From: Chitinophagales bacterium
GTDB taxonomy: Bacteria > Bacteroidota > Bacteroidia > Chitinophagales > CAIOSU01
DNA: 64,000 nt
Reading direction: 5' to 3'
Assembly (NCBI GenBank): GCA_026003335.1
Contig: BPHB01000002.1
Coordinates: forward strand, 744,001 to 808,000
The position numbers were made by a program, and so were the translations under genes. Shown piece by piece: positions 1 to 64,000 of the stretch (position 1 is its first letter; every line of letters starts with the position of its first letter). The notes beneath the pieces are model-generated. The model searched no databases, had not been told where the DNA came from, and saw only the letters and a program-made list of their open reading frames with translations.

Positions 1-1
1 C

Positions 2-1561
2 CCTGATTTTACTTTTTATCTGTATTATCGCAATACCCCCACCGCACTGAAAGTGGAAGGCTTTGCCAACAATGACCCCAATCTGGGAATTGTTACGGTT
101 AACTTTAATCCCATACCTGATCAGTACCGCTTTCCCACAACATACCCGGGCAACTTCTCCGGCTCCAGTGGCTTTCAGGAATCCAAGCCTTTCAACCAGC
201 TTCCCCCAAGCATTCAGCAGCAGATAAACTCTGCCATCAGTAGCATACCAGGCGTAAGCGTCTCTAAGGTGCGCGTGACCTTTACTTCCACGTATACCGA
301 TACTATTGACGCGTGGGGGCTGGTAACCACACCGCTGGGCACTTACAAATCCCTACGCAGAAAACGTGTAGAAAATTCCAACACCAAGATTGAAGTGGAG
401 CTGGATCCTATCATAGGATCCAATTTCTGGCAGGAAATATCCAACACCAGCTCTACCACCACTGATCACTCCTGGCTGGCCAAAAACACCAAGCTTCCAT
501 TGATTCTCCTGGGGTATGATTCTTTGAGAAATATTGTTTCGGCCTCCTATTCAAACATCCCTCCCCTGCCTGTTGCTTCGTTTAGCTGGAGCAACCCTTC
601 CGGGGGCCTCGTAGCCTTTACCGACAATTCCCTTAACACCCCTTCCTCCTTTCTGTGGGATTTTGGTGACGGCACCACCTCCTCCCAGCAGCATCCCAAT
701 CATACCTACACATCCAACGGCAGGTATTACGTTTGCCTTACTGCAACCAATGCCCAGGGTAGTGATACCTATTGTGATTCCGTTGAAGTTACCCGCATAG
801 GTTCGGGAAACAATCCGCCCATCGCTGTAGATGACTCCGTGCAGATTGTCTATCCTGACAGTGGCATGATTGCCGTGCTGAACAACGATATAGACCCTGA
901 CGGAGACAGCCTCACTGTCGTACTGGTATTTCCGGCAGCCAACGGCACTACCACAAAGCTTCCGGGTGGTGTAGTGCAATATAAAGCCAATGCCGGATTC
1001 AGGGGTTTTGACAGTTTTCAATATATCGTTGAAGACAATGGCACACCCACGCTGCGCGATACGGCTACGGTGGTAGTGCACGTGGTGGGACCTCCTTTTG
1101 CAGACTTTAGCTATGCCATAAGCGGTATGACAGTTACCTATACCAGCCTGTCATCCGGTGCTGACAGTGTAGCATGGAATTTGGGTGATGGTACCACAGC
1201 GAGTGGCAATATTGTGGTGCACACCTATGCCACCAAGTCTGTGTACACGGTGTGTCTGACAGCATTCAACGGTTATGGCTCTGATGCCAATTGCAAAAAT
1301 GTAGACCTCAATGCCGTAGGAATCAGCTCTATTAACCCCGCTTCGGTAAGTGTGTTTCCCAATCCGGCACATACCCTGCTGCGCATAGAGACTGATTTTC
1401 CCCTTCACAGTGTAGAGATACTGGAATGCACCGGCAAGCGGGTGCTTTCTGCAGTATACACGCACCTGATGCATATAGCCGGCCTACCTGCAGGTTTTTA
1501 TCTGCTCCGTGCTACCGGTATGCACGGAGAGGTTGCCTATGTGCGCCTCATTAAGAAATGA
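2..1561 (+). CDS. T9SS type A cargo protein with two PKD domains (5' end outside window)
   Basis: The frame is open from the second base of the window, so the start lies upstream; a GTG at 53 is only an internal codon. In order the protein shows an N-terminal module containing YRFP and a WGLVTTPLGTYKSL motif, a PKD domain (about 568-790, WDFGDGT), a calcium-type cadherin/Big_9-like domain (about 814-1090, NDIDPDGDSL), a second PKD domain (about 1095-1300, WNLGDGTT), and a C-terminal type A sorting domain (about 1340-1558) starting at VSVFPNPAH and ending LIKK. Such domains are exported by the T9SS and anchored on or released from the cell surface. The N-terminal module aligns with the protein at 5633-7174 (YRFP, WGTLKTPYGTFTDV), so the two are paralogues. 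No catalytic domain is visible; a structural or adhesive role is inferred. Confidence 0.9.
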   Translation, partial: PDFTFYLYYRNTPTALKVEGFANNDPNLGIVTVNFNPIPDQYRFPTTYPGNFSGSSGFQESKPFNQLPPSIQQQINSAISSIPGVSVSKVRVTFTSTYTDTIDAWGLVTTPLGTYKSLRRKRVENSNTKIEVELDPIIGSNFWQEISNTSSTTTDHSWLAKNTKLPLILLGYDSLRNIVSASYSNIPPLPVASFSWSNPSGGLVAFTDNSLNTPSSFLWDFGDGTTSSQQHPNHTYTSNGRYYVCLTATNAQGSDTYCDSVEVTRIGSGNNPPIAVDDSVQIVYPDSGMIAVLNNDIDPDGDSLTVVLVFPAANGTTTKLPGGVVQYKANAGFRGFDSFQYIVEDNGTPTLRDTATVVVHVVGPPFADFSYAISGMTVTYTSLSSGADSVAWNLGDGTTASGNIVVHTYATKSVYTVCLTAFNGYGSDANCKNVDLNAVGISSINPASVSVFPNPAHTLLRIETDFPLHSVEILECTGKRVLSAVYTHLMHIAGLPAGFYLLRATGMHGEVAYVRLIKK

Positions 1562-1576
1562 CCTTTACAAAGGTTT

Positions 1577-2566
1577 TTAATCCAGGCCGGTGTTGGGGTG
1601 CTCACGCCCAAGGGGCTTCTTTTTGGTGATTACCGTATCCGGCTCGGCTTGCTCCAGTTCGCGTTGTAGCTGCTCATCCACCCGGGGATTCAACAGCCCA
1701 TCAAGATCAGGCTGGCCGGCATTAACCCAGGCTGTGAACCAAAAGCTGCCTACAGTGATAATGGCTTCCCTTAGCCTGCGCTGCACCATGTCATTCAACC
1801 TTTGATCATAGGCCTTACTAAACGCTTCAGAATAAACCCTTACCACAGTGTTACCCCTCTGCTCATAGGTGTAGATTTTGTCTTCGGGAAATTCATTCCG
1901 TAGCTGCCGTTCCAGGCTCAGTACGCTGTCCACAAGCAAGTGGCTGGCCAGCACTACATCCCATATCTTCTCCAATGGCTGGTCAATATACTGCGCTTTC
2001 CCAACGAAATAGTCATAATCTTCCCCAAACAGTTCCGGGATGCGCGACTCCCAAAAGCCGTGAATGCCGTGTTGATTGGTGAGCTGTCCGTTATAGTTCT
2101 TTGTAGTGTGCAGGGGAACGTGCGCATCCGCTACGTAATGACCCAGATCAGCAGCAAGTCGTAATATTCGGGCTGCATCCCGCTCACGGAATGCCGCGGT
2201 CAGCCAAAGCGTTACCCGCTCCACGTGCCAGGGCACAATGCCGTAGGTCATGAGCGTGTCTTCGGTAAATTTTTCTACCGCCTCTTTCCAGGTGCGGGGG
2301 AGATTATCAAACGGATAAGTTCCGTAATGATCAATATCTATATAGTGCCGAGGGGCTTCCTCCGCACTAGCATATCTTCTTTTATCCGGATTGACAGCGT
2401 TTTGTGTTACATACTCAATGTGGTGTTTAAAGAAGCCAAACATTTCGGGTGGCAGGGTAAGCACAGCTACCCTGTTAACGCGCTTGTGCGCCCAGAAGCC
2501 CCATGGAGGCGCAGCTACCAGCAACGGAACAAGCAATAGCGTTACAAACACCACAACTGTTTTCAT
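1577..2566 (-). CDS. S1/P1 nuclease / zinc-dependent phospholipase C superfamily protein
   Basis: This 329-residue exported protein has a signal peptide (MKTVVVFVTLLLVPLLVAA). The mature N-terminus PPWGFWAHKRVNRVA matches the S1/P1 nuclease start, where the N-terminal Trp and a nearby His bind zinc. Further conserved points are HYIDIDHYG, LGHYVADAHVPLHT (the H..xD.H.PLH zinc site) and HGIHGFWESRIPE. The family cleaves single-stranded nucleic acids or 3'-nucleotides, or phospholipids in the related PlcC branch; which applies here cannot be read from the sequence. The ATG at 2566 was chosen over an upstream in-frame start at 2605 because it begins the signal peptide and overlaps the preceding DUF502 stop as ATGA, suggesting translational coupling. 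The C-terminal tail (DEQLQRELEQAEPD, then a KKK stretch) is charged and probably disordered. Confidence 0.85.
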   Translation of the reverse strand: MKTVVVFVTLLLVPLLVAAPPWGFWAHKRVNRVAVLTLPPEMFGFFKHHIEYVTQNAVNPDKRRYASAEEAPRHYIDIDHYGTYPFDNLPRTWKEAVEKFTEDTLMTYGIVPWHVERVTLWLTAAFRERDAARILRLAADLGHYVADAHVPLHTTKNYNGQLTNQHGIHGFWESRIPELFGEDYDYFVGKAQYIDQPLEKIWDVVLASHLLVDSVLSLERQLRNEFPEDKIYTYEQRGNTVVRVYSEAFSKAYDQRLNDMVQRRLREAIITVGSFWFTAWVNAGQPDLDGLLNPRVDEQLQRELEQAEPDTVITKKKPLGREHPNTGLD

Positions 2567-3168
2567 AAGTCTTTGTTTTGTTCTGCCTCCGGTTTTATTT
2601 CCCATTCGGTAATACCCCCTGAAACGATAAACTTCATGAACTCAGCCACAGGTACATCCAGCGGAGTGATGTTTTTGCTATCTACGATAAACAGGTTGCC
2701 TGAGAAATTATAGGAATGCGGAAAATACACGGCTACTTTGTCTTTCAAGCCCATGAAGCTCAGATCCTGACGCGTTATGAATCCCAACTTTTGAAAATCT
2801 GATCGTCCGTTTATATTGACAATGACCGGTTGATTAAACTTGCGCTTATCGCTGACAAATGCCGAAATAAAATCTTTCAGCGATGTGTAAATAATGTTGG
2901 CCAGGGGAGCACGGGCAATTGCCTCCTCCATCATAATAAACAAAGGCCTGAAGACCAATGTAGAACTCAGGAAACCTACCAGAATAACCAAACCCAACAG
3001 CAGAATAAATCCAAGCCCGCGTAACCGGAAGTGGATAATCTGCTCCAGGAGGTCATTAGCAAAATCATCCAGCCTTACGAAGAGAGAAAAGAAAATCATG
3101 AAGGTAATCACCACGGGGGCCAGTAGCAACAATCCCTGAAACAGGTAATAAACCAGTTTTCTGATCAT
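2563..3168 (-). CDS. DUF502 family inner-membrane protein
   Basis: The protein has about 201 residues and two N-terminal membrane segments (LVYYLFQGLLLLAPVVITF and LGFILLLGLVILVGFLSS), then a conserved soluble part with DKRKFNQPVIVN and LGFITRQDL, which is typical of DUF502. The family is widespread in bacteria and is membrane-bound, with no established biochemical function. The ATG at 3168 is preferred over an in-frame TTG at 3228, which would overlap the upstream aminotransferase stop and add a non-membrane leader. Its stop overlaps the start of the S1/P1-like gene by four bases. The run 4412 to 1577 is compact and probably one transcript, though the products share no obvious pathway. Confidence 0.85.
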   Translation of the reverse strand: MIRKLVYYLFQGLLLLAPVVITFMIFFSLFVRLDDFANDLLEQIIHFRLRGLGFILLLGLVILVGFLSSTLVFRPLFIMMEEAIARAPLANIIYTSLKDFISAFVSDKRKFNQPVIVNINGRSDFQKLGFITRQDLSFMGLKDKVAVYFPHSYNFSGNLFIVDSKNITPLDVPVAEFMKFIVSGGITEWEIKPEAEQNKDL

Positions 3169-3224
3169 GGCTTTTGATTTTGAGAGTATCGGCAATGGTA
3201 TGTAAGTTACCAAATAAGGCCGAT

Positions 3225-4412
3225 TCAACTGACAGCTTTTTCTATAGCGCGAATCATCCGGCGGGAAGCATCTGCTATCTTCTCTTCATCTATAATCAGG
3301 GGCGGAGCAATGCGCATACAGTTCTCTGCAAACAGAAACCAGTCGGTGAGGATACCCTGTCCGATACAAGCCTGAATAACCTTACGGCAGGTTTGCGCTG
3401 AATCAAACTCCACGGCTATGAGCAGTCCGGCACTGCGCACCTCTTGGATGACACGATGACTTAAAAGCTGCCGGAAACATTTTTCTTTTGCAGCTACTGA
3501 ATCCGTTAGTCCCGAATCTAGCAACACGGTAAGAGCTGCAGCTCCTGCTGCACAGGACAAGGGATGGCCGCCAAATGTGGTAATATGACCCAAAGGCGGA
3601 TTATCGCTCAACACCTGCATGATTTCTTCTGAAGCTATAAAAGCACCCAGTGGCAGCCCGCCTCCCAATCCTTTGGCCAATATCAATATATCGGGAGTCA
3701 CACCATACTGTTCAAAGGCAAACAATTTGCCGGTGCGACCGAAGGCCGTTTGGGCCTCATCAAAAACAAGCAGGGCTCCTGTGTCGGTGCAACGTGCACG
3801 CAAGGCAGAGATAAACTCTTTTGTAGCTACCCTCACTCCGGCCTCTGCTTGCACCGGTTCAACAATAACACATGCCGTGGAAATATCAATGTAATGCAGA
3901 GCATCTGAAGAGTTAAATTCCAGGCGTTTAATTCCGGGCAGCAGGGGAAGAAAGGGCTGGCGCATGGCATCGCTGCCTATTAGGCTTAAGGCTCCCTGTG
4001 TGCTGCCATGATAGGCTTTATGAAAGCAAGCTACCTCAGGTCTGCCGGTAAATTTTTTTGCCAGTTTCATGGCTCCTTCCACAGCTTCGCTTCCAGAGTT
4101 TGTAAAGTACACCTGCTCCAAGGAGGACGGCAGCAATTGAGCCAGCATTGCAGCTAGCATCACCTGAGGCTGCTGGATCAATTCACCATACACCATCAGG
4201 TGCAGGTGTTTATCCATTTGCTGTCTTAAAGCCTCCATCACCCCGGGGTGTGCATGACCCAGATAGCTGACGGCAATGCCGGAAATCAAATCCAGGTATT
4301 TTTCTCCGGAAGGTGTGATCAAATAAAGGCCTTCGGCCCTTTCAAACTCCAGCTGCAGGGGCGAAGGACTTGTCTGTGCCAGATGCCGGAAAAACAGGTG
4401 CCGGTGATCCAT
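3225..4412 (-). CDS. Class III PLP-dependent aminotransferase
   Basis: This 395-residue protein is a fold type I aminotransferase of the ArgD/GABA-transaminase group. Visible features are the cofactor phosphate-binding segment TNSGSEAVEGAMKLAKK, the HKAYHGST aromatic-stacking segment, the pyridine-nitrogen Asp in LLVFDEAQTAFGRTGK, the Schiff-base lysine in ILAKGLGGGLPLGAF, and a C-terminal RIAPPLII substrate-binding Arg. It should transfer an amino group from an omega- or alpha-amino acid to a 2-oxoacid. The substrate is not determined; there are no arg, bio or hem neighbours. The motif reads DEAQTAFGR where most relatives have DEVQTGFGR. It overlaps no upstream gene, and the ATG at 4412 gives a standard length. 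Confidence 0.88.
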   Translation of the reverse strand: MDHRHLFFRHLAQTSPSPLQLEFERAEGLYLITPSGEKYLDLISGIAVSYLGHAHPGVMEALRQQMDKHLHLMVYGELIQQPQVMLAAMLAQLLPSSLEQVYFTNSGSEAVEGAMKLAKKFTGRPEVACFHKAYHGSTQGALSLIGSDAMRQPFLPLLPGIKRLEFNSSDALHYIDISTACVIVEPVQAEAGVRVATKEFISALRARCTDTGALLVFDEAQTAFGRTGKLFAFEQYGVTPDILILAKGLGGGLPLGAFIASEEIMQVLSDNPPLGHITTFGGHPLSCAAGAAALTVLLDSGLTDSVAAKEKCFRQLLSHRVIQEVRSAGLLIAVEFDSAQTCRKVIQACIGQGILTDWFLFAENCMRIAPPLIIDEEKIADASRRMIRAIEKAVS

Positions 4413-4424
4413 AACATGCCTGCT

Positions 4425-5552
4425 TTACGGTGCCACTTCACCAGGCGAGCTTACCAGCTTACCGTCAGAGTAGTAATTCACCCACTCCACATTGCCGTTC
4501 ACATCCCATTTGATGAAGCGTCCGTGAGGCTTACCATCCCGAAAATTGCGTTCAAATTCTTTCATTCCGTTGGGATACCATGCCGTAAACGTGCCATGTT
4601 CTTTGCCGTCTTTGAAATAGCCCTCGGAGGCTTTATTGCCGTTTTTGTAATATGTGATGGATAGCCCGTCTTCCTTACCCATATTGTAGTGACGAATCCA
4701 TTTCACCTGCCCGGTGCGATACCATTTGGTAACCTTTCCGTGTTCTTTGCCGTCTTTAAAAGTGCCTTCAAATCCTTTTACCCCATTGTCATACCATTCA
4801 ATCCACAAGCCATCCTTTACACCTTCTTTAAAATTGGCCTCAGCAACCAGTTTGCCGTCAGCATAATAATAGGGCCATTTGCCTTCTTTTTTGCCTTTCT
4901 TGTAAGAGCCCTCGGCTTTTTTCTGTCCGTTGGGATACCAGAACTGCCAATAGCCTTCCTTTACATCATCATGGTAATTTCCTTTGGATTCAATCTGTCC
5001 GTTTTCGGCATAGGTTATCCATTCCCCTTCCCTTTTGTCATTCACATATAAGCCTTCCTCCATCACCTGCCCGTTGGGATGCCACTTTTTAAACTCTCCT
5101 TCAAACTTGCCATCCACATGATATGCCTGAGAGGCCGGCTGGCCGTTCTCGTAGTAGGTCACCGTCTTGCCGTCAATTTTGCCGTCTTTATAAAATTCTT
5201 TTGAGCCAATGCTGCCATCTTCAAAGTAAAAAATGGATACGCTGTCTTTAAGGCCGTTTTTATAAAACTCTACCATCTTGATTTTTCCGCTCGGATACCA
5301 GGAAGTGGCCTGCCCGTGTTCCAGCCCGTCTTTATAGAAGACCTCTTTCTTTTTTTGTCCGTTTTCGTAGTACTCTGTGTATTTGATTTTCTGCATGAAC
5401 TCTCCTTTGCCCACATAAGTGATTACTACAGCCGGACTGCCATTGGCGTAAGTTCTCAGAATAACATCATAAGGCTTACTCTCAAAAGAACAGCTTCCAT
5501 ACAACAGCCATAAACCAAGAATCCAGAATTTCAATAAGGCTTGTTTACTCAT
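4425..5552 (-). CDS. MORN/YwqK-type repeat lipoprotein
   Basis: The 375-residue protein begins with a lipoprotein signal (MSKQALLKFWILGLWLLYGSC, lipid Cys at residue 21) and then consists almost entirely of about a dozen degenerate 23-residue repeats of the form DGK.EG.w..WYPNGQ, the MORN_2 repeat found in proteins labelled YwqK antitoxin-like. No toxin gene lies beside it, so the antitoxin label should not be taken as a function. In Bacteroidota such proteins are common and their role is unknown; a surface or periplasmic beta-rich rod is the structural expectation. A perfect TATCTTTG box at 5570-5577 on the minus strand suggests it has its own promoter with a very short leader. Confidence 0.88.
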   Translation of the reverse strand: MSKQALLKFWILGLWLLYGSCSFESKPYDVILRTYANGSPAVVITYVGKGEFMQKIKYTEYYENGQKKKEVFYKDGLEHGQATSWYPSGKIKMVEFYKNGLKDSVSIFYFEDGSIGSKEFYKDGKIDGKTVTYYENGQPASQAYHVDGKFEGEFKKWHPNGQVMEEGLYVNDKREGEWITYAENGQIESKGNYHDDVKEGYWQFWYPNGQKKAEGSYKKGKKEGKWPYYYADGKLVAEANFKEGVKDGLWIEWYDNGVKGFEGTFKDGKEHGKVTKWYRTGQVKWIRHYNMGKEDGLSITYYKNGNKASEGYFKDGKEHGTFTAWYPNGMKEFERNFRDGKPHGRFIKWDVNGNVEWVNYYSDGKLVSSPGEVAP

Positions 5553-5569
5553 TTCGGATAAAGAGCTTC

Positions 5570-5577
5570 CAAAGATA
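5570..5577 (-). promoter_or_regulatory. Bacteroidota -7 promoter box (TATCTTTG)
   Basis: On the minus strand the sequence reads TATCTTTG, a perfect match to the TAnnTTTG -7 element, with TTTA 18 bases upstream in place of the TTTG -33 element. The predicted transcription start is about 10 bases before the ATG of the MORN-repeat lipoprotein. Confidence 0.5.
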
Positions 5578-5604
5578 AAAAATTCACCTGCGCACTAAAG
5601 CGCA
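5578..5604 (-). terminator. Weak terminator-like hairpin after the T9SS type A gene
   Basis: Read on the minus strand, TGCGC and GCGCA pair around a 6-base loop (5589-5604), followed a few bases later by a run of T. It lies about 30 bases after the stop of the gene at 5633-7174 and inside the promoter spacer of the next gene. The stem is only five pairs, so efficiency is doubtful. Confidence 0.3.
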
Positions 5605-5632
5605 TCTTAGTTTTCTCATTTATCAATGATGC

Positions 5633-7174
5633 TTACCGTATTTTAATCAGTTTCCTCACAATGTTTGCCCTGTTGCCGGCAATCTGCAAAAAGTACGTGC
5701 CGGGCAGTAGCTCCGAAAGTTTTATCGTCTCGGCACAGGATGTCTGCTGCATCAGCGTTGAATGTTTTTCAAAAAGTACTCTGCCCCTTACATCCGATAG
5801 CTGAACCATCCAACTACCTGAGAAACAGGGGAACACAATTTGTATTTCTTCGGCAAATGGATTGGGGAAAACTGTTGCGGTTTGTTTTTCTGCTGATCGC
5901 ACACCCACAACGGAATCCTGAGACAAGTCAATAACCACAACCGGAAGGGTGAAGGTATCACATAACGGCTGTGTGCACCCCGTATTGCAGGAAACCAATG
6001 CGACATTGTATATGCCACCTTCTGTATACACATGAGTAATGGCATTTCCGGTTGCCGAAGCTGGGGAAGAGCCATCATCAAAAAACCACTCAAACGTATT
6101 GGCATTTACTGAGAGGCTGTAAAAGCTTATCTCCACGCTATCTGCATTCTGACCTATGATAGCCGGAAACGGCACATATCCGAAGATGGAAGCAGGCTCA
6201 AAACACCGCAGGCTGTCTATATAGTCCAGGTTCTGATAGATTAACGTGCCTCCCACGACCCATGCGGATACACTCAGCAGCGGAATGCCATAAGCGGGAG
6301 AAAGCCACTTATATTCAATCTCCTGATTGGGAATAATCTGTCCGGGAAGGAAATCTGCCAGCGCTAGGGTGTCATTTTGAAAAATGATGGTGTCATAATT
6401 ATAAATTACCGATTTAACTTTTAATACATCTGTAAAGGTGCCATAGGGAGTTTTTAAAGTACCCCACCCTTCCACATAGTTATACCTGCGCTGACCGTGA
6501 TTATAATAGAAAGATACCGGCAGGGTCACTCCGGGAATGGAATCAATCTTTAGTGAATAATTACTATAGGATGAATCGGTATTGCCATAGGCAACAGGGA
6601 AACGATAAATACGATCGGGCTGTGCATACTCTATCATAACCGGAAAGCCGGAAACACGGGCACCCACCGCCACCTGCTCCAAAGCATCAGTGCGAAGATC
6701 AAAGAAATTATAAATATCACGGATTGTGGTAATGCCCAGATTGATGGAATCGTTGGCCACTTCAGCCAGGTCAAAACGATTTACCCAGTTGGAAAAGCAG
6801 GTAGCATTGCAGGTGAGATTGCAGGAGCCTGCACACAGAAAGGCAGGAGTGCCGTTGGCCACACAGGAATTATAGCAATCGGTATAGCAGCGGGCATTGC
6901 AGGAAAACAAATACACCGCCCCGAAACCGGTGCGATTGGGATCAATATAGCGCACTACCCTTTGTGATATGGGGTTAAAACCCGAAAAATCCCACGTTAC
7001 TCCCTGCCCACTGAGTTGATAATCGTAATTATCAATATCCGGCAGGCTGATTTGACTGACAATGAAACTGTCCTGAGGAGAAGCATAATTGCTGCTCTGA
7101 TATACGGATTGACCGAATGCTGTACCTTGAAACAACAAAATCAGAATACCAAAAGACTTATAATGCAATTTCAC
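5633..7174 (-). CDS. T9SS type A cargo protein with PKD domain and C-x3-C repeat cluster
   Basis: The protein has about 513 residues: a signal peptide (KLHYKSFGILILLFQGTAFGQ), a module with QGVTWDFSGFNP, a Cys-rich insert (plus-strand 6797-6907) with eight Cys in two groups spaced exactly four apart (CNARCYTDCYNSC and CAGSCNLTCNATC), a module shared with the 1-1561 protein (YRFPVAYG, WGTLKTPYGTFTDV), a PKD-like domain (FEWFFDDGSSPAS) and a type A sorting domain (TVFPNPFAEEI to LIKIR). I chose the GTG at 7174 because it starts the signal peptide; the longer TTG at 7243 overlaps a good promoter box. The Cys spacing matches the repeat in the protein at 61160-64000. Function is unknown; an exported structural protein is inferred. 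Confidence 0.85.
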   Translation of the reverse strand: MKLHYKSFGILILLFQGTAFGQSVYQSSNYASPQDSFIVSQISLPDIDNYDYQLSGQGVTWDFSGFNPISQRVVRYIDPNRTGFGAVYLFSCNARCYTDCYNSCVANGTPAFLCAGSCNLTCNATCFSNWVNRFDLAEVANDSINLGITTIRDIYNFFDLRTDALEQVAVGARVSGFPVMIEYAQPDRIYRFPVAYGNTDSSYSNYSLKIDSIPGVTLPVSFYYNHGQRRYNYVEGWGTLKTPYGTFTDVLKVKSVIYNYDTIIFQNDTLALADFLPGQIIPNQEIEYKWLSPAYGIPLLSVSAWVVGGTLIYQNLDYIDSLRCFEPASIFGYVPFPAIIGQNADSVEISFYSLSVNANTFEWFFDDGSSPASATGNAITHVYTEGGIYNVALVSCNTGCTQPLCDTFTLPVVVIDLSQDSVVGVRSAEKQTATVFPNPFAEEIQIVFPCFSGSWMVQLSDVRGRVLFEKHSTLMQQTSCAETIKLSELLPGTYFLQIAGNRANIVRKLIKIR

Positions 7175-7240
7175 GCAATGAGGAATAGATATTTTTAAAA
7201 AAGCAGGGCAGCATTTTGCATGGACTGGTTTTCGGGCAAC

Positions 7241-7248
7241 CAAATTTA
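7241..7248 (-). promoter_or_regulatory. Bacteroidota -7 promoter box (TAAATTTG)
   Basis: The minus strand carries TAAATTTG, a perfect TAnnTTTG box, about 70 bases before the GTG start at 7174. Its position over the alternative TTG start at 7243 argues that translation begins downstream. No clear -33 element was found. Confidence 0.45.
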
Positions 7249-7355
7249 GAAAAACAGGCTTTTAAAACATAAAATCAGTAATAAAAAGCACGAAAATTTA
7301 CTTAGAGGCCTTAACCCATTTAGCCCTTCTGCTCCCGTGTGGAAAGGCATGCCTG

Positions 7356-9263
7356 ATGCGGGGCTTTACTGTCAGAAACAAAATCACTATATTCCGTAAA
7401 TTCAGCCAGCTTATGGATCGTCTTTTCTTCAAATACCTGGCTCCTTTCCTTGCTATATCCATGATTCCCACGCTGGCTATCGTGCTTATACTATATTTTT
7501 TCATCCGCAATAACATCACGGCCCTGGAAAACAACCTGATAAAACATGACACCGAAGTGCTCACCCAAGCCATCTCCGAGCGGAATGAAGCCATTGCCGC
7601 TATGGAGGCCTCTTATATTGAACAGGAAATAAAGCAAACCCTGGCTCGCCTGGCAGCCATGCAACTTGACCCTGACTTCATCAAGCTAGACATGGAAAAT
7701 GTGTATGCCTTTGCGGAAAACCTCTTTGTGCAGGACAGCAGCGTTCTGGAGTTGAAAGTGATTGACCCCCTTGGGAATCCCGTTTTCCAAAAATTCAACC
7801 CGCAATTGCTGGAAACCGATGACCCTGCTGTATTCCTTCCCGAAGATTTACTCAACGCGCTGCGCAGAAAGAAACCGATTGTGGGTCCGGTGGAACTATC
7901 CAGCATCAGCAAGGAACCCATCGTAACTCTCGGGCAACCGATGCTGGATAATACAGGCGCCTTCGCCGGGGCTCTTATCGTAAAGCTGGGGTTGCATTTC
8001 ATCCAGCAAATTGTCGCCCCGAAAAAATTCGGGGGCAACGGCTACATGATGATCGTCTCCGATCAGGGGCGCATTATCGCTCATCCGCTGATGAAGGAGC
8101 TTCTGCAAAATCCGGAATATTACCGTTTTGATTTCATCAAAGAAGTTGTAAAACGTAAAAATGGCACTCTGAGAGTAGATGACCATCTGGTTTCATTCAG
8201 CACTAATCAATTCGGATGGACCACCATCGTGCTGGTGCCTGTAGAGGAGGCTCTTGCTGCTACCGAGCGTAGTAAGCAAACGGTTCTTTCATTCATCAAT
8301 GCCACCCTGCAGTCCGTTACTTATTTTACGGTGCTGATAATTCTGTTCGGCTCGTTGATAGCGGTGGCAGCCACCATTTTTATTTCTAAAAAAATTATTA
8401 ACCCTATCCTGGACTTTACCCAAGCCACCCAGCGCATTTCGGCAGGCGAGCTTTCTCTCAGGCTGGAAAAACATTCGGATGATGAAATTGGCGAACTTAC
8501 CGACTCTTTCAACAAGATGACCCAGGAGCTGAAAAGAGAACGGGAAGAGCTGTTGAAAAGCAATGAATTCTTTAAGAAAAAATTAGAGGAACTGCTTTCC
8601 GTCCAAAGTCCTTTTCCCGTTGCAACACAAAGCCGCATGGAATTAGCTGAACTGGAAAAACCACTGGAACGACTGAAACACTATTTGCAGCAACTCGCCC
8701 TACAGGAAAACGGCAATGCGACTCAGGCCGCTGAACTATTACGAGACATGGAGCAGATGGATGCCTTTCTGAAAGACCTGTTTGAACATTCAGATTTGAT
8801 AGTCACCGCGAGAGACTTTATGCCGGTGGATTTCTTTGAAGCTTGTACTGATGCCATGAACCGGCTCCGCAATGAGATACAAAAATCCAATGCCAGTATA
8901 CGCTGCACGCCCTTGCCTCAAATCAAAGCGCTGCGCTCCAGCATTGTTCAGCTCTTTGAAAACCTGATTAGCAATGCACTGAAATATACAAAAGGTGTTC
9001 CTCCTGAAATTTTCATTTCAGCTCAGGATAAGGGAGAAGAGTGGCTCTTTACGGTAAAAGATAACGGCCCCGGTATCCGCAGGGAAATGCTTTCCGATAT
9101 TTTTAAAGTGCAGGAGCAACGCATCAATGGCCATCTGAAAATTCAGTTTGGGTTAGCCCTTTGTAAAAATATTGTTGAACGCCATGGAGGAAAAATCTGG
9201 GCCGAATCGGAAGTAGGTAAGGGCAGTACCTTTTATTTTACAATTAAAAAAGCTAAGTATTAA
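7356..9263 (+). CDS. Membrane sensor with degenerate histidine kinase core
   Basis: The 635-residue protein has a first membrane segment (about residues 28-50), a large extracytoplasmic dCache-like sensor (about 55-310, with FGGNGYMMIVSDQGRIIAHP), a second membrane segment (about 318-345), a HAMP domain (about 346-400), a coiled linker and an HATPase_c domain (about 525-635). The ATPase keeps the N box (FENLISNALKY) and G1 box (DNGPGI), but the G2 box is degraded (KIQFGLALCKN instead of GxGxGLA). In the DHp helix the usual HDLKEPL is AELEKPL, so Ala431 replaces the phospho-accepting His. It may be a pseudokinase or scaffold; His442 nearby is an untested alternative. No response regulator is adjacent. 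Met20 (7413) is an alternative start. Confidence 0.85.
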   Translation: MRGFTVRNKITIFRKFSQLMDRLFFKYLAPFLAISMIPTLAIVLILYFFIRNNITALENNLIKHDTEVLTQAISERNEAIAAMEASYIEQEIKQTLARLAAMQLDPDFIKLDMENVYAFAENLFVQDSSVLELKVIDPLGNPVFQKFNPQLLETDDPAVFLPEDLLNALRRKKPIVGPVELSSISKEPIVTLGQPMLDNTGAFAGALIVKLGLHFIQQIVAPKKFGGNGYMMIVSDQGRIIAHPLMKELLQNPEYYRFDFIKEVVKRKNGTLRVDDHLVSFSTNQFGWTTIVLVPVEEALAATERSKQTVLSFINATLQSVTYFTVLIILFGSLIAVAATIFISKKIINPILDFTQATQRISAGELSLRLEKHSDDEIGELTDSFNKMTQELKREREELLKSNEFFKKKLEELLSVQSPFPVATQSRMELAELEKPLERLKHYLQQLALQENGNATQAAELLRDMEQMDAFLKDLFEHSDLIVTARDFMPVDFFEACTDAMNRLRNEIQKSNASIRCTPLPQIKALRSSIVQLFENLISNALKYTKGVPPEIFISAQDKGEEWLFTVKDNGPGIRREMLSDIFKVQEQRINGHLKIQFGLALCKNIVERHGGKIWAESEVGKGSTFYFTIKKAKY

Positions 9264-9631
9264 AAGCCCAATAGCCACTTTTTGCGCCCGGTCATAATGT
9301 ACTCTATCATCAAGCCCTTCATGCTGAGCGGTTGTGACTTAAGCCCGAAGCAACGACAATGCTCTTCTACACCGGCAATTAGAGACCAAAAACCTGAAGG
9401 CTGAGGAAAACCCGATAGTATTGATTCTTCTCATTTTCTGTTCATCATAAAACCTTGCCTGTATCTCTACTCCGTATTGATAAAGCGGAGTAATCGCAGA
9501 TACATACACATAAGGGTGCTTATCAATACTCCCATCTTACCGGCACCGATGTATGTTCTAAAAAGAAAGAAAGAGAATGCTGCTTTATTATATGTCCATT
9601 CGCACAACTACCATAAGCAGAGGTTCAAAAA
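9264..9631. other. Intergenic gap between convergent genes
   Basis: These 368 bases separate the sensor gene from the convergent T9SS type B gene. I see no convincing coding sequence, tRNA or promoter box. The only structure is a 10-bp inverted repeat, GTATTGATAA at 9474-9483 and TTATCAATAC at 9520-9529, separated by 36 bases. It is too widely spaced for an intrinsic terminator; it could be an operator or chance. Confidence 0.5.
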
Positions 9632-12600
9632 TCAGCGCAACACTACTATCATGCCTTTTTGCACCTCCATCGCTTTGCTGCGGGTGCCTTTGTAGTAGAT
9701 AATATAAGGATATCCGCCCGCAGGTACAGGCTCATCGTGGTAATAGCCATCCCAGCCTTTTTGCGGGTCACGGCTTTCAAAGATTTGTTCTCCCCAGCGG
9801 TTGAAAATATACATTTCAAAGTAAGTGAGCCCGAAAGTCCGCACCCGATATTCATCGTTCACACCATCTCCGTTGGGCGTAAAAGAGGCTGGAGCAAAAA
9901 TGACAGGTTGCTGTTCCACACACACCTCCATCTGAAATGTATCCTGGCAGTTGCCTTCATTCTGTCCGATAAGCGTTACCAGATACAGTCCGGTATCAGC
10001 ATATTCATGCACAGGATTTTCTCCAAAAGAATAGGGGCGGGACTGTCCGTCACCGAAATCCCATATACCGGATGTGACACCTTCACTGAGGTCAATAAAT
10101 GTATAAAACGGATTTTGTTGCGTGATGCAACCGTGAGCAGGATTTTTTGCAAAAAATACCCGCACAGGATTATACCCGGGCAGCTCAACCTGTTCTTCAA
10201 CCGAACAACCCGTAGTCATACTGGTAATGCGTACCGTATAGGTGCGGCCAGCCGGTGCAATCAGGTCTTTGGAAGTAACTACCGGTGTGGTGTACCATGC
10301 AAAGGCATAGGAATCTACGGGTAAAACTGTCAGGCTGGCAAATCCTTCGTCCCCGTAACAAAGCCTCGTATTGGTTACTGCAGTTACGGTTATTTCCGGC
10401 TCCACAGACACACTTATCTGGCGCACTATGGGGTCAGAGCATCCGTCAGCAACGGTTACCGAATATACCGTGGTTGTCTCCGGGCTTACAGACTGAAATT
10501 GCCCGGGTTGCAGTCCTGCATTCCACGTAAAAGTAAAGGCTTTTCCATTACCTCCTTCAGCGTAGACCGCCAGATTAACAAAAGCATCAAAACAAATGGT
10601 GGTGTCGCTGAAATTGACTGTTGCCACTATAGAATCACCCACGCGTGTAGTTATTTGGTCTTCCACGGCACACTCTCCTGACCCATAGGTATAGGTGATG
10701 GTATGTAAGCCCGGGCCCGCTGCTGCAGGATTAAAAAAGCTATCCGCTACCCCGCTGCCGGCAAACAGTCCGCCTGCAGGAGTAGCGGTTAGCCGTATAA
10801 GCGTATCACGGTAACAATAATAGGAATCTATGTCCTGCATCACAACATCCACCAGGGAATCCACATGTAACACGTAAAAATTAAAACAGCTGTCAGGCAG
10901 AGTAACATAAACCACTGCATGATCACCGGCCCCGGCAATGGCCGGATTAAACGTTCCCGCAATGGGGTCGGTAATGGCGTTACCCATATAATGAAACCAT
11001 ATGCCGCCCGCAGGTGAGGCGCTAAGATTGATAGGAGCGGACAATTCACACAACCCGCTCACCGGCTGAATGACAGGAGTTTGATGAACCACAACCACCA
11101 TACTGTCCGTGCAGGTATTATCGGTGTAATAGATGGTGTGCATCCCGGGACCTGCTACCAGCGGGTCAAAATAACCCGGATAGGAAGAAACTACAATGCC
11201 AGGTCCTGACCAGGTTCCGCTCCAGGGCTGTACAAAATCCAGCTTGATGGGAGAATTGTATTCACACATGCGAATGGTGTCGGGAAAAATTTTTGTCTGC
11301 CTGACATACATCACCAGCGTATCCGTACACCCGGCATAGGTATAAATAAGCACATCATCAAAATCACCTCCACCGCGGGAGGGATCATACAACCCAGTTG
11401 CCGCATTGGCGATTCCGGTGCCTGACCATGTGCCCCCAGGCGGGTTGGCCGATGGCAAAAGAAAGGGCGCCTGTTGCGGGCAGGCAGCCCGGTCGCTCCC
11501 TGCAGAAACATTTTGAACAAAGAGATCAACCGAGGCACTGCAGCCTCCCAGAATGGTATAGGTAAGCGTATGCCATCCCGGGCCTGCCACCCGTGGGTCA
11601 AAGCGCCCCAGTGTAGCATGTATGATACCCGAACCGCTCCACACACCTCCGGCAGGCGAAAAACCGAGAGTATAATACGGCTGAAACGTGCTGCATACCG
11701 TATCCGTAGCCTGCACACTTATGGTAGCAACATTTATGCGCTTGGTGCCACTGCAGCCATTAGGAGCATAATAGGTGACATCATACTGCCCCGGTGTGGA
11801 AGGATTGAAGACCCCTGACGAATCAATAAAAGGACCCACCCAATAGCCACCGGGGGGGGCAGGGTTGCTCACCTGGAAAGGAGAGGCTCCCGGACATGCT
11901 GCCTGAGTAGGTCCGGCATTGAATTGAATTACATTAATTACGACCGAATCCCTACAGCCCGTGACGGGAGCAGTGTAAGTAACCATGTGCGGTCCCACGG
12001 TGGTATTAAAACCCCGAAATCTGCCGGTGACCGTATCGGTATTTACCATGCCGTCACCCTGCCACACGCCACCGGGAGGCATGGCTGTCAGGAAAATAAC
12101 CGTATTGCGACATATTGTGGTATCCGTTGTGGGATTGGTAATCACCGGAGCACTTAATACCGTGATGGTTTTGGTTGCCACATCTGAAGCTGCCGGTCCG
12201 GCATCATCTACGGTAACCGTATAGGTGGTGGTGGTCATGGGACATACTCTATGAGGGCCAGCGGTTGCTGGCAAGCCAGGAGACCAGGAATACGTATATG
12301 TGCCCGCTACTCCACCGGTCACAGTTGCCTCCAGTTGAACACAATCACCCGGACAGATTACTTCCTCCGAAGACTGTATTTCAGCATCCAGCGGACAATC
12401 GTTGACAATGAAGCTTCCCTGTGCAGTCAATACCCACAGCTCGCCACACACGTCCACAAAGTATGAAGTAAAAACAAGTCCATATGTGCCACTACGATTA
12501 AGCGCATGGCTAAAGGTTAATTGAATGGATGACGTGGTGCCTCCGGAACAATTCAGGGCTGTTGCCGCAGTCACCGTAGGGGCATTTGGGCCGGTAAGCG

Positions 12601-13165
12601 AAAAAGCCTGCGGGTAAACGGAATCGCAGGGCACCTGTTGGTCCAGTGTCACGGTGAGAGTATTACTGAAACAGGGCGGGTTGGGGATGGGAAGAAAATT
12701 TGGTTCCTGCGGCTCATCAATCACAACCTCCCAGGTAGCCGACCAACCCTCGCAGGTAACCGAACCATCAGAAACAAAATGCAGTGTCATACATCCGCTG
12801 GTAGCCACTACTGTTCCGGGCATACCCCCCGGATTGGTAAGCGGATCTCCGGAATAAGGTCCTCCGATACGTGGGGATGTAATACCGGGTCCGTCAAAAA
12901 TGCTCAGCGTATCAAAAAGATATTCCGTGCAAAAAGAATTGAAACTAAGCACTATGGCCGAGGCTGCAGGCACGCAAATGGAGAACACATAATTTTCATT
13001 GTTGTCATAGTGCCCTGCCAGCTGGCCATCTTCACTGTCAAGGAGGGTGCCTTCACAGACATCTGTAGTACCATCAGTCATGTGGATGGTGACCTGTCCT
13101 GATAAGAAGCCATACAAGCCGGCAACCAAAACAGCTATAATCAGCAATGCATGCACGAAGGACAC
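9632..13165 (-). CDS. Large T9SS type B surface protein with CUB-like domain and Ig-like repeats
   Basis: This 1177-residue exported protein starts with a signal peptide (HALLIIAVLVAGLYGFLSG), then a CUB-like domain (about 35-150, SFCTEYLFDTLSIFDGPG), an adhesion region, at least seven repeats of 60-80 residues each marked by P.GG.WSG.GI and a following HT(I/L)TYT segment with a conserved Cys, a PKD domain (about 1025-1085, WDFGDGQS) and a C-terminal gliding-motility-associated type B sorting domain (SFTPNGDGVNDEY, FNRWGEQIFES, GWDGYY, ending IVVLR). T9SS exports it to the surface, where an adhesin or matrix role is likely. The start is a GTG at 13165, eight bases after the previous stop. It is the last gene of the 17696-to-9632 run. 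Confidence 0.88.
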   Translation of the reverse strand: MSFVHALLIIAVLVAGLYGFLSGQVTIHMTDGTTDVCEGTLLDSEDGQLAGHYDNNENYVFSICVPAASAIVLSFNSFCTEYLFDTLSIFDGPGITSPRIGGPYSGDPLTNPGGMPGTVVATSGCMTLHFVSDGSVTCEGWSATWEVVIDEPQEPNFLPIPNPPCFSNTLTVTLDQQVPCDSVYPQAFSLTGPNAPTVTAATALNCSGGTTSSIQLTFSHALNRSGTYGLVFTSYFVDVCGELWVLTAQGSFIVNDCPLDAEIQSSEEVICPGDCVQLEATVTGGVAGTYTYSWSPGLPATAGPHRVCPMTTTTYTVTVDDAGPAASDVATKTITVLSAPVITNPTTDTTICRNTVIFLTAMPPGGVWQGDGMVNTDTVTGRFRGFNTTVGPHMVTYTAPVTGCRDSVVINVIQFNAGPTQAACPGASPFQVSNPAPPGGYWVGPFIDSSGVFNPSTPGQYDVTYYAPNGCSGTKRINVATISVQATDTVCSTFQPYYTLGFSPAGGVWSGSGIIHATLGRFDPRVAGPGWHTLTYTILGGCSASVDLFVQNVSAGSDRAACPQQAPFLLPSANPPGGTWSGTGIANAATGLYDPSRGGGDFDDVLIYTYAGCTDTLVMYVRQTKIFPDTIRMCEYNSPIKLDFVQPWSGTWSGPGIVVSSYPGYFDPLVAGPGMHTIYYTDNTCTDSMVVVVHQTPVIQPVSGLCELSAPINLSASPAGGIWFHYMGNAITDPIAGTFNPAIAGAGDHAVVYVTLPDSCFNFYVLHVDSLVDVVMQDIDSYYCYRDTLIRLTATPAGGLFAGSGVADSFFNPAAAGPGLHTITYTYGSGECAVEDQITTRVGDSIVATVNFSDTTICFDAFVNLAVYAEGGNGKAFTFTWNAGLQPGQFQSVSPETTTVYSVTVADGCSDPIVRQISVSVEPEITVTAVTNTRLCYGDEGFASLTVLPVDSYAFAWYTTPVVTSKDLIAPAGRTYTVRITSMTTGCSVEEQVELPGYNPVRVFFAKNPAHGCITQQNPFYTFIDLSEGVTSGIWDFGDGQSRPYSFGENPVHEYADTGLYLVTLIGQNEGNCQDTFQMEVCVEQQPVIFAPASFTPNGDGVNDEYRVRTFGLTYFEMYIFNRWGEQIFESRDPQKGWDGYYHDEPVPAGGYPYIIYYKGTRSKAMEVQKGMIVVLR

Positions 13166-13172
13166 TTTTATT

Positions 13173-13748
13173 TTATCGGATAATCAAAACCTGCGGGGTA
13201 ACCACCGTATTACTCCAGTGTCCGGCCCTGTCTTTGAGTTTTATTTCAAAGCGGGTGGTTTCATAGCTGCCATTCCCCAGCAAAAAAGTATTTCTGATTG
13301 TAATATCTATAGTTCCGCTGATGGACAAAGCCTGCGAATCTGGTGTCAGGGGTCTTACATAAAAATAATCTGGCCGCATGAGGCGCAAATCGTGCACGGC
13401 AAGCGGCAAGGAGTCAGCGTTCCAGTAACCTATATCACCATCGCCATCTTCATATGCAATCACAATTTTTATGGAGTCCACAAACTGTACAACTGTATCC
13501 GGCTCAAAGGATTGCAGTGTTATTTGGGGCACTATGTCAGGCAGAGATGTATTGTTCTCCGAGCAGGCAGACAGCACACAGACATAAGAGAGGGAGGCTA
13601 ACACCTTGAGCGCGGACACAAGCAAATGAATAACACCGGGTGTATGGCTATCCCGACTTTGCCTGTTAGCGGTTTTCCCGCTTGGGTTGTTTTTTGAAAG
13701 GCGTCTGGCCAGCATCAGGGCCGTCATATATTGTTTAAACGTAGGCAT
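13173..13748 (-). CDS. Lipoprotein with EDGDGDIG motif, unknown function
   Basis: The ORF encodes up to 191 residues and carries a lipobox VCVLSAC. The mature part contains YEDGDGDIGYW, a motif seen in many small Bacteroidota lipoproteins, and a beta-rich C-terminus with FEIKLKDRAGHWSN. The ATG at 13748 directly abuts the previous TAA stop, but it gives an unusually long, basic leader before the lipid Cys. A GTG at 13619 would give a tidy signal (SALKVLASLSYVCVLSAC), so the start is uncertain. No enzymatic motif is present. Tight spacing on both sides places it in the same operon as the cytochrome-like lipoprotein and the type B protein. Confidence 0.7.
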   Translation of the reverse strand: MPTFKQYMTALMLARRLSKNNPSGKTANRQSRDSHTPGVIHLLVSALKVLASLSYVCVLSACSENNTSLPDIVPQITLQSFEPDTVVQFVDSIKIVIAYEDGDGDIGYWNADSLPLAVHDLRLMRPDYFYVRPLTPDSQALSISGTIDITIRNTFLLGNGSYETTRFEIKLKDRAGHWSNTVVTPQVLIIR

Positions 13749-14834
13749 TTAATCCAGTAAAACCAGAGTAAAATATGTTTTAAAAACCTCTTCGCTGTAT
13801 TTGGATGGTATTTCGGTAATAGCATTCTGCGGGTCTTTTACATAAACACGCATAAAAATGTTATTCCCAGGATTGCCATAAGCATAAGGATTTATCTGGA
13901 TTTTATGAAAGAAAGGAACCGGAGTTCCGTCATATCCAGGAGCCGTCAGTGGGGACGTCACAATTTGCAGGCTTTCTTCTGCTGCCTGGGTAAAATCATT
14001 CATCTTCAGGGAAAACTTTATTTTATTGTGCAACAAGCTTGTAACAGCTGTGGAATCATCACTAATGCTTACCCAGATGTCAATAGCAGTAAAGCCATTG
14101 GGGATTTTTATTGCTCCGTTAGGAAACCGCTGAAAGGGTGTTGTAGAACCCAATGGTGTGGCTACAACACCCAGCATTTGCGGTTGTTTGTTGGGAAGCG
14201 TGGGCTTGTTACCCAAAAGATCAGGAGCGCCCGCCTCAATCCAGTTGACAATATTCTGAATGTATTCGTTTTTGCGGATATACCAGTTTGAGCCGCTATC
14301 AACAGAAAGAGGCATGATACCGGAATTCCCGTTGAGGTCCTGCGTCATACGGATATATAGTATGGACATATCCTTATTACCCGGCACAACACGATACCGG
14401 AAGGTACCCAGTGTATCATTTTTGATTATCGGATGATAGACAAGAGTGTTGTAAGCGCTTTCAATAGTGCGGTAGTCGGGTTCAAAGGTGCCGTCATGAC
14501 ATCCGGAGTTGGCGCAGGTGGGTTTGAGGATATTTTTGTGAATGCCAGCAAAAGAGTTCGGGTCAAGAACCGGAGTGCTGCTGGTGTCAACCGGATCACT
14601 CACCCGTTCATAGGGATTAGGCGGAAGGTCTGTGGTGCAGGCCGATAATGTAAAGATGAGCACGATACCTCCTATCTGTGCAATCTTTTTTAGTAATAGC
14701 TGTGGTCTTGCGCATGCTCCCCTACTGCTGCAATGTATGGCTACGGTCGGTGCGGACATCCGGTTGGTATGCGTCAAGAAGAATACACGGCTAAAAAAAG
14801 CCAACGCGGAGTGGATGTATGCAGACGTCTTCAT
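13749..14834 (-). CDS. Cytochrome c-like lipoprotein
   Basis: The ORF encodes up to 361 residues with a lipobox (GIVLIFTLSAC) after a long leader; Met26 (14759) is an alternative start. The mature part has ILKPTCANSGCHDGTFEPD, an atypical C-x4-CH heme-attachment-like site, then SILYIRMTQ, IMPLS (possible axial Met) and YIQNIVNWIEAGAPD. This order matches the small c-type cytochrome domains of planctomycete PSCyt proteins and Bacteroidota relatives with C-x-x-x-x-CH or CxxCH. Whether heme is really attached at a C-x4-CH site is open. The C-terminal half looks like an Ig-type domain. It lies between the Tat-exported protein (3 bases upstream) and another lipoprotein (abutting). Confidence 0.75.
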   Translation of the reverse strand: MKTSAYIHSALAFFSRVFFLTHTNRMSAPTVAIHCSSRGACARPQLLLKKIAQIGGIVLIFTLSACTTDLPPNPYERVSDPVDTSSTPVLDPNSFAGIHKNILKPTCANSGCHDGTFEPDYRTIESAYNTLVYHPIIKNDTLGTFRYRVVPGNKDMSILYIRMTQDLNGNSGIMPLSVDSGSNWYIRKNEYIQNIVNWIEAGAPDLLGNKPTLPNKQPQMLGVVATPLGSTTPFQRFPNGAIKIPNGFTAIDIWVSISDDSTAVTSLLHNKIKFSLKMNDFTQAAEESLQIVTSPLTAPGYDGTPVPFFHKIQINPYAYGNPGNNIFMRVYVKDPQNAITEIPSKYSEEVFKTYFTLVLLD

Positions 14835-14837
14835 GAT

Positions 14838-16202
14838 TCACATGCGGTCAAAAAGGGAACGTGCATCACTATCCAGCAAACCATTATATAAAACATCACT
14901 ACGGTTAATGCCGAGTATATCGGCTATAGTAGGCACACAGTCGGTAGCATCCCCTACTGGATTAGTTTCCGAACCAATAACAAGATTGGCATCTATACCC
15001 GGACCCACCAACAGGCTGAACATTCTGCGCGCATTATAGTCGCTGTTGTGGTCAAAGGCTCTCCAGTTGTTTTCGTCCAGAATGGGGTTGGGGGCAAGGC
15101 TTCTGCCGTGCTCGGGAGTGAGCACCAAAGCCGTTTTACCAGCCATTTCAGGCACCTGTGTCTGAATGAAATTCCACAAATGTCCCACAGCATGGTCTAC
15201 ACGGTGTATGGCTCTCAGGTAGCTGGTAAAATTGCTGTGGCAACTGTCAATAGAGTTATAGTTAATCACTGTGAGGGTGGGTTTAAACCAGCGTATCACT
15301 TCGCAGGCATAGCCGGTGATCTGCAATTCTATGGTATCATGTACAGGTGGGAAAGCAATCTGGCCGGCACTTTTTTTCAGGAACATGGTGCGTAGAAATT
15401 CCTTGATGCTGTGTTTCTCTTCTTCGGTGTTGTGCACTCCGGGAAGAATGCCCGGTCGTGCCTGAAACGCCTGATCCAGAAAGGACTTCATCTCATACAT
15501 AGGCGTAAGCTGCTCTTCCGGATGATAAACTTTTGCATTGCTGAGATGCAGCTGGCCTAAATCGCCAAAGATGACGCTGGGAGCAATAAAATTGGCTCCA
15601 TAACGTGCCCCATAGTCAGGATGATCGCTGTAGTTGAGCAACTGGGTAGAATTGCCGATGCCATTACCTACAAACCATACCTTGGTAGCCGGAAGCCCCA
15701 GGTGCCTGCGCACATATTCAAAAATGGTGGGATGCACAGGCCGGTTACGCAGGCCTGCTGTACCATAATATCCGGAGAGCACGGTGCTCAATCCATTATA
15801 GTGACCGGTGCCGCTTTTGGAGAAAAATACCTCACGGAAAAGAGTACCCTGCTTTTGCAAAGGTGTGGACAGAATCCGGGGAATGGGAATGCTGCCGGGC
15901 GTACCCGGGGGTGGCGGATCCGTACCATATACACGCTTTTCATTGGGCCCGGGCTGCTCGCCATCCAGCACATTGAGCATGATATTGCCCTCATAAGGCA
16001 AACCCTGGCTGTCAGCAAGATAGCGTTGCAAAACAGACTCCTGCTGGCGCACGCCACCCGCAAAGAGCACATACACCACGTGCGCTGCCATCTGAGAACC
16101 GGTTTTGGCAAACAGCCGCCCAGAAGGTAAAATGTAGGGAGCTGCCGCAGCACCAACAAGAGCCATGGAAGTGGTTTTGAGAAATTGTCTGCGCTTTATC
16201 AT
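14838..16202 (-). CDS. Tat-exported alkaline phosphatase-superfamily (DUF1501/sulfatase-like) protein
   Basis: The 454-residue protein opens with a twin-arginine signal (MIKRRQFLKTTSMALVGAAAAP), so it is exported folded. The C-terminal half has TALVLTPEHGRSL, DHNSDYNARRMFSLLVGPGI and DCVPTIADILGIN, the metal-site and fold motifs of the alkaline phosphatase/sulfatase superfamily as seen in DUF1501 proteins. The N-terminal VYVLFAGGVRQQESV sits where DUF1501 has its GG..H metal site, but the expected His/Asp ligands are not obvious, so activity is uncertain. DUF1501 proteins usually pair with DUF1800 or DUF1549/PSCyt partners; here the neighbours are a cytochrome-like lipoprotein and two DUF1549-like lipoproteins. 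ATG 16202 was chosen over 16211. Confidence 0.75.
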   Translation of the reverse strand: MIKRRQFLKTTSMALVGAAAAPYILPSGRLFAKTGSQMAAHVVYVLFAGGVRQQESVLQRYLADSQGLPYEGNIMLNVLDGEQPGPNEKRVYGTDPPPPGTPGSIPIPRILSTPLQKQGTLFREVFFSKSGTGHYNGLSTVLSGYYGTAGLRNRPVHPTIFEYVRRHLGLPATKVWFVGNGIGNSTQLLNYSDHPDYGARYGANFIAPSVIFGDLGQLHLSNAKVYHPEEQLTPMYEMKSFLDQAFQARPGILPGVHNTEEEKHSIKEFLRTMFLKKSAGQIAFPPVHDTIELQITGYACEVIRWFKPTLTVINYNSIDSCHSNFTSYLRAIHRVDHAVGHLWNFIQTQVPEMAGKTALVLTPEHGRSLAPNPILDENNWRAFDHNSDYNARRMFSLLVGPGIDANLVIGSETNPVGDATDCVPTIADILGINRSDVLYNGLLDSDARSLFDRM

Positions 16203-16258
16203 GGAATGCAACTTTTCGTGTATAAGCCTACATGTATCACCCCGGACCTCATCCTCAT

Positions 16259-16750
16259 TTAATAAAAGCGGTATTCATCTGACAGAGAAAATGCCATATA
16301 GACAATCTCCGGAGTAACATTTTCATGCGCCTGCAGATAGTTTCTAAAGTATTCCTTTTCCAGCTCCGTGGGCTGACGCACAAAAAAACGCTTATAGGTT
16401 TCAGTAATAAATGCATCCAGGTCAGCCCTCATCAGGGAGTCGGAAGGAATGTGCACATCAGCACGATTCATAAAATTGCTGATAATCACTTCATGAATCA
16501 GATCTTTATCACCAAATGCTTCCGTGATATCCGTAAGCTGAATCAGTCCGCTGGAGGAAAGTGCCTGCTGAAACATGTTGGCATACAAAATAGCCAGATA
16601 CTGTGCCGGGCTTTTCAGCTTGTTCTTTTCGGCATGTGCAGGCAGGGAGGGAACTTTATTAAGTCCATACAGTACTTCGTCTTCCTTGTTGCATGCCAGC
16701 AGAGAAACCAGCATTATAGGAATAAAAATACTCATACGTGGAAGGCGCAT
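16259..16750 (-). CDS. Small helical lipoprotein, DUF1549/DUF4214-like
   Basis: Starting at ATG 16750 the product is about 163 residues with a good lipoprotein signal (MRLPRMSIFIPIMLVSLLAC). The rest is predicted helical; the C-terminal part (YKRFFVRQPTELEKEYFRNY then FSLSDEYRFY) resembles the end of the preceding gene product (LLARFPTTEEVAILLQEFYY then LTDEYANF), so the two look like diverged relatives. Longer in-frame starts exist up to 16840 but would overlap the upstream gene's stop at 16776. Function is unknown. It lies between the larger lipoprotein and the Tat-exported protein. Confidence 0.65.
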   Translation of the reverse strand: MRLPRMSIFIPIMLVSLLACNKEDEVLYGLNKVPSLPAHAEKNKLKSPAQYLAILYANMFQQALSSSGLIQLTDITEAFGDKDLIHEVIISNFMNRADVHIPSDSLMRADLDAFITETYKRFFVRQPTELEKEYFRNYLQAHENVTPEIVYMAFSLSDEYRFY

Positions 16751-16775
16751 CCTCCGCGGAGCAATCCATACAGAT

Positions 16776-17696
16776 TTAAAAATTGGCATATTCATCGGTA
16801 AGCATGATTTTACGCTGTACTTTCTGAAAGTCATGATCATAGTAAAATTCCTGCAGGAGGATAGCTACTTCCTCCGTAGTAGGAAACCGTGCCAGGAGGC
16901 TGAGATATGCCCAGCGAATCATGCCTTCATAAAACTCTCTGGAGCTGGTGAGAATACGAAGACAGTCACCCCTGTTTTGGCCATTCATTCCAAATAACAC
17001 CACGGACTTGTTGTTTTCCACCATGTCCCAGGCCGCATTAAATTCAGACTCCGTGGGGAAACGGTAAAACAGATTATCAAAAGTTGCCCGAATAAAATTG
17101 AATGTGTTCATGTTGATCTGGTCATACACGTAGTTATTGCACAACCGTTGAAAAACTTCATCTATCTGAAGGGTTCCCTGCATGTATGCATTTTTTATCT
17201 TCAGCACGTTTTCAAGTTTTTCTATTTCCAGAGCTGCTCTGCCTGAGCTGATGTAATTTCCTGGCGGAACGGTATCACCGTTCAGTGAATCAATCAGCAA
17301 TGTGCGCTCAAATTGGCTGATCCATTGCCTTATTTCGGCATCAGATTCCCCTTCCAGCACCCGTGCTTTGGCCATATCGTAAAACCTCTGATAATAGGCA
17401 TGTTTATAAGAAGTATCGCCCTCCAGCCATGCAGTATCGGTTTGCAGTTTTAAAATCATTGCGGCCCTAGCAGTACTGTCAAGTTGATGTTTTTTTAAAA
17501 AGGCCACTGCAGAATCCATTTCTGCATCTACTGGTTCACGTCCGATCAGATCAATAAACATGCGATTGACATAATTCTGAATTAGTACAGTAGGTACCTG
17601 ATTGGGGTTGGGCGGTTCGTTGCCGGTAATAAAATGCACATCCTTGCTGCATGCAACAAACAGCACCATTAGCATGAACACACAAAAGCGCTTCAT
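16776..17696 (-). CDS. Helical lipoprotein, DUF1549-like
   Basis: The 306-residue product begins with a lipoprotein signal (MKRFCVFMLMVLFVAC). The mature protein has YVNRMFIDLIGREPVDAEM, which resembles the DUF1549 signature of planctomycete cytochrome-associated proteins (V.r.f.DLlGR.Pt..E), and a second similar helix pair near the end (SLLARFPTTEEVAI). I base the family call on that local resemblance only; a profile search is needed. The ATG at 17696 is preferred to an in-frame TTG at 17717. It is the first gene of a run of six genes in one direction. No perfect promoter box was found upstream, though the region is AT-rich. Confidence 0.65.
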   Translation of the reverse strand: MKRFCVFMLMVLFVACSKDVHFITGNEPPNPNQVPTVLIQNYVNRMFIDLIGREPVDAEMDSAVAFLKKHQLDSTARAAMILKLQTDTAWLEGDTSYKHAYYQRFYDMAKARVLEGESDAEIRQWISQFERTLLIDSLNGDTVPPGNYISSGRAALEIEKLENVLKIKNAYMQGTLQIDEVFQRLCNNYVYDQINMNTFNFIRATFDNLFYRFPTESEFNAAWDMVENNKSVVLFGMNGQNRGDCLRILTSSREFYEGMIRWAYLSLLARFPTTEEVAILLQEFYYDHDFQKVQRKIMLTDEYANF

Positions 17697-17790
17697 CAGG
17701 GTCTTTTGTTTACACAATATAGTAAAACAAATAAACCACCCCGATAAGCATATTAAGTAAAACCCATCGGGAAAGGAAAGACATTTTTAA

Positions 17791-17811
17791 GCGGTTTCCG
17801 AAGAAAACCGC
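17791..17811 (-). terminator. Hairpin downstream of the ECF sigma operon
   Basis: GCGGTTT and AAACCGC form a perfect 7-bp stem with a 7-base loop, about 16 bases beyond the stop of the Spy-like gene. On the minus strand it is followed by TTAAAAATG rather than a clean T run, so termination may be weak. Confidence 0.4.
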
Positions 17812-17826
17812 ACCGCCCTGCCCCCT

Positions 17827-18270
17827 TTAGTCAGCCCTGTTGTGCATTTCACGAATCAGGCGAGCTTTAAACTCCTCTTCAGTCTTGTACAGCAAGGCTA
17901 CTTTTTTTATCGGCAGCAGCGACTTAAACTCAGCATGGTATTTTTTCATCAGATCGAGTTCCTTCTGACGAAGGATAATTTGATTATCTACCATTTCGGC
18001 AATCTGCTTGTCAGAAAGGCCTTCAAAGTCATCCCGATATTTTTTAAACTGCTCCCTTCTTATGCTTTTAAGGGAATCCAGGGCGCTGCGATATTCATTG
18101 TAAACGGGCCAGAAACGCTGCGCCTCTTCCCGGGTAAGGTTGAGCCGCTGTGTGATGTAAGAAATTCGTAGGGCCTCAATTTGCTCTTTCCGGTCTGCAG
18201 GACTTTTCTGTGGCTGGGCTTGTAAGACCCCCCACAAGATGCTAAGTAAAATGGCGGATACCGTTTTCAT
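17827..18270 (-). CDS. Spy/CpxP-like exported protein
   Basis: The 147-residue product has a signal peptide (MKTVSAILLSILWGVLQAQ) and a highly helical, charged body with LNLTREEAQRFWPVYNEYRS and several KK/EE-rich helices. Small proteins of this kind in Bacteroidota commonly sit behind an ECF sigma factor and an anti-sigma gene and resemble the LTxxQ envelope-stress chaperones Spy and CpxP. A periplasmic chaperone or stress-sensing role is inferred from that resemblance. Its start overlaps the previous stop by four bases (ATGA), supporting co-translation with the anti-sigma-like gene. Confidence 0.7.
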   Translation of the reverse strand: MKTVSAILLSILWGVLQAQPQKSPADRKEQIEALRISYITQRLNLTREEAQRFWPVYNEYRSALDSLKSIRREQFKKYRDDFEGLSDKQIAEMVDNQIILRQKELDLMKKYHAEFKSLLPIKKVALLYKTEEEFKARLIREMHNRAD

Positions 18271-18773
18271 AAAAATTCCTCCTCTATGTTATGTAATTCT
18301 GAGTTATTTATTAAATAATCGGTTATATCGTCCGTAGAAATGTTGTCTGCCACATCCCAGCTGACACCAGCTGAAAAGGCATTGTAAGCGGTAAGATCAG
18401 ATTCATCAGCTACTTCCATCACATATGCGTCAAGATCAGCTGTTGGCACTGCAGCCAGGCGCTGGGCAAAATCAATCTGCGCAGAGTCAGAGATATGTTT
18501 CAGGTTAATGCCGGCTACAATTAAAAGCAAAGCCACGGCAACCGGCACGGCATATCGCGGTTGGAAGATGAGAGAAAAGAGATTGCTAAGCCCTATTTCC
18601 AATTTTTCAGTCCAGGGTTGAGAAAGCTGGTGGGCTTTAATCTTTTTCAGAGTTTGTTCCGGCAAAGTGTGAAAATATCCTTCCGGAACACTGAAGGGGT
18701 TGCTGTGTCGGATTTGCGCCAGACGGGGAGCGAGCTCACGCAGTTCTTTTTTTATTTCTTCGCGGTTATCCAT
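18267..18773 (-). CDS. Putative anti-sigma factor (single-pass membrane protein)
   Basis: The 168-residue protein has a soluble N-terminus with NPFSVPEGYFHTLPEQTL, a motif frequent in Bacteroidota proteins encoded beside ECF sigma factors, then one membrane segment (about residues 73-91, AVPVAVALLLIVAGINL) and an acidic C-terminus. The topology N-in with a short outer tail fits a membrane anti-sigma or sigma-regulatory protein, but there is no recognisable zinc-binding anti-sigma motif. The call rests on gene order: directly after the sigma factor and overlapping the Spy-like gene. Confidence 0.6.
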   Translation of the reverse strand: MDNREEIKKELRELAPRLAQIRHSNPFSVPEGYFHTLPEQTLKKIKAHQLSQPWTEKLEIGLSNLFSLIFQPRYAVPVAVALLLIVAGINLKHISDSAQIDFAQRLAAVPTADLDAYVMEVADESDLTAYNAFSAGVSWDVADNISTDDITDYLINNSELHNIEEEFL

Positions 18774-18810
18774 ATAATCATGCTGTTGGATGTCATCAGG
18801 TAAAGAAGGT

Positions 18811-19434
18811 TTAATCTTCCGTTAAAAAAGATTCTATTTTTTTTAAAGCATGATGATAGGAGGCCTTTAGCGCCCCTACCGAAGTCCCAAGCATTTCACT
18901 CATTTGCTCATAGGAAAGCTCATCGTAATAGCGCATCACAAACACTGCTTTTTGTTTTGGGGGCAAAGAGGCAATAGCCCGCTGCAGTTTCTCCTGCATT
19001 TCACTGCTGTTGAAATAGACGTCAGCCTTTAACTGCTGGACCACAAAACTTTCCTCGTCATCCAGAGAGATGGCTGCTTTGCGCTTTCTTCGCTTGAGGA
19101 AAGTAAGCGTTTCATTTATGGCTATACGATAAAGCCAGGTATACAACTGCGACTGTTCCTGAAATCGATCCAGATTATTCCATACTTTAATGAATACGTT
19201 CTGCAGCACATCATCGGCATCTTCATGGACTATCACCATTCTGCGGATAACCCAGTATAGGCGCTGCTGGTATTTATGCATGAGCATCTTTAATCCCTCT
19301 TCCCGTGTAGCCTGATTTTTAAAGGTTGAGAGAATATGCGAATCACTGACTTCCACGTTATTTCCAGAAGAAATGTTTATGTAATTGAAATGCTGTTTCT
19401 TCGCGGTGGTTTCTGCTGCAGGGGCAGAAACCAT
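18811..19434 (-). CDS. ECF-family RNA polymerase sigma factor
   Basis: The protein of about 207 residues has region 2 (YQQRLYWVIRRMVI through DADDVLQNVFIKVWNNLD and LYTWLYRIAINETLTFL), a basic linker (KRRKRK), and region 4 (LPPKQKAVFVMRYYDELSYEQMSEML then SVGALKASYHHALKKI), the standard two-domain layout of extracytoplasmic-function sigma factors. ATG 19434 lies 13 bases after the transketolase stop and is preferred to a TTG at 19461 inside it. The N-terminal 40 residues are a low-complexity leader. The three genes sigma, anti-sigma-like and Spy-like form an envelope-response set attached to the end of the transketolase/vWA transcript. Confidence 0.9.
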   Translation of the reverse strand: MVSAPAAETTAKKQHFNYINISSGNNVEVSDSHILSTFKNQATREEGLKMLMHKYQQRLYWVIRRMVIVHEDADDVLQNVFIKVWNNLDRFQEQSQLYTWLYRIAINETLTFLKRRKRKAAISLDDEESFVVQQLKADVYFNSSEMQEKLQRAIASLPPKQKAVFVMRYYDELSYEQMSEMLGTSVGALKASYHHALKKIESFLTED

Positions 19435-19447
19435 CGGTGCACGGTTG

Positions 19448-20404
19448 TTACTTCCTTGCAATTACCCGGAGAGCCGCCTCCACAATGTCAGGAGTATCTA
19501 AATGATATTTTTTCAGAAGCTCTTCTGGCTTGCCGCTCTCCCCGAACGAGTCGTTAACGGCCACCATTTCCACAGGAGCAGGGTATTTCCTTGCTAAAAG
19601 CTGTGCTATACTGTCACCCAAACCGCCATTGCGCTGATGTTCTTCGGCAGTTACCACACAGCGGGTTTTCCCGACAGAATTTAGTACGGCCTCTTCATCC
19701 AGGGGCTTAATGGTGTGAATGTTGATGACTTCCGTGCTGAATCCTTTTTGCGCAAGCTCATCGGCAGCCAGTAAGGCTTTCCACACAAGGTGACCTGTGG
19801 CAAAAAGGCTCACGTCATAACCTTCCTTCAGCAGCAGGGCTTTTCCGATTTCAAAGTTCTGGTCTGCAGGAGTAAAATTAGGCACCTTGGGGCGGCCAAA
19901 ACGGAGGTACACCGGCCCTTCCCAGTCGGCAATGGCAATGGTTGCCGCCCGTGTCTGATTATAGTCACAGGGATTTATAACAGTCAGATTCGGAAGCATC
20001 TTCATCATTCCGATGTCTTCCAGGATTTGATGTGTGGCTCCGTCTTCACCAAGAGTGAGGCCGGCATGGGAGGCGCATATTTTTACATTTTTACCCGAGT
20101 AGGCTACAGACTGACGTATTTGGTCATACACTCGTCCGGTTGCAAAATTGGCAAAGGTGCAGGCAAAGGGTATCTTGCCGCCAATGGTCAGACCGGCTGC
20201 AATACCTATCATATTTGCCTCGGCTACTCCAGTTTGAAAAAAGCGGTCAGGAAACTCCTTAATAAAATCATTCAACTTCAGAGAGCCGCTCAGGTCAGCA
20301 CACAGAGCCACCACATCGGGGTTTTTCCTGCCCAACTCCAATATGCCCGCTCCGAAACCTGCACGGGTCTCTTTTTTTTCTATATCCGTCATCTGCCTGA
20401 TCAT
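19448..20404 (-). CDS. Transketolase, C-terminal half
   Basis: The 318-residue product holds the pyrimidine-binding and C-terminal domains of transketolase: MTDIEKKETRAGFGAGI, TGVAEANMIGIAAGLTIGG with the catalytic Glu, ASHAGLTLGEDGATHQ, VYLRFGRPKVP, and a C-terminal fold with VVTAEEHQRNGGLG. Together with the half at 23265-24110 it makes the two-subunit thiamine diphosphate enzyme that moves two-carbon units between sugar phosphates in the pentose phosphate pathway. Split transketolases normally have adjacent genes; here two vWA genes lie between them. The start ATG is three bases after the stop of the vWA gene. Confidence 0.93.
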   Translation of the reverse strand: MIRQMTDIEKKETRAGFGAGILELGRKNPDVVALCADLSGSLKLNDFIKEFPDRFFQTGVAEANMIGIAAGLTIGGKIPFACTFANFATGRVYDQIRQSVAYSGKNVKICASHAGLTLGEDGATHQILEDIGMMKMLPNLTVINPCDYNQTRAATIAIADWEGPVYLRFGRPKVPNFTPADQNFEIGKALLLKEGYDVSLFATGHLVWKALLAADELAQKGFSTEVINIHTIKPLDEEAVLNSVGKTRCVVTAEEHQRNGGLGDSIAQLLARKYPAPVEMVAVNDSFGESGKPEELLKKYHLDTPDIVEAALRVIARK

Positions 20405-20407
20405 CGT

Positions 20408-21802
20408 TTATAAGTTTAAGGAAATAGATTCGCCCGAAATTATTTTAAATTCAATCGTTTTGCTATTGTGCATGCTTTTGGAATGTCGGGGGCGGTAAAC
20501 GATCATATAGGAGCCGGGCGATAAGGCTAGCAATTCTGACTTCGTATCCCCGTTAAGCTCGTAAATTTTTTCAAGCCTGCCATTTTTTATCTGAAATATC
20601 CCTCCCTGCACGGCATATTTCTTTATCACACTTGCAATACCCGGGGTGGGCAATTCAATGGTAGTTGTTCTGTAAGGCGATATATCTACATCCCGTATAT
20701 AGGTGGGCGGAAGAGTCAGAATCTCCAGATCGTAGCGCCCGATAAGATATTTCTCATTCGTATTAAAATCCTGCACATTGATCAGAGAGCCGTCTTTTCC
20801 GCGCACCATACATTTGATTTTATTATTCAGATCGTTGCTGATGGTTTTTCCCTTTAAGAGCACTTCCAGATTACCCTGAGGGGCATCTATTTTAACAACA
20901 TTATGCTTTTGTTTTACAAGAGTGACTTCAGATTGCCGCACAGGCGGAAGTGTATGTACAGTGATAGTGTAGTCGGTAACCGGATCAACAAACAGGGTGT
21001 CGGGTCTGCCCCGTGCATCCAGGGTATGATAAAAATCATACTTACGCAGGTGATTGGGGATGCTGTAGAAGGTCATATTTACATCGGTTTCCAGCGGGTT
21101 TTTCTCCCCGTCCAGTAATTCAACCTGGCAGGTTGTTTTAATCAGAATGCGGGAAACAATGTTGCGCAATGTTTGACGCAGAGAAACCGCATCTTCGGTC
21201 TGAAAATATGACCCGATACAATCAAAGGCGCTGGCTGCTTTTTCTTCCACACCGATACCGATAACGAAATGTTTCATTACAATTTTTCTTTCTTCCAGCA
21301 GACGGGCAACAGCACAGGGATCACCCCCACAGGACTCTTCTCCATCAGTCATCAGAATGATTATGTTTCTGGCTTTATTATCAGGAAAATCGTAGGCCGC
21401 CCGCTCCAGGGAATAGGCTATGGGGGTTACTCCGCGCGGATTGAGGGTGTTTAGCTTGTTCCGGATATATTTTCCACTGGATAGACTAAAGCCCACCTCC
21501 AGTTGTGTGTCTTTACAGTTTTTTTCCGTAAGGGGTGACTGGTGGCCGTAAACCCGCAAGGCCAGCTCCACATCATCCCGCTTATCCAGCGAGTCAATGA
21601 TATCAATAAGGATGGAGCGGGCCGAATTCCACCGGGTTTCCTGACTACCGGGGCCCCAGCGCGCATGCATGCTGCCGGAGGCATCCAGTAAGAAAAGAAT
21701 GCGTGTCCTTTGTTTAAACGGGTCTGTTGCCTGAGTCCGTGCCTGTTGCGGAGAACCGCTTAAAACCATTAGCAGCGCTATAATATATTTTGCCGCTTTC
21801 AA
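20408..21802 (-). CDS. Exported von Willebrand factor A domain protein (copy 1)
   Basis: The 464-residue protein has a signal peptide and a vWA domain (about 32-220) with an intact metal-ion-dependent adhesion site: DASGS, the Thr in RGVTPIAYS and the Asp in LMTDGEESCGGD. Two conserved Cys pairs lie in the domain. The C-terminal half is beta-rich with QDFNTNEKYLIGRYDLEILTLPP and a final SPGSYMIVYRPRHS. It is a close relative of the next gene upstream (QDFNTARRYLTGTYHLEILTLPR), with which it overlaps by four bases, so the two arose by tandem duplication. vWA domains bind protein ligands; the partner is unknown. Neither copy shows a clear T9SS domain. Confidence 0.88.
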   Translation of the reverse strand: MKAAKYIIALLMVLSGSPQQARTQATDPFKQRTRILFLLDASGSMHARWGPGSQETRWNSARSILIDIIDSLDKRDDVELALRVYGHQSPLTEKNCKDTQLEVGFSLSSGKYIRNKLNTLNPRGVTPIAYSLERAAYDFPDNKARNIIILMTDGEESCGGDPCAVARLLEERKIVMKHFVIGIGVEEKAASAFDCIGSYFQTEDAVSLRQTLRNIVSRILIKTTCQVELLDGEKNPLETDVNMTFYSIPNHLRKYDFYHTLDARGRPDTLFVDPVTDYTITVHTLPPVRQSEVTLVKQKHNVVKIDAPQGNLEVLLKGKTISNDLNNKIKCMVRGKDGSLINVQDFNTNEKYLIGRYDLEILTLPPTYIRDVDISPYRTTTIELPTPGIASVIKKYAVQGGIFQIKNGRLEKIYELNGDTKSELLALSPGSYMIVYRPRHSKSMHNSKTIEFKIISGESISLNL

Positions 21803-23202
21803 AGGTTCAGGGTTTTTGTTTGTCCCGAAATAATTTCAAAATCCATAGTGCGGGTATCGGCTGATGTCCTGCGGTTATTCAGCCGATATACCAGCATATA
21901 TTTCCCCGGCTGCAGAAGCAGGACCTGACGCGATTGTATCTTTTTGAATTCATATACCCTTTCCAGATCGGTACCTTTTTGTACGTAAATGCTGGCAATA
22001 CCTCCGCTCATGGTACTCAGGGACAGTACCCCCGGACTCTCCACGATAATTTCTTTTTCTATCCCCTGCACGATTTCTATTTCCTGTACAATTCTCGGTA
22101 GCGTGAGGATTTCAAGATGATAGGTTCCGGTAAGGTATCTCCGTGCGGTATTGAAATCCTGTACTATCAGGATTCCGCTTTCTCCTTTGCGTCTTACCAC
22201 GCATTGAAGCGGAGTGGTTCTCTTGAATGTGCCGCTTTCCGTCAACCGGAGAATACCCTGAGGCACATCCACCGCGATGATGTTATGCGTTCCGGCTACC
22301 AATTCAATTTCCTTTTTCATAACCGGGGGCACCGAATGTACTATCAGGTCGTACTTCCCGGCAGGATTTAATATCAGGGTATCGGGCAATCCCCGCTCGT
22401 TTAGTGCATGCACAAAATTATACAGTACCTTTCCGCTATAGGAATCATAAAGACTGACCTCAATATTGGTCTCTACAGGCTTACCAAACTGATTGAGAAG
22501 ATTTATCTGAGCCGTTGTCGGATTCAATGACTGGGTAATAGCCGTGTGCATAGCATTGTCAAAGGAAGTTATATTCGTGACATCATAAAATTTACCTGCA
22601 CAGTCAAAAAAGTTGAGCTTGTCCCTGGGCAGGTTCAGACCGATAATATGGGGTTTGAGAAAAATTTTCCTTTGCTGAAAAGCAGCCCCCACGGCACACA
22701 CATCACCTCCGCAGGTTTCAATGCCGTCTGAAATCAGGACAATCACGTTCTTGGCTGACGGATCAGGAGGGAAATCATTTGCAGCTTTCTCCAATGCGTA
22801 GGCAATAGCTGTCCATCCCTGGGGGGTAATTCTGGATAAAACGGCCTGTATGGAGGCAGAAGAGTTTTTGCCGAATGGCACTTCCAGCCGACTATCTTCA
22901 CAGTTTCTTGCCAAAGGAGGGTGTTGATGTCCGAAAACACGTACGGCCGTCTCCACGTTAGAATTTATTGACAGCAGGCTATCCAGATACTTGCCGACAA
23001 TCCTTTTAGCGAGCTCAAATTTCGGCATGCTATCCATCCATTCTCTCATGCTGCCGGAGCCGTCTATCACGAAGAGGATGCGGGTTATTTTGGGTTCGTA
23101 CCGATCAGCGTATTGCGCCTGCACAAAGTGGGACTGTATGCATAAAGCGCATACAAGGATAACACTTGCCCACTGTCCCGAATAATGTGTTACGGTTTGC
23201 AA
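21799..23202 (-). CDS. Exported von Willebrand factor A domain protein (copy 2)
   Basis: The 467-residue paralogue of the gene at 20408-21802 has a signal peptide (WASVILVCALCIQSHFVQAQ), a vWA domain with DGSGS, the Thr in QGWTAIAYA and the Asp in LISDGIETCGGD, and the same beta-rich C-terminal half ending in MDFEIISGQTKTLNL. The predicted start is a TTG at 23202; no ATG precedes the signal peptide, and the frame stays open upstream towards the transketolase stop, so the true start is uncertain. A metal-dependent ligand-binding role in the periplasm or outside the outer membrane is inferred. Confidence 0.85.
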   Translation of the reverse strand: MQTVTHYSGQWASVILVCALCIQSHFVQAQYADRYEPKITRILFVIDGSGSMREWMDSMPKFELAKRIVGKYLDSLLSINSNVETAVRVFGHQHPPLARNCEDSRLEVPFGKNSSASIQAVLSRITPQGWTAIAYALEKAANDFPPDPSAKNVIVLISDGIETCGGDVCAVGAAFQQRKIFLKPHIIGLNLPRDKLNFFDCAGKFYDVTNITSFDNAMHTAITQSLNPTTAQINLLNQFGKPVETNIEVSLYDSYSGKVLYNFVHALNERGLPDTLILNPAGKYDLIVHSVPPVMKKEIELVAGTHNIIAVDVPQGILRLTESGTFKRTTPLQCVVRRKGESGILIVQDFNTARRYLTGTYHLEILTLPRIVQEIEIVQGIEKEIIVESPGVLSLSTMSGGIASIYVQKGTDLERVYEFKKIQSRQVLLLQPGKYMLVYRLNNRRTSADTRTMDFEIISGQTKTLNL

Positions 23203-23264
23203 TACTTCAAGTAAACGTAAGATACAAATTACAATTTTTACGCCCTTTTCGGAAAACTCATCAT

Positions 23265-24110
23265 TCAGTAGTCTCCAAGTGTTTCCGGCAGCTGTGCCAA
23301 TGCCCGCTCGGTCTGGCTGTCATCCGGAGCAACGCCATGCCAGTGATAATCATTTTCCATGAAATCAACTCCCTTACCCATAACGGTTTTCATGAGTATC
23401 ATGAGCGGTTTGCCTTTTCCGGTCATTGTGCGTGCCCTCTCCAGAGTATGTAATACTTCCTGCAGGTTGTTTCCGTCCTTTAGTAAAAGCACTTCCCAGC
23501 CAAAAGCTTTCCATTTGGCCGGCAGATCACCCAGAGAAAGCACTTTTTCATTGGGCCCGTCAATCTGCATGCCGTTCCAGTCCAAGGCAGCAATAAGGTT
23601 GTCCACTTTATGATGGGCCGCAAACATCGCTGCCTCCCATATCTGTCCTTCCTGTATTTCTCCGTCACCATGCAGCGAATACACCAGCCTCTCATCGCCA
23701 TTGAGTTTTTTGGCCAGTGCTGCGCCTATGGCAACGGATAGACCCTGACCCAGCGAGCCGGTAGCAATGCGCACACCCGGCAAATGCTCGGCAGTGGCTG
23801 GATGTCCCTGCAAACGCGAATTAATTTTCCTGAAAGTGCTTAATTCTTTTATATCAAAATAGCCACTGCGTGCCAATACGCTATACCATGCCGCGCAAAT
23901 ATGACCGTTGGAAAGAAAAAACAGATCCTCCCCCACCCCATCCATATGGAAAGAGGGGTTGTGTTTCATTACCCGGAAATACAGCGCCACCAGATATTCC
24001 GTGCATCCCAATGCACCGCCCGGGTGACCGCTTTGCGCTCCATGTGTCATGCGGATGACATCCCTCCTGACCTGAGCGGCTATATTCTCCAATTGACGGA
24101 TATCTGTCAT
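23265..24110 (-). CDS. Transketolase, N-terminal half
   Basis: The 281-residue product is the thiamine diphosphate-binding half of transketolase, with SGHPGGALGCTEYLV, GHICAAWYSVLARSG, GSLGQGLSVAIGAAL and the diphosphate motif HGDGEIQEGQIWEAA ending in DWN. It is the first gene of a run that continues through two vWA genes to the C-terminal half at 19448-20404. A perfect minus-strand TATCTTTG box at 24137-24144 lies about 27 bases before the ATG. About 60 bases separate it from the first vWA gene. Confidence 0.93.
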   Translation of the reverse strand: MTDIRQLENIAAQVRRDVIRMTHGAQSGHPGGALGCTEYLVALYFRVMKHNPSFHMDGVGEDLFFLSNGHICAAWYSVLARSGYFDIKELSTFRKINSRLQGHPATAEHLPGVRIATGSLGQGLSVAIGAALAKKLNGDERLVYSLHGDGEIQEGQIWEAAMFAAHHKVDNLIAALDWNGMQIDGPNEKVLSLGDLPAKWKAFGWEVLLLKDGNNLQEVLHTLERARTMTGKGKPLMILMKTVMGKGVDFMENDYHWHGVAPDDSQTERALAQLPETLGDY

Positions 24111-24136
24111 GGGCTGCAGTATTGTTTTTCTGTGTC

Positions 24137-24144
24137 CAAAGATA
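24137..24144 (-). promoter_or_regulatory. Bacteroidota -7 promoter box (TATCTTTG)
   Basis: The minus strand reads TATCTTTG, a perfect TAnnTTTG element, 27 bases upstream of the transketolase N-half start. It would drive the transketolase/vWA/sigma run. No good -33 element was found. Confidence 0.5.
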
Positions 24145-24250
24145 ACAAGATTACCTGCTGTTTCAGGAAAGAGAGATATATCCCCAAGGATCTGCCAGGC
24201 ACTTTCAGGGCTCTCGCCATCAGCCTACCGATTTATTAACTTTACCCCTG

Positions 24251-27200
24251 ATGAACACAGCCGTTTATAAGCCCCGCAATCATGTCCGTATCGTAACAGC
24301 AGCCTCTCTTTTTGACGGTCATGATGCTGCAATCAACATTATGCGCAGGCTGATGCAGGCAGCCGGTGCCGAGGTAATCCACATCGGCCACGACCGCTCG
24401 GTACAGGAAATTGTGGATTGTGCCATTCAGGAAGACGCACAGGCCATAGCCGTTACCTCTTATCAGGGCGGCCACATGGAATTTCTGAAATACATGAAAG
24501 ATCTGCTGAAGAAAAGAGGTGCTTCTCATATCCGCATCTTTGCCGGAGGCGGGGGCACCATTCTGCCTGAAGAAATTAAAGCCCTCCACAAATACGGTAT
24601 CACGCGCGTGTATTCACCGGATGATGGCAGGGAAATGGGATTGCAGGGTATGATTAATGACCTGCTCAGCAGGAGCGATTTTCCACTGGGTATTCAGGTA
24701 AACGGAGAGTTTAATCATCTGGAAAAAAAGGATCCCCGCGCCATAGCCCGCCTTATTTCTGCTGCAGAAAATTTTCCTGAGCAGGCATCTGAAATCCTCA
24801 AACTGATAAAGCAAAAGGCAAAAAAAGCAAAAGTCCCCGTACTGGGAATCACCGGTACCGGAGGAGCCGGCAAATCCTCCCTGACCGATGAACTGGTGCG
24901 CAGGTTTCTGATTGATTTCCGGGATAAAACAGTAGGCATCCTTTCGGTTGACCCCACCAAACGCAGAACCGGGGGTGCTTTGCTGGGCGACCGTATCCGG
25001 ATGAATGCCATTCAAAATCCGCGGGTGTATATGCGCTCTCTGGCCACACGTGCCGCCAACACCGCCCTTCCCCGCCATGTCAGAGATGCTATAGATATCC
25101 TCAAAGCCGCGCGCTTTGACCTGATCATTCTGGAAACCTCCGGCATTGGCCAGTCTGATACTCAGATTGTGGACTTTGCCGATGTTTCTCTCTACGTGAT
25201 GACGCCTGAATATGGCGCTGCTACCCAGCTGGAGAAAATTGACATGCTGGACTTTGCCGATGCTGTGGCCATCAACAAGTTTGACAAACGCGGTGCACCG
25301 GATGCCCTCCGCGATGTAAGGAAACAATTTCGCAGAAATCGCCTGTTGTTTCAGGTGCCCGATGAAGAACTTCCGGTTTTCGGAACGATCGCTTCTCAGT
25401 TTAATGACCCCGGCACCAACCGCCTCTACAAGCGTCTCACGCAAATCATCTCTGCAAAAACGGGCATCCCTCTCCCTTCCACCATTTCCCTGCCTGAAGG
25501 TGAATCCAGTAAAGTGTACATTATCCCTCCGTCACGGGTTCGCTATCTGTCCGAAATCACCGAAAACAACCGCAACTACAATCAATGGGTCAAAAAGCAG
25601 GCAGAGCTTGCCGGCCGCATGCATGCCTTAAAGCAGACCATTGAGCTGCTGGAATCTTCGCCCACCAAAGAGAACCAGGCAATAGTTAAGCGCCTGCGCA
25701 ATGAATATACTAAGCTGGAGGGCGAACTCAGCCCGGAGTGTAAGCAAATTATCAGCGAATGGCCGGAAAAGATAAAACGTTATCAAGATGATTACTACAC
25801 TTTTCAGGTAAGAGGAAAAGAAATAAAAGTTAAAACCTACACCGAAACACTTGCCCACAGCAGAGTGCCCAAAGTGGCTTTGCCTGGCTATCAGGCATGG
25901 GAAGACATTGTAAAATGGAGTTTGCTGGAAAATGTGCCGGGTGAATTTCCTTATACAGCCGGTGTGTATCCTTTCAAAAGAGAAGAGGAAGACCCCACAC
26001 GGATGTTTGCAGGAGAGGGTGGTCCTGAGCGCACCAACAAGCGGTTTCATTACCTGAGTCAGGGCATGCCGGCTAAAAGGCTGTCAACGGCCTTTGACTC
26101 AGTAACCCTCTATGGGCGCGACCCGCAAACACGTCCGGATATTTACGGCAAAATCGGCAACTCAGGAGTTTCTGTATGCTGCCTGGATGATGCCAAAAAA
26201 TTATACTCAGGCTTTAATCTGGCTGATCCGCACACCTCGGTATCCATGACCATTAACGGGCCGGCAGCAACAATCACTGCGTTTTTCATGAATGCCGCTA
26301 TTGACCAGCAGTGTGAAATCTATATCCGGCAGGCGGGAATGGAAAAGGAAGTGAAAAAGAAAATAAAAGACTACTTCCGGAAAAAGGGAGTGCCCCAGCC
26401 AACCTATCAGGGTCCCCTGCCGGAAGGCAATGATGGGTTAGGGCTGATGCTGCTGGGGTTGACCGGTGATATGGTATTGCCTAAAGAAACCTATGAAAAA
26501 ATTAAAGCGCATACGCTCTCTCAGGTACGCGGAACTGTACAAGCCGATATCCTTAAGGAAGATCAGGCACAGAACACCTGCATTTTCTCTACCGAATTTT
26601 CTCTGCGCCTCATGGGCGATATGCAGGAATATTTTGTAAAAAACAACATCAAAAATTTCTATTCCGTATCCATCTCCGGTTATCACATTGCAGAAGCAGG
26701 AGCCAACCCTATCACCCAGCTTGCTTTCACCTTGGCCAATGCTTTTACGTATGTGGAATTTTACCTGTCAAAAGGAATGCACATAGACGACTTTGCCCCT
26801 AATCTTTCTTTCTTCTTTTCCAATGGGCTGGATGCCGAATATGCCGTACTGGGCAGAGTAGCCCGCAGAATCTGGGCTAAGGCGATGAAATATAAATACG
26901 GAGCAAACGAACGCAGCCAGAAACTCAAGTATCACATTCAAACCTCCGGACGGTCTCTGCATGCCCAGGAAATTGCTTTTAATGACATCCGCACAACCCT
27001 TCAGGCTCTTTATGCTATTTATGATAACTGCAATTCTCTGCACACGAATGCTTACGATGAAGCCATTACCACACCTACAGAGGAGTCGGTGCGCAGGGCA
27101 GTAGCTATTCAGCTGATCATTAATCATGAGTTGGGGCTGGCAAAGAACCAAAACCCTCTGCAAGGCTCCTTTATCATTGAACAACTGACCGATCTGGTAG

Positions 27201-27628
27201 AAGAAGCTGTATATATGGAATTTGACCGGATTACCGAACGCGGAGGAGTGTTGGGAGCAATGGAAACCATGTACCAGCGCGGAAAAATACAGGAAGAATC
27301 GCTTTACTACGAAATGCTGAAAAACAGCGGCCAACTGCCGGTGATTGGCGTCAATACTTTTCTTTCAAAGGAAGGCTCTCCCATCATCATTCCCGAACAG
27401 GTAATACGGTCAACGAAAAAAGAAAAGGATTATCAGATTGCCATGCTGCGCGCGCTGCATCACCGCAACGCGGAGGAAAGCAAACACCAGATTGAAGAGG
27501 TAAAAAAAGCAGCCCTGCACAACAAAAATGTATTTGAAACTCTTATGGAGGCTGTCAAATATTGCTCGCTGGGACAAATTACTGAAGCGCTGTTTGAGGT
27601 GGGTGGCCAGTATCGCAGAAATATGTGA
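24251..27628 (+). CDS. icmF: Fused isobutyryl-CoA-type mutase (IcmF)
   Basis: The 1125-residue protein combines three parts in the IcmF order: a B12-binding domain (about 10-140, [15 protein letters not shown] with the lower-ligand His, and GGGGTI), a MeaB-like GTPase chaperone domain (about 190-440, P-loop GTGGAGKSS near residue 200, then [12 protein letters not shown]), and a large TIM-barrel mutase domain (about 560-1110, [45 protein letters not shown]). It rearranges acyl-CoA carbon skeletons with adenosylcobalamin. GVYPFKRE favours the IcmF group over methylmalonyl-CoA mutase, but the exact acyl-CoA is not fixed by sequence alone. It stands alone, diverging from the transketolase operon; no cobalamin riboswitch was seen in the 140-base gap. 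Confidence 0.95.
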
Positions 27629-27689
27629 GAGTTTGTTCCTGCTCTTTACACTGTTTTCCTCTTCAACTAATCCGATTTCTGCTGCCTGC

Positions 27690-28040
27690 TTATTTCTTCG
27701 CACAGCAACTATGGGTGCAAGCGGCACAGCAAGGCTTTCCGGAGTGTTCTCCCTGCTTGTGTGTTCCGGCCTGAACAGCAGCATGATGCGAACATCCATG
27801 CAGACTACTCTTGCTTTGTGCGTTTTCGGCTTTACAACAGGCTTTTTTATGCCCACGGACGTTTTTCTTGCCAGCTTTGGCCTTACAGCATTCCTTTGCA
27901 CAACCACTGCCCTGGTGTTTACAGACAGGTGCCACAGCAGTAGTTTCAGTTGGCCTTTCCGCTGACTCAGGAGCAACAGCCTGCCCGTAAAGACGCACGC
28001 CTGAAAAGACAATAGCCATTACTAGGAAGAAATTTTTCAT
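27690..28040 (-). CDS. Small exported Cys/His-rich protein
   Basis: The 116-residue product has a signal peptide (MKNFFLVMAIVFSGVRLYGQ) and a mature part with 12 Cys and 8 His arranged in CC pairs and CxxC/HH clusters (KECCKAK, KKACCKAE, GCSHHAA, KPCCAACTHSCCAKK). This composition suggests binding of copper, zinc or another soft metal in the periplasm, but it matches no metallothionein or copper chaperone I recognise. The ATG at 28040 starts the signal peptide; the longer in-frame extension to 28220 runs into the next gene and is rejected. A TTG-N19-TAACTTTA promoter-like element lies 20 bases upstream. Confidence 0.75.
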   Translation of the reverse strand: MKNFFLVMAIVFSGVRLYGQAVAPESAERPTETTAVAPVCKHQGSGCAKECCKAKAGKKNVRGHKKACCKAENAQSKSSLHGCSHHAAVQAGTHKQGEHSGKPCCAACTHSCCAKK

Positions 28041-28058
28041 TGTTCTGATTGTTTGGCT

Positions 28059-28088
28059 TAAAGTTAGCTCCCAGCCTTGATTCCACAA
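28059..28088 (-). promoter_or_regulatory. Promoter-like element for the Cys/His-rich gene
   Basis: On the minus strand TTG (28086-28088) is followed after 19 bases by TAACTTTA (28059-28066), one mismatch from the TAnnTTTG box. Spacing fits the Bacteroidota consensus. Confidence 0.4.
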
Positions 28089-28099
28089 GCCCAATCCTG

Positions 28100-29875
28100 T
28101 CAGCGTATCAGGACCACGATACCTTTTTTTTCCGCTGTTGCTCCGCTGAACGACACCGCCCGTATGTAATATGTATAGCCCCCCAGGGGTAGTGCCTCTC
28201 CGTTGCTTGTTCCATCCCATCCATTATTTACCTGAGATGTGACAAACAGCTCTTTGCCCCAGCGGTCAAAAATGCGGAATTCATATTCGGCAACATTCGG
28301 ATTAAGCAGCACTGGCTTAAACACATTGTTTTTCCCATCAGGCACAAAAGCATTAGGCACGTGGATCACCGGTGGCAGGTCAGTGCACGCCCGATTGGAG
28401 GCGCTCCGCAGTTCTTCTTCCGGCAACCCCGGCACCGTGAGCCGGTAAGTGGCTTCTACAACATAGCAAAACTCATCACGATTGGCAATACCGGATGAAA
28501 CAGGATCATCATAACTCTGTACGGAGTTGCCCACCGTTTGCAAGGGAACCAGCGTGCCATTGTCTTCCCGGTAAACGGTGTACTGCAAAACTGTGGCATG
28601 CTCCAGTTCAAAGGCATTCCATACCATCCGATTAACCGGGGGCTGGCTGGTGACCGACAGGTGAATTGTCCGCCCGGCACCGGAAGTAAGAACAAAGGCA
28701 CAGTCGTCCCTGCTGCTTACCTGATAATAGTAGCTCTGCTGTGATGTCAGAGCAGAAGCATCGGCATACGCATTAAAAAATGCGGGCGTGCTGACCATCT
28801 GCGAATCCAGTACAGTAAAACCCGTTGCATCAGATGAGCGGTAAATATGATATGCGTTGATGTCAGCGAGCGAGTCCACGTACCATTCCACATCCACTGA
28901 GCCGGATACATTTACAGAAAGCCTGCGCAGAGCAATATATTGCGTGGACCGGATGAGATCATACTTCAGGCATACTTCATTGGACAACGAGCGGGTGGTA
29001 CCATCCGGGTGCAGAGCAGCAATTCTGAAGCAGATGGAATCGGCAGAAATACCGGCAAGGGAATAATAGTAGTTGGGGCTCTGGAAACTGCCGGCCACAG
29101 TAAAGGGGCCCTTATCCATGCTTGTTTCAAGCTGGTATGCAGTCACGGAGGGCCAGTTGATATATAAATTCCATTGCAGATACACCTGTTGCGCACAGGG
29201 TTGGCTGGATGCAGTAAGATAAAGCGTACGATGTGGCTTATTGCTGAAAAGGGTTTTGTTCCCACATGCATCAAAGGCGGCAATGGTATATGTCACAGAG
29301 CCGTTCAACGGATCAGCACCCGTGTCGATATAGGTGGTGGAAGTGGGACCATACACTGTATCAATTTCCATAGCTGAGCCACCACCCAGGTCATAGTAAA
29401 TGATATAGCCTTCAGCCTGTACGGAGGGTGTAGGGTACCAGTGGATTTCTACCCGCCCATCCGGCAACACGGTAACATAGTGTAATTCAGGCGTAATCAG
29501 CGGTTGCTCCTGCACAATAGCCGAAGAGTCAGAAACATAGCCCGGGCAGTCATACAGTGTAATCAGAAAATAATACCAGTCCAGTATTGTTCCGTTGGCA
29601 CCCGTATGCTGGTAGGTGGTTTGCGTGGGGTTGGTAAGTGTATCCAGAATGAAAAAGGGGCCTGCGGGGGAAGTGCCGGCATAGAGCACATAGCCAATAA
29701 AAGGGCCACACGTTTCCGGAGGAGGATTTACCCAGCTGATGGTCACATCTCCGGTTTGTTCGTTGGTAGTCACACAGCGGATAACGGGGGCTGCCAGCGT
29801 TTGAGCCGTGAGCGTGTGCATGCCTGAAAAGAAGGCCGCCATGCTTAATATCAGCACAATGCAGAATAGCCTCAT
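28100..29875 (-). CDS. T9SS type B cargo protein with fibronectin III-like domains
   Basis: The 591-residue exported protein has a signal peptide (MRLFCIVLILSMAAFFSGMHTLTAQ), four to five fibronectin type III-like domains (repeated segments such as GDVTISWVNPPP, GRVEIHWYPTPS and SVDVEWYVDS with conserved W and Y positions) and a C-terminal gliding-motility-associated type B sorting domain (NAFVPDGKNNVFKP, FDRWGKELFVTS, GWDGTSNG, ending IVVLIR). Type B proteins are exported by the T9SS. No catalytic residues are visible, so a surface structural or adhesive role is inferred. Its sorting domain is about the same length as that of the 9632-13165 protein. Confidence 0.88.
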   Translation of the reverse strand: MRLFCIVLILSMAAFFSGMHTLTAQTLAAPVIRCVTTNEQTGDVTISWVNPPPETCGPFIGYVLYAGTSPAGPFFILDTLTNPTQTTYQHTGANGTILDWYYFLITLYDCPGYVSDSSAIVQEQPLITPELHYVTVLPDGRVEIHWYPTPSVQAEGYIIYYDLGGGSAMEIDTVYGPTSTTYIDTGADPLNGSVTYTIAAFDACGNKTLFSNKPHRTLYLTASSQPCAQQVYLQWNLYINWPSVTAYQLETSMDKGPFTVAGSFQSPNYYYSLAGISADSICFRIAALHPDGTTRSLSNEVCLKYDLIRSTQYIALRRLSVNVSGSVDVEWYVDSLADINAYHIYRSSDATGFTVLDSQMVSTPAFFNAYADASALTSQQSYYYQVSSRDDCAFVLTSGAGRTIHLSVTSQPPVNRMVWNAFELEHATVLQYTVYREDNGTLVPLQTVGNSVQSYDDPVSSGIANRDEFCYVVEATYRLTVPGLPEEELRSASNRACTDLPPVIHVPNAFVPDGKNNVFKPVLLNPNVAEYEFRIFDRWGKELFVTSQVNNGWDGTSNGEALPLGGYTYYIRAVSFSGATAEKKGIVVLIR

Positions 29876-29905
29876 AGCATATGTTGTTCCGTATCCGTTT
29901 GCGGA

Positions 29906-31165
29906 TTATCCAGCAACGATTTCGTAAAGGGTTTCCGTATCCAGATAGTTTCGGGCCAGCTCTCGGAGTTCATCCGCAGTAACCGTACGAATGGTATCCA
30001 TCAGCCGCTGCACATAGTCAATACCCAAACCATAGGGAATGAGCCCGTTATAATACTCTGCCTGCCGGAAAGGTCCATCTAACCCGGACAAAATTTTTCC
30101 GCTCAGATAATTTCTAACCAGGTCCAGCTCATCATCTGGTATAAGCTCTTCCTGCAGGCGTTTGATTTCGCGGTAAATTTCAGCTGAAGCCTGGCGGGTG
30201 CTCTCGTATCCTACTTCTGTAGCTATATAAAAATATCCATCCTGCAAAAGAGAAAGCAATGCGGAGTGAATGCCGTAAGTAAAACCCTTATCCTCCCGGA
30301 TGTTTGACATTAACCTGGAACCAAAGTAGCCGCCCAACACTGTATTTAACACCTGCATCTTCATAAAATCGGGATGGCATTTGTTGAAAAGCCTTTTACC
30401 AATGCGCAATGCTGATTGCACGGATTTTGGCATAGGAATATGCTGTTTCCTTTCAGCATCCGGTTGAGGCACCCGCTGCAGAACAATAGAAGGAGGCTTC
30501 TTCCACCCCGGGTCTCCGAAAAGTTGCTCAATACGCTTCAAGGTATTGTCAGCAATTTTTCCTGCAGCAATGATGTAGCAGTTGCCGGCATGGTAATGCT
30601 GATTGTAAAATTGACGGAGCAGGTCAGTGGTGACCTTGTCAAAATCCTCTTCGCTGTGGGTGGAGCCGTAGGGATGCTGTTCTCCGTACAAAGCAGAGGT
30701 GAACCTGCGGCTTGCTACGTAGTCATGGCGCGTTTTATCCACCTTCAGGCGCTCACGGCTGCGTGTAAGCAGCACCTCCAGCTCCGCTTCCGGAAAAACC
30801 GGCTGCCGAATCAGCTCAGCCAGCAGCGGAAGGGTTTCCGGAAGATGCTTATTCAGGGATGAGAGGTAAATATGTGCGCGGTCCGGGCCACAGTGGGTTT
30901 TGAGGGTAGCCCCCAGATAATCCAGTTTTTCAGCAATCTGCAACGAAGTATAGGAAACGGATCCTTCAGGCAACATCCGGTTGGTAAAACGGGCTACCAG
31001 TTTGGTTTCCTGCATCCATTTGCCGGCAGCGAAGCTGACCAGCACCATGCTCACATCGTGCACGCCCTGGTTTAAAAGATATACCGGAATGCTGTTAGAC
31101 AGCAGCAACTGTTCAGCAGGCTTTAACTGTATCCGCTCAATCCTCCGGATGGGCGGAGGTTCCAT
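29906..31165 (-). CDS. M16 family peptidase-like subunit, catalytically inactive
   Basis: The protein of about 419 residues has the two-domain M16 fold (RFTNRMLPEGSVSYTSLQIAE in the position of the catalytic helix, and DKGFTYGIHSALLSLLQDGYF near the middle) but lacks the HxxEH zinc motif. Such inactive partners form heterodimers with an active subunit; the R/Y residues that bind the peptide (SALRIG, FTYGI) are retained. ATG 31165 is chosen because the longer frame to 31246 would overlap the active partner's stop at 31189. The pair is co-transcribed, with the active gene first. Confidence 0.9.
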   Translation of the reverse strand: MEPPPIRRIERIQLKPAEQLLLSNSIPVYLLNQGVHDVSMVLVSFAAGKWMQETKLVARFTNRMLPEGSVSYTSLQIAEKLDYLGATLKTHCGPDRAHIYLSSLNKHLPETLPLLAELIRQPVFPEAELEVLLTRSRERLKVDKTRHDYVASRRFTSALYGEQHPYGSTHSEEDFDKVTTDLLRQFYNQHYHAGNCYIIAAGKIADNTLKRIEQLFGDPGWKKPPSIVLQRVPQPDAERKQHIPMPKSVQSALRIGKRLFNKCHPDFMKMQVLNTVLGGYFGSRLMSNIREDKGFTYGIHSALLSLLQDGYFYIATEVGYESTRQASAEIYREIKRLQEELIPDDELDLVRNYLSGKILSGLDGPFRQAEYYNGLIPYGLGIDYVQRLMDTIRTVTADELRELARNYLDTETLYEIVAG

Positions 31166-31188
31166 ACGGTTAATTTGTTGTTTGGGTC

Positions 31189-32442
31189 TCAATGCCGTTG
31201 ATTTTTGGAATAATAATGAATGGTGGAACAGTTGGCAGGCGTACAAACAGTGCGCACCTCCCGGAGAAACTCAGCTGGCGAAACTCCGGTGTATAATTCT
31301 GCTTCCCGGTTTATGCGGGATGCTTCTTCCAGCATTTCAAAAAAAGCCAGATGCGTTGCCCGAGCCAGCAGATTGACGTCTGAAAAAGTTAAACCGGCTT
31401 CCGCTTTGTTTTTCACTTTCTGAAATTCATTTGCCGGAGGCTCTTCCTCACAAAGTCGGTGTATTTCCTCCCACAGGGCTTCTTCTGCCTGTTGCATTGT
31501 TACTCCGGGCATGAGTCGTCCTTCCACAACGAACAACCCCTCATCGCAGGTAGCTGTAACATAAGCTTCTGCATCGCTGAAAAGCTTTTTTCTTTTCACC
31601 AGGTTCTGATAAAACCGCGATGAGGTGCCATCGGCCAGCAGGTTGCTGGCCAGGTCCATTGCATAAAAATTGGGAGAATTGCGCTTACCCATATGCCAGG
31701 CTTTGACAATCGCATCCAGCGGCACATCAGCCTCAATTTCCAGCTTACGCTCTTCTGTTTGAGGGGGCTCAGGAAGGATGGTTTTCCTGACAAGCGGACC
31801 GGAAGGTATCGGGGCAAACCACTTTTGACAAAGGTCATGTACCTGTTGGCTTTCTACATTGCCCGCTACAACCATGATGGCATTAGCCGGATGGTAGTAG
31901 GTCCGGAAAAAATGCTGGACGTCCTCCAGGCTTGCATTTTCAATGTGGGCTAATTCCTTACCAATAGTAGGCCACTTATAGGGATGCACCTTGTAGGCGA
32001 GGCTGCTCAGCTTGTGCCACACATCACCATAAGGCTGGTTCAGGTAGTGTTCCTTAAATTCCTCACACACCACTTTGCGCTGCACCTCCAGACTATGGGA
32101 ATCCATTTTCAATGCCTGCATGCGGTCCGATTCAAGCCAGAAAGCCACCTCCAGGTTTTCAGCCGGAAGCAGGTCATAGTAGTTGGTCAAATCATTGCTG
32201 GTAAAGGCATTGCTCTCCCCTCCCGCACGCTGCAACGGTTCATCATAGTTAGGAATGTTTTCTGTGCCCCCGAACATCAGGTGCTCAAACAGATGGGCAA
32301 AGCCTGTTTTGGTTTCCTCTTCATCTTTAGCTCCTACCTGATACAAAATATTTAAAACCGCCATGGGCGTATCGTGATCTTCGTGTACAATAACCCGCAA
32401 ACCATTATCCAAAGTAAATTTTTCAAAACGCAGCATAATCAT
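31189..32442 (-). CDS. M16 family zinc metallopeptidase, active subunit
   Basis: The 417-residue protein carries the inverted zinc motif in GFAHLFEHLMFGG (His50, Glu53, His54) with a distal Glu in the VVCEEFKEHY helix, the active-site pattern of M16B peptidases such as the processing-peptidase relatives of Bacteroidota. No signal peptide is evident, so a cytoplasmic or membrane-associated role is likely. It forms a pair with the inactive subunit directly downstream. A TAAATTTG box at 32456-32463 on the minus strand gives a leader of only a few bases. Two ATGs (32442, 32436) are possible starts. Confidence 0.92.
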   Translation of the reverse strand: MIMLRFEKFTLDNGLRVIVHEDHDTPMAVLNILYQVGAKDEEETKTGFAHLFEHLMFGGTENIPNYDEPLQRAGGESNAFTSNDLTNYYDLLPAENLEVAFWLESDRMQALKMDSHSLEVQRKVVCEEFKEHYLNQPYGDVWHKLSSLAYKVHPYKWPTIGKELAHIENASLEDVQHFFRTYYHPANAIMVVAGNVESQQVHDLCQKWFAPIPSGPLVRKTILPEPPQTEERKLEIEADVPLDAIVKAWHMGKRNSPNFYAMDLASNLLADGTSSRFYQNLVKRKKLFSDAEAYVTATCDEGLFVVEGRLMPGVTMQQAEEALWEEIHRLCEEEPPANEFQKVKNKAEAGLTFSDVNLLARATHLAFFEMLEEASRINREAELYTGVSPAEFLREVRTVCTPANCSTIHYYSKNQRH

Positions 32443-32455
32443 TAAATGAGGATTG

Positions 32456-32463
32456 CAAATTTA
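32456..32463 (-). promoter_or_regulatory. Bacteroidota -7 promoter box (TAAATTTG)
   Basis: The minus strand carries TAAATTTG, a perfect TAnnTTTG element, 14 bases before the ATG of the active M16 subunit. No clear -33 element was seen. Confidence 0.45.
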
Positions 32464-32604
32464 CGGGAAATTAGCCGCCCTGCGGGATGTAAAGCCCAAT
32501 CCATCTCCTGGACTTTTGAAAATCACCCAGCACCTACCTGCTAAAAATAAAAAGCAGTCGTGCCCCTCTTTTTGCAAAAAAGAAAAATGCCGACCCTTAC
32601 GGGC

Positions 32605-33198
32605 TTATTTTTTTGATGATGGCAGGAGTTGTACCTTCTTTTCAGCTACCGCCCCGTTTTTTACTATCAGGGTGGTCAGCCATCCGCCACGATACTGCCC
32701 ATCGGGGGCGGGAGCATTATCCATCCATGCTTTGCTGCCCCGGGTGATACCTTCTACAAAAGCGGCATCTACTTCCAGTACAGAGCCATCTTTTTGCTTG
32801 TAGCGCCTGATTACATACTCAGCCTCTACTTTGCCTCCCCGAATGCCATAGCGCAGATTATCCAGCTTCAGGGTGACGACCCCGTCCGGGGGGGTAGATC
32901 CGTTTAGCAGTACTGCGCTCCCTCTTGGAAAATAATTGCCCAGAGGAGAAATGAATTCAAGCACGCCTCCTGATGCTACGGGCCTTTTTCTGCCTAACAA
33001 CAAATGCTGTACTATAAGAACACCTACAAAAAAAATCATCCCGAACCAATTGGTTTCAGTTCCCATAGCCATTTCAATGAGCTTAAATGTTCCGGCTACG
33101 GCTATAAAAATCAGAACGCTTACCAGATAGCGCAAACCTGGAGGAAGGGCATACAGCGCCCACGAATTGAGCCTCTTTAAATAGTGGGTGTGAACCAT
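32605..33198 (-). CDS. Membrane protein of unknown function
   Basis: The 197-residue product has two N-terminal membrane segments (LRYLVSVLIFIAVAGTF and WFGMIFFVGVLIVQHLLLG), then a predicted beta-rich soluble domain with GVVTLKLDNLRYGI and GGKVEAEYVIRRY. I do not recognise the family. It stands alone between the M16 pair and mnmE; the flanking gaps (about 160 and 145 bases) are AT-rich with no perfect promoter box. The minus-strand sequence just beyond its stop has a short CCCGTAAGGG hairpin followed by T runs, a weak terminator candidate. Confidence 0.65.
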   Translation of the reverse strand: MVHTHYLKRLNSWALYALPPGLRYLVSVLIFIAVAGTFKLIEMAMGTETNWFGMIFFVGVLIVQHLLLGRKRPVASGGVLEFISPLGNYFPRGSAVLLNGSTPPDGVVTLKLDNLRYGIRGGKVEAEYVIRRYKQKDGSVLEVDAAFVEGITRGSKAWMDNAPAPDGQYRGGWLTTLIVKNGAVAEKKVQLLPSSKK

Positions 33199-33344
33199 GC
33201 TTTTCCCCCTTAGGTGTTATTCCATTAAAAGGTCAGGAATTTTAAATTTAGGACAAAACTCGTTTCGTCAAAATAATCTATTCTCCGGTCTGATAGCAGT
33301 AATTGATTAAAGGCTGTCCTCTCTTATTGCAGACTGGCCTTCAA

Positions 33345-34709
33345 TCATTTGCCTATACAGAAACGGGAAAAGATGGCATTCAGCACGTCCTCGCTGGATA
33401 TCTGACCCGTAATGGCAGCCAACGCATCCAGGGCCCTGCGGATATCCAGCGCAAGCAGCTCCCCTGAGGTAGCTCCCTCCAGCCCCTGCAGCACTTCATC
33501 CAAAGCCTCAAGGGCTTTTTTCAGCGCCTCATAATGCCGGACATTTGTAACCAACGTATCGTCAGGCCGGAAAATCAAATCTGAAACTTTGCTCACCAGT
33601 GCACTTTTCAGTTTTTCTACATTCTGACCCGTTTTGGATGACAACCATATTATTTCCGCTCCCTCCACATCAAAGCCAGCCGGCACATCGGACTGCTGGT
33701 CTATTTTGTTTCCGGCCAGCACCAGGGCAGTTTGCGGGTGGCGCAGTACAGAAAGGTCTTTTTTTATCTGTTCTGCTGTAGCCGTATTTACGTCAAAGAG
33801 ATACACCAGGATGGCCGAAGAATGTGCTTTTGTCAATGTGCGCTCAATACCCAGACGTTCTACCGTATCGCCAGCTTCTCGCAGCCCGGCCGTATCAATA
33901 AGGCGAAACAAGATACCTTCAATCTGTATGCACTCCTCAATAGTGTCGCGGGTTGTACCCGGAATATCAGACACTATGGCGCGCTCGTCATTAAGGAGTC
34001 TGTTCAGCAATGTAGATTTACCCGCATTGGGTTGCCCCGCAATAACAACAGATATGCCCTGCGTGACGGCATTTCCCAGTCTGAAGGACTCCAGCAAGTG
34101 TGCGATTTCGGCTTTTAGCTCTGTTACCAGATGCCGGAGCTGACCCCTGTCGGCAAACTCCACGTCTTCTTCACTGAAGTCCAGTTCCAACTCCACCAGG
34201 CTGGCAAAATCCACCAATTTGTCTTTCAGCATCTGGATATTGCGGGAGAAGCCTCCGCGCAGATGCTGCAAAGCATTGCGGTGAGCTGCTTCGGAGCTTG
34301 CTGCAATGAGGTCAGCCACGGCCTCCGCCTGGGTGAGGTCCATGCGTCCATGCAAAAAGGCGCGCTTGGTAAACTCCCCGGGCTCAGCCGGGCGGGCGCC
34401 CCTGTCAACCAGCACATGAATGATTTTCTGCAATACGAAGGGCGAGCCGTGCGCCGATATTTCCACCACGTCTTCCCCGGTGTAGGAATGGGGCGCCCGA
34501 AACAGCCCTATCACCACTTCATCCACCTCTGATTTGCCGTCTATGATCCAGCCGTGATGCAAAGTATGAGAGGGTTGTTGCGACAATTTCTTCCCCCTGA
34601 AAACTGACTCCGCAATCGCTATGGCCTCCGGGCCCGAAAGGCGGATCACTCCGATGGCACTCACACCGGGCGGAGTGGATAACGCTACTATGGTGTCTTC
34701 TTTATACAT
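33345..34709 (-). CDS. mnmE: tRNA uridine-5-carboxymethylaminomethyl(34) synthesis GTPase MnmE
   Basis: The 454-residue GTPase acts with MnmG to modify the wobble uridine of several tRNAs. It has the N-terminal formyl-THF-binding domain (DTIVALSTPPGVSAIGVIRLSG), the helical domain, the inserted Ras-like G domain (P-loop GQPNAGKST near residue 222, DIPGTTRD, DTAGLREAGD, NKID) and the C-terminal FCIGK with the conserved Cys. ATG 34709 matches the usual N-terminus; a longer ORF to 34736 adds nine residues of non-family sequence. gldB lies 32 bases upstream in the same direction. Confidence 0.97.
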   Translation of the reverse strand: MYKEDTIVALSTPPGVSAIGVIRLSGPEAIAIAESVFRGKKLSQQPSHTLHHGWIIDGKSEVDEVVIGLFRAPHSYTGEDVVEISAHGSPFVLQKIIHVLVDRGARPAEPGEFTKRAFLHGRMDLTQAEAVADLIAASSEAAHRNALQHLRGGFSRNIQMLKDKLVDFASLVELELDFSEEDVEFADRGQLRHLVTELKAEIAHLLESFRLGNAVTQGISVVIAGQPNAGKSTLLNRLLNDERAIVSDIPGTTRDTIEECIQIEGILFRLIDTAGLREAGDTVERLGIERTLTKAHSSAILVYLFDVNTATAEQIKKDLSVLRHPQTALVLAGNKIDQQSDVPAGFDVEGAEIIWLSSKTGQNVEKLKSALVSKVSDLIFRPDDTLVTNVRHYEALKKALEALDEVLQGLEGATSGELLALDIRRALDALAAITGQISSEDVLNAIFSRFCIGK

Positions 34710-34741
34710 ACGCTGACAGGAGCTTCCGGCAGGCATGGATT

Positions 34742-35770
34742 TTACAACAGCCTGCGATTGGGCTTGTACCCGGACAACACCAGTATCTCCTGAGGGTCTT
34801 TCTTCAACAGCTCTTCAAACGGAGTGTCCGGAAACTTTTTCATATACGCCCGAACAATCTGCCAGCCCACCCAGGTTCCCACATTGCCCGGAGATTCCCG
34901 GGGCATACCGGTAGTGGACGGTCCGGGGGTCACATACCTGCGGTTGGTTTCCGCTGCCGTGGAATACAACAGCTCACGGTCTATAAAATACTTCCAGATT
35001 TCCGGTTCATTCATCTGGCACCATTGAATATCTTCAGGCCTATAGCCAATCTTCACATAGTCTTCCTCATCCGGCAAGGTAAGATCGGTAAAGTACAATA
35101 CTATGCCGTTTACAATCATCTGGCTGATGAGCCGGTTGTCCTTAGGCTGCGGATTGAAATAATATCCTGCCAGTGCCTTCATGCTGTTGGCCACAAGGTA
35201 TTCTTCTGAAAATTTCTCATACAGGTATTGTGGAAACAAGGAAGGATAGTACTTAAAGTCCTTTCCCAGGTACATATCCAGGCCTATGCCCAGATAAAAC
35301 GTGTCATAGGTAAGGGCCGCATAGCTGAAGTTGGAAAGGAAGGTGACGATTTCGGGAATTTTCTTTTGCGGGAAATAGTATTTCACATGCCGCAGTGCCC
35401 TTTCCAGTCTGGCGGCCTGCCTGCTAAAGTCTCCAAAAAGCGTGTGGCAACTGTCCCGCACCTCCAGCACATACGGATCGCGCAGGTAGGCTGCCAGCTT
35501 ATGGAAGGTGAGGCCTGGTTGCCTGCTGAAGCTGCCCAGGCCGAGAATCTGTTCGGCATAAAACGATACAAAGCCATGATACTGGCTGTCCAGCTCCGCC
35601 ACTTCTGCCTCCAGCCGGGTGGTATCCAGAGTGAAAATATCCTCCTCCAGACGATGGATAGTCAGGTTTAGTTCAATCCCGGACAGGTCAACTTTTTTCC
35701 TATTTTTGCCGCACTGGCAACCGGAAATTCCCAGCAGCAGAAAACACAAAATAACCCTGTAAAGCCGCAT
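34742..35770 (-). CDS. gldB: Gliding motility lipoprotein GldB
   Basis: The 342-residue lipoprotein (signal MRLYRVILCFLLLGISGC, lipid Cys at 18) matches GldB, which is required for T9SS-linked gliding in Bacteroidota: IHRLEEDIFTLDTTRLE near the N-terminus, then YLGIGLDMYLGKDFKYYPSL and a conserved C-terminal half with GNVGTWVGWQIVRAYM. The fold has similarity to DUF2268 peptidase-like proteins, but no catalytic function is known. The nadE genes lie nearby on the other strand, as in flavobacteria where nadE and gldB are neighbours. The divergent gap to the outer-membrane barrel gene is only 37 bases. Confidence 0.9.
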   Translation of the reverse strand: MRLYRVILCFLLLGISGCQCGKNRKKVDLSGIELNLTIHRLEEDIFTLDTTRLEAEVAELDSQYHGFVSFYAEQILGLGSFSRQPGLTFHKLAAYLRDPYVLEVRDSCHTLFGDFSRQAARLERALRHVKYYFPQKKIPEIVTFLSNFSYAALTYDTFYLGIGLDMYLGKDFKYYPSLFPQYLYEKFSEEYLVANSMKALAGYYFNPQPKDNRLISQMIVNGIVLYFTDLTLPDEEDYVKIGYRPEDIQWCQMNEPEIWKYFIDRELLYSTAAETNRRYVTPGPSTTGMPRESPGNVGTWVGWQIVRAYMKKFPDTPFEELLKKDPQEILVLSGYKPNRRLL

Positions 35771-35807
35771 GTGCGAACAATGATGTTTTTCGGCTAAATA
35801 TAGTAAA

Positions 35808-36500
35808 ATGGTATACAGCAGAATTTTATTCCTCGTGCTGATACTGGTGGCGTCCAGCCTCCAAGGTCAGGAAGTGCAGTTTGGTCTTAGCGGCAATCCG
35901 CTCATTTCCTGGATGAAAAGCGAATCCGGCAAGGTAGATAAAGGCAAGGTGAGGGCGGGTATTGAATACGGGCTGGCTGTAGACGTTATCTTCAAAAAAA
36001 ACTATATCCTCTCCACCGGCATCACCGCCGACCTCTGTGGCGGTAATCTGATTTATAATGACTCGCTGCCGGTACCCACGGCAAGTGGCGACTCCCTTAT
36101 TTACGGTGCCAATGCCCGCTTCAAACTGCAGTACGTAAACATACCGGTAATCTTTAAAATGCGCACCAATGAAATAGGCCGCTTCCGTTACTATGGCGGG
36201 CTGGGACTGGTGCCGGCTTTCCGGGTGAAATCCAATATGGACCTTACTGAAGGTGGAACTACTTATTATGACAACGCCAACATCCGCAAAGTAAAGGATG
36301 ATACCAATGGACTGCTGGTATCCAATATTTTTAATTTAAGCATGCACGTGGAAGCGGGGCTGGAATATCCTTTCAGCGATAACACTGCCCTGCGTGCCGG
36401 GGTCTTTTACCGTAACGGTTTCCTGAACGTCATCAGCGACAACAATGATGATTCCATTGTTCTGAATTATTTTGCTATCGCTATTGGCGTGCTTTTCTGA
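35808..36500 (+). CDS. Outer-membrane beta-barrel protein (PorT-like)
   Basis: The 230-residue protein has a signal peptide (MVYSRILFLVLILVASSLQGQ) and alternating beta-strand patterns through to a C-terminal strand ending in NYFAIAIGVLF, as expected of an outer-membrane barrel. Motifs such as FGLSGNPLISWMK and GIEYGLAVDVIFKKNYILSTGI resemble the PorT/porin-like barrel family of Bacteroidota; PorT is needed for type IX secretion in Porphyromonas. The gldB and nadE context agrees, but barrel families are hard to separate by eye, so the PorT assignment is tentative. Confidence 0.7.
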   Translation: MVYSRILFLVLILVASSLQGQEVQFGLSGNPLISWMKSESGKVDKGKVRAGIEYGLAVDVIFKKNYILSTGITADLCGGNLIYNDSLPVPTASGDSLIYGANARFKLQYVNIPVIFKMRTNEIGRFRYYGGLGLVPAFRVKSNMDLTEGGTTYYDNANIRKVKDDTNGLLVSNIFNLSMHVEAGLEYPFSDNTALRAGVFYRNGFLNVISDNNDDSIVLNYFAIAIGVLF

Positions 36501-36574
36501 ACAACCATGATCAGACTTTCTCCGTGTTTGCCTATTTACCCCTCTTACAGCCATAGCCTTACCTTTTCTGCAGC

Positions 36575-37387
36575 ATGAAAATTGCGGTAGCCCAGAATAA
36601 CTATCACATTGGAAATTTTAATCACAATATTGAAAAGATCCTTGCCGCTATTCGCAAAGCAAGGTCAGCAAAAGCCGACCTGATAATTTTTTCCGAGTTA
36701 GCTGTGTGCGGCTATCCTCCACGTGATTTTCTGGAGTTTGATGATTTTATTCAGCGTTGTGAAAACGCCATCCGCCTAATTGCCGCAGAAACCAAAGACA
36801 TCGCTGTCATTGTAGGCAGCCCGTCCAGAAATCCGCAGGTAGAAGGCAAAGACCTGTTTAACTCGGCATTTTACCTTGCAGACGGGCAGGTGAAAGACGT
36901 GGTGCATAAAGCCTTGCTGCCCACCTATGACGTATTTGATGAGTATCGTTACTTTGAACCTGCACGCGAATTCCATGTAGTGCGTTGCAAAAACCTGAAG
37001 CTGGCGGTAACCGTGTGTGAAGACATCTGGAATGTTGGCAATGACAATCCGCTGTATACCCTTTGCCCTATGGATGAGCTCATCAACGAAAATCCCGATG
37101 TGCTTATCAACATTTCCGCCTCGCCCTTTGATTACACGCAGACAGAAAATCGTCTTCGGGTGCTGCGTGCCAATGCCGCACGTTACCGCTTGCCTGTTTT
37201 CTACGTGAACCATGTGGGCGCGCAAACCGAGCTCATCTTTGACGGAGGCTCCATCGTGATGAATGCTGCCGGAAAGGTGGTGGATGAACTCCCCTACTTT
37301 GAAGAATGCTACCGCGAATATGATCTGGAGGCAGTGATAGCCTCTGCCTCAGGTCAGCAGGAAGACAGGCTTGCCCAGTCTTACTGA
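36575..37387 (+). CDS. nadE: NAD synthetase, glutaminase domain (N-terminal part of split nadE)
   Basis: The 270-residue reading frame is the carbon-nitrogen hydrolase (glutaminase) domain of glutamine-dependent NAD synthetase. The catalytic triad is intact: Glu41 (FSELAVCGYPP), Lys112 (VHKALLPTYD) and Cys148 (VTVCEDIW). In the normal single protein this domain releases ammonia from glutamine and passes it through a tunnel to the synthetase domain. Here the frame ends at a TGA (37385-37387) while the synthetase domain continues one frame away from about 37341. Nothing appears lost between the domains, so one insertion or deletion separates them. Confidence 0.9.
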   Translation: MKIAVAQNNYHIGNFNHNIEKILAAIRKARSAKADLIIFSELAVCGYPPRDFLEFDDFIQRCENAIRLIAAETKDIAVIVGSPSRNPQVEGKDLFNSAFYLADGQVKDVVHKALLPTYDVFDEYRYFEPAREFHVVRCKNLKLAVTVCEDIWNVGNDNPLYTLCPMDELINENPDVLINISASPFDYTQTENRLRVLRANAARYRLPVFYVNHVGAQTELIFDGGSIVMNAAGKVVDELPYFEECYREYDLEAVIASASGQQEDRLAQSY

Positions 37388-38234
37388 AGTAGAGAAAATA
37401 CATGATGCGCTGGTGCTGGGCATCCGCGATTACTTCGCCAAGCTGGGCTTCAGAAAAGCCGTACTGGGTTTGTCAGGTGGTATTGATTCCGCTGTCACGC
37501 TTGTGCTCGCAGCACGCGCACTGGGCCCCGACAATGTGCTTTCTCTGCTTATGCCTTCCGAATTTTCTTCGCCCGAGTCGGTCACCGATGCGGAAGAGTT
37601 GTGCAGAAGGCTGCATGCCGGCTATGCTATTGTGCCGATCACCGACATTTACAGAGCTTGCCTTGACACAATACCGGTGTTCAGGAATTCACCCTTCGGC
37701 ATTGCGGAAGAAAATATCCAGGCGCGCATACGGGCCAATATCCTGATGGCTTACGCCAACAAGCAGGGCGCTATTCTGCTGAATACTTCCAACAAGAGCG
37801 AAGCGGCAGTGGGCTATGGCACCCTCTATGGAGACATGTGCGGAGGACTCTCCGTATTGGGTGATGTGTACAAAACGCAGGTTTATGCCCTGGCCGCTTA
37901 TCTGAACCGCGATACAGAGCTCATTCCGCAGAATATTATCCGTAAGGCTCCTTCTGCTGAATTGCGCCCCAACCAGAAAGACACCGACTCGCTGCCCGAA
38001 TACACCATTCTGGATAAAATACTTTATCAGTACATTGAAAAACGGCAAGGCCCCAAAGAGCTGGTACGCATGGGCTTTGACAAGGCTCTGGTTGACCGCG
38101 TGCTGAAAATGGTCAATACCAACGAATACAAACGGCATCAGACTCCGCCCATTCTGCGGGTTTCACCCAAAGCCTTCGGCATGGGCCGCAGAATGCCCAT
38201 AGTGGCAAAATATCTCTCGGAGCCTTCAGATTGA
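37371..38234 (+). CDS. nadE: NAD synthetase, ammonia-ligase domain (C-terminal part of split nadE)
   Basis: The 287-residue frame carries the synthetase domain: P-loop GLSGGIDS (residues 33-40), the MPSEFSSPESVTDA segment, LNTSNKSEAAVGYGTLYGDMCGG, and KAPSAELRPNQKDTDSLPEY. It adenylates nicotinate adenine dinucleotide and amidates it to NAD. The frame opens after a TAG at 37338-37340, and the only usable start near its N-terminus is a TTG at 37371; it overlaps the glutaminase frame by 17 bases. Either the two are made as separate subunits, or the break is a sequencing/assembly error in a single gene of about 550 codons. Confidence 0.9.
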   Translation: MPSLTEVEKIHDALVLGIRDYFAKLGFRKAVLGLSGGIDSAVTLVLAARALGPDNVLSLLMPSEFSSPESVTDAEELCRRLHAGYAIVPITDIYRACLDTIPVFRNSPFGIAEENIQARIRANILMAYANKQGAILLNTSNKSEAAVGYGTLYGDMCGGLSVLGDVYKTQVYALAAYLNRDTELIPQNIIRKAPSAELRPNQKDTDSLPEYTILDKILYQYIEKRQGPKELVRMGFDKALVDRVLKMVNTNEYKRHQTPPILRVSPKAFGMGRRMPIVAKYLSEPSD

Positions 38235-38276
38235 TGTTATTTTTACCGATGATATATCTGAATAAATACTCCACAC

Positions 38277-39044
38277 ATGCACATTAAAGAAAAATTTAAC
38301 CTCACGGGCAAGGTAGCTATCATCACAGGCGCCAGCAAGGGCATAGGCCGCGCCATTGCCGAAGCTCTGGGGCAATGCGGAGCCCGCGTAGTGGTATCCA
38401 GCCGCAAACAGGAAGCCGTAGATGCGGTAGCCGCTGAACTGAAGGCTCAGCAGATAGAGGCGCTCGCTGTTGCCGCACACATGGGTCAGGAAGAAGACAT
38501 CCAACGCCTTGCCTCCGAAACACGGAAGCATTTCGGCCGCATTGATATTCTTGTGAACAATGCAGCTTCCAATCCGGTTTTCGGTCCTATTGCCGACACC
38601 AACCCTGCCGCATTTGACAAAATCATCGGTGTGAATCTGCGGGGACCTTTCCTGCTGAGTAACGAAGTTTACCCCGACATGCGCAGACAAGGGGGCGGCT
38701 CCATCATCCACATCAGCAGTGTAGAGGGATTAACTCCCTCACCCGGACTGGGCATCTACAGCGTAAGCAAAGCCTCTCTTCTCATGCTCACCAAAGCACA
38801 AGCCCGTGAATGGGGCAGTGATGGCATTCGTGTCAATGCCATCTGTCCGGGGCTGATTCAAACCAAGTTCAGCCGCGCCCTCTGGGAAAATGCAGACGTA
38901 CTCCAGCATTTCCTCGGTAAAACCGCCCTGCAGCGCATAGGGCAACCTGAAGATATAGCCGGACTGGCCGTGTTTCTTGCTTCCGATGCAGCCGTTTACT
39001 GCACAGGCAGCATGTTTATTGCTGATGGCGGTTATCTCATCTGA
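38277..39044 (+). CDS. SDR family NAD(P)-dependent oxidoreductase
   Basis: The 255-residue classical short-chain dehydrogenase has the cofactor motif TGASKGIG, the NNAAS motif, the catalytic Ser in IIHISSVEG, the YSVSK Tyr/Lys pair and the C-terminal QPEDIAGLAVFLASD then GSMFIADGGYLI. The TGASKGIGRA plus SSRKQEA segment with an Arg after the second strand suggests NADP(H). Substrate is unknown; relatives include dehydrogenase/reductase 4-like enzymes. It follows the nadE frames in the same direction with a 42-base gap. Confidence 0.92.
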   Translation: MHIKEKFNLTGKVAIITGASKGIGRAIAEALGQCGARVVVSSRKQEAVDAVAAELKAQQIEALAVAAHMGQEEDIQRLASETRKHFGRIDILVNNAASNPVFGPIADTNPAAFDKIIGVNLRGPFLLSNEVYPDMRRQGGGSIIHISSVEGLTPSPGLGIYSVSKASLLMLTKAQAREWGSDGIRVNAICPGLIQTKFSRALWENADVLQHFLGKTALQRIGQPEDIAGLAVFLASDAAVYCTGSMFIADGGYLI

Positions 39045-39122
39045 ACATACCTTGACCAGCAGCCTGCAAGCGCATGTATTACGCAATGACCCGTAACTCT
39101 TTGTTGTTGTCCGGTAACTTCT

Positions 39123-39144
39123 CCGGGAAAAATGTTTTTTCCGG
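39123..39144 (+). repeat. Short inverted repeat upstream of the LytTR gene
   Basis: CCGGGAAAAA and TTTTTTCCGG pair (10 bp, one G-T) around a 2-base loop. It sits between the SDR gene and the LytTR gene with no T run after the stem. It may be a terminator remnant or a regulatory hairpin. Confidence 0.35.
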
Positions 39145-39214
39145 GCTGAAAAAACTTGAAAAAAACACGCTAAAACTTCAACTACACTACTGGTTTTAAA
39201 AAAACGCGGTAGTT

Positions 39215-39616
39215 ATGAAAACAGGTGCTCAGGAGAAAATTGTTTCCGTATCTTTTGACTGTAAAATACACGGCAGCATACGCGAGCGGGTGGTGATTTA
39301 TCCCCGCGCTGCGGATATTATACTGATTGAAGGCGATGACAACTACTCCACCATCCATTTTACCGCAGAATATCAGAAGACGCTGCACAGTATTCTCCGT
39401 GACCCTGCGCTGAAGGTAGCCAAGACTCTGAAATATTTTGAAGAAAAACTGCGCGACTACGGCTGCTTCTTCCGCTGCAGCCGCGGAGCTATTGTCAACC
39501 TGCATTATGTGCGGCTGCTGCGCAGCCGCACCATCTACCTGCATACACTGGACAAAGCCGTCTTTCTCTCCGGTGAGCTCGTAGCAGGATTTAAAAATGC
39601 CATGGACCGCATCTGA
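39215..39616 (+). CDS. Stand-alone LytTR DNA-binding protein
   Basis: The 133-residue product is a single LytTR domain (DIILIEGDDNYSTIHF, KTLKYFEEKL, FFRCSRGAIVNLHYV) with a short N-terminal extension and no receiver domain. LytTR proteins bind imperfect direct repeats upstream of target genes and are often controlled by a partner histidine kinase; none is adjacent. The gene stands alone, with 170 bases upstream and about 245 bases downstream. Orphan LytTR regulators of this size are common in Bacteroidota. Confidence 0.88.
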   Translation: MKTGAQEKIVSVSFDCKIHGSIRERVVIYPRAADIILIEGDDNYSTIHFTAEYQKTLHSILRDPALKVAKTLKYFEEKLRDYGCFFRCSRGAIVNLHYVRLLRSRTIYLHTLDKAVFLSGELVAGFKNAMDRI

Positions 39617-39861
39617 AGCGGCAGCAGCTTTTCTCAGCGCATGCTCCCTTAAGCTCACCCGCAAGTACTGCCCCCTAAACATACATTGCCTTTTTACGGC
39701 TCTGCGCACACCTTGACTGCCGTAATCATACACCGCCAGGTTTACTCCGGAAAAGCCTGCGCTGATGCGCCCTCCACCCGCGCATTGACCGGTTGCCTGC
39801 CGCTGCCGGACCGGTGTATGCCGATTTGTTGACCCTAACCATTAAAAAAAATTTTTACGTC

Positions 39862-40188
39862 ATGAAAAGTATAGTACTGTTGTTGTGTGCCCTGCTGGCG
39901 GTGCCGGCAGCCACCTTCTCCGGAACCTCCGCAGCCTCAGCCGAAAAGAAAAGCATTGAAGTGCTGGACATCGTGATGGAAGGTGATATCCTTTATGCCT
40001 ATTCAGACAACCCTAATGACCCGCTGAAGCAGCTCATCGTGTATAACCTGCAACTGGCCAAGGTGGCTGACACCTACTGCTCGGGGCAGCAGTGCTCGCT
40101 GGATTTGAGCTTCCTCCAGAGAGGCTATTACATAGCCGTTGCCGTAAGCAAACACAACAAATACTCCGAGGAGATTTACGTGCCGTAA
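39862..40188 (+). CDS. Small exported beta-sandwich protein, unknown function
   Basis: The 108-residue product begins at ATG 39862 with a signal peptide (MKSIVLLLCALLAVPAATFSG). The mature part (about 85 residues) ends in LDLSFLQRGYYIAVAVSKHN and YVP, resembling DUF3244-like or type A sorting-domain beta-sandwich folds. It contains two Cys five residues apart (YCSGQQC) that could form a disulfide. It is too short to be a cargo plus a sorting domain, so it may be a stand-alone small domain. The 39793 frame start is not used, because it adds a leader before the signal peptide. Confidence 0.6.
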   Translation: MKSIVLLLCALLAVPAATFSGTSAASAEKKSIEVLDIVMEGDILYAYSDNPNDPLKQLIVYNLQLAKVADTYCSGQQCSLDLSFLQRGYYIAVAVSKHNKYSEEIYVP

Positions 40189-40204
40189 GCGGAGAGGCGC
40201 CCGC

Positions 40205-41643
40205 TTACACCGCACGGGGAGCATGCCTGCCGAGGCATTGCCGGGCCATGGCAAGGAGCCATTTTCTTGCGGGAAATTTTTCCTCTTCCAGCAAGCGGCC
40301 CAGCAGCACTTCCAGCGCTGCGCGGTCATGGCGCGCCCGCTCCAGCAGCCGGAAGTAGTCCAGAAATTTTTTAAACAGCAGCGCCTGCTCCCCTATCTGG
40401 CGCTGGTGCCGCTCCAGATGCTTGCGGAACATGTCTATGCAGGCATCTACCGAGGGGTCTTCGCTTTCAAAGGCAATTTTCAGCATCAGCTCCCGCACCG
40501 CAAACCCGAAGTAGGCATCGGTGCGGTTGTGGCTGGCCTGCATCAGATGGCGCGAGGCGGAGGTGAAGTCTCTTCTTTGCATACAACAGCTCCGCCATCG
40601 TGAGGTGGTAATAGTCATCCCGCTGCGCAGGCGGCAAATGGGGGCGGTAGGCTTCGGCAAACTGCGCAGCCCATTCCAGGCGGTTGAGGTGAATAGCTGC
40701 CACTACCACGTTCTTATACAAAAAGGGGCTGAGCAATCCATTCACCAGTAACAGATTTTTATCCATCCGCTTCCGGATGATGTCCAGAAATTCTTCAAAA
40801 AACGGGTGCTGCTCGCGGTTCACCTGCACGATGCAGTAATTCTGCAGGTATTCATAAAAAATTCTCAAGGACTTCGGATGTATCGGTTTTCATGCCGCAT
40901 TACCGCTCTTTCACCTTGCGGTAATAGTCCAGAGCCTTCTGCGGGTCGCGCTCGGTGTTGAGGTGAAACAGGTGGGCATAGATATACAGGTAGGGGTCAT
41001 CCTCGCCAGCTGCCTGAAGGAAGCGCCGGGCCTCCTGCTTTGCGGCTTCGTCCAGGGGTATGCCTACCAGGCGCTCACGGTTGGCGGCTTCGTTGAGGTA
41101 ACAGATCTTTTTGGTCATATAAAATCGGGTAAGCGCATCCATAGCCGCATCCAGGCGGTTGGCGGTATTGCGTTGTAGTCTATGGTTCAGACCCTCCATG
41201 GTGACTTCTTCCAGGTGGTAAAGGCGTTCCCAATAGGTTTCGTCCCGGAAAGCCACGGCATCCAGCTCTTTGCGCACCTGCCTTTCCAGGGCTGCCGCCT
41301 CGGAGTCCATGCCCAGTTGCTTATAGGCGCGCAGCAGGCGCAGCCGTTGCTCATACTCATCCAGGCCAAGCTCCAGCACCAGAAACTGGCGCACCAGCTC
41401 ATGCAGGCGGGTGAGTTTTTTCAGCAGTTCGTTTTCGGTTTTTATGGCGCTGACCTGCTGCAGGATGGCTTTGCGCGTGGTGGCTTTCGGCTCATACCGC
41501 GGGTAGAGCATCAGCAGATAGTCAAACAGCTTCGTAAGGTCAGCGTCTTTATTGAAATAGGGTGATGCGATAAAATCACCCAGACGCTGCATCTGCGCGG
41601 GACTTATTCTTTTCAATATCTCTACCACCCTGGGTTGCCGCAT
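40205..41643 (-). pseudogene. Helical protein gene broken by two frameshifts
   Basis: One coding sequence of about 480 codons is spread over three minus-strand frames: 41643-40900, 40868-40467 and 40660-40205. The first frame (MRQPRVVEILKRISPAQMQR and SPYFNKDADLTKLFDYLL) starts at the ATG 41643 and resembles a family of Bacteroidota proteins of roughly 500 residues with the SP.FNK motif. The first break lies between 40900 and 40861, by a run of six A/T pairs; the second is near 40567-40580 (an AAGAAGAGA repeat on the minus strand). No residues seem lost at the second break, so each looks like a single-base event. The protein is helical and of unknown function. Sequencing error and true decay cannot be told apart here. 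Confidence 0.7.
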
Positions 41644-41957
41644 ACGCAAGTTTTTCCGCTTTGCCTATCCCGTGCAGAAGCGTGCAGCTCTGCCTCCCGT
41701 AAAGCTACAGGGCGGAAGTGAGCCGGATTTTTGTCCATGGCTGTCTGCAGGTGTCCGGCTAACTTGCTTGCAGAACACACGCTTCCGCAGAGGCGTTGAA
41801 ACTAAAAAACATTTCAGATGTGGCATGCAGAAAAAGGAAAATTTTATACACATCCGTGAAAAGCATTACGCAGGCTGCATCAAAGAAGCCTTTATCAGCA
41901 GCTTTGACGGAGCGTGGATGAAGAGTGTTTATGATACATTATAAAATTCAATTACCC
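41644..41957. other. Intergenic gap upstream of the LuxR-type genes
   Basis: These 314 bases lie between the broken gene and the first LuxR-type gene. An ORF of 90 codons at 41672-41944 has no coding appearance. I see no tRNA or clear promoter box. Confidence 0.5.
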
Positions 41958-42197
41958 ATGCAATTAACCAGAAAAGAAAGACAGGTGCTGCTGCACGTCA
42001 TCAAAGGTGACAGTAACGCCACTATAGCTGCCGAGCTGGGCATCAAAGTCAACACGGTAAAGTCGTACAAGATGCGTATTCTGCGGAAATACAACCGGCT
42101 GGGCATCCGCAGCTATCGGCAGCTGCGCGAAGCCATTGATAAGGCCTTTGAACAAACACGAAGGGACTACTCCGCATACCGGGAGCCTATTCTCTGA
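41958..42197 (+). CDS. Stand-alone LuxR/GerE-type HTH protein (first)
   Basis: The 79-residue product is essentially one LuxR C-terminal (GerE) helix-turn-helix: LTRKERQVLLHVIKG, IAAELGIKVNTVKSYKMRILRKYN, then a short tail. It has no receiver or ligand-binding domain. ATG 41958 is chosen because the family begins MQLTRKE; the upstream frame start at 41925 adds a non-family leader. It is followed by a second HTH protein 34 bases downstream. Confidence 0.85.
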   Translation: MQLTRKERQVLLHVIKGDSNATIAAELGIKVNTVKSYKMRILRKYNRLGIRSYRQLREAIDKAFEQTRRDYSAYREPIL

Positions 42198-42231
42198 GTA
42201 AGAAGATGCAAGAAAATAAAAACATTCAGAC

Positions 42232-42489
42232 ATGAGCGGTAAGGAGAAGCCCAAAGGACCTGTTCCACAGAAAGGACAGGAGGGGAAAAGCAAAGAAAAA
42301 GATCCTCCATGGTTTTTCACGCGAAGAGAGAGTGAAGTGATTGATCTGATGTTGCAGCTAAAGTCTAATGAAGAGATAGCGCGGGCGCTGCATATATCTG
42401 TACACACGGTAGCCTCCTATAAAAAGCGGATCATGAATAAAGTCAGGATGGCCGAGCGGGTGCAGTCAAAGAAAGAGGAGAAGGCATAG
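42232..42489 (+). CDS. Stand-alone LuxR/GerE-type HTH protein (second)
   Basis: The 85-residue product has a basic, Lys/Pro-rich N-terminus (KEKPKGPVPQKGQEGKSKEK) and a single GerE-type HTH: FFTRRESEVIDLMLQLKS, IARALHISVHTVASYKKRIMNKV. It diverges from the first HTH (K.NTVKSYK versus S.HTVASYK), so the pair may be an old duplication. Two successive stand-alone HTH proteins could form a heterodimer. Confidence 0.83.
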   Translation: MSGKEKPKGPVPQKGQEGKSKEKDPPWFFTRRESEVIDLMLQLKSNEEIARALHISVHTVASYKKRIMNKVRMAERVQSKKEEKA

Positions 42490-42569
42490 GCTGCCGGGCG
42501 AACTCTTTTGCGTACAGGGCAAAGCTGACAAGCCAGGTGTATGTGTTTCGGATATTTGGTATTCCAGCC

Positions 42570-42577
42570 TATTTTTG
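42570..42577 (+). promoter_or_regulatory. Promoter-like element for the TMTC-like gene
   Basis: TATTTTTG at 42570-42577 is a perfect TAnnTTTG box with TTTC 20 bases upstream. Transcription would start close to the ATG at 42584, giving an almost leaderless mRNA with the GC hairpin at its 5' end. Confidence 0.35.
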
Positions 42578-42583
42578 TGGACC

Positions 42584-44779
42584 ATGGGCAAGAAAAAACA
42601 GGCACGGGGCGGGGCGCCTGCGGGCGCCCCGCCCCGTGCCCTCCCCGCAGACCCGCACCTCCACCGCAGCATCATCAAAGTACAGGCGCTGGTGCTTTTC
42701 CTCTTCTCGCTGCTGCTCTATGCTAATACCCTTTGGAACACCTACGCAGTAGATGACGCCATCGTCATCACCAAAAACACCCTCACCACGCAGGGCATCC
42801 GGGGTATTCCGAAAATCATGACCACCGATGCCTTCTATGGCTTCTTTGGCGAAGGTTATAAGCTGGTGGAAGGCGGACGCTACCGCCCCCTTTCCATTGT
42901 CACCTTTGCCCTGGAATATGCCCTCTGGGGATTGAATCCTCATCTGAGTCATTTCATCAACATCCTGTTGTTTGCGCTCACGGTTGTGGTTTTGTACTTT
43001 CTGCTGATTGCCCTGCTGCAAAGCCGGTTTCAGGGTTCGCCCTGGCAATGGAATATTCCTTTTCTGGCTGCTGTTTTGTTTGCTGCCCACCCCATCCATA
43101 CCGAAGCCGTTGCCAACATCAAGGGACGGGATGAAATCATGGGTCTGCTGTTTGCCCTCCTCACATTGTATTGCGCCATCCTGTACGTCAGACGTGCACG
43201 TGTTGTCTTTCTCTGCCTTTCTCTGCTGCATTTTATACTCGCTTTGCTGTCAAAAGAAAATGCCATCACCTACCTGGCTGTAGTGCCGCTGGCTTTTTAC
43301 TTTTTCACTCGGGCTGACATAAAAAAATACCTGCTCACCGGCCTTCCCATGCTTGCACTGGCTGTTGTGTATGTTGTTCTGCGGCAGAAGTTCACCGGTT
43401 TGCAGCTGGGGCAAAGTTCACCGGAAATATTAAACAATCCCTTTGTGTACTCCACAACAGCCGAGCGTTACGCCACGATATCCTACACGCTGGGAGAATA
43501 TATCCGGCTGCTGCTTTTTCCGCATCCCCTCACGCATGATTACTATTTCAACCAGGTGCCGGTGCGCTCGCCCTGGTCAAAGGACTTTATCACCTGGAGC
43601 AGCTGGAAAGCCCTTCTGCCGCTTATTGTCAACGGAGCCATCATCGCTTATGCGCTCATCAGGCTTCCAAAAAAAGATATCGTTTCGTTCGCCATTCTGT
43701 ATTACTACATCACGCTGTCCATCGTATCCAACATTGTGTTCACCGTGGGTATAGCCATGAATGAGCGTTTTTTGTATATGCCCTCGGTGGGGTTTTGTCT
43801 CCTGCTTGCCGTGCTGCTGGTGCGGCTCACCCACCGCATACAATCCGGCATTGCTTCGCATCAGGAGATACTGCATCCGAAGCTGCTCAGCCTGCTGACA
43901 GGTATTATCCTGCTGGGCTACAGTGTCAAAACGTTCACCCGTAATTTTGACTGGAAAGATGACTTTACCCTGTTCAAAAAAGATGTGCAGCATTCGCCCA
44001 ACAGCGCCAAAGTGCATAATGCCCTCGGAGGAGAGTACCTCACTCAGTCTGAAAAACCCGGCCTTGACCCTAAGACCAAACAGGAGTATATCCGGCAGGC
44101 CGAGAAAGTGCTTGCCCGCGCTCTGGAGATATATCCCGACTATCTGAATGCCCTGCTGCTGATGGGCAACGCAAAATATAAACTCCACGACTCGCTGCCG
44201 GAAGCACGGTATTATTATGAGCGCACCCTGAAGATGAAACCCAATTATTTTGAAGGTAACTTCAATATGGGCTGTATCCTTCTGGAAAAGAATTATAACA
44301 AGGAAGCCATTCCGTATTTTCAAAAGGCCATACGCGAAAAACCCGAGAAGTTTGAGCCTTACTACAACCTGGCAGAAGCCTACTTTAAGGCGGAAATGCC
44401 GGATTCTGCCATTGAGGCATTCAAAAAAGTAATTACCCTGGTGCCCGATCAAAAACGCAAAGCCCTGGCTTATTACAAAATCGGACTGAGCTATGGGAAA
44501 ATGAAAAACGACCTGGGTAATGCAATAAAGTATCTCAGCGAAGCCACACGTTTGGATTCTACCAACGTGGTTTTCTTTGAAGACCTGGGTGTGGCTTATG
44601 GGTTAAAACAAGATTATCCGAATGCTATCCGGGCCTTTGAAAGGACCGTTCAGCTTGATCCTAAAAATCCGAAAGGCTATGCCAACCTCGGCATTACCTA
44701 TCGGCAAATGCAACAGGAAGAAAAAGCCCAGGAATACTTCCGGAAAGCCAAAGAACTGAATCCGGCTCTTAATTTTTAG
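42584..44779 (+). CDS. TMTC-like polytopic membrane protein with C-terminal TPR repeats
   Basis: The 731-residue protein has about ten N-terminal membrane segments and a C-terminal block of tetratricopeptide repeats (about 480-725, units such as FEGNFNMGCILLEKNYNKEA and PYYNLAEAYFKAEMPDSAIE). The N-terminal signature NTYAVDDAIVITKN and HPIHTEAVANIKGRDEIMG match the TMTC/DUF1736 family, GT-C-type enzymes that in eukaryotes O-mannosylate cadherins. Bacterial members may glycosylate surface proteins; substrate unknown. ATG 42584 follows a TTG at 42575. The first 20 codons contain a perfect 18-bp GC inverted repeat, and no other start lies downstream before the first membrane segment. Confidence 0.85.
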   Translation: MGKKKQARGGAPAGAPPRALPADPHLHRSIIKVQALVLFLFSLLLYANTLWNTYAVDDAIVITKNTLTTQGIRGIPKIMTTDAFYGFFGEGYKLVEGGRYRPLSIVTFALEYALWGLNPHLSHFINILLFALTVVVLYFLLIALLQSRFQGSPWQWNIPFLAAVLFAAHPIHTEAVANIKGRDEIMGLLFALLTLYCAILYVRRARVVFLCLSLLHFILALLSKENAITYLAVVPLAFYFFTRADIKKYLLTGLPMLALAVVYVVLRQKFTGLQLGQSSPEILNNPFVYSTTAERYATISYTLGEYIRLLLFPHPLTHDYYFNQVPVRSPWSKDFITWSSWKALLPLIVNGAIIAYALIRLPKKDIVSFAILYYYITLSIVSNIVFTVGIAMNERFLYMPSVGFCLLLAVLLVRLTHRIQSGIASHQEILHPKLLSLLTGIILLGYSVKTFTRNFDWKDDFTLFKKDVQHSPNSAKVHNALGGEYLTQSEKPGLDPKTKQEYIRQAEKVLARALEIYPDYLNALLLMGNAKYKLHDSLPEARYYYERTLKMKPNYFEGNFNMGCILLEKNYNKEAIPYFQKAIREKPEKFEPYYNLAEAYFKAEMPDSAIEAFKKVITLVPDQKRKALAYYKIGLSYGKMKNDLGNAIKYLSEATRLDSTNVVFFEDLGVAYGLKQDYPNAIRAFERTVQLDPKNPKGYANLGITYRQMQQEEKAQEYFRKAKELNPALNF
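42601..42640 (+). repeat. Perfect 18-bp GC-rich inverted repeat over the start of the TMTC-like gene
   Basis: GGCACGGGGCGGGGCGCC (42601-42618) and its exact reverse complement (42623-42640) flank the loop TGCG. The stem is almost pure GC in an otherwise moderate-GC region. It encodes codons 7-19 (ARGGAPAGAPPRA) of the TMTC-like protein. It is not followed by a T run. Confidence 0.95.
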
Positions 44780-44840
44780 CTCAATATGTCGCAGCTTATG
44801 CACTGTGTATAATTCGTACAAGGTCTGCGCGTCCTCCCCG

Positions 44841-44848
44841 TAACTTTG
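44841..44848 (+). promoter_or_regulatory. Bacteroidota -7 promoter box (TAACTTTG)
   Basis: TAACTTTG is a perfect TAnnTTTG element 14 bases before the ATG of the GH3/beta-lactamase gene, implying a very short leader. No strong -33 element was found. Confidence 0.45.
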
Positions 44849-44862
44849 TAAGATAATCAATT

Positions 44863-47811
44863 ATGCATTTAAGGCTAATTATTCTCATGTGGTGTGCAGC
44901 TTTCAGCGCATTTTCACAGGACATTATCCAGATGTCCATGGAGCGCATGAAATATGTTAAGGCACGGGAGCATTGGGTAGATTCGGTGTTCAATCAGCTG
45001 AATGACAGGCAACGTATTGCCCAGCTGTTTATGGCTGCGGCCTATTCAAACCGTGATGACGCGCACGTCAACGAAATTATACGACTGATAAGTGAGTATG
45101 AAATTGGAGGGCTTATCTTTTTTCAGGGCACTCCTTACCGGCAGGCGCAGCTCACGAACGATTACCAGGCTATTTCCCGTGTGCCTCTGCTTATCGCCAT
45201 GGATGCCGAGTGGGGGCTGGGAATGCGTCTGGACAGCACCTTATCCTTTCCGCGCCAGCTTACCCTGGGGGCTATTGCAGATGTACGCCTGATAGAAGAG
45301 ATGGGCAAAGAAATAGCCCGCCAATGCAGACGTATGGGCATACACATCAACTTTGCCCCTGTTGCGGATATCAACAGCAATCCCAACAACCCGGTGATTC
45401 ATGACCGCTCTTTCGGTGAGGATAAGCTTAACGTGTCGCTGAAAGCGCTGGCTTATATGGAGGGGCTGCAGAGCAACGGGGTAATGGCCTGTGCCAAGCA
45501 TTTTCCCGGACACGGAGACACAGACTCTGACTCACACCTTACCTTGCCTGTTATCCGACATGACAAAAGCCGGTTGGATAATCTGGAGCTGTATCCCTTC
45601 AAGGTGCTTATCAATAACGGAGTACAAAGCGTCATGGTTGCGCATGTGCATATTCCTGCTCTGGACAGTACCCCCAATCTGGCTGCTTCTCTTTCTCCCC
45701 GTATAACCACCACCCTGTTAAAAACAGAACTGGGATTTACGGGACTGGTTTTCTCAGATGCCCTGAACATGAAAGGTGTCAGCAATTACTATAAGCCCGG
45801 AGAGGTTGATCTGATGGCCTTTCTTGCCGGAAGTGATGTGATGCTGTTTTCTGAAGATATCCCCCGCGCCCTTACCTTGTTTACGGAAGCCCTGGAGAAA
45901 GGCACCATCCATCGTGAAGACCTTTACAGCCGCGTTAAAAAAATCCTTAATGCAAAATATGATGCCGGATTACACCATCTGAAACCAATTGCATTGCAAG
46001 GGCTTAGTGCAGACCTGAACACGCCAGCCGCGCAGTGGCTGCGGCAGCGTCTATATGAAGAGGCATTAACCTTAGTAGCAAATGAAGGGCAGCTTATCCC
46101 TTTTCAACGCCTGGAAGATAAGTCATTTGCTGCCGTAGCCGTGGGTGTTACCGGGCAAACCCCTTTTCAGGAAATGCTGAGTAAATACACCCCTGTAGAT
46201 TTGTATCAGGTAAAAAAAGACGATGCTGCAGCCCTCAACCAACTAAAAACCAAACTGGCGACCTATGATGTGGTGTTTATCAGTTTTCATGACATGAGCC
46301 GTCAGCCGGGGCGCAATTTCGGGCTCACGGACGCCTCCCTGCAGTTTGCCAGGGAGCTATCCCGAAAAACCCGTGTGGTGGCAGTTATATTCGGCAGCCC
46401 GTACAGTCTGAAATTTTTCCATGATTTTAAATGGGTCCTTCAGGCATACGAAGAGCAACCGGCAGCACAGCGGGTGGCAGCCCAACTGCTCTTTGGCGGT
46501 ATAGCAGCACGGGGGAAACTTCCGGTTACTGCCTCTGAAAAATACCCTCTGGGCACGGGTTTATCTACCCCTCTCCCATCTCGGTTGAAATATACCTATC
46601 CGGAGGAGGTTGGAATAGCAAGCGCTTATCTTAGTGCAGTGGATGAAATCGCCCGCGATGCCATCCGGGACAAGGCTACTCCAGGCTGTCAGATTTTGAT
46701 AGCAAAAGACGGTAAGGTTATTTATGAAAAATCTTTTGGTTACTATACCTACGACAGCCTCACTCCGGTGCAAAACACAAGCATCTATGATCTGGCATCG
46801 CTTACAAAGATTCTTGCCACCACGCTGGCGCTGATGAAGCTGATGGATGAGCGAAAATTTCAACTCAACCGGACGTTTGCCGATTATCTTCCCGAAACAG
46901 AAAAAAGCCTGTTGAAAGACGTGGTGATGAAAGATGTATTGCTGCATCAGGCGGGTTTCAAAAGCTGGATACCCTTTTATGAAGCCACCCTTGCCGATAG
47001 CATATACAAAACACTCTACCGTCCCGTACGGGAAGAGCCTTACACGATTGAAGTAGCTGAAAGTCTGTTCCTGAGAAAGGATTATGCGGACAGCATTTAC
47101 AAGCAGATATTAACCGCTCCATTGAATCCCAAAAAGGAATATCTGTATAGCGACCTTGGGTTTTATTTGCTTAAGCTGGTCATTGAGCGGTTGAGCGGAG
47201 AGCCTCTGGATGCATATGTAAGTCGCACCTTTTACTCTCCTTTAGGGCTTTCCACCATGACGTTTCGGCCCTTGCAAAAATTTGAGGTCAGCCGGATAAT
47301 ACCCACCGAACAGGATCGTGTGTTCCGCAAGCAATTGCTTCAAGGGTATGTCCATGATCCGGGCGCAGCTATGCTGGGAGGAGTGAGCGGACATGCCGGA
47401 TTGTTTTCCAGCGCTCATGACATTGCTGTGCTCATGCAGATGTTGCTGAATAAAGGCGAATATGGCGGTGAGCGCTATCTGAATCCAACTACTGTGGCTT
47501 TATTTACACGCAGACAAGAAGAAAAAAACAGACGGGGATTAGGCTTTGACAAACCCGAAATTGACATCTACAAACCCAAGCCCACAGCCGAGGATGCTTC
47601 ACCCCGCACTTTCGGGCACTCGGGCTTCACAGGCACGTGTGTGTGGGTTGACCCTGACTATAATCTGATTTATATCTTCCTCTCCAACCGCGTCCACCCC
47701 GGTGCTGACAATAATAAGCTCATTAAAAACAACATCCGCACACGTATTCATCAGGCTATATACGATGCCATTAAAAAAAGCAATAATGGCATTCTTACCC
47801 AAAGCAACTAA
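44863..47811 (+). CDS. Glycoside hydrolase family 3 / beta-lactamase-family fusion protein
   Basis: The 982-residue exported protein (signal MHLRLIILMWCAAFSAFSQ) joins a GH3 N-acetylglucosaminidase-like domain (about 35-360; KHFPGHGDTDSDSH near residue 212 with the NagZ-type Asp-His dyad, and the Asp nucleophile in FSDALNMKG near 298), a GH3 C-terminal domain (about 390-570), and a class C beta-lactamase/esterase-like domain (about 595-970; Ser in SLTK near 645, YSD near 761, HSGFTG near 919). NagZ-type GH3 enzymes release GlcNAc from cell-wall muropeptides; the second domain may act as a peptidase or esterase. The combination suggests cell-wall turnover or recycling. Such fusions are known in Bacteroidota. 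Confidence 0.92.
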   Translation: MHLRLIILMWCAAFSAFSQDIIQMSMERMKYVKAREHWVDSVFNQLNDRQRIAQLFMAAAYSNRDDAHVNEIIRLISEYEIGGLIFFQGTPYRQAQLTNDYQAISRVPLLIAMDAEWGLGMRLDSTLSFPRQLTLGAIADVRLIEEMGKEIARQCRRMGIHINFAPVADINSNPNNPVIHDRSFGEDKLNVSLKALAYMEGLQSNGVMACAKHFPGHGDTDSDSHLTLPVIRHDKSRLDNLELYPFKVLINNGVQSVMVAHVHIPALDSTPNLAASLSPRITTTLLKTELGFTGLVFSDALNMKGVSNYYKPGEVDLMAFLAGSDVMLFSEDIPRALTLFTEALEKGTIHREDLYSRVKKILNAKYDAGLHHLKPIALQGLSADLNTPAAQWLRQRLYEEALTLVANEGQLIPFQRLEDKSFAAVAVGVTGQTPFQEMLSKYTPVDLYQVKKDDAAALNQLKTKLATYDVVFISFHDMSRQPGRNFGLTDASLQFARELSRKTRVVAVIFGSPYSLKFFHDFKWVLQAYEEQPAAQRVAAQLLFGGIAARGKLPVTASEKYPLGTGLSTPLPSRLKYTYPEEVGIASAYLSAVDEIARDAIRDKATPGCQILIAKDGKVIYEKSFGYYTYDSLTPVQNTSIYDLASLTKILATTLALMKLMDERKFQLNRTFADYLPETEKSLLKDVVMKDVLLHQAGFKSWIPFYEATLADSIYKTLYRPVREEPYTIEVAESLFLRKDYADSIYKQILTAPLNPKKEYLYSDLGFYLLKLVIERLSGEPLDAYVSRTFYSPLGLSTMTFRPLQKFEVSRIIPTEQDRVFRKQLLQGYVHDPGAAMLGGVSGHAGLFSSAHDIAVLMQMLLNKGEYGGERYLNPTTVALFTRRQEEKNRRGLGFDKPEIDIYKPKPTAEDASPRTFGHSGFTGTCVWVDPDYNLIYIFLSNRVHPGADNNKLIKNNIRTRIHQAIYDAIKKSNNGILTQSN

Positions 47812-48515
47812 TGCTTTGCTTCAGAACGCTTCCGTTTCTTTTTGCGAATAGCTTCTCGGACAATTTTAAACACCTCATTGCTATAGAATCTGAACCTTCC
47901 GATCAGAATCGGTGCATTGTAAGCGGCCTGTAACTCCGCATTCTGATTAAAAATGTATCGATATCCCAGGCCAGCACCCAGCCCTGCCCAGCGGCAGAAA
48001 CGAAAGGAGGCTACAGGACTGAATTCCGTCAGCACAATAATATCACCTTGTTTACCCAGAAAAGCATTTTGCTGCTGCCTGTAAAAGCGGGTATAGCCGT
48101 ACCCTATCCCAAGATGCCAGGGAAAAGATATCTCCCAACGGACACGCTTCAGAATAATAAATTCAACAAAGGCAGTGCCATAGTAGAAGGTGCTTTTTTC
48201 CATCAGGGTATCTTCCGGAAACATCGGAGTCACCCTATCGGTAAGCACCAGGGGGGTGTTATTGAAGTAGAAGCCTGCCCCCACGCGCCAGCGCTGCGCA
48301 AATTGGGCTCCGATTTTTACTCCAAAGAAGTTAGTAGAAACGCCTTTTAACAGGCTAAAGCGGCTGTCAAAACTCAATACGGGTCGGGCTTTGGTTGTTG
48401 TGTCTGCCTGTTTCCATGCGTTTTTATTATAGCCCTCTTTTTGCTGTGCCAGAACAGGCAAGACAAAAATGCACAGGATTGCTGTAAGCAAATAATACCT
48501 GAACACAAATAGCAA
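47808..48515 (-). CDS. Outer-membrane beta-barrel-like exported protein
   Basis: The product of about 235 residues starts with a signal peptide (FRYYLLTAILCIFVLPVLAQ) and has alternating hydrophobic strand patterns (GAGFYFNNTPLVLTDR, WRVGAGFYF, HLGIGYGYTRFYRQ, RWAGLGAGLGYRYIF) typical of small barrels, then a basic tail (RKKKRKR). The predicted start is a TTG at 48515; a GTG at 48506 would give a cleaner signal peptide and is an equal candidate. Its stop overlaps that of the convergent GH3 gene (CTAA at 47808-47811). Function unknown. Confidence 0.72.
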   Translation of the reverse strand: MLFVFRYYLLTAILCIFVLPVLAQQKEGYNKNAWKQADTTTKARPVLSFDSRFSLLKGVSTNFFGVKIGAQFAQRWRVGAGFYFNNTPLVLTDRVTPMFPEDTLMEKSTFYYGTAFVEFIILKRVRWEISFPWHLGIGYGYTRFYRQQQNAFLGKQGDIIVLTEFSPVASFRFCRWAGLGAGLGYRYIFNQNAELQAAYNAPILIGRFRFYSNEVFKIVREAIRKKKRKRSEAKH

Positions 48516-48644
48516 ATTACAGCATAAAAAAGGAGTAAACCTAAGGCGCGGGCACAGAAAAACGTAACCGGCAGAGGCAACAGGTTTATTATTCCCTATC
48601 CTTTAAACGAACTAATTTCAAATGATTCTGTTAAAAAGAGCATC

Positions 48645-49793
48645 ATGAAAATCGGAATTGTTTGCTACCCTACTTACGGAGGCAGCGGGGTTGTGGCCAC
48701 AGAACTGGGACTCGGGCTGGCGGACAGGGGCCACGATGTACATTTTATCGCCTATCAGCAACCCGTAAGGCTGGATACGTTTCATTCCAACATTTACTTT
48801 CATGAAGTCCGGATTGAGGCCTCCTACCCGCTGTTTGAATATCCTCCTTATGAGACCGTGCTTGCCAGCAACCTGGTGCATGTTATTCGGTATGAGAAGC
48901 TGGACCTTTTGCATGTGCATTATGCCATTCCGCATGCATCAGCAGCCTACATAGCCAAGCAAATTCTCCGCGAAGAGGGTATTGTGGTGCCGGTGATTAC
49001 CACGCTGCACGGAACCGATATAACGTTGGTAGGGAAAGACGCCACCTTTGCACCGGTAGTGGCGTTTTCCATCAATCATTCTGATGGCATTACCGCAGTT
49101 TCCGAAAATCTGAAAGCTGAAACTTACCGCCATTTTTCCATCAGAAAGGAAATAGAGGTCATTCCCAACTTCATTGACTTTTCCCGTTTCAGCAAAAGCA
49201 ATAAAGACCATTTCAAAAAAGCTATTGCTCCTAACGGAGAAAAAATACTTATCCATGTTTCCAATTTTCGCAAAGTCAAACGGGTGGAAGATGTGATTCT
49301 GGTGTTCCAGAAAGTGAATGCGGTAATACCATGCAAGTTGCTGATGGTTGGGGACGGGCCGGAACGCCCACGCATTGAAGAAATGTGCCGCTCCCTCAAG
49401 GTTTGTGAAGACGTAAGATTTTTAGGAAAGCAAGACCCCGTTGAAGAACTGCTGGCAATAGCAGACCTATTCATTCTGCCTTCTGAAAGTGAAAGCTTCG
49501 GTCTTGCTGCTCTGGAAGCCATGGCCTGCCAGGTTCCGATTATCTCATCAAATGCAGGCGGCATTCCGGAAATCAATATCCACGGGAAGACCGGTTTTCT
49601 GAGTAAAATCGGAGATGTGGATGATATGGCACGCAATACCATCAGGCTGCTGCAGGACGAAAACATGCTTCAACGCTTTCGCACACAGGCCTATACACAT
49701 GCCCGGCAATATGACATCAATAATATTCTTCCCCGTTATGAAAATTTTTATTCCCGTGTGATTGCAGGTGTTTCAGTTGAACAGGACAAATAA
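48645..49793 (+). CDS. bshA: N-acetyl-alpha-D-glucosaminyl L-malate synthase BshA
   Basis: The 382-residue glycosyltransferase (GT4, GT-B fold) matches BshA, which makes GlcNAc-malate, the first step of bacillithiol synthesis. Family features are IGIVCYPTYGGSGVVATELG, HVHYAIPHASAAYIA, TTLHGTDITLVG, IPNFIDFSRF, HVSNFRKVKRVEDV, VGDGPERP and the E-x7-E motif in PSESESFGLAALEAMAC. Bacillithiol replaces glutathione in many Firmicutes and Bacteroidota. The gene stands alone ahead of the two tandem membrane genes. Confidence 0.95.
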   Translation: MKIGIVCYPTYGGSGVVATELGLGLADRGHDVHFIAYQQPVRLDTFHSNIYFHEVRIEASYPLFEYPPYETVLASNLVHVIRYEKLDLLHVHYAIPHASAAYIAKQILREEGIVVPVITTLHGTDITLVGKDATFAPVVAFSINHSDGITAVSENLKAETYRHFSIRKEIEVIPNFIDFSRFSKSNKDHFKKAIAPNGEKILIHVSNFRKVKRVEDVILVFQKVNAVIPCKLLMVGDGPERPRIEEMCRSLKVCEDVRFLGKQDPVEELLAIADLFILPSESESFGLAALEAMACQVPIISSNAGGIPEINIHGKTGFLSKIGDVDDMARNTIRLLQDENMLQRFRTQAYTHARQYDINNILPRYENFYSRVIAGVSVEQDK

Positions 49794-49809
49794 TTTTCCG
49801 TTCTTGCCG

Positions 49810-49843
49810 CTGTAAACCTGTTTCTGCTGTAAATCTGTTTCTG
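49810..49843 (+). repeat. Tandem 17-bp repeat before the first membrane paralogue
   Basis: CTGTAAACCTGTTTCTG (49810-49826) is followed immediately by CTGTAAATCTGTTTCTG (49827-49843), ending at the ATG of the first paralogue. One base differs. It might affect translation initiation or be a remnant of local duplication. Confidence 0.7.
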
Positions 49844-51373
49844 ATGTCAAAAAAAACCGAAAGCCTGATTTTGTTTTCGGTAGTTGCGTTTTTGCTTGCT
49901 ATGGGCACCTGGAATTTCTTTTATGCCGAACAGGTAGATCTCTTTGATGGATATGGACCGGATGGATTGATGTATGGGGGGCGCTATTTCATCAATCTGG
50001 AAAAGCGCCTGCTTGAGGGTGATGGTCCGGAAGCGATGTATGGGCGCTGTTTACCGATGTTGCTGGTGAGAACCGGTATGCGCCTGGCGGGGTTGCCGGT
50101 TGAGCCGGATAAAACCTATGCACTCGGTTATGGAAATTTTTCGTCTGGCAATGTCGTGCTGGCTTACGAGATATATAACTTTATTATCTACCTCCTCATC
50201 GTGGCAGCGCTTGTTTTCCTTTGCCATTCCCTTGCGTGTTCGCCCCTCCAAACAGCTGCCTGCCTCATCCTCGTGCTGGTGAATTTTGCTAACCTGAAAC
50301 GTTTCTTCCTCGAGCCCGTCTCCCTGGACCCCTCCATCCTGCTCCATGCTATTCTGCTGCTTGCCTTCTACCTGCGCAAAAACATGCTGCTCCTGGCCCT
50401 CACGGCCATTGCCGGCTTTGCCATCAACGAATTCAACGCCTATGCCGGCCTGCTGCTGTGTGCCTTCCCCTTTAAGCCTCTCCCCACCAACTCCTCTTCC
50501 CCCTCTCTGAAATCTTTCCTGTCTGCCTCCGCTGCCGGTATCATCGCTGCCATTGCTGTCTATACCTACTTTTTGCCCCTTTGCCCCGATCCCCTGGAAA
50601 GTCCGCCTATCCGCTATCTGTTCCCTCTCAGCGTAGCTCTGCTGGCTGCCTTTGTCTTTCTGGCTATGTTCTTCCTGTTGCGCGACCTTGACCTCTCGTC
50701 CCTTCTCAACCCGGCTTCGTTGTCCACCCTCCAATGGCGTGTTTTACTCCCGGTGCTTCTCATCTTTGTCGCTTATCGTGTATTTGGTTATCTCATGGCG
50801 CAGGAAGAAAGAATCGTTTGCCAGAGCAATGGTCCCATCAATCACCTTATCACCGGCATCGTCTATGGCGCTGCCAGACCTCTGGGGCATGTAGTCGCCT
50901 TTACAATGTATTTCGGCTCCAGCCTTTTGCTAACTGCCCTCTTCTATCGTTCCTTTGCACGACAGGTTCTTTCTTTAGGCATACCCGTATTCATTTTGGT
51001 ACTTATCGGTTTACTTCTCTTCCTCAACACCAACTCCCGGCAATTAATATACTATAGCGTATTGCTGCCAGCCGTACTCTGTCCGTTGATCAACTTTAAA
51101 CCCTGGCAGGTGGTGGCTTTGTTCTTCATCAATCTTGGATTGTCCAAATTCTGGGTCAAAATCAACCCCCTTGGAACAGACCTTTTTCTGGAGGCTGTAA
51201 AACAAGGAAACCGTGTGGCCCTCACTTCTCCACCTCTTCAGAAGTATTATGTAAACTTTGGCGTATGGATCAGTGATGAGAATTATTTCTTCTGGCTGGG
51301 AATTAGTAGTGTTATCCTTATTCTGCTGGCAGCTCTTTTTAAACTTCATGGTGCACCGATTACAGCAAAATAG
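49844..51373 (+). CDS. Polytopic membrane protein, tandem paralogue 1
   Basis: The 509-residue protein has about ten membrane segments (first at FSVVAFLLAMGTWNFFY, many Leu-rich ones later). The outer loop after segment 1 holds [19 protein letters not shown], an acidic-loop arrangement seen in GT-C glycosyltransferases. The family is otherwise unrecognised. The DNA is pyrimidine-rich on the coding strand, which keeps a long antisense frame open. A second gene of the same family follows after 81 bases. A GT-C enzyme is an inference only, since no signature beyond the loop was found. Confidence 0.75.
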   Translation: MSKKTESLILFSVVAFLLAMGTWNFFYAEQVDLFDGYGPDGLMYGGRYFINLEKRLLEGDGPEAMYGRCLPMLLVRTGMRLAGLPVEPDKTYALGYGNFSSGNVVLAYEIYNFIIYLLIVAALVFLCHSLACSPLQTAACLILVLVNFANLKRFFLEPVSLDPSILLHAILLLAFYLRKNMLLLALTAIAGFAINEFNAYAGLLLCAFPFKPLPTNSSSPSLKSFLSASAAGIIAAIAVYTYFLPLCPDPLESPPIRYLFPLSVALLAAFVFLAMFFLLRDLDLSSLLNPASLSTLQWRVLLPVLLIFVAYRVFGYLMAQEERIVCQSNGPINHLITGIVYGAARPLGHVVAFTMYFGSSLLLTALFYRSFARQVLSLGIPVFILVLIGLLLFLNTNSRQLIYYSVLLPAVLCPLINFKPWQVVALFFINLGLSKFWVKINPLGTDLFLEAVKQGNRVALTSPPLQKYYVNFGVWISDENYFFWLGISSVILILLAALFKLHGAPITAK

Positions 51374-51454
51374 TTTCTGCATCTACATTTTTATTATACA
51401 TTCTTGATGTTCTTTCACCCCAGATGTAATTTGTATTTTTTGTCTGAATCATGA

Positions 51455-53020
51455 ATGATGTCAAAACGAGTTGGACACTTACTTCTGTTATCTGTAGTTA
51501 GCTTTCTGCTTGCTATCGGCACCTGGAATTTCTTTTATGCCGAACAGGTAGATCTCTTTGATGGATATGGACCTGATGGATTGATGTATGGGGGGCGCAA
51601 TTTCATCAATCTGGAAGCGCGCATCATTAAGGGAAACTTAAAAGATTTAATATATCGCCGTTGCCTGCCTATGCTAGTAGTAAGAAGTGGTATGCGTATA
51701 GCTGGTGTACCCGTTATGCCTGAAAAAAAATATGCTCTCGGTCCAGGACATTTTACCTGCCATAATGTGCTGGTAGCTTACAAGATATATAACTTTATTA
51801 TCTACCTCCTCATCGTGGCAGCGCTTGTTTTCCTTTGTCATTCCCTTGCGTGTTCGCCCCTCCAAACAGCTGCCTGCCTCATCCTCGTGCTGGTGAATTT
51901 TGCTAACCTGAAACGTTTCTTCCTCGAGCCCGTCTCCCTGGACCCCTCCATCCTGCTCCATGCTATTCTGCTGCTTGCCTTCTACCTGCGCAAAAACATG
52001 CTGCTCCTGGCCCTCACGGCCATTGCCGGCTTTGCCATCAACGAATTCAACGCCTATGCTGGCCTGCTGCTGTGTGCCTTCCCCTTTAAACCTCTCCCTA
52101 TCAACTCCTCTTCCCTCTCTCTGAAATCTTTCCTTTCTGCCTCCGTTGCCGGTATCATCGCTGCCATTGCTGTCTATACCTACTTTTTGCCCTTTTGTCC
52201 CGATCCCCTGGAAAGTCCGCCTATCCGCTATCTGTTCCCTCTCAGCGTGGCTCTGCTGGCTGCCTTTGTCTTTCTGGCTATGTTCTTCCTGTTGCGCGAC
52301 CTTGACCTCTCCTCCCTTCTCAACCCGGCTGCGTTGTCCACCTTGCAATGGCGTGTTTTACTCCCGGTGCTTCTCATCTTTATCGCTTACCGTGTATTTA
52401 GTTATTTCATGGCAAAAGAAGAATGGTTTGTTTGCCAGAGCAGTGGCCCTATCAGACACCTTATAGCGGCCATCGTCTATGGCGCTGCCAGACCTCTGGG
52501 ACATGTGGTCGCCTTTACGATGTATTTCGGTTCCAGCCTCATACTGACTGCTTTCTTTTACCGCAAATTCGCAACCCGCATTCACGCACTCGGTTTACCC
52601 ATCTTCCTGCTTGTCTTAATAGGTATTCCGCTTGCCCTGAATACTCACTCTCGCCAACTCATGTTCTATAGCGTATTGCTGCCAGCCGTACTCTGTCCGT
52701 TGATCAACTTTAAACCCTGGCAGGTGGTGGCTTTGTTGTTCATCAATCTTGGATTGTCCAAATTCTGGGTCAAAATCAATCCCCTTGGAACAGACCTTTT
52801 TCTGGAGGCCTTAAAACAAGGAAATCGTATAGCCCTTATTTCTCCACCCCTTCAGAAGTATTATGTAAACTTTGGCGTGTGGATCAGTGATGAGAATTAT
52901 TTCTTCTGGCTGGGGATAACAGCAGCTGTCGGGCTTTTTCTTGCACTGGTATTTTTATTTAAGCAACCGCAGGAGCAGCCTGTTGCAGCAGGCGTACAAA
53001 TGAATGAGGGGAAAACTTAA
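51455..53020 (+). CDS. Polytopic membrane protein, tandem paralogue 2
   Basis: The 521-residue protein matches paralogue 1 in topology and in the loop [19 protein letters not shown], and its central region is almost identical at the DNA level. It differs in residues 50-110, in part of the region from 320 to 410, and in the C-terminal tail ([18 protein letters not shown]). Either of two adjacent ATGs (51455, 51458) could start it. Its TAA stop shares the palindrome TTAA (53017-53020) with the stop of the convergent infB. Confidence 0.75.
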
Positions 53021-55653
53021 AGTTTTCTCTTCACCTCGGTTTCTTCGTAGGCCTCAATATGGTCTCCTACTTTGACGTCATTGTATTCTTTGAGGTGAAT
53101 GCCGCATTCCTGCCCTGAGACGACCTCTTTCACTTCGTCTTTAAACCGCTTGAGGGTATCAATTTCTCCGGTAAACACCACAATGCCTTCGCGGATGACG
53201 CGGACTTTGGATTTTGCCGGGATTTTACCCTCTATGACCTGGCAGCCGGCAATAGTGCCTACCTTGCTAACTTTAAAGAGCTCTTTTACTTCAGCGGTGC
53301 CCAAAACTTTTTCTTCAATGGTAGGTTCCAGCATGCCCTCTATAGCGGTTTTGATTTGTTCAATGGCATCATAGATTATGGAATAGAGCCGTATTTCAAT
53401 ATTTTCTTTTTCAGCAAGTTTGCGGGCTGTTGGGGAAGGACGAACCTGGAATCCGATGATAACGGCATCTGATGCAGAGGCCAGCAGGACATCGGATTCA
53501 GTGATTTGTCCTACAGCACTATGGACTACATTTACCATTACTTCCTCGGTGGAAAGCTTTTGTATGGCATCGGTAAGTGCTTGTACGGAGCCATCCACAT
53601 CGGCCTTCACGATAAGTTTCAGCTCTTTAAATGTACCAAGCGCTCTTCTGCGGCCAATTTCATCCAGGGTAATGTGTTTTTTCGTCCGCAGGCCTTGCTC
53701 CCGAAGAATCTGCTCGCGCCTGTTGGTGACCTCTTTGGCCTCTTGTTCAGAGGAATAGACTTTGAAGGCTTCTCCTGCAGTCGGAGCGCCATTCAAACCA
53801 AGGATAAGCACGGCAGAGGCAGGTCCGGCTTCAGTACGTCTTTCTCCTTTTTCATTGAACATGGCCTTTACCTTACCGTAGTAGATGCCTGCTACCACCA
53901 CATCGCCTATATGGAGGGTACCGTTCTGGACCAGCAGAGTGGCAACATAGCCGCGTCCTTTATCCAGGCTGGCTTCAATGACCGTTCCTACTGCAGGGCG
54001 GTGGGGATTGCATTTGAGTTCCAGCAGCTCGGCTTCCAGCAGAATCTTATCCAGCAGTTTATCAATGTTGATCCCTTTCTTTGCAGAAATCTCCTGTGAC
54101 TGGTATTTGCCTCCCCATTCTTCCACCAGGAGGTTCATATTTGCCAGCTGTTCGCGTATTTTATCGGGATTGGCTCCTTCCTTATCAATTTTATTAATGG
54201 CAAAAATCATCGGCACGCCCGCGGCCTGGGCATGGCTGATGGCTTCTTTGGTTTGAGGCATGACGGCATCATCAGCTGCTATGACGATAACTGCTATGTC
54301 CGTCACACTGGCGCCCCGGGCGCGCATGGCTGTAAAGGCTTCATGACCGGGAGTATCCAGAAAAACGATTTTTTTACCGCTTTCGGTGGTTACTTCGTAT
54401 GCTCCTATATGTTGGGTGATACCACCTGCCTCCTGGCTGGTGACATTGGTTCTGCGTATGTAATCCAGCAGAGAGGTTTTCCCATGATCTACATGACCCA
54501 TCACGGTGACGATAGGGGCACGCTCTACGGTATTTTGGGCATCATCTTCCTGCAGATCTTCTACTTCTGCCTGATCAGAGATGGTGATGAATTTCACTTT
54601 GTATCCGAATTCATCGGCCACCAGCTCTATTACCTCTGCGTTCAGACGCTGATTAATGGACACTACAACACCCAGTTTCAGGCATTTGCTGATGACTTCA
54701 GTAGGGCTTACATTCATCAGGCTGGCCAGTTCGCTGACTGAAATAAATTCCGTTACCTGCAGGATATTAGAGTCTATCGTTTCGGACTGGCCGGCTTCTG
54801 CTGCATCCTCTCTTTTCTGGCGTTTGATACGGGTTTTAACTGCTTTGCCCTTGGTATGCGTTCCGAGCTTGGCCATTGTGGCCCTGATCTTCTCCTGGAT
54901 TTCCTTGTCTGAGATTTGAGGTTGCTCTTCACTGCCCTTTCCGCTTTTTGAGCGGCTTCCTGCTCCCTCACCCCGATCGTCAGCCTTGTCTTTGAGTGAA
55001 ACCTTTTTGACGATGCGCCTACGTTTCCGTCTGGGTTCTTTGGGTTCTGGTTTACTTTTCGTATCGGGTTTTTCAACCGGTAGCTCAATCTTATCAATTA
55101 CCTTGGGGCCGGTAAGTATAACTTTCGGGGTTTTTATCCATTCCGGTTCAGAAGGAGTTTCTTTAACGGGTTGTTCCTGGGGGATTTCCGATTCAGCCTT
55201 TTCGGTAATCTCCTGTTTCTGTGGTTTGGGTTTCAGATCTATTTTACCCACTACCTTAGGCCCGCTAAGCTCCACCCGCGGGGTTTCCTGTACATCTGTT
55301 TCATCTTCTTTAGTCTTGGTTTTCTTTTCTTTGATATCCAGGGTTTGGGCTCCGGTGGTTTTAATAAGCACCTCTTCGGTTTCATTTTCTTTTTTTGGAG
55401 GAGGTACTTTTGTGGAAAGCACAATGTCTTTATGGTCGCTGGTGCCGATGACAATTTTTTCGGCCTTAGACTTAATGTCTGCATCCTTCTGGAACTCGTT
55501 GATCAGAAGTCTGTACATTTCTTCAGTGAGCTTTGCTGTGGGTTTGTCTTCCACGTCATAGCCCGCATTTTTCAGGTGCTCAATAATGGTTTGAGTACCC
55601 ACATTCAGCTCACTGGCAACTTTAACTAACCTCAGGTTTTTAACTTCTGACAT
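53017..55653 (-). CDS. infB: Translation initiation factor IF-2
   Basis: The 878-residue GTPase has the N-terminal IF2N fold ([21 protein letters not shown]), a long lysine/glutamate-rich variable region (about 90-290), a second IF2N-like segment ([20 protein letters not shown]), the G domain (GHVDHGKTS at about residue 384, [12 protein letters not shown]) and the C-terminal domains ending [15 protein letters not shown]. It positions initiator tRNA on the ribosome. It is the last gene of the rimP-nusA-infB set, with an 81-base gap after nusA. Confidence 0.97.
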
Positions 55654-55734
55654 CCGGAGTTTTCCTTCTATTGCTAATTTGATTCATTAAACCATTAAAG
55701 ATGCAAATTTAAGCTTTCGCTCAAGTAACACTGT

Positions 55735-56997
55735 TTAGTGTCGGGTATTCTTATCGTCATGCTCAAATTCTGCCCGCAGTATCCGGAGCACTTCATTAAT
55801 AGTTTCCTCTTCCAGGTCGGTACGCCTGACCAGCTCTTCCTTGCTGAGTTCAAGAACCGACTTGGCGGTATCACACCCGATGGCCTTCAGCTCGTCAATA
55901 ATCCAGCTGTCAATTTCATCGGCAAATTCATCCAGGTCTACATCGTATTCTTCGCCTTCATCAATATCCCGATACACGTCAATCTGATAGCCCACCAGGC
56001 GACTTGCCAGGCGGATATTGATGCCTCCTTTTCCGATGGCCAATGACACCTGATCCGGCTTCAGATACACCGCTACTGATTTTTTCTCTTCGTTAATCTC
56101 CAGAGAAGTGATTTTTGCCGGAGCCAGTGCACGGGTAATAAGGAGGCTGAGATTGTTAGTATGGTTAATAATGTCAATGTTTTCATTTTTGAGCTCTCTG
56201 ACTATTCCATGAATACGGGAACCCTTCATGCCGACACAGGCACCTACCGGGTCAATGCGGTCATCATAGGACTCCACAACTACCTTGGCTTTTTCACCCG
56301 GTTCGCGCACAATATTGCGAATGGTAATCAGTCCATCAAAAATTTCAGGCACTTCCAGTTCCATCAATTTAGCCAGGAAGGCGTTGTCGGTTCTTGAGAG
56401 AATGACTACGGGATTGCTCCCCCGCATTTCTACTTTTTTCACTACAGCACGTACCGTATCTCCTTTTTTGAAGAAGTCGTGTTTTATCTGTTCAGACTTG
56501 GGTAGGATGAGTTCATTCCCCTCATCATCCAGCAGTAAGACTTCCTTTTTCCAGACCTGATATACCTCAGCCGTTACTATTTCTCCCACGCGGTCTTTGT
56601 ACTTTTTATAGATTTCGTCTTTTTCCAGTTCATTTACTTTTGCCTGAAGGGTTTGTTTGAATGTAAGTGCTGCCCTGCGGGTGAAAGTTTCTACGGGTAT
56701 GGGCTCGTAGGCTTCTTCTCCCACCTCATAATCGGGCTCTATTTGCAGCGCTTCGGAAAGGGCAATCTGCTTATTCGGGTCTTCTACTTTTCCGTCTTCC
56801 ACGATCTCTCTTCTGCGCCAGATTTCAATATCCCCTTTCTCGGTGTTCATGATAATATCAAAGTTTTCGTCCGTACCATATTTTTTCCTGAGCAGAGTGC
56901 GAAACACTTCTTCCAGGACCTTCATCATGGTCGGGCGATCAATGTTTTTGTTGTCCTTAAATTCAGTGAAGGACTCTATCAGTTCTGCTTTGTTCAT
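55735..56997 (-). CDS. nusA: Transcription termination/antitermination factor NusA
   Basis: The 420-residue protein contains the NusA N-terminal domain (LIESFTEFKDNKNIDRPTMMKVLEEVF), S1 domain (GEIVTAEVYQVWKKEVLLLD), and two KH domains (VGACVGMKGSRIHGIVRELKNENID, then IGKGGINIRLASRL). The short acidic C-terminus (DELKAIGCDTAKSVLELSKEE) is the usual reduced form. NusA promotes hairpin pausing and termination. It starts four bases after the RimP stop, between rimP and infB. Confidence 0.97.
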   Translation of the reverse strand: MNKAELIESFTEFKDNKNIDRPTMMKVLEEVFRTLLRKKYGTDENFDIIMNTEKGDIEIWRRREIVEDGKVEDPNKQIALSEALQIEPDYEVGEEAYEPIPVETFTRRAALTFKQTLQAKVNELEKDEIYKKYKDRVGEIVTAEVYQVWKKEVLLLDDEGNELILPKSEQIKHDFFKKGDTVRAVVKKVEMRGSNPVVILSRTDNAFLAKLMELEVPEIFDGLITIRNIVREPGEKAKVVVESYDDRIDPVGACVGMKGSRIHGIVRELKNENIDIINHTNNLSLLITRALAPAKITSLEINEEKKSVAVYLKPDQVSLAIGKGGINIRLASRLVGYQIDVYRDIDEGEEYDVDLDEFADEIDSWIIDELKAIGCDTAKSVLELSKEELVRRTDLEEETINEVLRILRAEFEHDDKNTRH

Positions 56998-57001
56998 AAT
57001 T

Positions 57002-57469
57002 TTAAAAGTTGAGATTGATTTTAGTTGATTTTATATCAGAAACGGGTATTTCCGTTTTTTGCAATATCTCAGGGTGCCCTTTGCGTTTGCGATGCACGGT
57101 CACCAGAAGTTTGTCATCATGCACTTCAGCCAGTGTTCCAATAATTTTCTGCCCGTCATACCTAACAACAGCTACCTCCCTGCCGATAGCTTTCAGGTAT
57201 TGCCTTTGGGTTTTAAAGGCATTGTCAATACCCGGGGAGGATACTTCAAGAATATAGTCGTCTCCTAACAGATTCTCCTTGTCAAGATGATGCTGAAGAT
57301 ATCGGCTCACCTCGGCACACTTGTCAACGGTAATACCCTGATCACCGTCAATAAACACAGTGAGTTTTCTGCCGTGAAGCCTTGCGTCTACAAAGAAAAA
57401 TTCAGGCTCGCGGCTGAATTTTTGTTCAACCCACTGTGTAACCTTTCCGATGACAATTTCCGTATCCAC
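57002..57469 (-). CDS. rimP: Ribosome maturation factor RimP
   Basis: The 155-residue protein has the RimP N-terminal domain (LTVFIDGDQGITVDKCAEVSRYL) and the LEVSSPGID segment of the C-terminal SH3-like part. RimP assists 30S maturation. It starts with GTG at 57469, about 12 bases after a terminator-like hairpin (57481-57496) that forms part of its leader. Translation of the operon rimP-nusA-infB could therefore depend on read-through. Confidence 0.93.
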   Translation of the reverse strand: MDTEIVIGKVTQWVEQKFSREPEFFFVDARLHGRKLTVFIDGDQGITVDKCAEVSRYLQHHLDKENLLGDDYILEVSSPGIDNAFKTQRQYLKAIGREVAVVRYDGQKIIGTLAEVHDDKLLVTVHRKRKGHPEILQKTEIPVSDIKSTKINLNF

Positions 57470-57475
57470 ACAATG

Positions 57476-57496
57476 AAAAAGGGGACATCTGTCCCC
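57476..57496 (-). terminator. Terminator-like hairpin in the rimP leader
   Basis: GGGGACA and TGTCCCC (57481-57496, perfect 7-bp stem, 2-base loop) are followed on the minus strand by TTTTT (57476-57480) just before the GTG of rimP. It could be the end of the metK transcript or an attenuator of rimP-nusA-infB. The minus-strand TATATTTG box at 57515-57522 lies upstream of the hairpin, so transcripts from it would pass through. Confidence 0.6.
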
Positions 57497-57514
57497 TGTT
57501 TTCTAATCCTCTGA

Positions 57515-57522
57515 CAAATATA
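57515..57522 (-). promoter_or_regulatory. Bacteroidota -7 promoter box (TATATTTG)
   Basis: The minus strand carries TATATTTG, a perfect TAnnTTTG box, between metK and rimP. It would start the rimP-nusA-infB transcript near 57508, with a leader of roughly 40 bases that includes the hairpin. The -33 position is AT-rich without a clear TTTG. Confidence 0.5.
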
Positions 57523-57571
57523 GTAACTTTTTTTTGCTTTAAAAGTTCCGTATGCGGATATACTATTTCAG

Positions 57572-58852
57572 TCAGACAGCTACAGCCCGTGTGCTAAAAT
57601 TGAAAGCGCTGCGTAGTTTTTCAACATAATTTAGTTCTTCCCAGGGGAACAATTTGACCTGCATGATTTTTTTCTGTCCTGCACCGTCTGTGAAAGATTT
57701 TGTAACCTCGGCAGGTTTTCTTCCCATATGCCCGTAGGAGGCTGTTTCAAAATAAATGGGTGTGCGGAGATTAAATCGCTGTTCAATACCGTAGGGGGTG
57801 AGATCAAAGATTTCCCGCACTTTTTTGGCGATTTCACTATCCGGCATTTTTATTTTGGATGTACCATACGTGTTGACATACACTCCCATGGGCTCAGCAA
57901 CTCCGATTGCGTAAGCCACCTGCACGAGCACTTCATCACAAAGGCCTGCAGCAACCATATTTTTGGCGATATGGCGGGTGGCATAGGCCGCTGACCTGTC
58001 CACTTTGGAGGGGTCTTTTCCAGAAAAAGCACCTCCTCCATGGGCACCTTTTCCACCGTAGGTATCCACAATGATTTTTCGGCCGGTAAGGCCAGTATCT
58101 CCATGCGGCCCCCCGATCACAAATTTGCCGGTGGGGTTGACATGATAACGAATATCCTTTTTGAAAAGAGCTTTTACTGCAGGGTTTTCAATGGAATCCA
58201 TGACGCGGGGCATTAGGATGTGTATGACGTCATCCTTAATCTTCTGTAGCATCCGCGCATCGTCTTTATCAAACTCATCATGCTGGGTGGACACTACAAT
58301 GGTATCAATACTCAGAGGAATATGATCATCGGAATACTCCACGGTTACCTGTGATTTGGCATCAGGTCGCAGATAGGGTATTTCTTTCCCCTCCCGCCTG
58401 ATTTGAGCCAATACTTCCAAAATGCGGTGAGCAAGGAATAGTGGCAACGGCATGTAGTCTTCGGTTTCTTTTGTAGCATAACCGAACATCATTCCCTGGT
58501 CTCCGGCTCCCTGTAATCGCGGATCCTGGCGATCCACGCCCATGTTGATGTCAGGAGACTGTTCATGGATAGCGGAGAGAATACCACAGGAATTGGCCTC
58601 AAACATGTATTCTGAGCGGGTATAGCCTATCTTCCGGATTACCTCGCGGGCGATGCTTTGTACATCCAAATAAACCGATGACTTCACTTCTCCGGCCAAT
58701 ACCACCTGCCCGGTGGTAACCAGCGTTTCACAGGCAACTTTAGACCTGGGGTCAAAGGCCAGAAAATGATCTACAAGGGCATCACTGATCTGGTCGGCAA
58801 CCTTATCGGGATGCCCTTCAGAAACCGACTCGGAAGTAAACAGGTAGGGCAT
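57572..58852 (-). CDS. metK: S-adenosylmethionine synthetase
   Basis: The 426-residue enzyme makes S-adenosylmethionine from methionine and ATP. It has the ATP motif [31 protein letters not shown], and [22 protein letters not shown], all standard. No SAM riboswitch was seen in the 61-base gap upstream; instead there is a TTG-N18-TATCTTTG promoter within the end of the upstream gene. Confidence 0.98.
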
Positions 58853-58896
58853 AAAAAATCATGTGCATGTTTGGGGAATAAAAATGTCCTTTGCTA

Positions 58897-58925
58897 CAAA
58901 GATATTTAAAAACTTAATAGGCCAA
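58897..58925 (-). promoter_or_regulatory. Promoter for metK
   Basis: On the minus strand TTG (58923-58925) and the perfect box TATCTTTG (58897-58904) are separated by 18 bases, near the Bacteroidota consensus spacing. The -33 part lies in the last codons of the E1 dehydrogenase gene. The transcript would begin roughly 35-40 bases before the metK ATG. Confidence 0.6.
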
Positions 58926-60998
58926 CAGTTCTTTCATCACTGCCGCTACCTTATCGGCTGAGGGCAGCATGGCATTTTCTAGGGTTGCATTGATAGGTAT
59001 AGCCGGAGTATTGACCGCCCCGATAATTTTCACCGGAGCATCCAGAAACTCAAAACAGGCGGAAGCAATCCTTCCGGCAAGAGCCTCTGCAAAGGAATGG
59101 GTGACCGTTTCTTCTGTTATCACGATACACTTGCCGTGTTTTTTAACGGAGGAGAAAACCATGTCTTCATCCAAAGGGTTGAGAGTGCGTAAGTCCACCA
59201 CTTCTATACGTCCGGGAAATTGCCTGGCAGCATTTTTAGCCCAGTGAACTCCCATACCATAGGTGATAACCGTCAGAGTTTGTCCTTTATGGATTTCACC
59301 GGCATCAGCTTCTAAGGCAATGGCCGCTTTGCCTAACGGAATAATGTAATCTTCATCGGGTTCAATGGTTTTTGCATCCTGCGTTCCCGGCACTTTAGAC
59401 CAGTAAAGCCCCTTATGCTCAAAAATAACAACCGGATTGGGGTCGTAAAAAGCACCTTTCATAAGGCCCTTCATATCGGCAGCGTTGGAGGGATACACCA
59501 CTTTAACACCTTTAATCTGCAGAACTACGGATTCTACACTGGATGAATGATACGGCCCCCCACACCCATAGGCCCCGGTAGGTACCCGAATGAGGCTTTG
59601 CACGGGCCATTTTCCATTGGAGAGGTAATAGGAGCGGCTCAGCTCGGTAAATAGCTGATTGAGACCAGGCCAGATATAGTCGGCAAATTGAATTTCCACA
59701 ATGGGTTTGCAGCCGACCAGAGACATTCCCAGGGTGCTGCCAATGATATATGCTTCTGTAATAGGCGTATTAAATACCCGCTCAGTGCCATACTTTTTAG
59801 CCAGTAAAGCCGCTTCGCGAAACACCCCGCCCAATTCTCCTCCTACATCCTGTCCATAGAGCACGGCTTCGGGATGTTTTTTGAGTATCTCATCTACTGC
59901 ATGCAGTGCCGCATCCACCATTACTACTTTTTCGGCACCTGCCGGAGACCGGGTTCCTTGTTCTTCTTTAATGGGCGTTTCTGCAAAAATGTATTTCGTT
60001 AAATCGGCAGGCGATGGGTCCGGAGCACTGTAAGCACGTTTATAATCGGCAACCACCTGTTCCTTTACCCTTTGCTGCATCTGCAGCAACTCATCCTCCC
60101 GAAAGCCGAAGGCAAGAAGCTGCTTCCTGAACAAGGGAAACGGATCACGCGAAGCATGCTCTTCCAGGTCTGCCTTTGGCCGATACCACTCCTTGCGAAC
60201 ACCGGATGTATGATGATTAAGCAGAGGCACTTTCGCCTGAATCAGAAATGGCCTGCGCTCCAGGCGTATTTTATTTATAACCGAATGCAATAGCTCATAA
60301 CATGCAATAAAATCTGAGCCATTGATGCGGTATGCCTGCAGTCCTTTAAATCCCTTTGCGAACTCAACGGCATCCATTGCTCTTACTTCCCTGGCATGGG
60401 CTGAGATATCCCACTCATTGTCCTGCACCAGATACAGGATTGGAAGGGTTTTCAACACTGCAAAATGAAACGCCTCCGCTACTTCACCTTCAGTGAGCGC
60501 TGCATCTCCGATGGAGCATATCACCACAGGAGGCTCCTGTCCCTGATAAGAGCAAAGGCCCTGCTTCTCCAGATATCGCAGCCCCTGAGCAATGCCGGTA
60601 GCAGGAATGGCCTGCATGCCTGTGGCAGAGGACTGGTGCGGAATTTTGGGCATATCCTCCCTTCTGGAACTGGCATGTCCGTAATATGTTCTTCCGCCTG
60701 AAAAAGGATCATCTTGTTTGGCAAATATCTGCAACATCAGGTCATAGGGCGTGTAGCCAAAGCTTAGCAGCATACATTCATCCCGATAATAGGGACTTAC
60801 CCAGTCATAAGGCTTCAATTGCAGGCCGCAGGCGAGCTGAATGGCCTCGTGTCCTTTGGAAGTCGCATGGACATATTTACTGAAAACCTCGCGATTTTCC
60901 TCATAAAGGTCAGCCATTGCACGTGCAGTACACATCAGCTCCCATGCGCGGGTGAGGGTTTCTTTGCTTATGGCGACTGAAGCGGTTTGTGTTGGCAC
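58914..60998 (-). CDS. Fused 2-oxoacid dehydrogenase E1 (alpha plus beta)
   Basis: The 694-residue protein joins E1 alpha (residues 1 to about 330; HATSKGHEAIQLACG, YYRDECMLLSFG, and the thiamine diphosphate motif GDAALTEGEVAEAFHFAV ending NEWD) to E1 beta (about 355-690; LYGQDVGGELGGVFREA, TPITEAYIIGSTLGM, IRVPTGAYGCGGPYHS). It is the decarboxylating part of a branched-chain or pyruvate dehydrogenase complex; fused forms in Bacteroidota are usually annotated for branched-chain oxoacids. No E2 or E3 gene is nearby. The diphosphate motif reads GDAA rather than GDGA. Confidence 0.93.
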   Translation of the reverse strand: MPTQTASVAISKETLTRAWELMCTARAMADLYEENREVFSKYVHATSKGHEAIQLACGLQLKPYDWVSPYYRDECMLLSFGYTPYDLMLQIFAKQDDPFSGGRTYYGHASSRREDMPKIPHQSSATGMQAIPATGIAQGLRYLEKQGLCSYQGQEPPVVICSIGDAALTEGEVAEAFHFAVLKTLPILYLVQDNEWDISAHAREVRAMDAVEFAKGFKGLQAYRINGSDFIACYELLHSVINKIRLERRPFLIQAKVPLLNHHTSGVRKEWYRPKADLEEHASRDPFPLFRKQLLAFGFREDELLQMQQRVKEQVVADYKRAYSAPDPSPADLTKYIFAETPIKEEQGTRSPAGAEKVVMVDAALHAVDEILKKHPEAVLYGQDVGGELGGVFREAALLAKKYGTERVFNTPITEAYIIGSTLGMSLVGCKPIVEIQFADYIWPGLNQLFTELSRSYYLSNGKWPVQSLIRVPTGAYGCGGPYHSSSVESVVLQIKGVKVVYPSNAADMKGLMKGAFYDPNPVVIFEHKGLYWSKVPGTQDAKTIEPDEDYIIPLGKAAIALEADAGEIHKGQTLTVITYGMGVHWAKNAARQFPGRIEVVDLRTLNPLDEDMVFSSVKKHGKCIVITEETVTHSFAEALAGRIASACFEFLDAPVKIIGAVNTPAIPINATLENAMLPSADKVAAVMKELLAY

Positions 60999-61159
60999 AA
61001 AAAATTTTTTGGGATAAAGGTACAGCTTTTAGCGCCCTTTCAGTTTAATGCACCCTGATTCGTTTTCTAAAATAACGTGTGGCTTTATTTTGAGCAACTC
61101 AAACCAGCTTGTGGTCAAACAGAAAAACTTTTTATTTTAAGACCGCAATCTTTTCTGGT

Positions 61160-64000
61160 ATGTATAGGCGGATGATTCTTGCCGGAGTGTTGGTGCTGCT
61201 TGCCGGATTTCTGCATGCCCAGATCTCCTGTTCTACCCTCTCAAAAATCCGTGTGCTTCTGGTAGGTGACAGCTGGACACACATCATGTGGAATAACCGC
61301 ACCTACCAGGACGTGTTTAATCAGTTTGGCTTTGCAGATATTGCAGAAAGGGGCACCTATACCGCCATCGGGGGTACTACGGCAAGTTTCTGGGCTGCAC
61401 CAGCAAATCTGCAAATCATCCTGAACGAGTTACAGCAACACCCCACCGTGGACATCGTTGTGCTCAGCATTGGCGGCAATGACATGCTGGCCGGAATGAA
61501 TGTTTCCCCTCCGGGATGGCACACCGGCTTAAGTGCCGGAGCCGAAACGCAGCTTTTTGACCGTATTCAAGCAGACATACAAACTATCGTTGACGGAATT
61601 AAGAGCGTGCGGCCAAATATTGAGATTGTATTCAGCGGTTATGACTACCTGAATTTTGTGGAAACCGTTATTAACGATCAAGGTGGGAACATCATCTTAA
61701 TGTGGGCCAATCTGGGACAACCTAATGCCTTTCAGATTAATAGCGCCTTCAGTCGTTTTGAACAGCGTAAAATCAATATTGCCAATGCTGATCCACGTGT
61801 GTACTATGTGCACGCTCTGGGATTAATGCAGCACATCTATGGTTATCCGGGTATTTTCTCTCCGTTTTCTGTGCCGGCTCCGGGTCAAACTCCCCCTTTG
61901 TATGCCCCGTTTCCTGGAGGTGATCCTAACTTTCCTACCCCTCCTGTTGCCCTGGCTAACAATGGTCTGGATGCTATTCACCTGAGTGATGACGGTTATC
62001 GTCATCTGGTTGTCAATCAGATGTTATCTTACTTATTGAACAAGTTCCGTGGTAACCCTCCTGCAACCTTTCATTCCCAAGGAGGACTGCATGACGGGTG
62101 GGTACGTTCCGATGGCAATTTAGGAGTGGGGGGCGTGCGTGTGGGAGATCAAGGCTCAGGCATGCTTTACCGCGGAATTCTTTCATTCAATACAGACACC
62201 CTGCCGGATCAGGCAGTCATTACGGGAGCAAGTCTGTTTATAAACCGTGCCGCTCTATCGGGGACAAATCCTTTTCAAACCGGGATGCTTGGCCCTCCCT
62301 CGGTGGATGTAAAAACGGGCTCTTTCGGTGGAGCCGCCATAGAAGTCAGTGACTATTTCAGTGCCGCTGATGCGGTAAATGCCGGTTGCTTTGTCGGCAC
62401 TGCGCCTGCCGATGGCTACACCATCCGCATTGACCTAACTCCGGCCGGTTTCGGCAAGATAAATAAAACGGGTTTAACACAATTTCGCCTGTCTTTTTCT
62501 TATGCCTCCGGTTCTGCCAATGACTATGTGCAGTTTCATACAGGCGACCAGCCCGGACTGTTAGCTCCCTACCTGGATGTTTTTTATACATTACCTTCTC
62601 CTCCTGCCACAGCACGGGTATATGGAGACACGGTGATTTGCAGCGGATCTTCTGCTTCGATTTATATAACCCTCAGCGGTTCGCCTCCCTGGAATATCAC
62701 CTGGTCTGATGGAGTAACAGAAACAGGACTCACTTCCCCCCAACATGTAAGGAGTGTCAGCCCGTTGGTTACCACAACCTATCAGATTGTTCAGCTCACG
62801 GATGCGCAAGGAAGCGGCACTCCTTCCGGTTCCGCATACATTGAAGTCTTACCGTCCGTTCCGGTTTCTGTAAGCGGTCTGGCATCACACTACTGCGTGA
62901 ATACGCCCCCTTCTACTCTGCTTGCCAGCCCTCCCGGTGGAGTATGGTCAGGTCCCGGCATAACGGGAACTATCTTTAACCCCGCCCTGGCGGTTCTCCA
63001 AAGCGGAGGGGGAGGTATAATTTCGTTGACCTATTCAGGCACCTATCTGTCTTGCCCTTACTCTAAGGATTTTCCGGTTGTTGTAGATTCCGCATCCTGC
63101 ACTACTGACGGATCGTGCAGCTTTGCACCGGTGAGTGGCACAGTTTCCTGTGTGGGAGCAAGAACTCTGAACTTCACTTATAGCAGCAGCGGAAGATTAT
63201 ATGTATTCAAAGATCTGATTCCCGGAAAAACCTACGTAGCATCAACCTGCGATAGTTGTGGATTTGATTCCCACCTGATGATTCGCGATGAGAGCGACAG
63301 CTCTTTTATTGCTGAAAATAATGACGCCTGTGCAACAGCCTCTTCAGTTACCTTTGTGGCACCACCATCGGGAAAGATCGGGATTCATCTTTCAGCTGCA
63401 GACACATTCCCCTGCAATGGGTATGCTTGCAACCCCTACAATTGTAATCCATACCCTTGTAATCCCCATTCCTGCAACCCCTATTCCTGCAACTGCCAGA
63501 CGTGCTATCAGACCTGCTACCGAGATACATTGGTATATATGACTTGCTATCCGGGAGGTATACAGTTTATTAATGGCTATCTTACCAGCGATTGCATCGG
63601 GGCATGCACGTTTGGGTTTTGCTGGAGAATGCAGTATCAGGTGCCTTATGACTGCAATCCTTACCTCTGCAACTGCCAGACGTGCTATCAAACCTGTTAT
63701 GACACTTGTTATCAAACATGCTATGATACCTGCTATCAAACCTGCAGCGATGTTTGCGGCACGGATAATATGATTCCCTGCACCGTATCTCTGCGGTGTG
63801 TAGATTGCCAGATACCTGCTGCAGTTCTTTCAGCCAGTAGAATTTCGGCTTGTATGGACGACAGCATTCAGTTTGCCGCTACCGTTTATGGCGCCACGTG
63901 CAACACCACATATCTATGGAATTTCGGTACCGATGCACAGCCAACCTCCTCTAACCAGCTGAATCCGCCTCCTGTGCGATGGACTACCAGTGGAACAAAG
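61160..64000 (+). CDS. Large exported SGNH hydrolase with C-x3-C repeat module (3' end outside window)
   Basis: From ATG 61160 the frame is open to the last base, 947 codons with no stop. The signal peptide (MYRRMILAGVLVLLAGFLHAQ) is followed by an SGNH/GDSL hydrolase domain (about 25-300; block I GDSWTH, block III GGND, block V DAIHLSDDG), a beta-sandwich region (about 310-480), Ig-like modules with PPGGVWSGPGI, and a Cys-rich module (63402-63830): four CNPY units, two copies of CNCQTCYQTCY with a 24-base exact DNA repeat, and an uninterrupted C-x3-C run (CYQTCYDT units). A PKD-like domain (YLWNFGTDAQP) ends the window. Serine hydrolase on surface glycans or lipids is inferred; a sorting domain probably lies beyond the end. 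Confidence 0.88.
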   Translation, partial: MYRRMILAGVLVLLAGFLHAQISCSTLSKIRVLLVGDSWTHIMWNNRTYQDVFNQFGFADIAERGTYTAIGGTTASFWAAPANLQIILNELQQHPTVDIVVLSIGGNDMLAGMNVSPPGWHTGLSAGAETQLFDRIQADIQTIVDGIKSVRPNIEIVFSGYDYLNFVETVINDQGGNIILMWANLGQPNAFQINSAFSRFEQRKINIANADPRVYYVHALGLMQHIYGYPGIFSPFSVPAPGQTPPLYAPFPGGDPNFPTPPVALANNGLDAIHLSDDGYRHLVVNQMLSYLLNKFRGNPPATFHSQGGLHDGWVRSDGNLGVGGVRVGDQGSGMLYRGILSFNTDTLPDQAVITGASLFINRAALSGTNPFQTGMLGPPSVDVKTGSFGGAAIEVSDYFSAADAVNAGCFVGTAPADGYTIRIDLTPAGFGKINKTGLTQFRLSFSYASGSANDYVQFHTGDQPGLLAPYLDVFYTLPSPPATARVYGDTVICSGSSASIYITLSGSPPWNITWSDGVTETGLTSPQHVRSVSPLVTTTYQIVQLTDAQGSGTPSGSAYIEVLPSVPVSVSGLASHYCVNTPPSTLLASPPGGVWSGPGITGTIFNPALAVLQSGGGGIISLTYSGTYLSCPYSKDFPVVVDSASCTTDGSCSFAPVSGTVSCVGARTLNFTYSSSGRLYVFKDLIPGKTYVASTCDSCGFDSHLMIRDESDSSFIAENNDACATASSVTFVAPPSGKIGIHLSAADTFPCNGYACNPYNCNPYPCNPHSCNPYSCNCQTCYQTCYRDTLVYMTCYPGGIQFINGYLTSDCIGACTFGFCWRMQYQVPYDCNPYLCNCQTCYQTCYDTCYQTCYDTCYQTCSDVCGTDNMIPCTVSLRCVDCQIPAAVLSASRISACMDDSIQFAATVYGATCNTTYLWNFGTDAQPTSSNQLNPPPVRWTTSGTK
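63487..63690 (+). repeat. Direct DNA repeat in the Cys-rich module
   Basis: The 24 bases beginning CTGCAACTGCCAGACG are identical at 63487-63510 and 63667-63690, 180 bases apart, and encode CNCQTCYQ. After the second copy the related 24-base CYQTCYDT unit runs on in tandem with a few base changes. In-frame repeats of this sort can change in number by slippage or recombination. Confidence 0.85.

Follow-up and report, generated by a model that had tools for sequence, protein, structure and literature searches.

The window, a 64,000-nucleotide stretch of a Chitinophagales contig, ends within a long open reading frame on the forward strand. This frame encodes a predicted exported SGNH protein with a Cys-rich module in a beta-sandwich domain. 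A second protein, on the minus strand, carries a smaller Cys hairpin. The features are located as follows.

61160..64000 (+): predicted exported SGNH protein of 1428 aa, starting at the ATG at 61160 and running 1446 bp past the window end to contig position 809446 (open reading frame; Lipase_GDSL_2, E 2e-7; TIGR04183; SprA in the genome)
61253..62008 (+): putative SGNH hydrolase domain, residues 32-283 (Pfam PF13472/PF00657 just under the curated cut-offs; GDSW, GGND, and DAIHLSDDGY motifs)
63092..63412 (+): host beta-sandwich, part N-terminal to the insert, PPC/collagen-binding-like (AF2 strands, Foldseek, L293 homologue)
63413..63517 (+): arm A, (CNxYx)5-CN-C-QT-C-YQT-C, Cys gaps 5,5,5,5,5,2,3,4
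63518..63652 (+): 45-residue tip separating the arms, with 4 further Cys (78% identity to the SKYG42 relative)
63653..63745 (+): arm B, CNPYL-CN-C-QT-(CYxT)5-C, Cys gaps 5,2,3,4,4,4,4,4 (94% identity and 9/9 Cys conserved in the relative)
63746..63826 (+): return to the host domain, with the CSDVC tail of the arm ahead of the final beta strand CTVSLRC (AF2 strand, domain residues 231-237)
6797..6901 (-): all-tetrad Cys hairpin in a second T9SS-type protein (ORF 5633-7243, minus strand), Cys gaps 4,4,4 / 10 / 4,4,4

The GDS, GxND, and DxxH motif blocks of SGNH/GDSL hydrolases are read in the N-terminal part of the large protein as GDSW, GGND, and DAIH. The Pfam GDSL profile scored this part at 32.1 bits (E 2e-7), 0.8 bits short of the 32.9-bit cut-off. 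By its motifs, the N-terminal part is supported as an SGNH/GDSL hydrolase with putative activity. At the C-terminus, the T9SS type A sorting domain TIGR04183 scored 28.6 bits against a cut-off of 23, and SprA of the T9SS is encoded in the same genome. This combination identifies the protein as a predicted T9SS export substrate, and the description of a large exported SGNH hydrolase in the initial annotation is upheld. An Ig-like array (residues 1018-1322, beyond the window end; L002 8211-9125) lies between the SGNH part and the C-terminus and matches the Aureispira grappling hook protein GhpA (PDB 9flp, E 4e-49).

The Cys tract covers residues 752-862 of the 1428-aa frame. It is a real coding tract in frame, and its first reported position, 63402-63830, is correct. 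It had been described as a Cys at every fourth residue. This is true of the TCYx units, which have a period of four (C-x3-C); the CNPYx units have a period of five (C-x4-C), and the joints are C-x1-C and C-x2-C. Arm A reads CNGYA CNPYN CNPYP CNPHS CNPYS CN C QT C YQT C, and arm B reads CNPYL CN C QT C YQT C YDT C YQT C YDT C YQT C. The change from pentads to tetrads is made through a CNC-QTC switch, and the near-repeat of the CNCQTCYQTCY block was found again as one copy per arm. Among 50000 shuffles, none had 7-Cys runs at step 4 as well as at step 5, and the longest other Cys run in the six frames of the window is 4 or fewer.

When the gaps of arm B are reversed (4,4,4,4,4,3,2,5), they complement the gaps of arm A at 8/8 positions (5 vs 4, 2 vs 3, 3 vs 2, and 4 vs 5), which gives nine Cys pairs. 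In the parallel reading, 2/8 gaps are complementary. The antiparallel complementarity indicates that the two near-copied blocks are the two arms of one hairpin, and that the CNC-QTC joint is the change of type within each arm. A few Cys remain outside the proposed ladder, which counts against it.

The hairpin in the second T9SS-type protein is symmetric, with the form CNARCYTDCYNSC-x9-CAGSCNLTCNATC. Among aligned homologues it is an optional insertion: near homologues have it, with 4+4 Cys whenever it is present, and the others have a short loop at this place. The hairpin is a design of its own and may be a cousin of the mixed-period module; the arm-matching statistics do not include it.

The module was then compared with an orthologous gene from an independent genome (L083). 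The same block is found at the same place in this gene, so the tract is not an assembly artefact. All 18/18 arm Cys are kept, and identity is 94% in arm B, 78% in the tip, 69% in arm A, and 42% in the host sandwich. In one phage family, identity is 73% in the arms, 61-64% in the host domain, and 33% in the tip. These identities fit a conserved stalk whose tip may be specialized in the enzyme and diversified in the phages. The number of units had been expected to vary between strains on account of the DNA repeat. This expectation was not borne out: the tandem repeat units found by TRF in the tetrad array match each other at only 74-82%, and the only relative that bears the module, with 60% identity across the domain, shows no change in any Cys gap.

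Recurrence of the module was studied with sequence patterns. The pentad pattern, searched over 396 genomes of the phylum, matched only the genome of the window itself, which indicates that the module is rare. A generic pattern of a Cys every four residues, searched over the class, was swamped by simple DNA repeats and was discarded. The tetrad query TCYxTCYxTC (three tetrads), used without reference to pentads, matched 73 genome loci and many viral contigs. Most of the matches in short frames are due to chance, and many matches, above all in viral contigs, were discarded because they are frames arising by chance from DNA repeats. The coding matches have a pentad tract as well. Several viral contigs are near-duplicates, and the statistics were therefore based on distinct proteins. 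Among the viral contigs found by tetrads, the pentad tract is in the same open reading frame in 26/28, and in one more it lies past an in-frame TAA stop. Conversely, tetrads are in the same frame in 20/29 contigs found by pentads; in L143 the stop divides the two, and the remaining eight lie in short frames of 43-154 aa. L143 is a phage gene on the minus strand with a tetrad arm and a pentad arm in one frame parted by a single TAA, which could be recoding, a pseudogene, or a sequencing error. Comparison of the module and the tetrad peptide with named phages by tblastn gave no real match.

The carriers include T9SS proteins (the window, L083, and L062), a Cytophagales protein (L091), Bacilli proteins that have prepilin signals and carry the module C-terminally (L054 and L103), and proteins from an archaeal MAG (L070) and a proteobacterial MAG (L100). 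The carriers from uncultured phages adjoin tail-fibre genes. By sequence, the host proteins of the module are unrelated to each other. Most of the relatives come from MAG or viral contigs whose taxon labels are uncertain, and the orthologue is from one other genome only. The L062 contig is labelled Saccharibacteria, yet its protein ends in a T9SS sorting tail; it is probably mis-binned Bacteroidota. The two Bacilli MAG proteins are large, with Ig-like or fn3 repeats ahead of the Cys module, and are possible pilus-tip adhesins.

The number of Cys was counted mechanically on both tracts, and it is equal in 18/21 carriers, with 3 to 12 Cys per tract. With one carrier per host family, the numbers are equal in 10/12 (r = 0.96, permutation p = 7e-5); without the case of 12/12 Cys, they are equal in 9/11 families (p = 4e-4). 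This count is a safer statistic than the gap-swap value of p = 1e-5, for which the arms were trimmed by eye. The 2-vs-3 switch is present on both arms at facing ends in L054, L074, L084, L086, L103, L121, L242, L244, and the window, and in L121 it is at the outer end of both arms. L103 has eleven gaps of 5 and a 2 on one arm against eleven gaps of 4 and a 3 on the other, giving up to 13 rungs with the switch rung included. In L171, a 13-residue gap is opposite a 12-residue gap. Two carriers found only by tetrads, L046 and L043, have degenerate partner arms with gaps 5,5,8/4,4,8 and 4,4,8/5,5,8, and their 8-residue gaps face each other. The rule is broken in places, by 4 vs 4 in L114, L086, L100, and L048 and by 3 vs 1 in L171, and L128, L174, and L070 are irregular. 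The distance between arms also varies: in L048, the innermost paired Cys of the two arms are separated by about 315 residues that include beta-propeller-like repeats, and L043 also has a long stretch between its arms.

The order of the arms can be swapped. Tetrads come first in L121 and pentads come first in L114 and L171, and these modules are in the same loop of homologous phage beta-sandwiches with 45-49% identity. Such a swap would be tolerable for a paired duplex and would not be expected for a directional motif.

AlphaFold2 was used to predict the structure of the window domain and of one phage carrier, as the first description of the tract had suggested. The host domain could be modelled, with pLDDT mostly 50-77 from residues 31 to 100 of the modelled domain, and the insert was placed between two adjacent strands. 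The module itself has no usable structure and no visible pairing in either model: its pLDDT is about 24-42, and the tetrad arm, if anything, is a helix below useful confidence. Foldseek with this weak model matched the host sandwich alone, with the ColH collagen-binding domain and subtilase C-terminal domains among the best matches (E 0.008-0.1). A homologue without the insert (L293, one sequence with 25% identity) has a 5-residue hairpin, C-DVNTT-C, at the insert site. This loop gives moderate support to the placement of the module in a hairpin loop of the beta-sandwich.

No match covering the module was found in Pfam, NCBIfam, PHROG, or PDB sequences, and EGF-type modules were rejected as no Pfam, NCBIfam, or PDB sequence matched. 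The Cys pattern had been judged different from EGF, TSP, and knottin patterns, and the Pfam result agrees; no known Cys-rich family with an established fold was matched among Pfam, NCBIfam, or PDB sequences. A full-text literature search found no paper printing the motif strings within its coverage, which takes in few subscription journals.

These data lead us to propose that the module is a stalk of two strands paired through Cys, probably by a ladder of disulfides, and that it displays a tip. We give this reading a probability of about 55%. The stalk would be inserted in the hairpin loop of the beta-sandwich, with one arm mainly of pentads (C-N-P-Y-x) and the other mainly of tetrads (T-C-Y-x). 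The arms would run antiparallel, so that every Cys of one is opposite one Cys of the other, and a change of arm type (CNC vs CxTC) would be mirrored on the opposite arm. Disulfide is taken as the default chemistry because the protein is exported; the facing Cys would most likely form a protease-resistant ladder of nine rungs holding the 45-residue tip. The same stalk would have 3 to 13 rungs in the phage and pilin-type proteins, where it would probably present a receptor- or substrate-binding tip, and the stalk could serve as a binding arm or as a rigid spacer. Candidate geometries are a beta-ribbon with a bulge per pentad, or a helix against a wrapped strand.

Phage virion proteins fold in the reducing cytoplasm, so phage disulfides must form late or not at all, which speaks against a disulfide ladder. 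VKOR, the one thiol oxidase that was sought as an oxidizing partner, is absent from the genome of the window. Disulfides do occur in a phage virion, as the report on the phage Milano tail shows (PMC10811340); they differ from the module in being intersubunit bonds in the sheath and baseplate, and the passages on them describe no periodic Cys tracts. The same antiparallel arms could instead hold Cu, Zn, or Fe between facing Cys, as a metal-binding rod. Gap complementarity suits any 1:1 pairing of Cys, cytoplasmic folding of the phage proteins would favor thiolates, and the small Tim twin-CX3C proteins, in their reduced state, bind Zn (PMC3759932). However, the window protein is exported to where thiols are normally oxidized, the arms are not dominated by His or CxxC clusters, and no metal gene neighbors the module in the contig stretch that was read. 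Metal binding is thus rated as unlikely. The disulfide ladder or metal rod offered in the initial annotation is borne out in a sharper form, in that the two blocks look like complementary arms, with disulfide as the likelier chemistry of the rungs and metal as the less likely one.

Equal Cys counts would also follow if arm A of one chain paired with arm B of another, in a domain-swapped dimer or a phage trimer. The result would be a surface patch with covalent cross-links, and oligomers are frequent among phage tail proteins. Both arms, however, emerge from neighboring strands of a single hairpin, and a spacer can have as few as 5 residues (L062), a feature that favors pairing within one chain. 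Pairing between chains is therefore considered quite improbable, and the cross-linking patch suggested earlier has become less likely, as an equal count of Cys on each arm indicates that the pairing is internal (or domain-swapped).

The low-complexity composition, the tandem repeats in the DNA, and the disorder-like AF2 confidence would all be compatible with two independent simple repeats made by DNA slippage and having no defined structure. Slippage of one tract cannot yield matched numbers on two separate tracts with mirrored switches, nor does it agree with full retention of the arm Cys in a relative whose sandwich has diverged so far, which makes this origin very doubtful. A CXXX-repeat substrate of radical SAM peptide maturases with thioether, RiPP-like modification is rejected as scarcely credible: the module shares a Cys at every fourth residue with these peptides (TIGR04114 and TIGR04117) and has a weak TIGR04114 similarity, but its 13.7 bits are below the cut-off of 20, no TIGR04115 maturase, which such peptides need, is encoded in the genome of the window or in the relative's genome G785 (0/2), and the tract sits within a large T9SS enzyme, whereas true CXXX peptides (L079, with 51.1 bits against a TIGR04117 cut-off of 50, and L042, just below it) are small and all-tetrad without a pentad partner.

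The proposed Cys-paired stalk can be compared with known systems. In small Tim proteins, Cys at regular intervals on two antiparallel arms form the pairs C1-C4 and C2-C3 (PMC3759932). The mitochondrial small Tim (twin CX3C) and CHCH (twin CX9C) proteins resemble the proposed stalk in this arrangement; they differ in being small, soluble, and alpha-helical, with two Cys per arm and the same spacing on both arms. The module has 3-13 Cys per arm, a spacing of 5 against 4, and Pro/Asn in nearly every pentad, and it is inserted in large surface proteins. Its tetrad arm is CX3C, its partner arm is CX4C with Pro, and the AF2 helix is at very low pLDDT. A phmmer search of PDB sequences with the tetrad-arm peptide gave a weak match to TIM10/13 (E 0.5-2). 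Bovine ultralong CDR H3 resembles the module as a long hairpin in a beta-sandwich loop that presents a variable Cys-rich tip (PMC5994613, PMC8602281); it differs as a vertebrate antibody without homology to the module. The twin CX3C/CX9C hairpin comes closest in principle, and the bovine stalk-and-knob CDR in architecture. The stalk of the bovine CDR H3 is a beta-ribbon without a Cys ladder.

Taken further, and somewhat more tentatively than the stalk itself, the module may be an undescribed antiparallel Cys ladder of mixed period, with 5 vs 4 residues per rung and scalable length. It would be portable, recurring as a stalk in T9SS enzymes, pilin-type adhesins, and phage tail-region proteins, and its unlike strands would be interchangeable in order, as in a duplex. 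The Cys-dense phage proteins raise the question of how they are oxidized. If the pairing holds, the Cys count and spacing on two arms would be a simple sequence rule that predicts structure where AlphaFold fails, and the rung number, which could be set at will, would be attractive for engineered rigid spacers. The module would also mark a stalk that is common to phage tail-region proteins and bacterial surface proteins.
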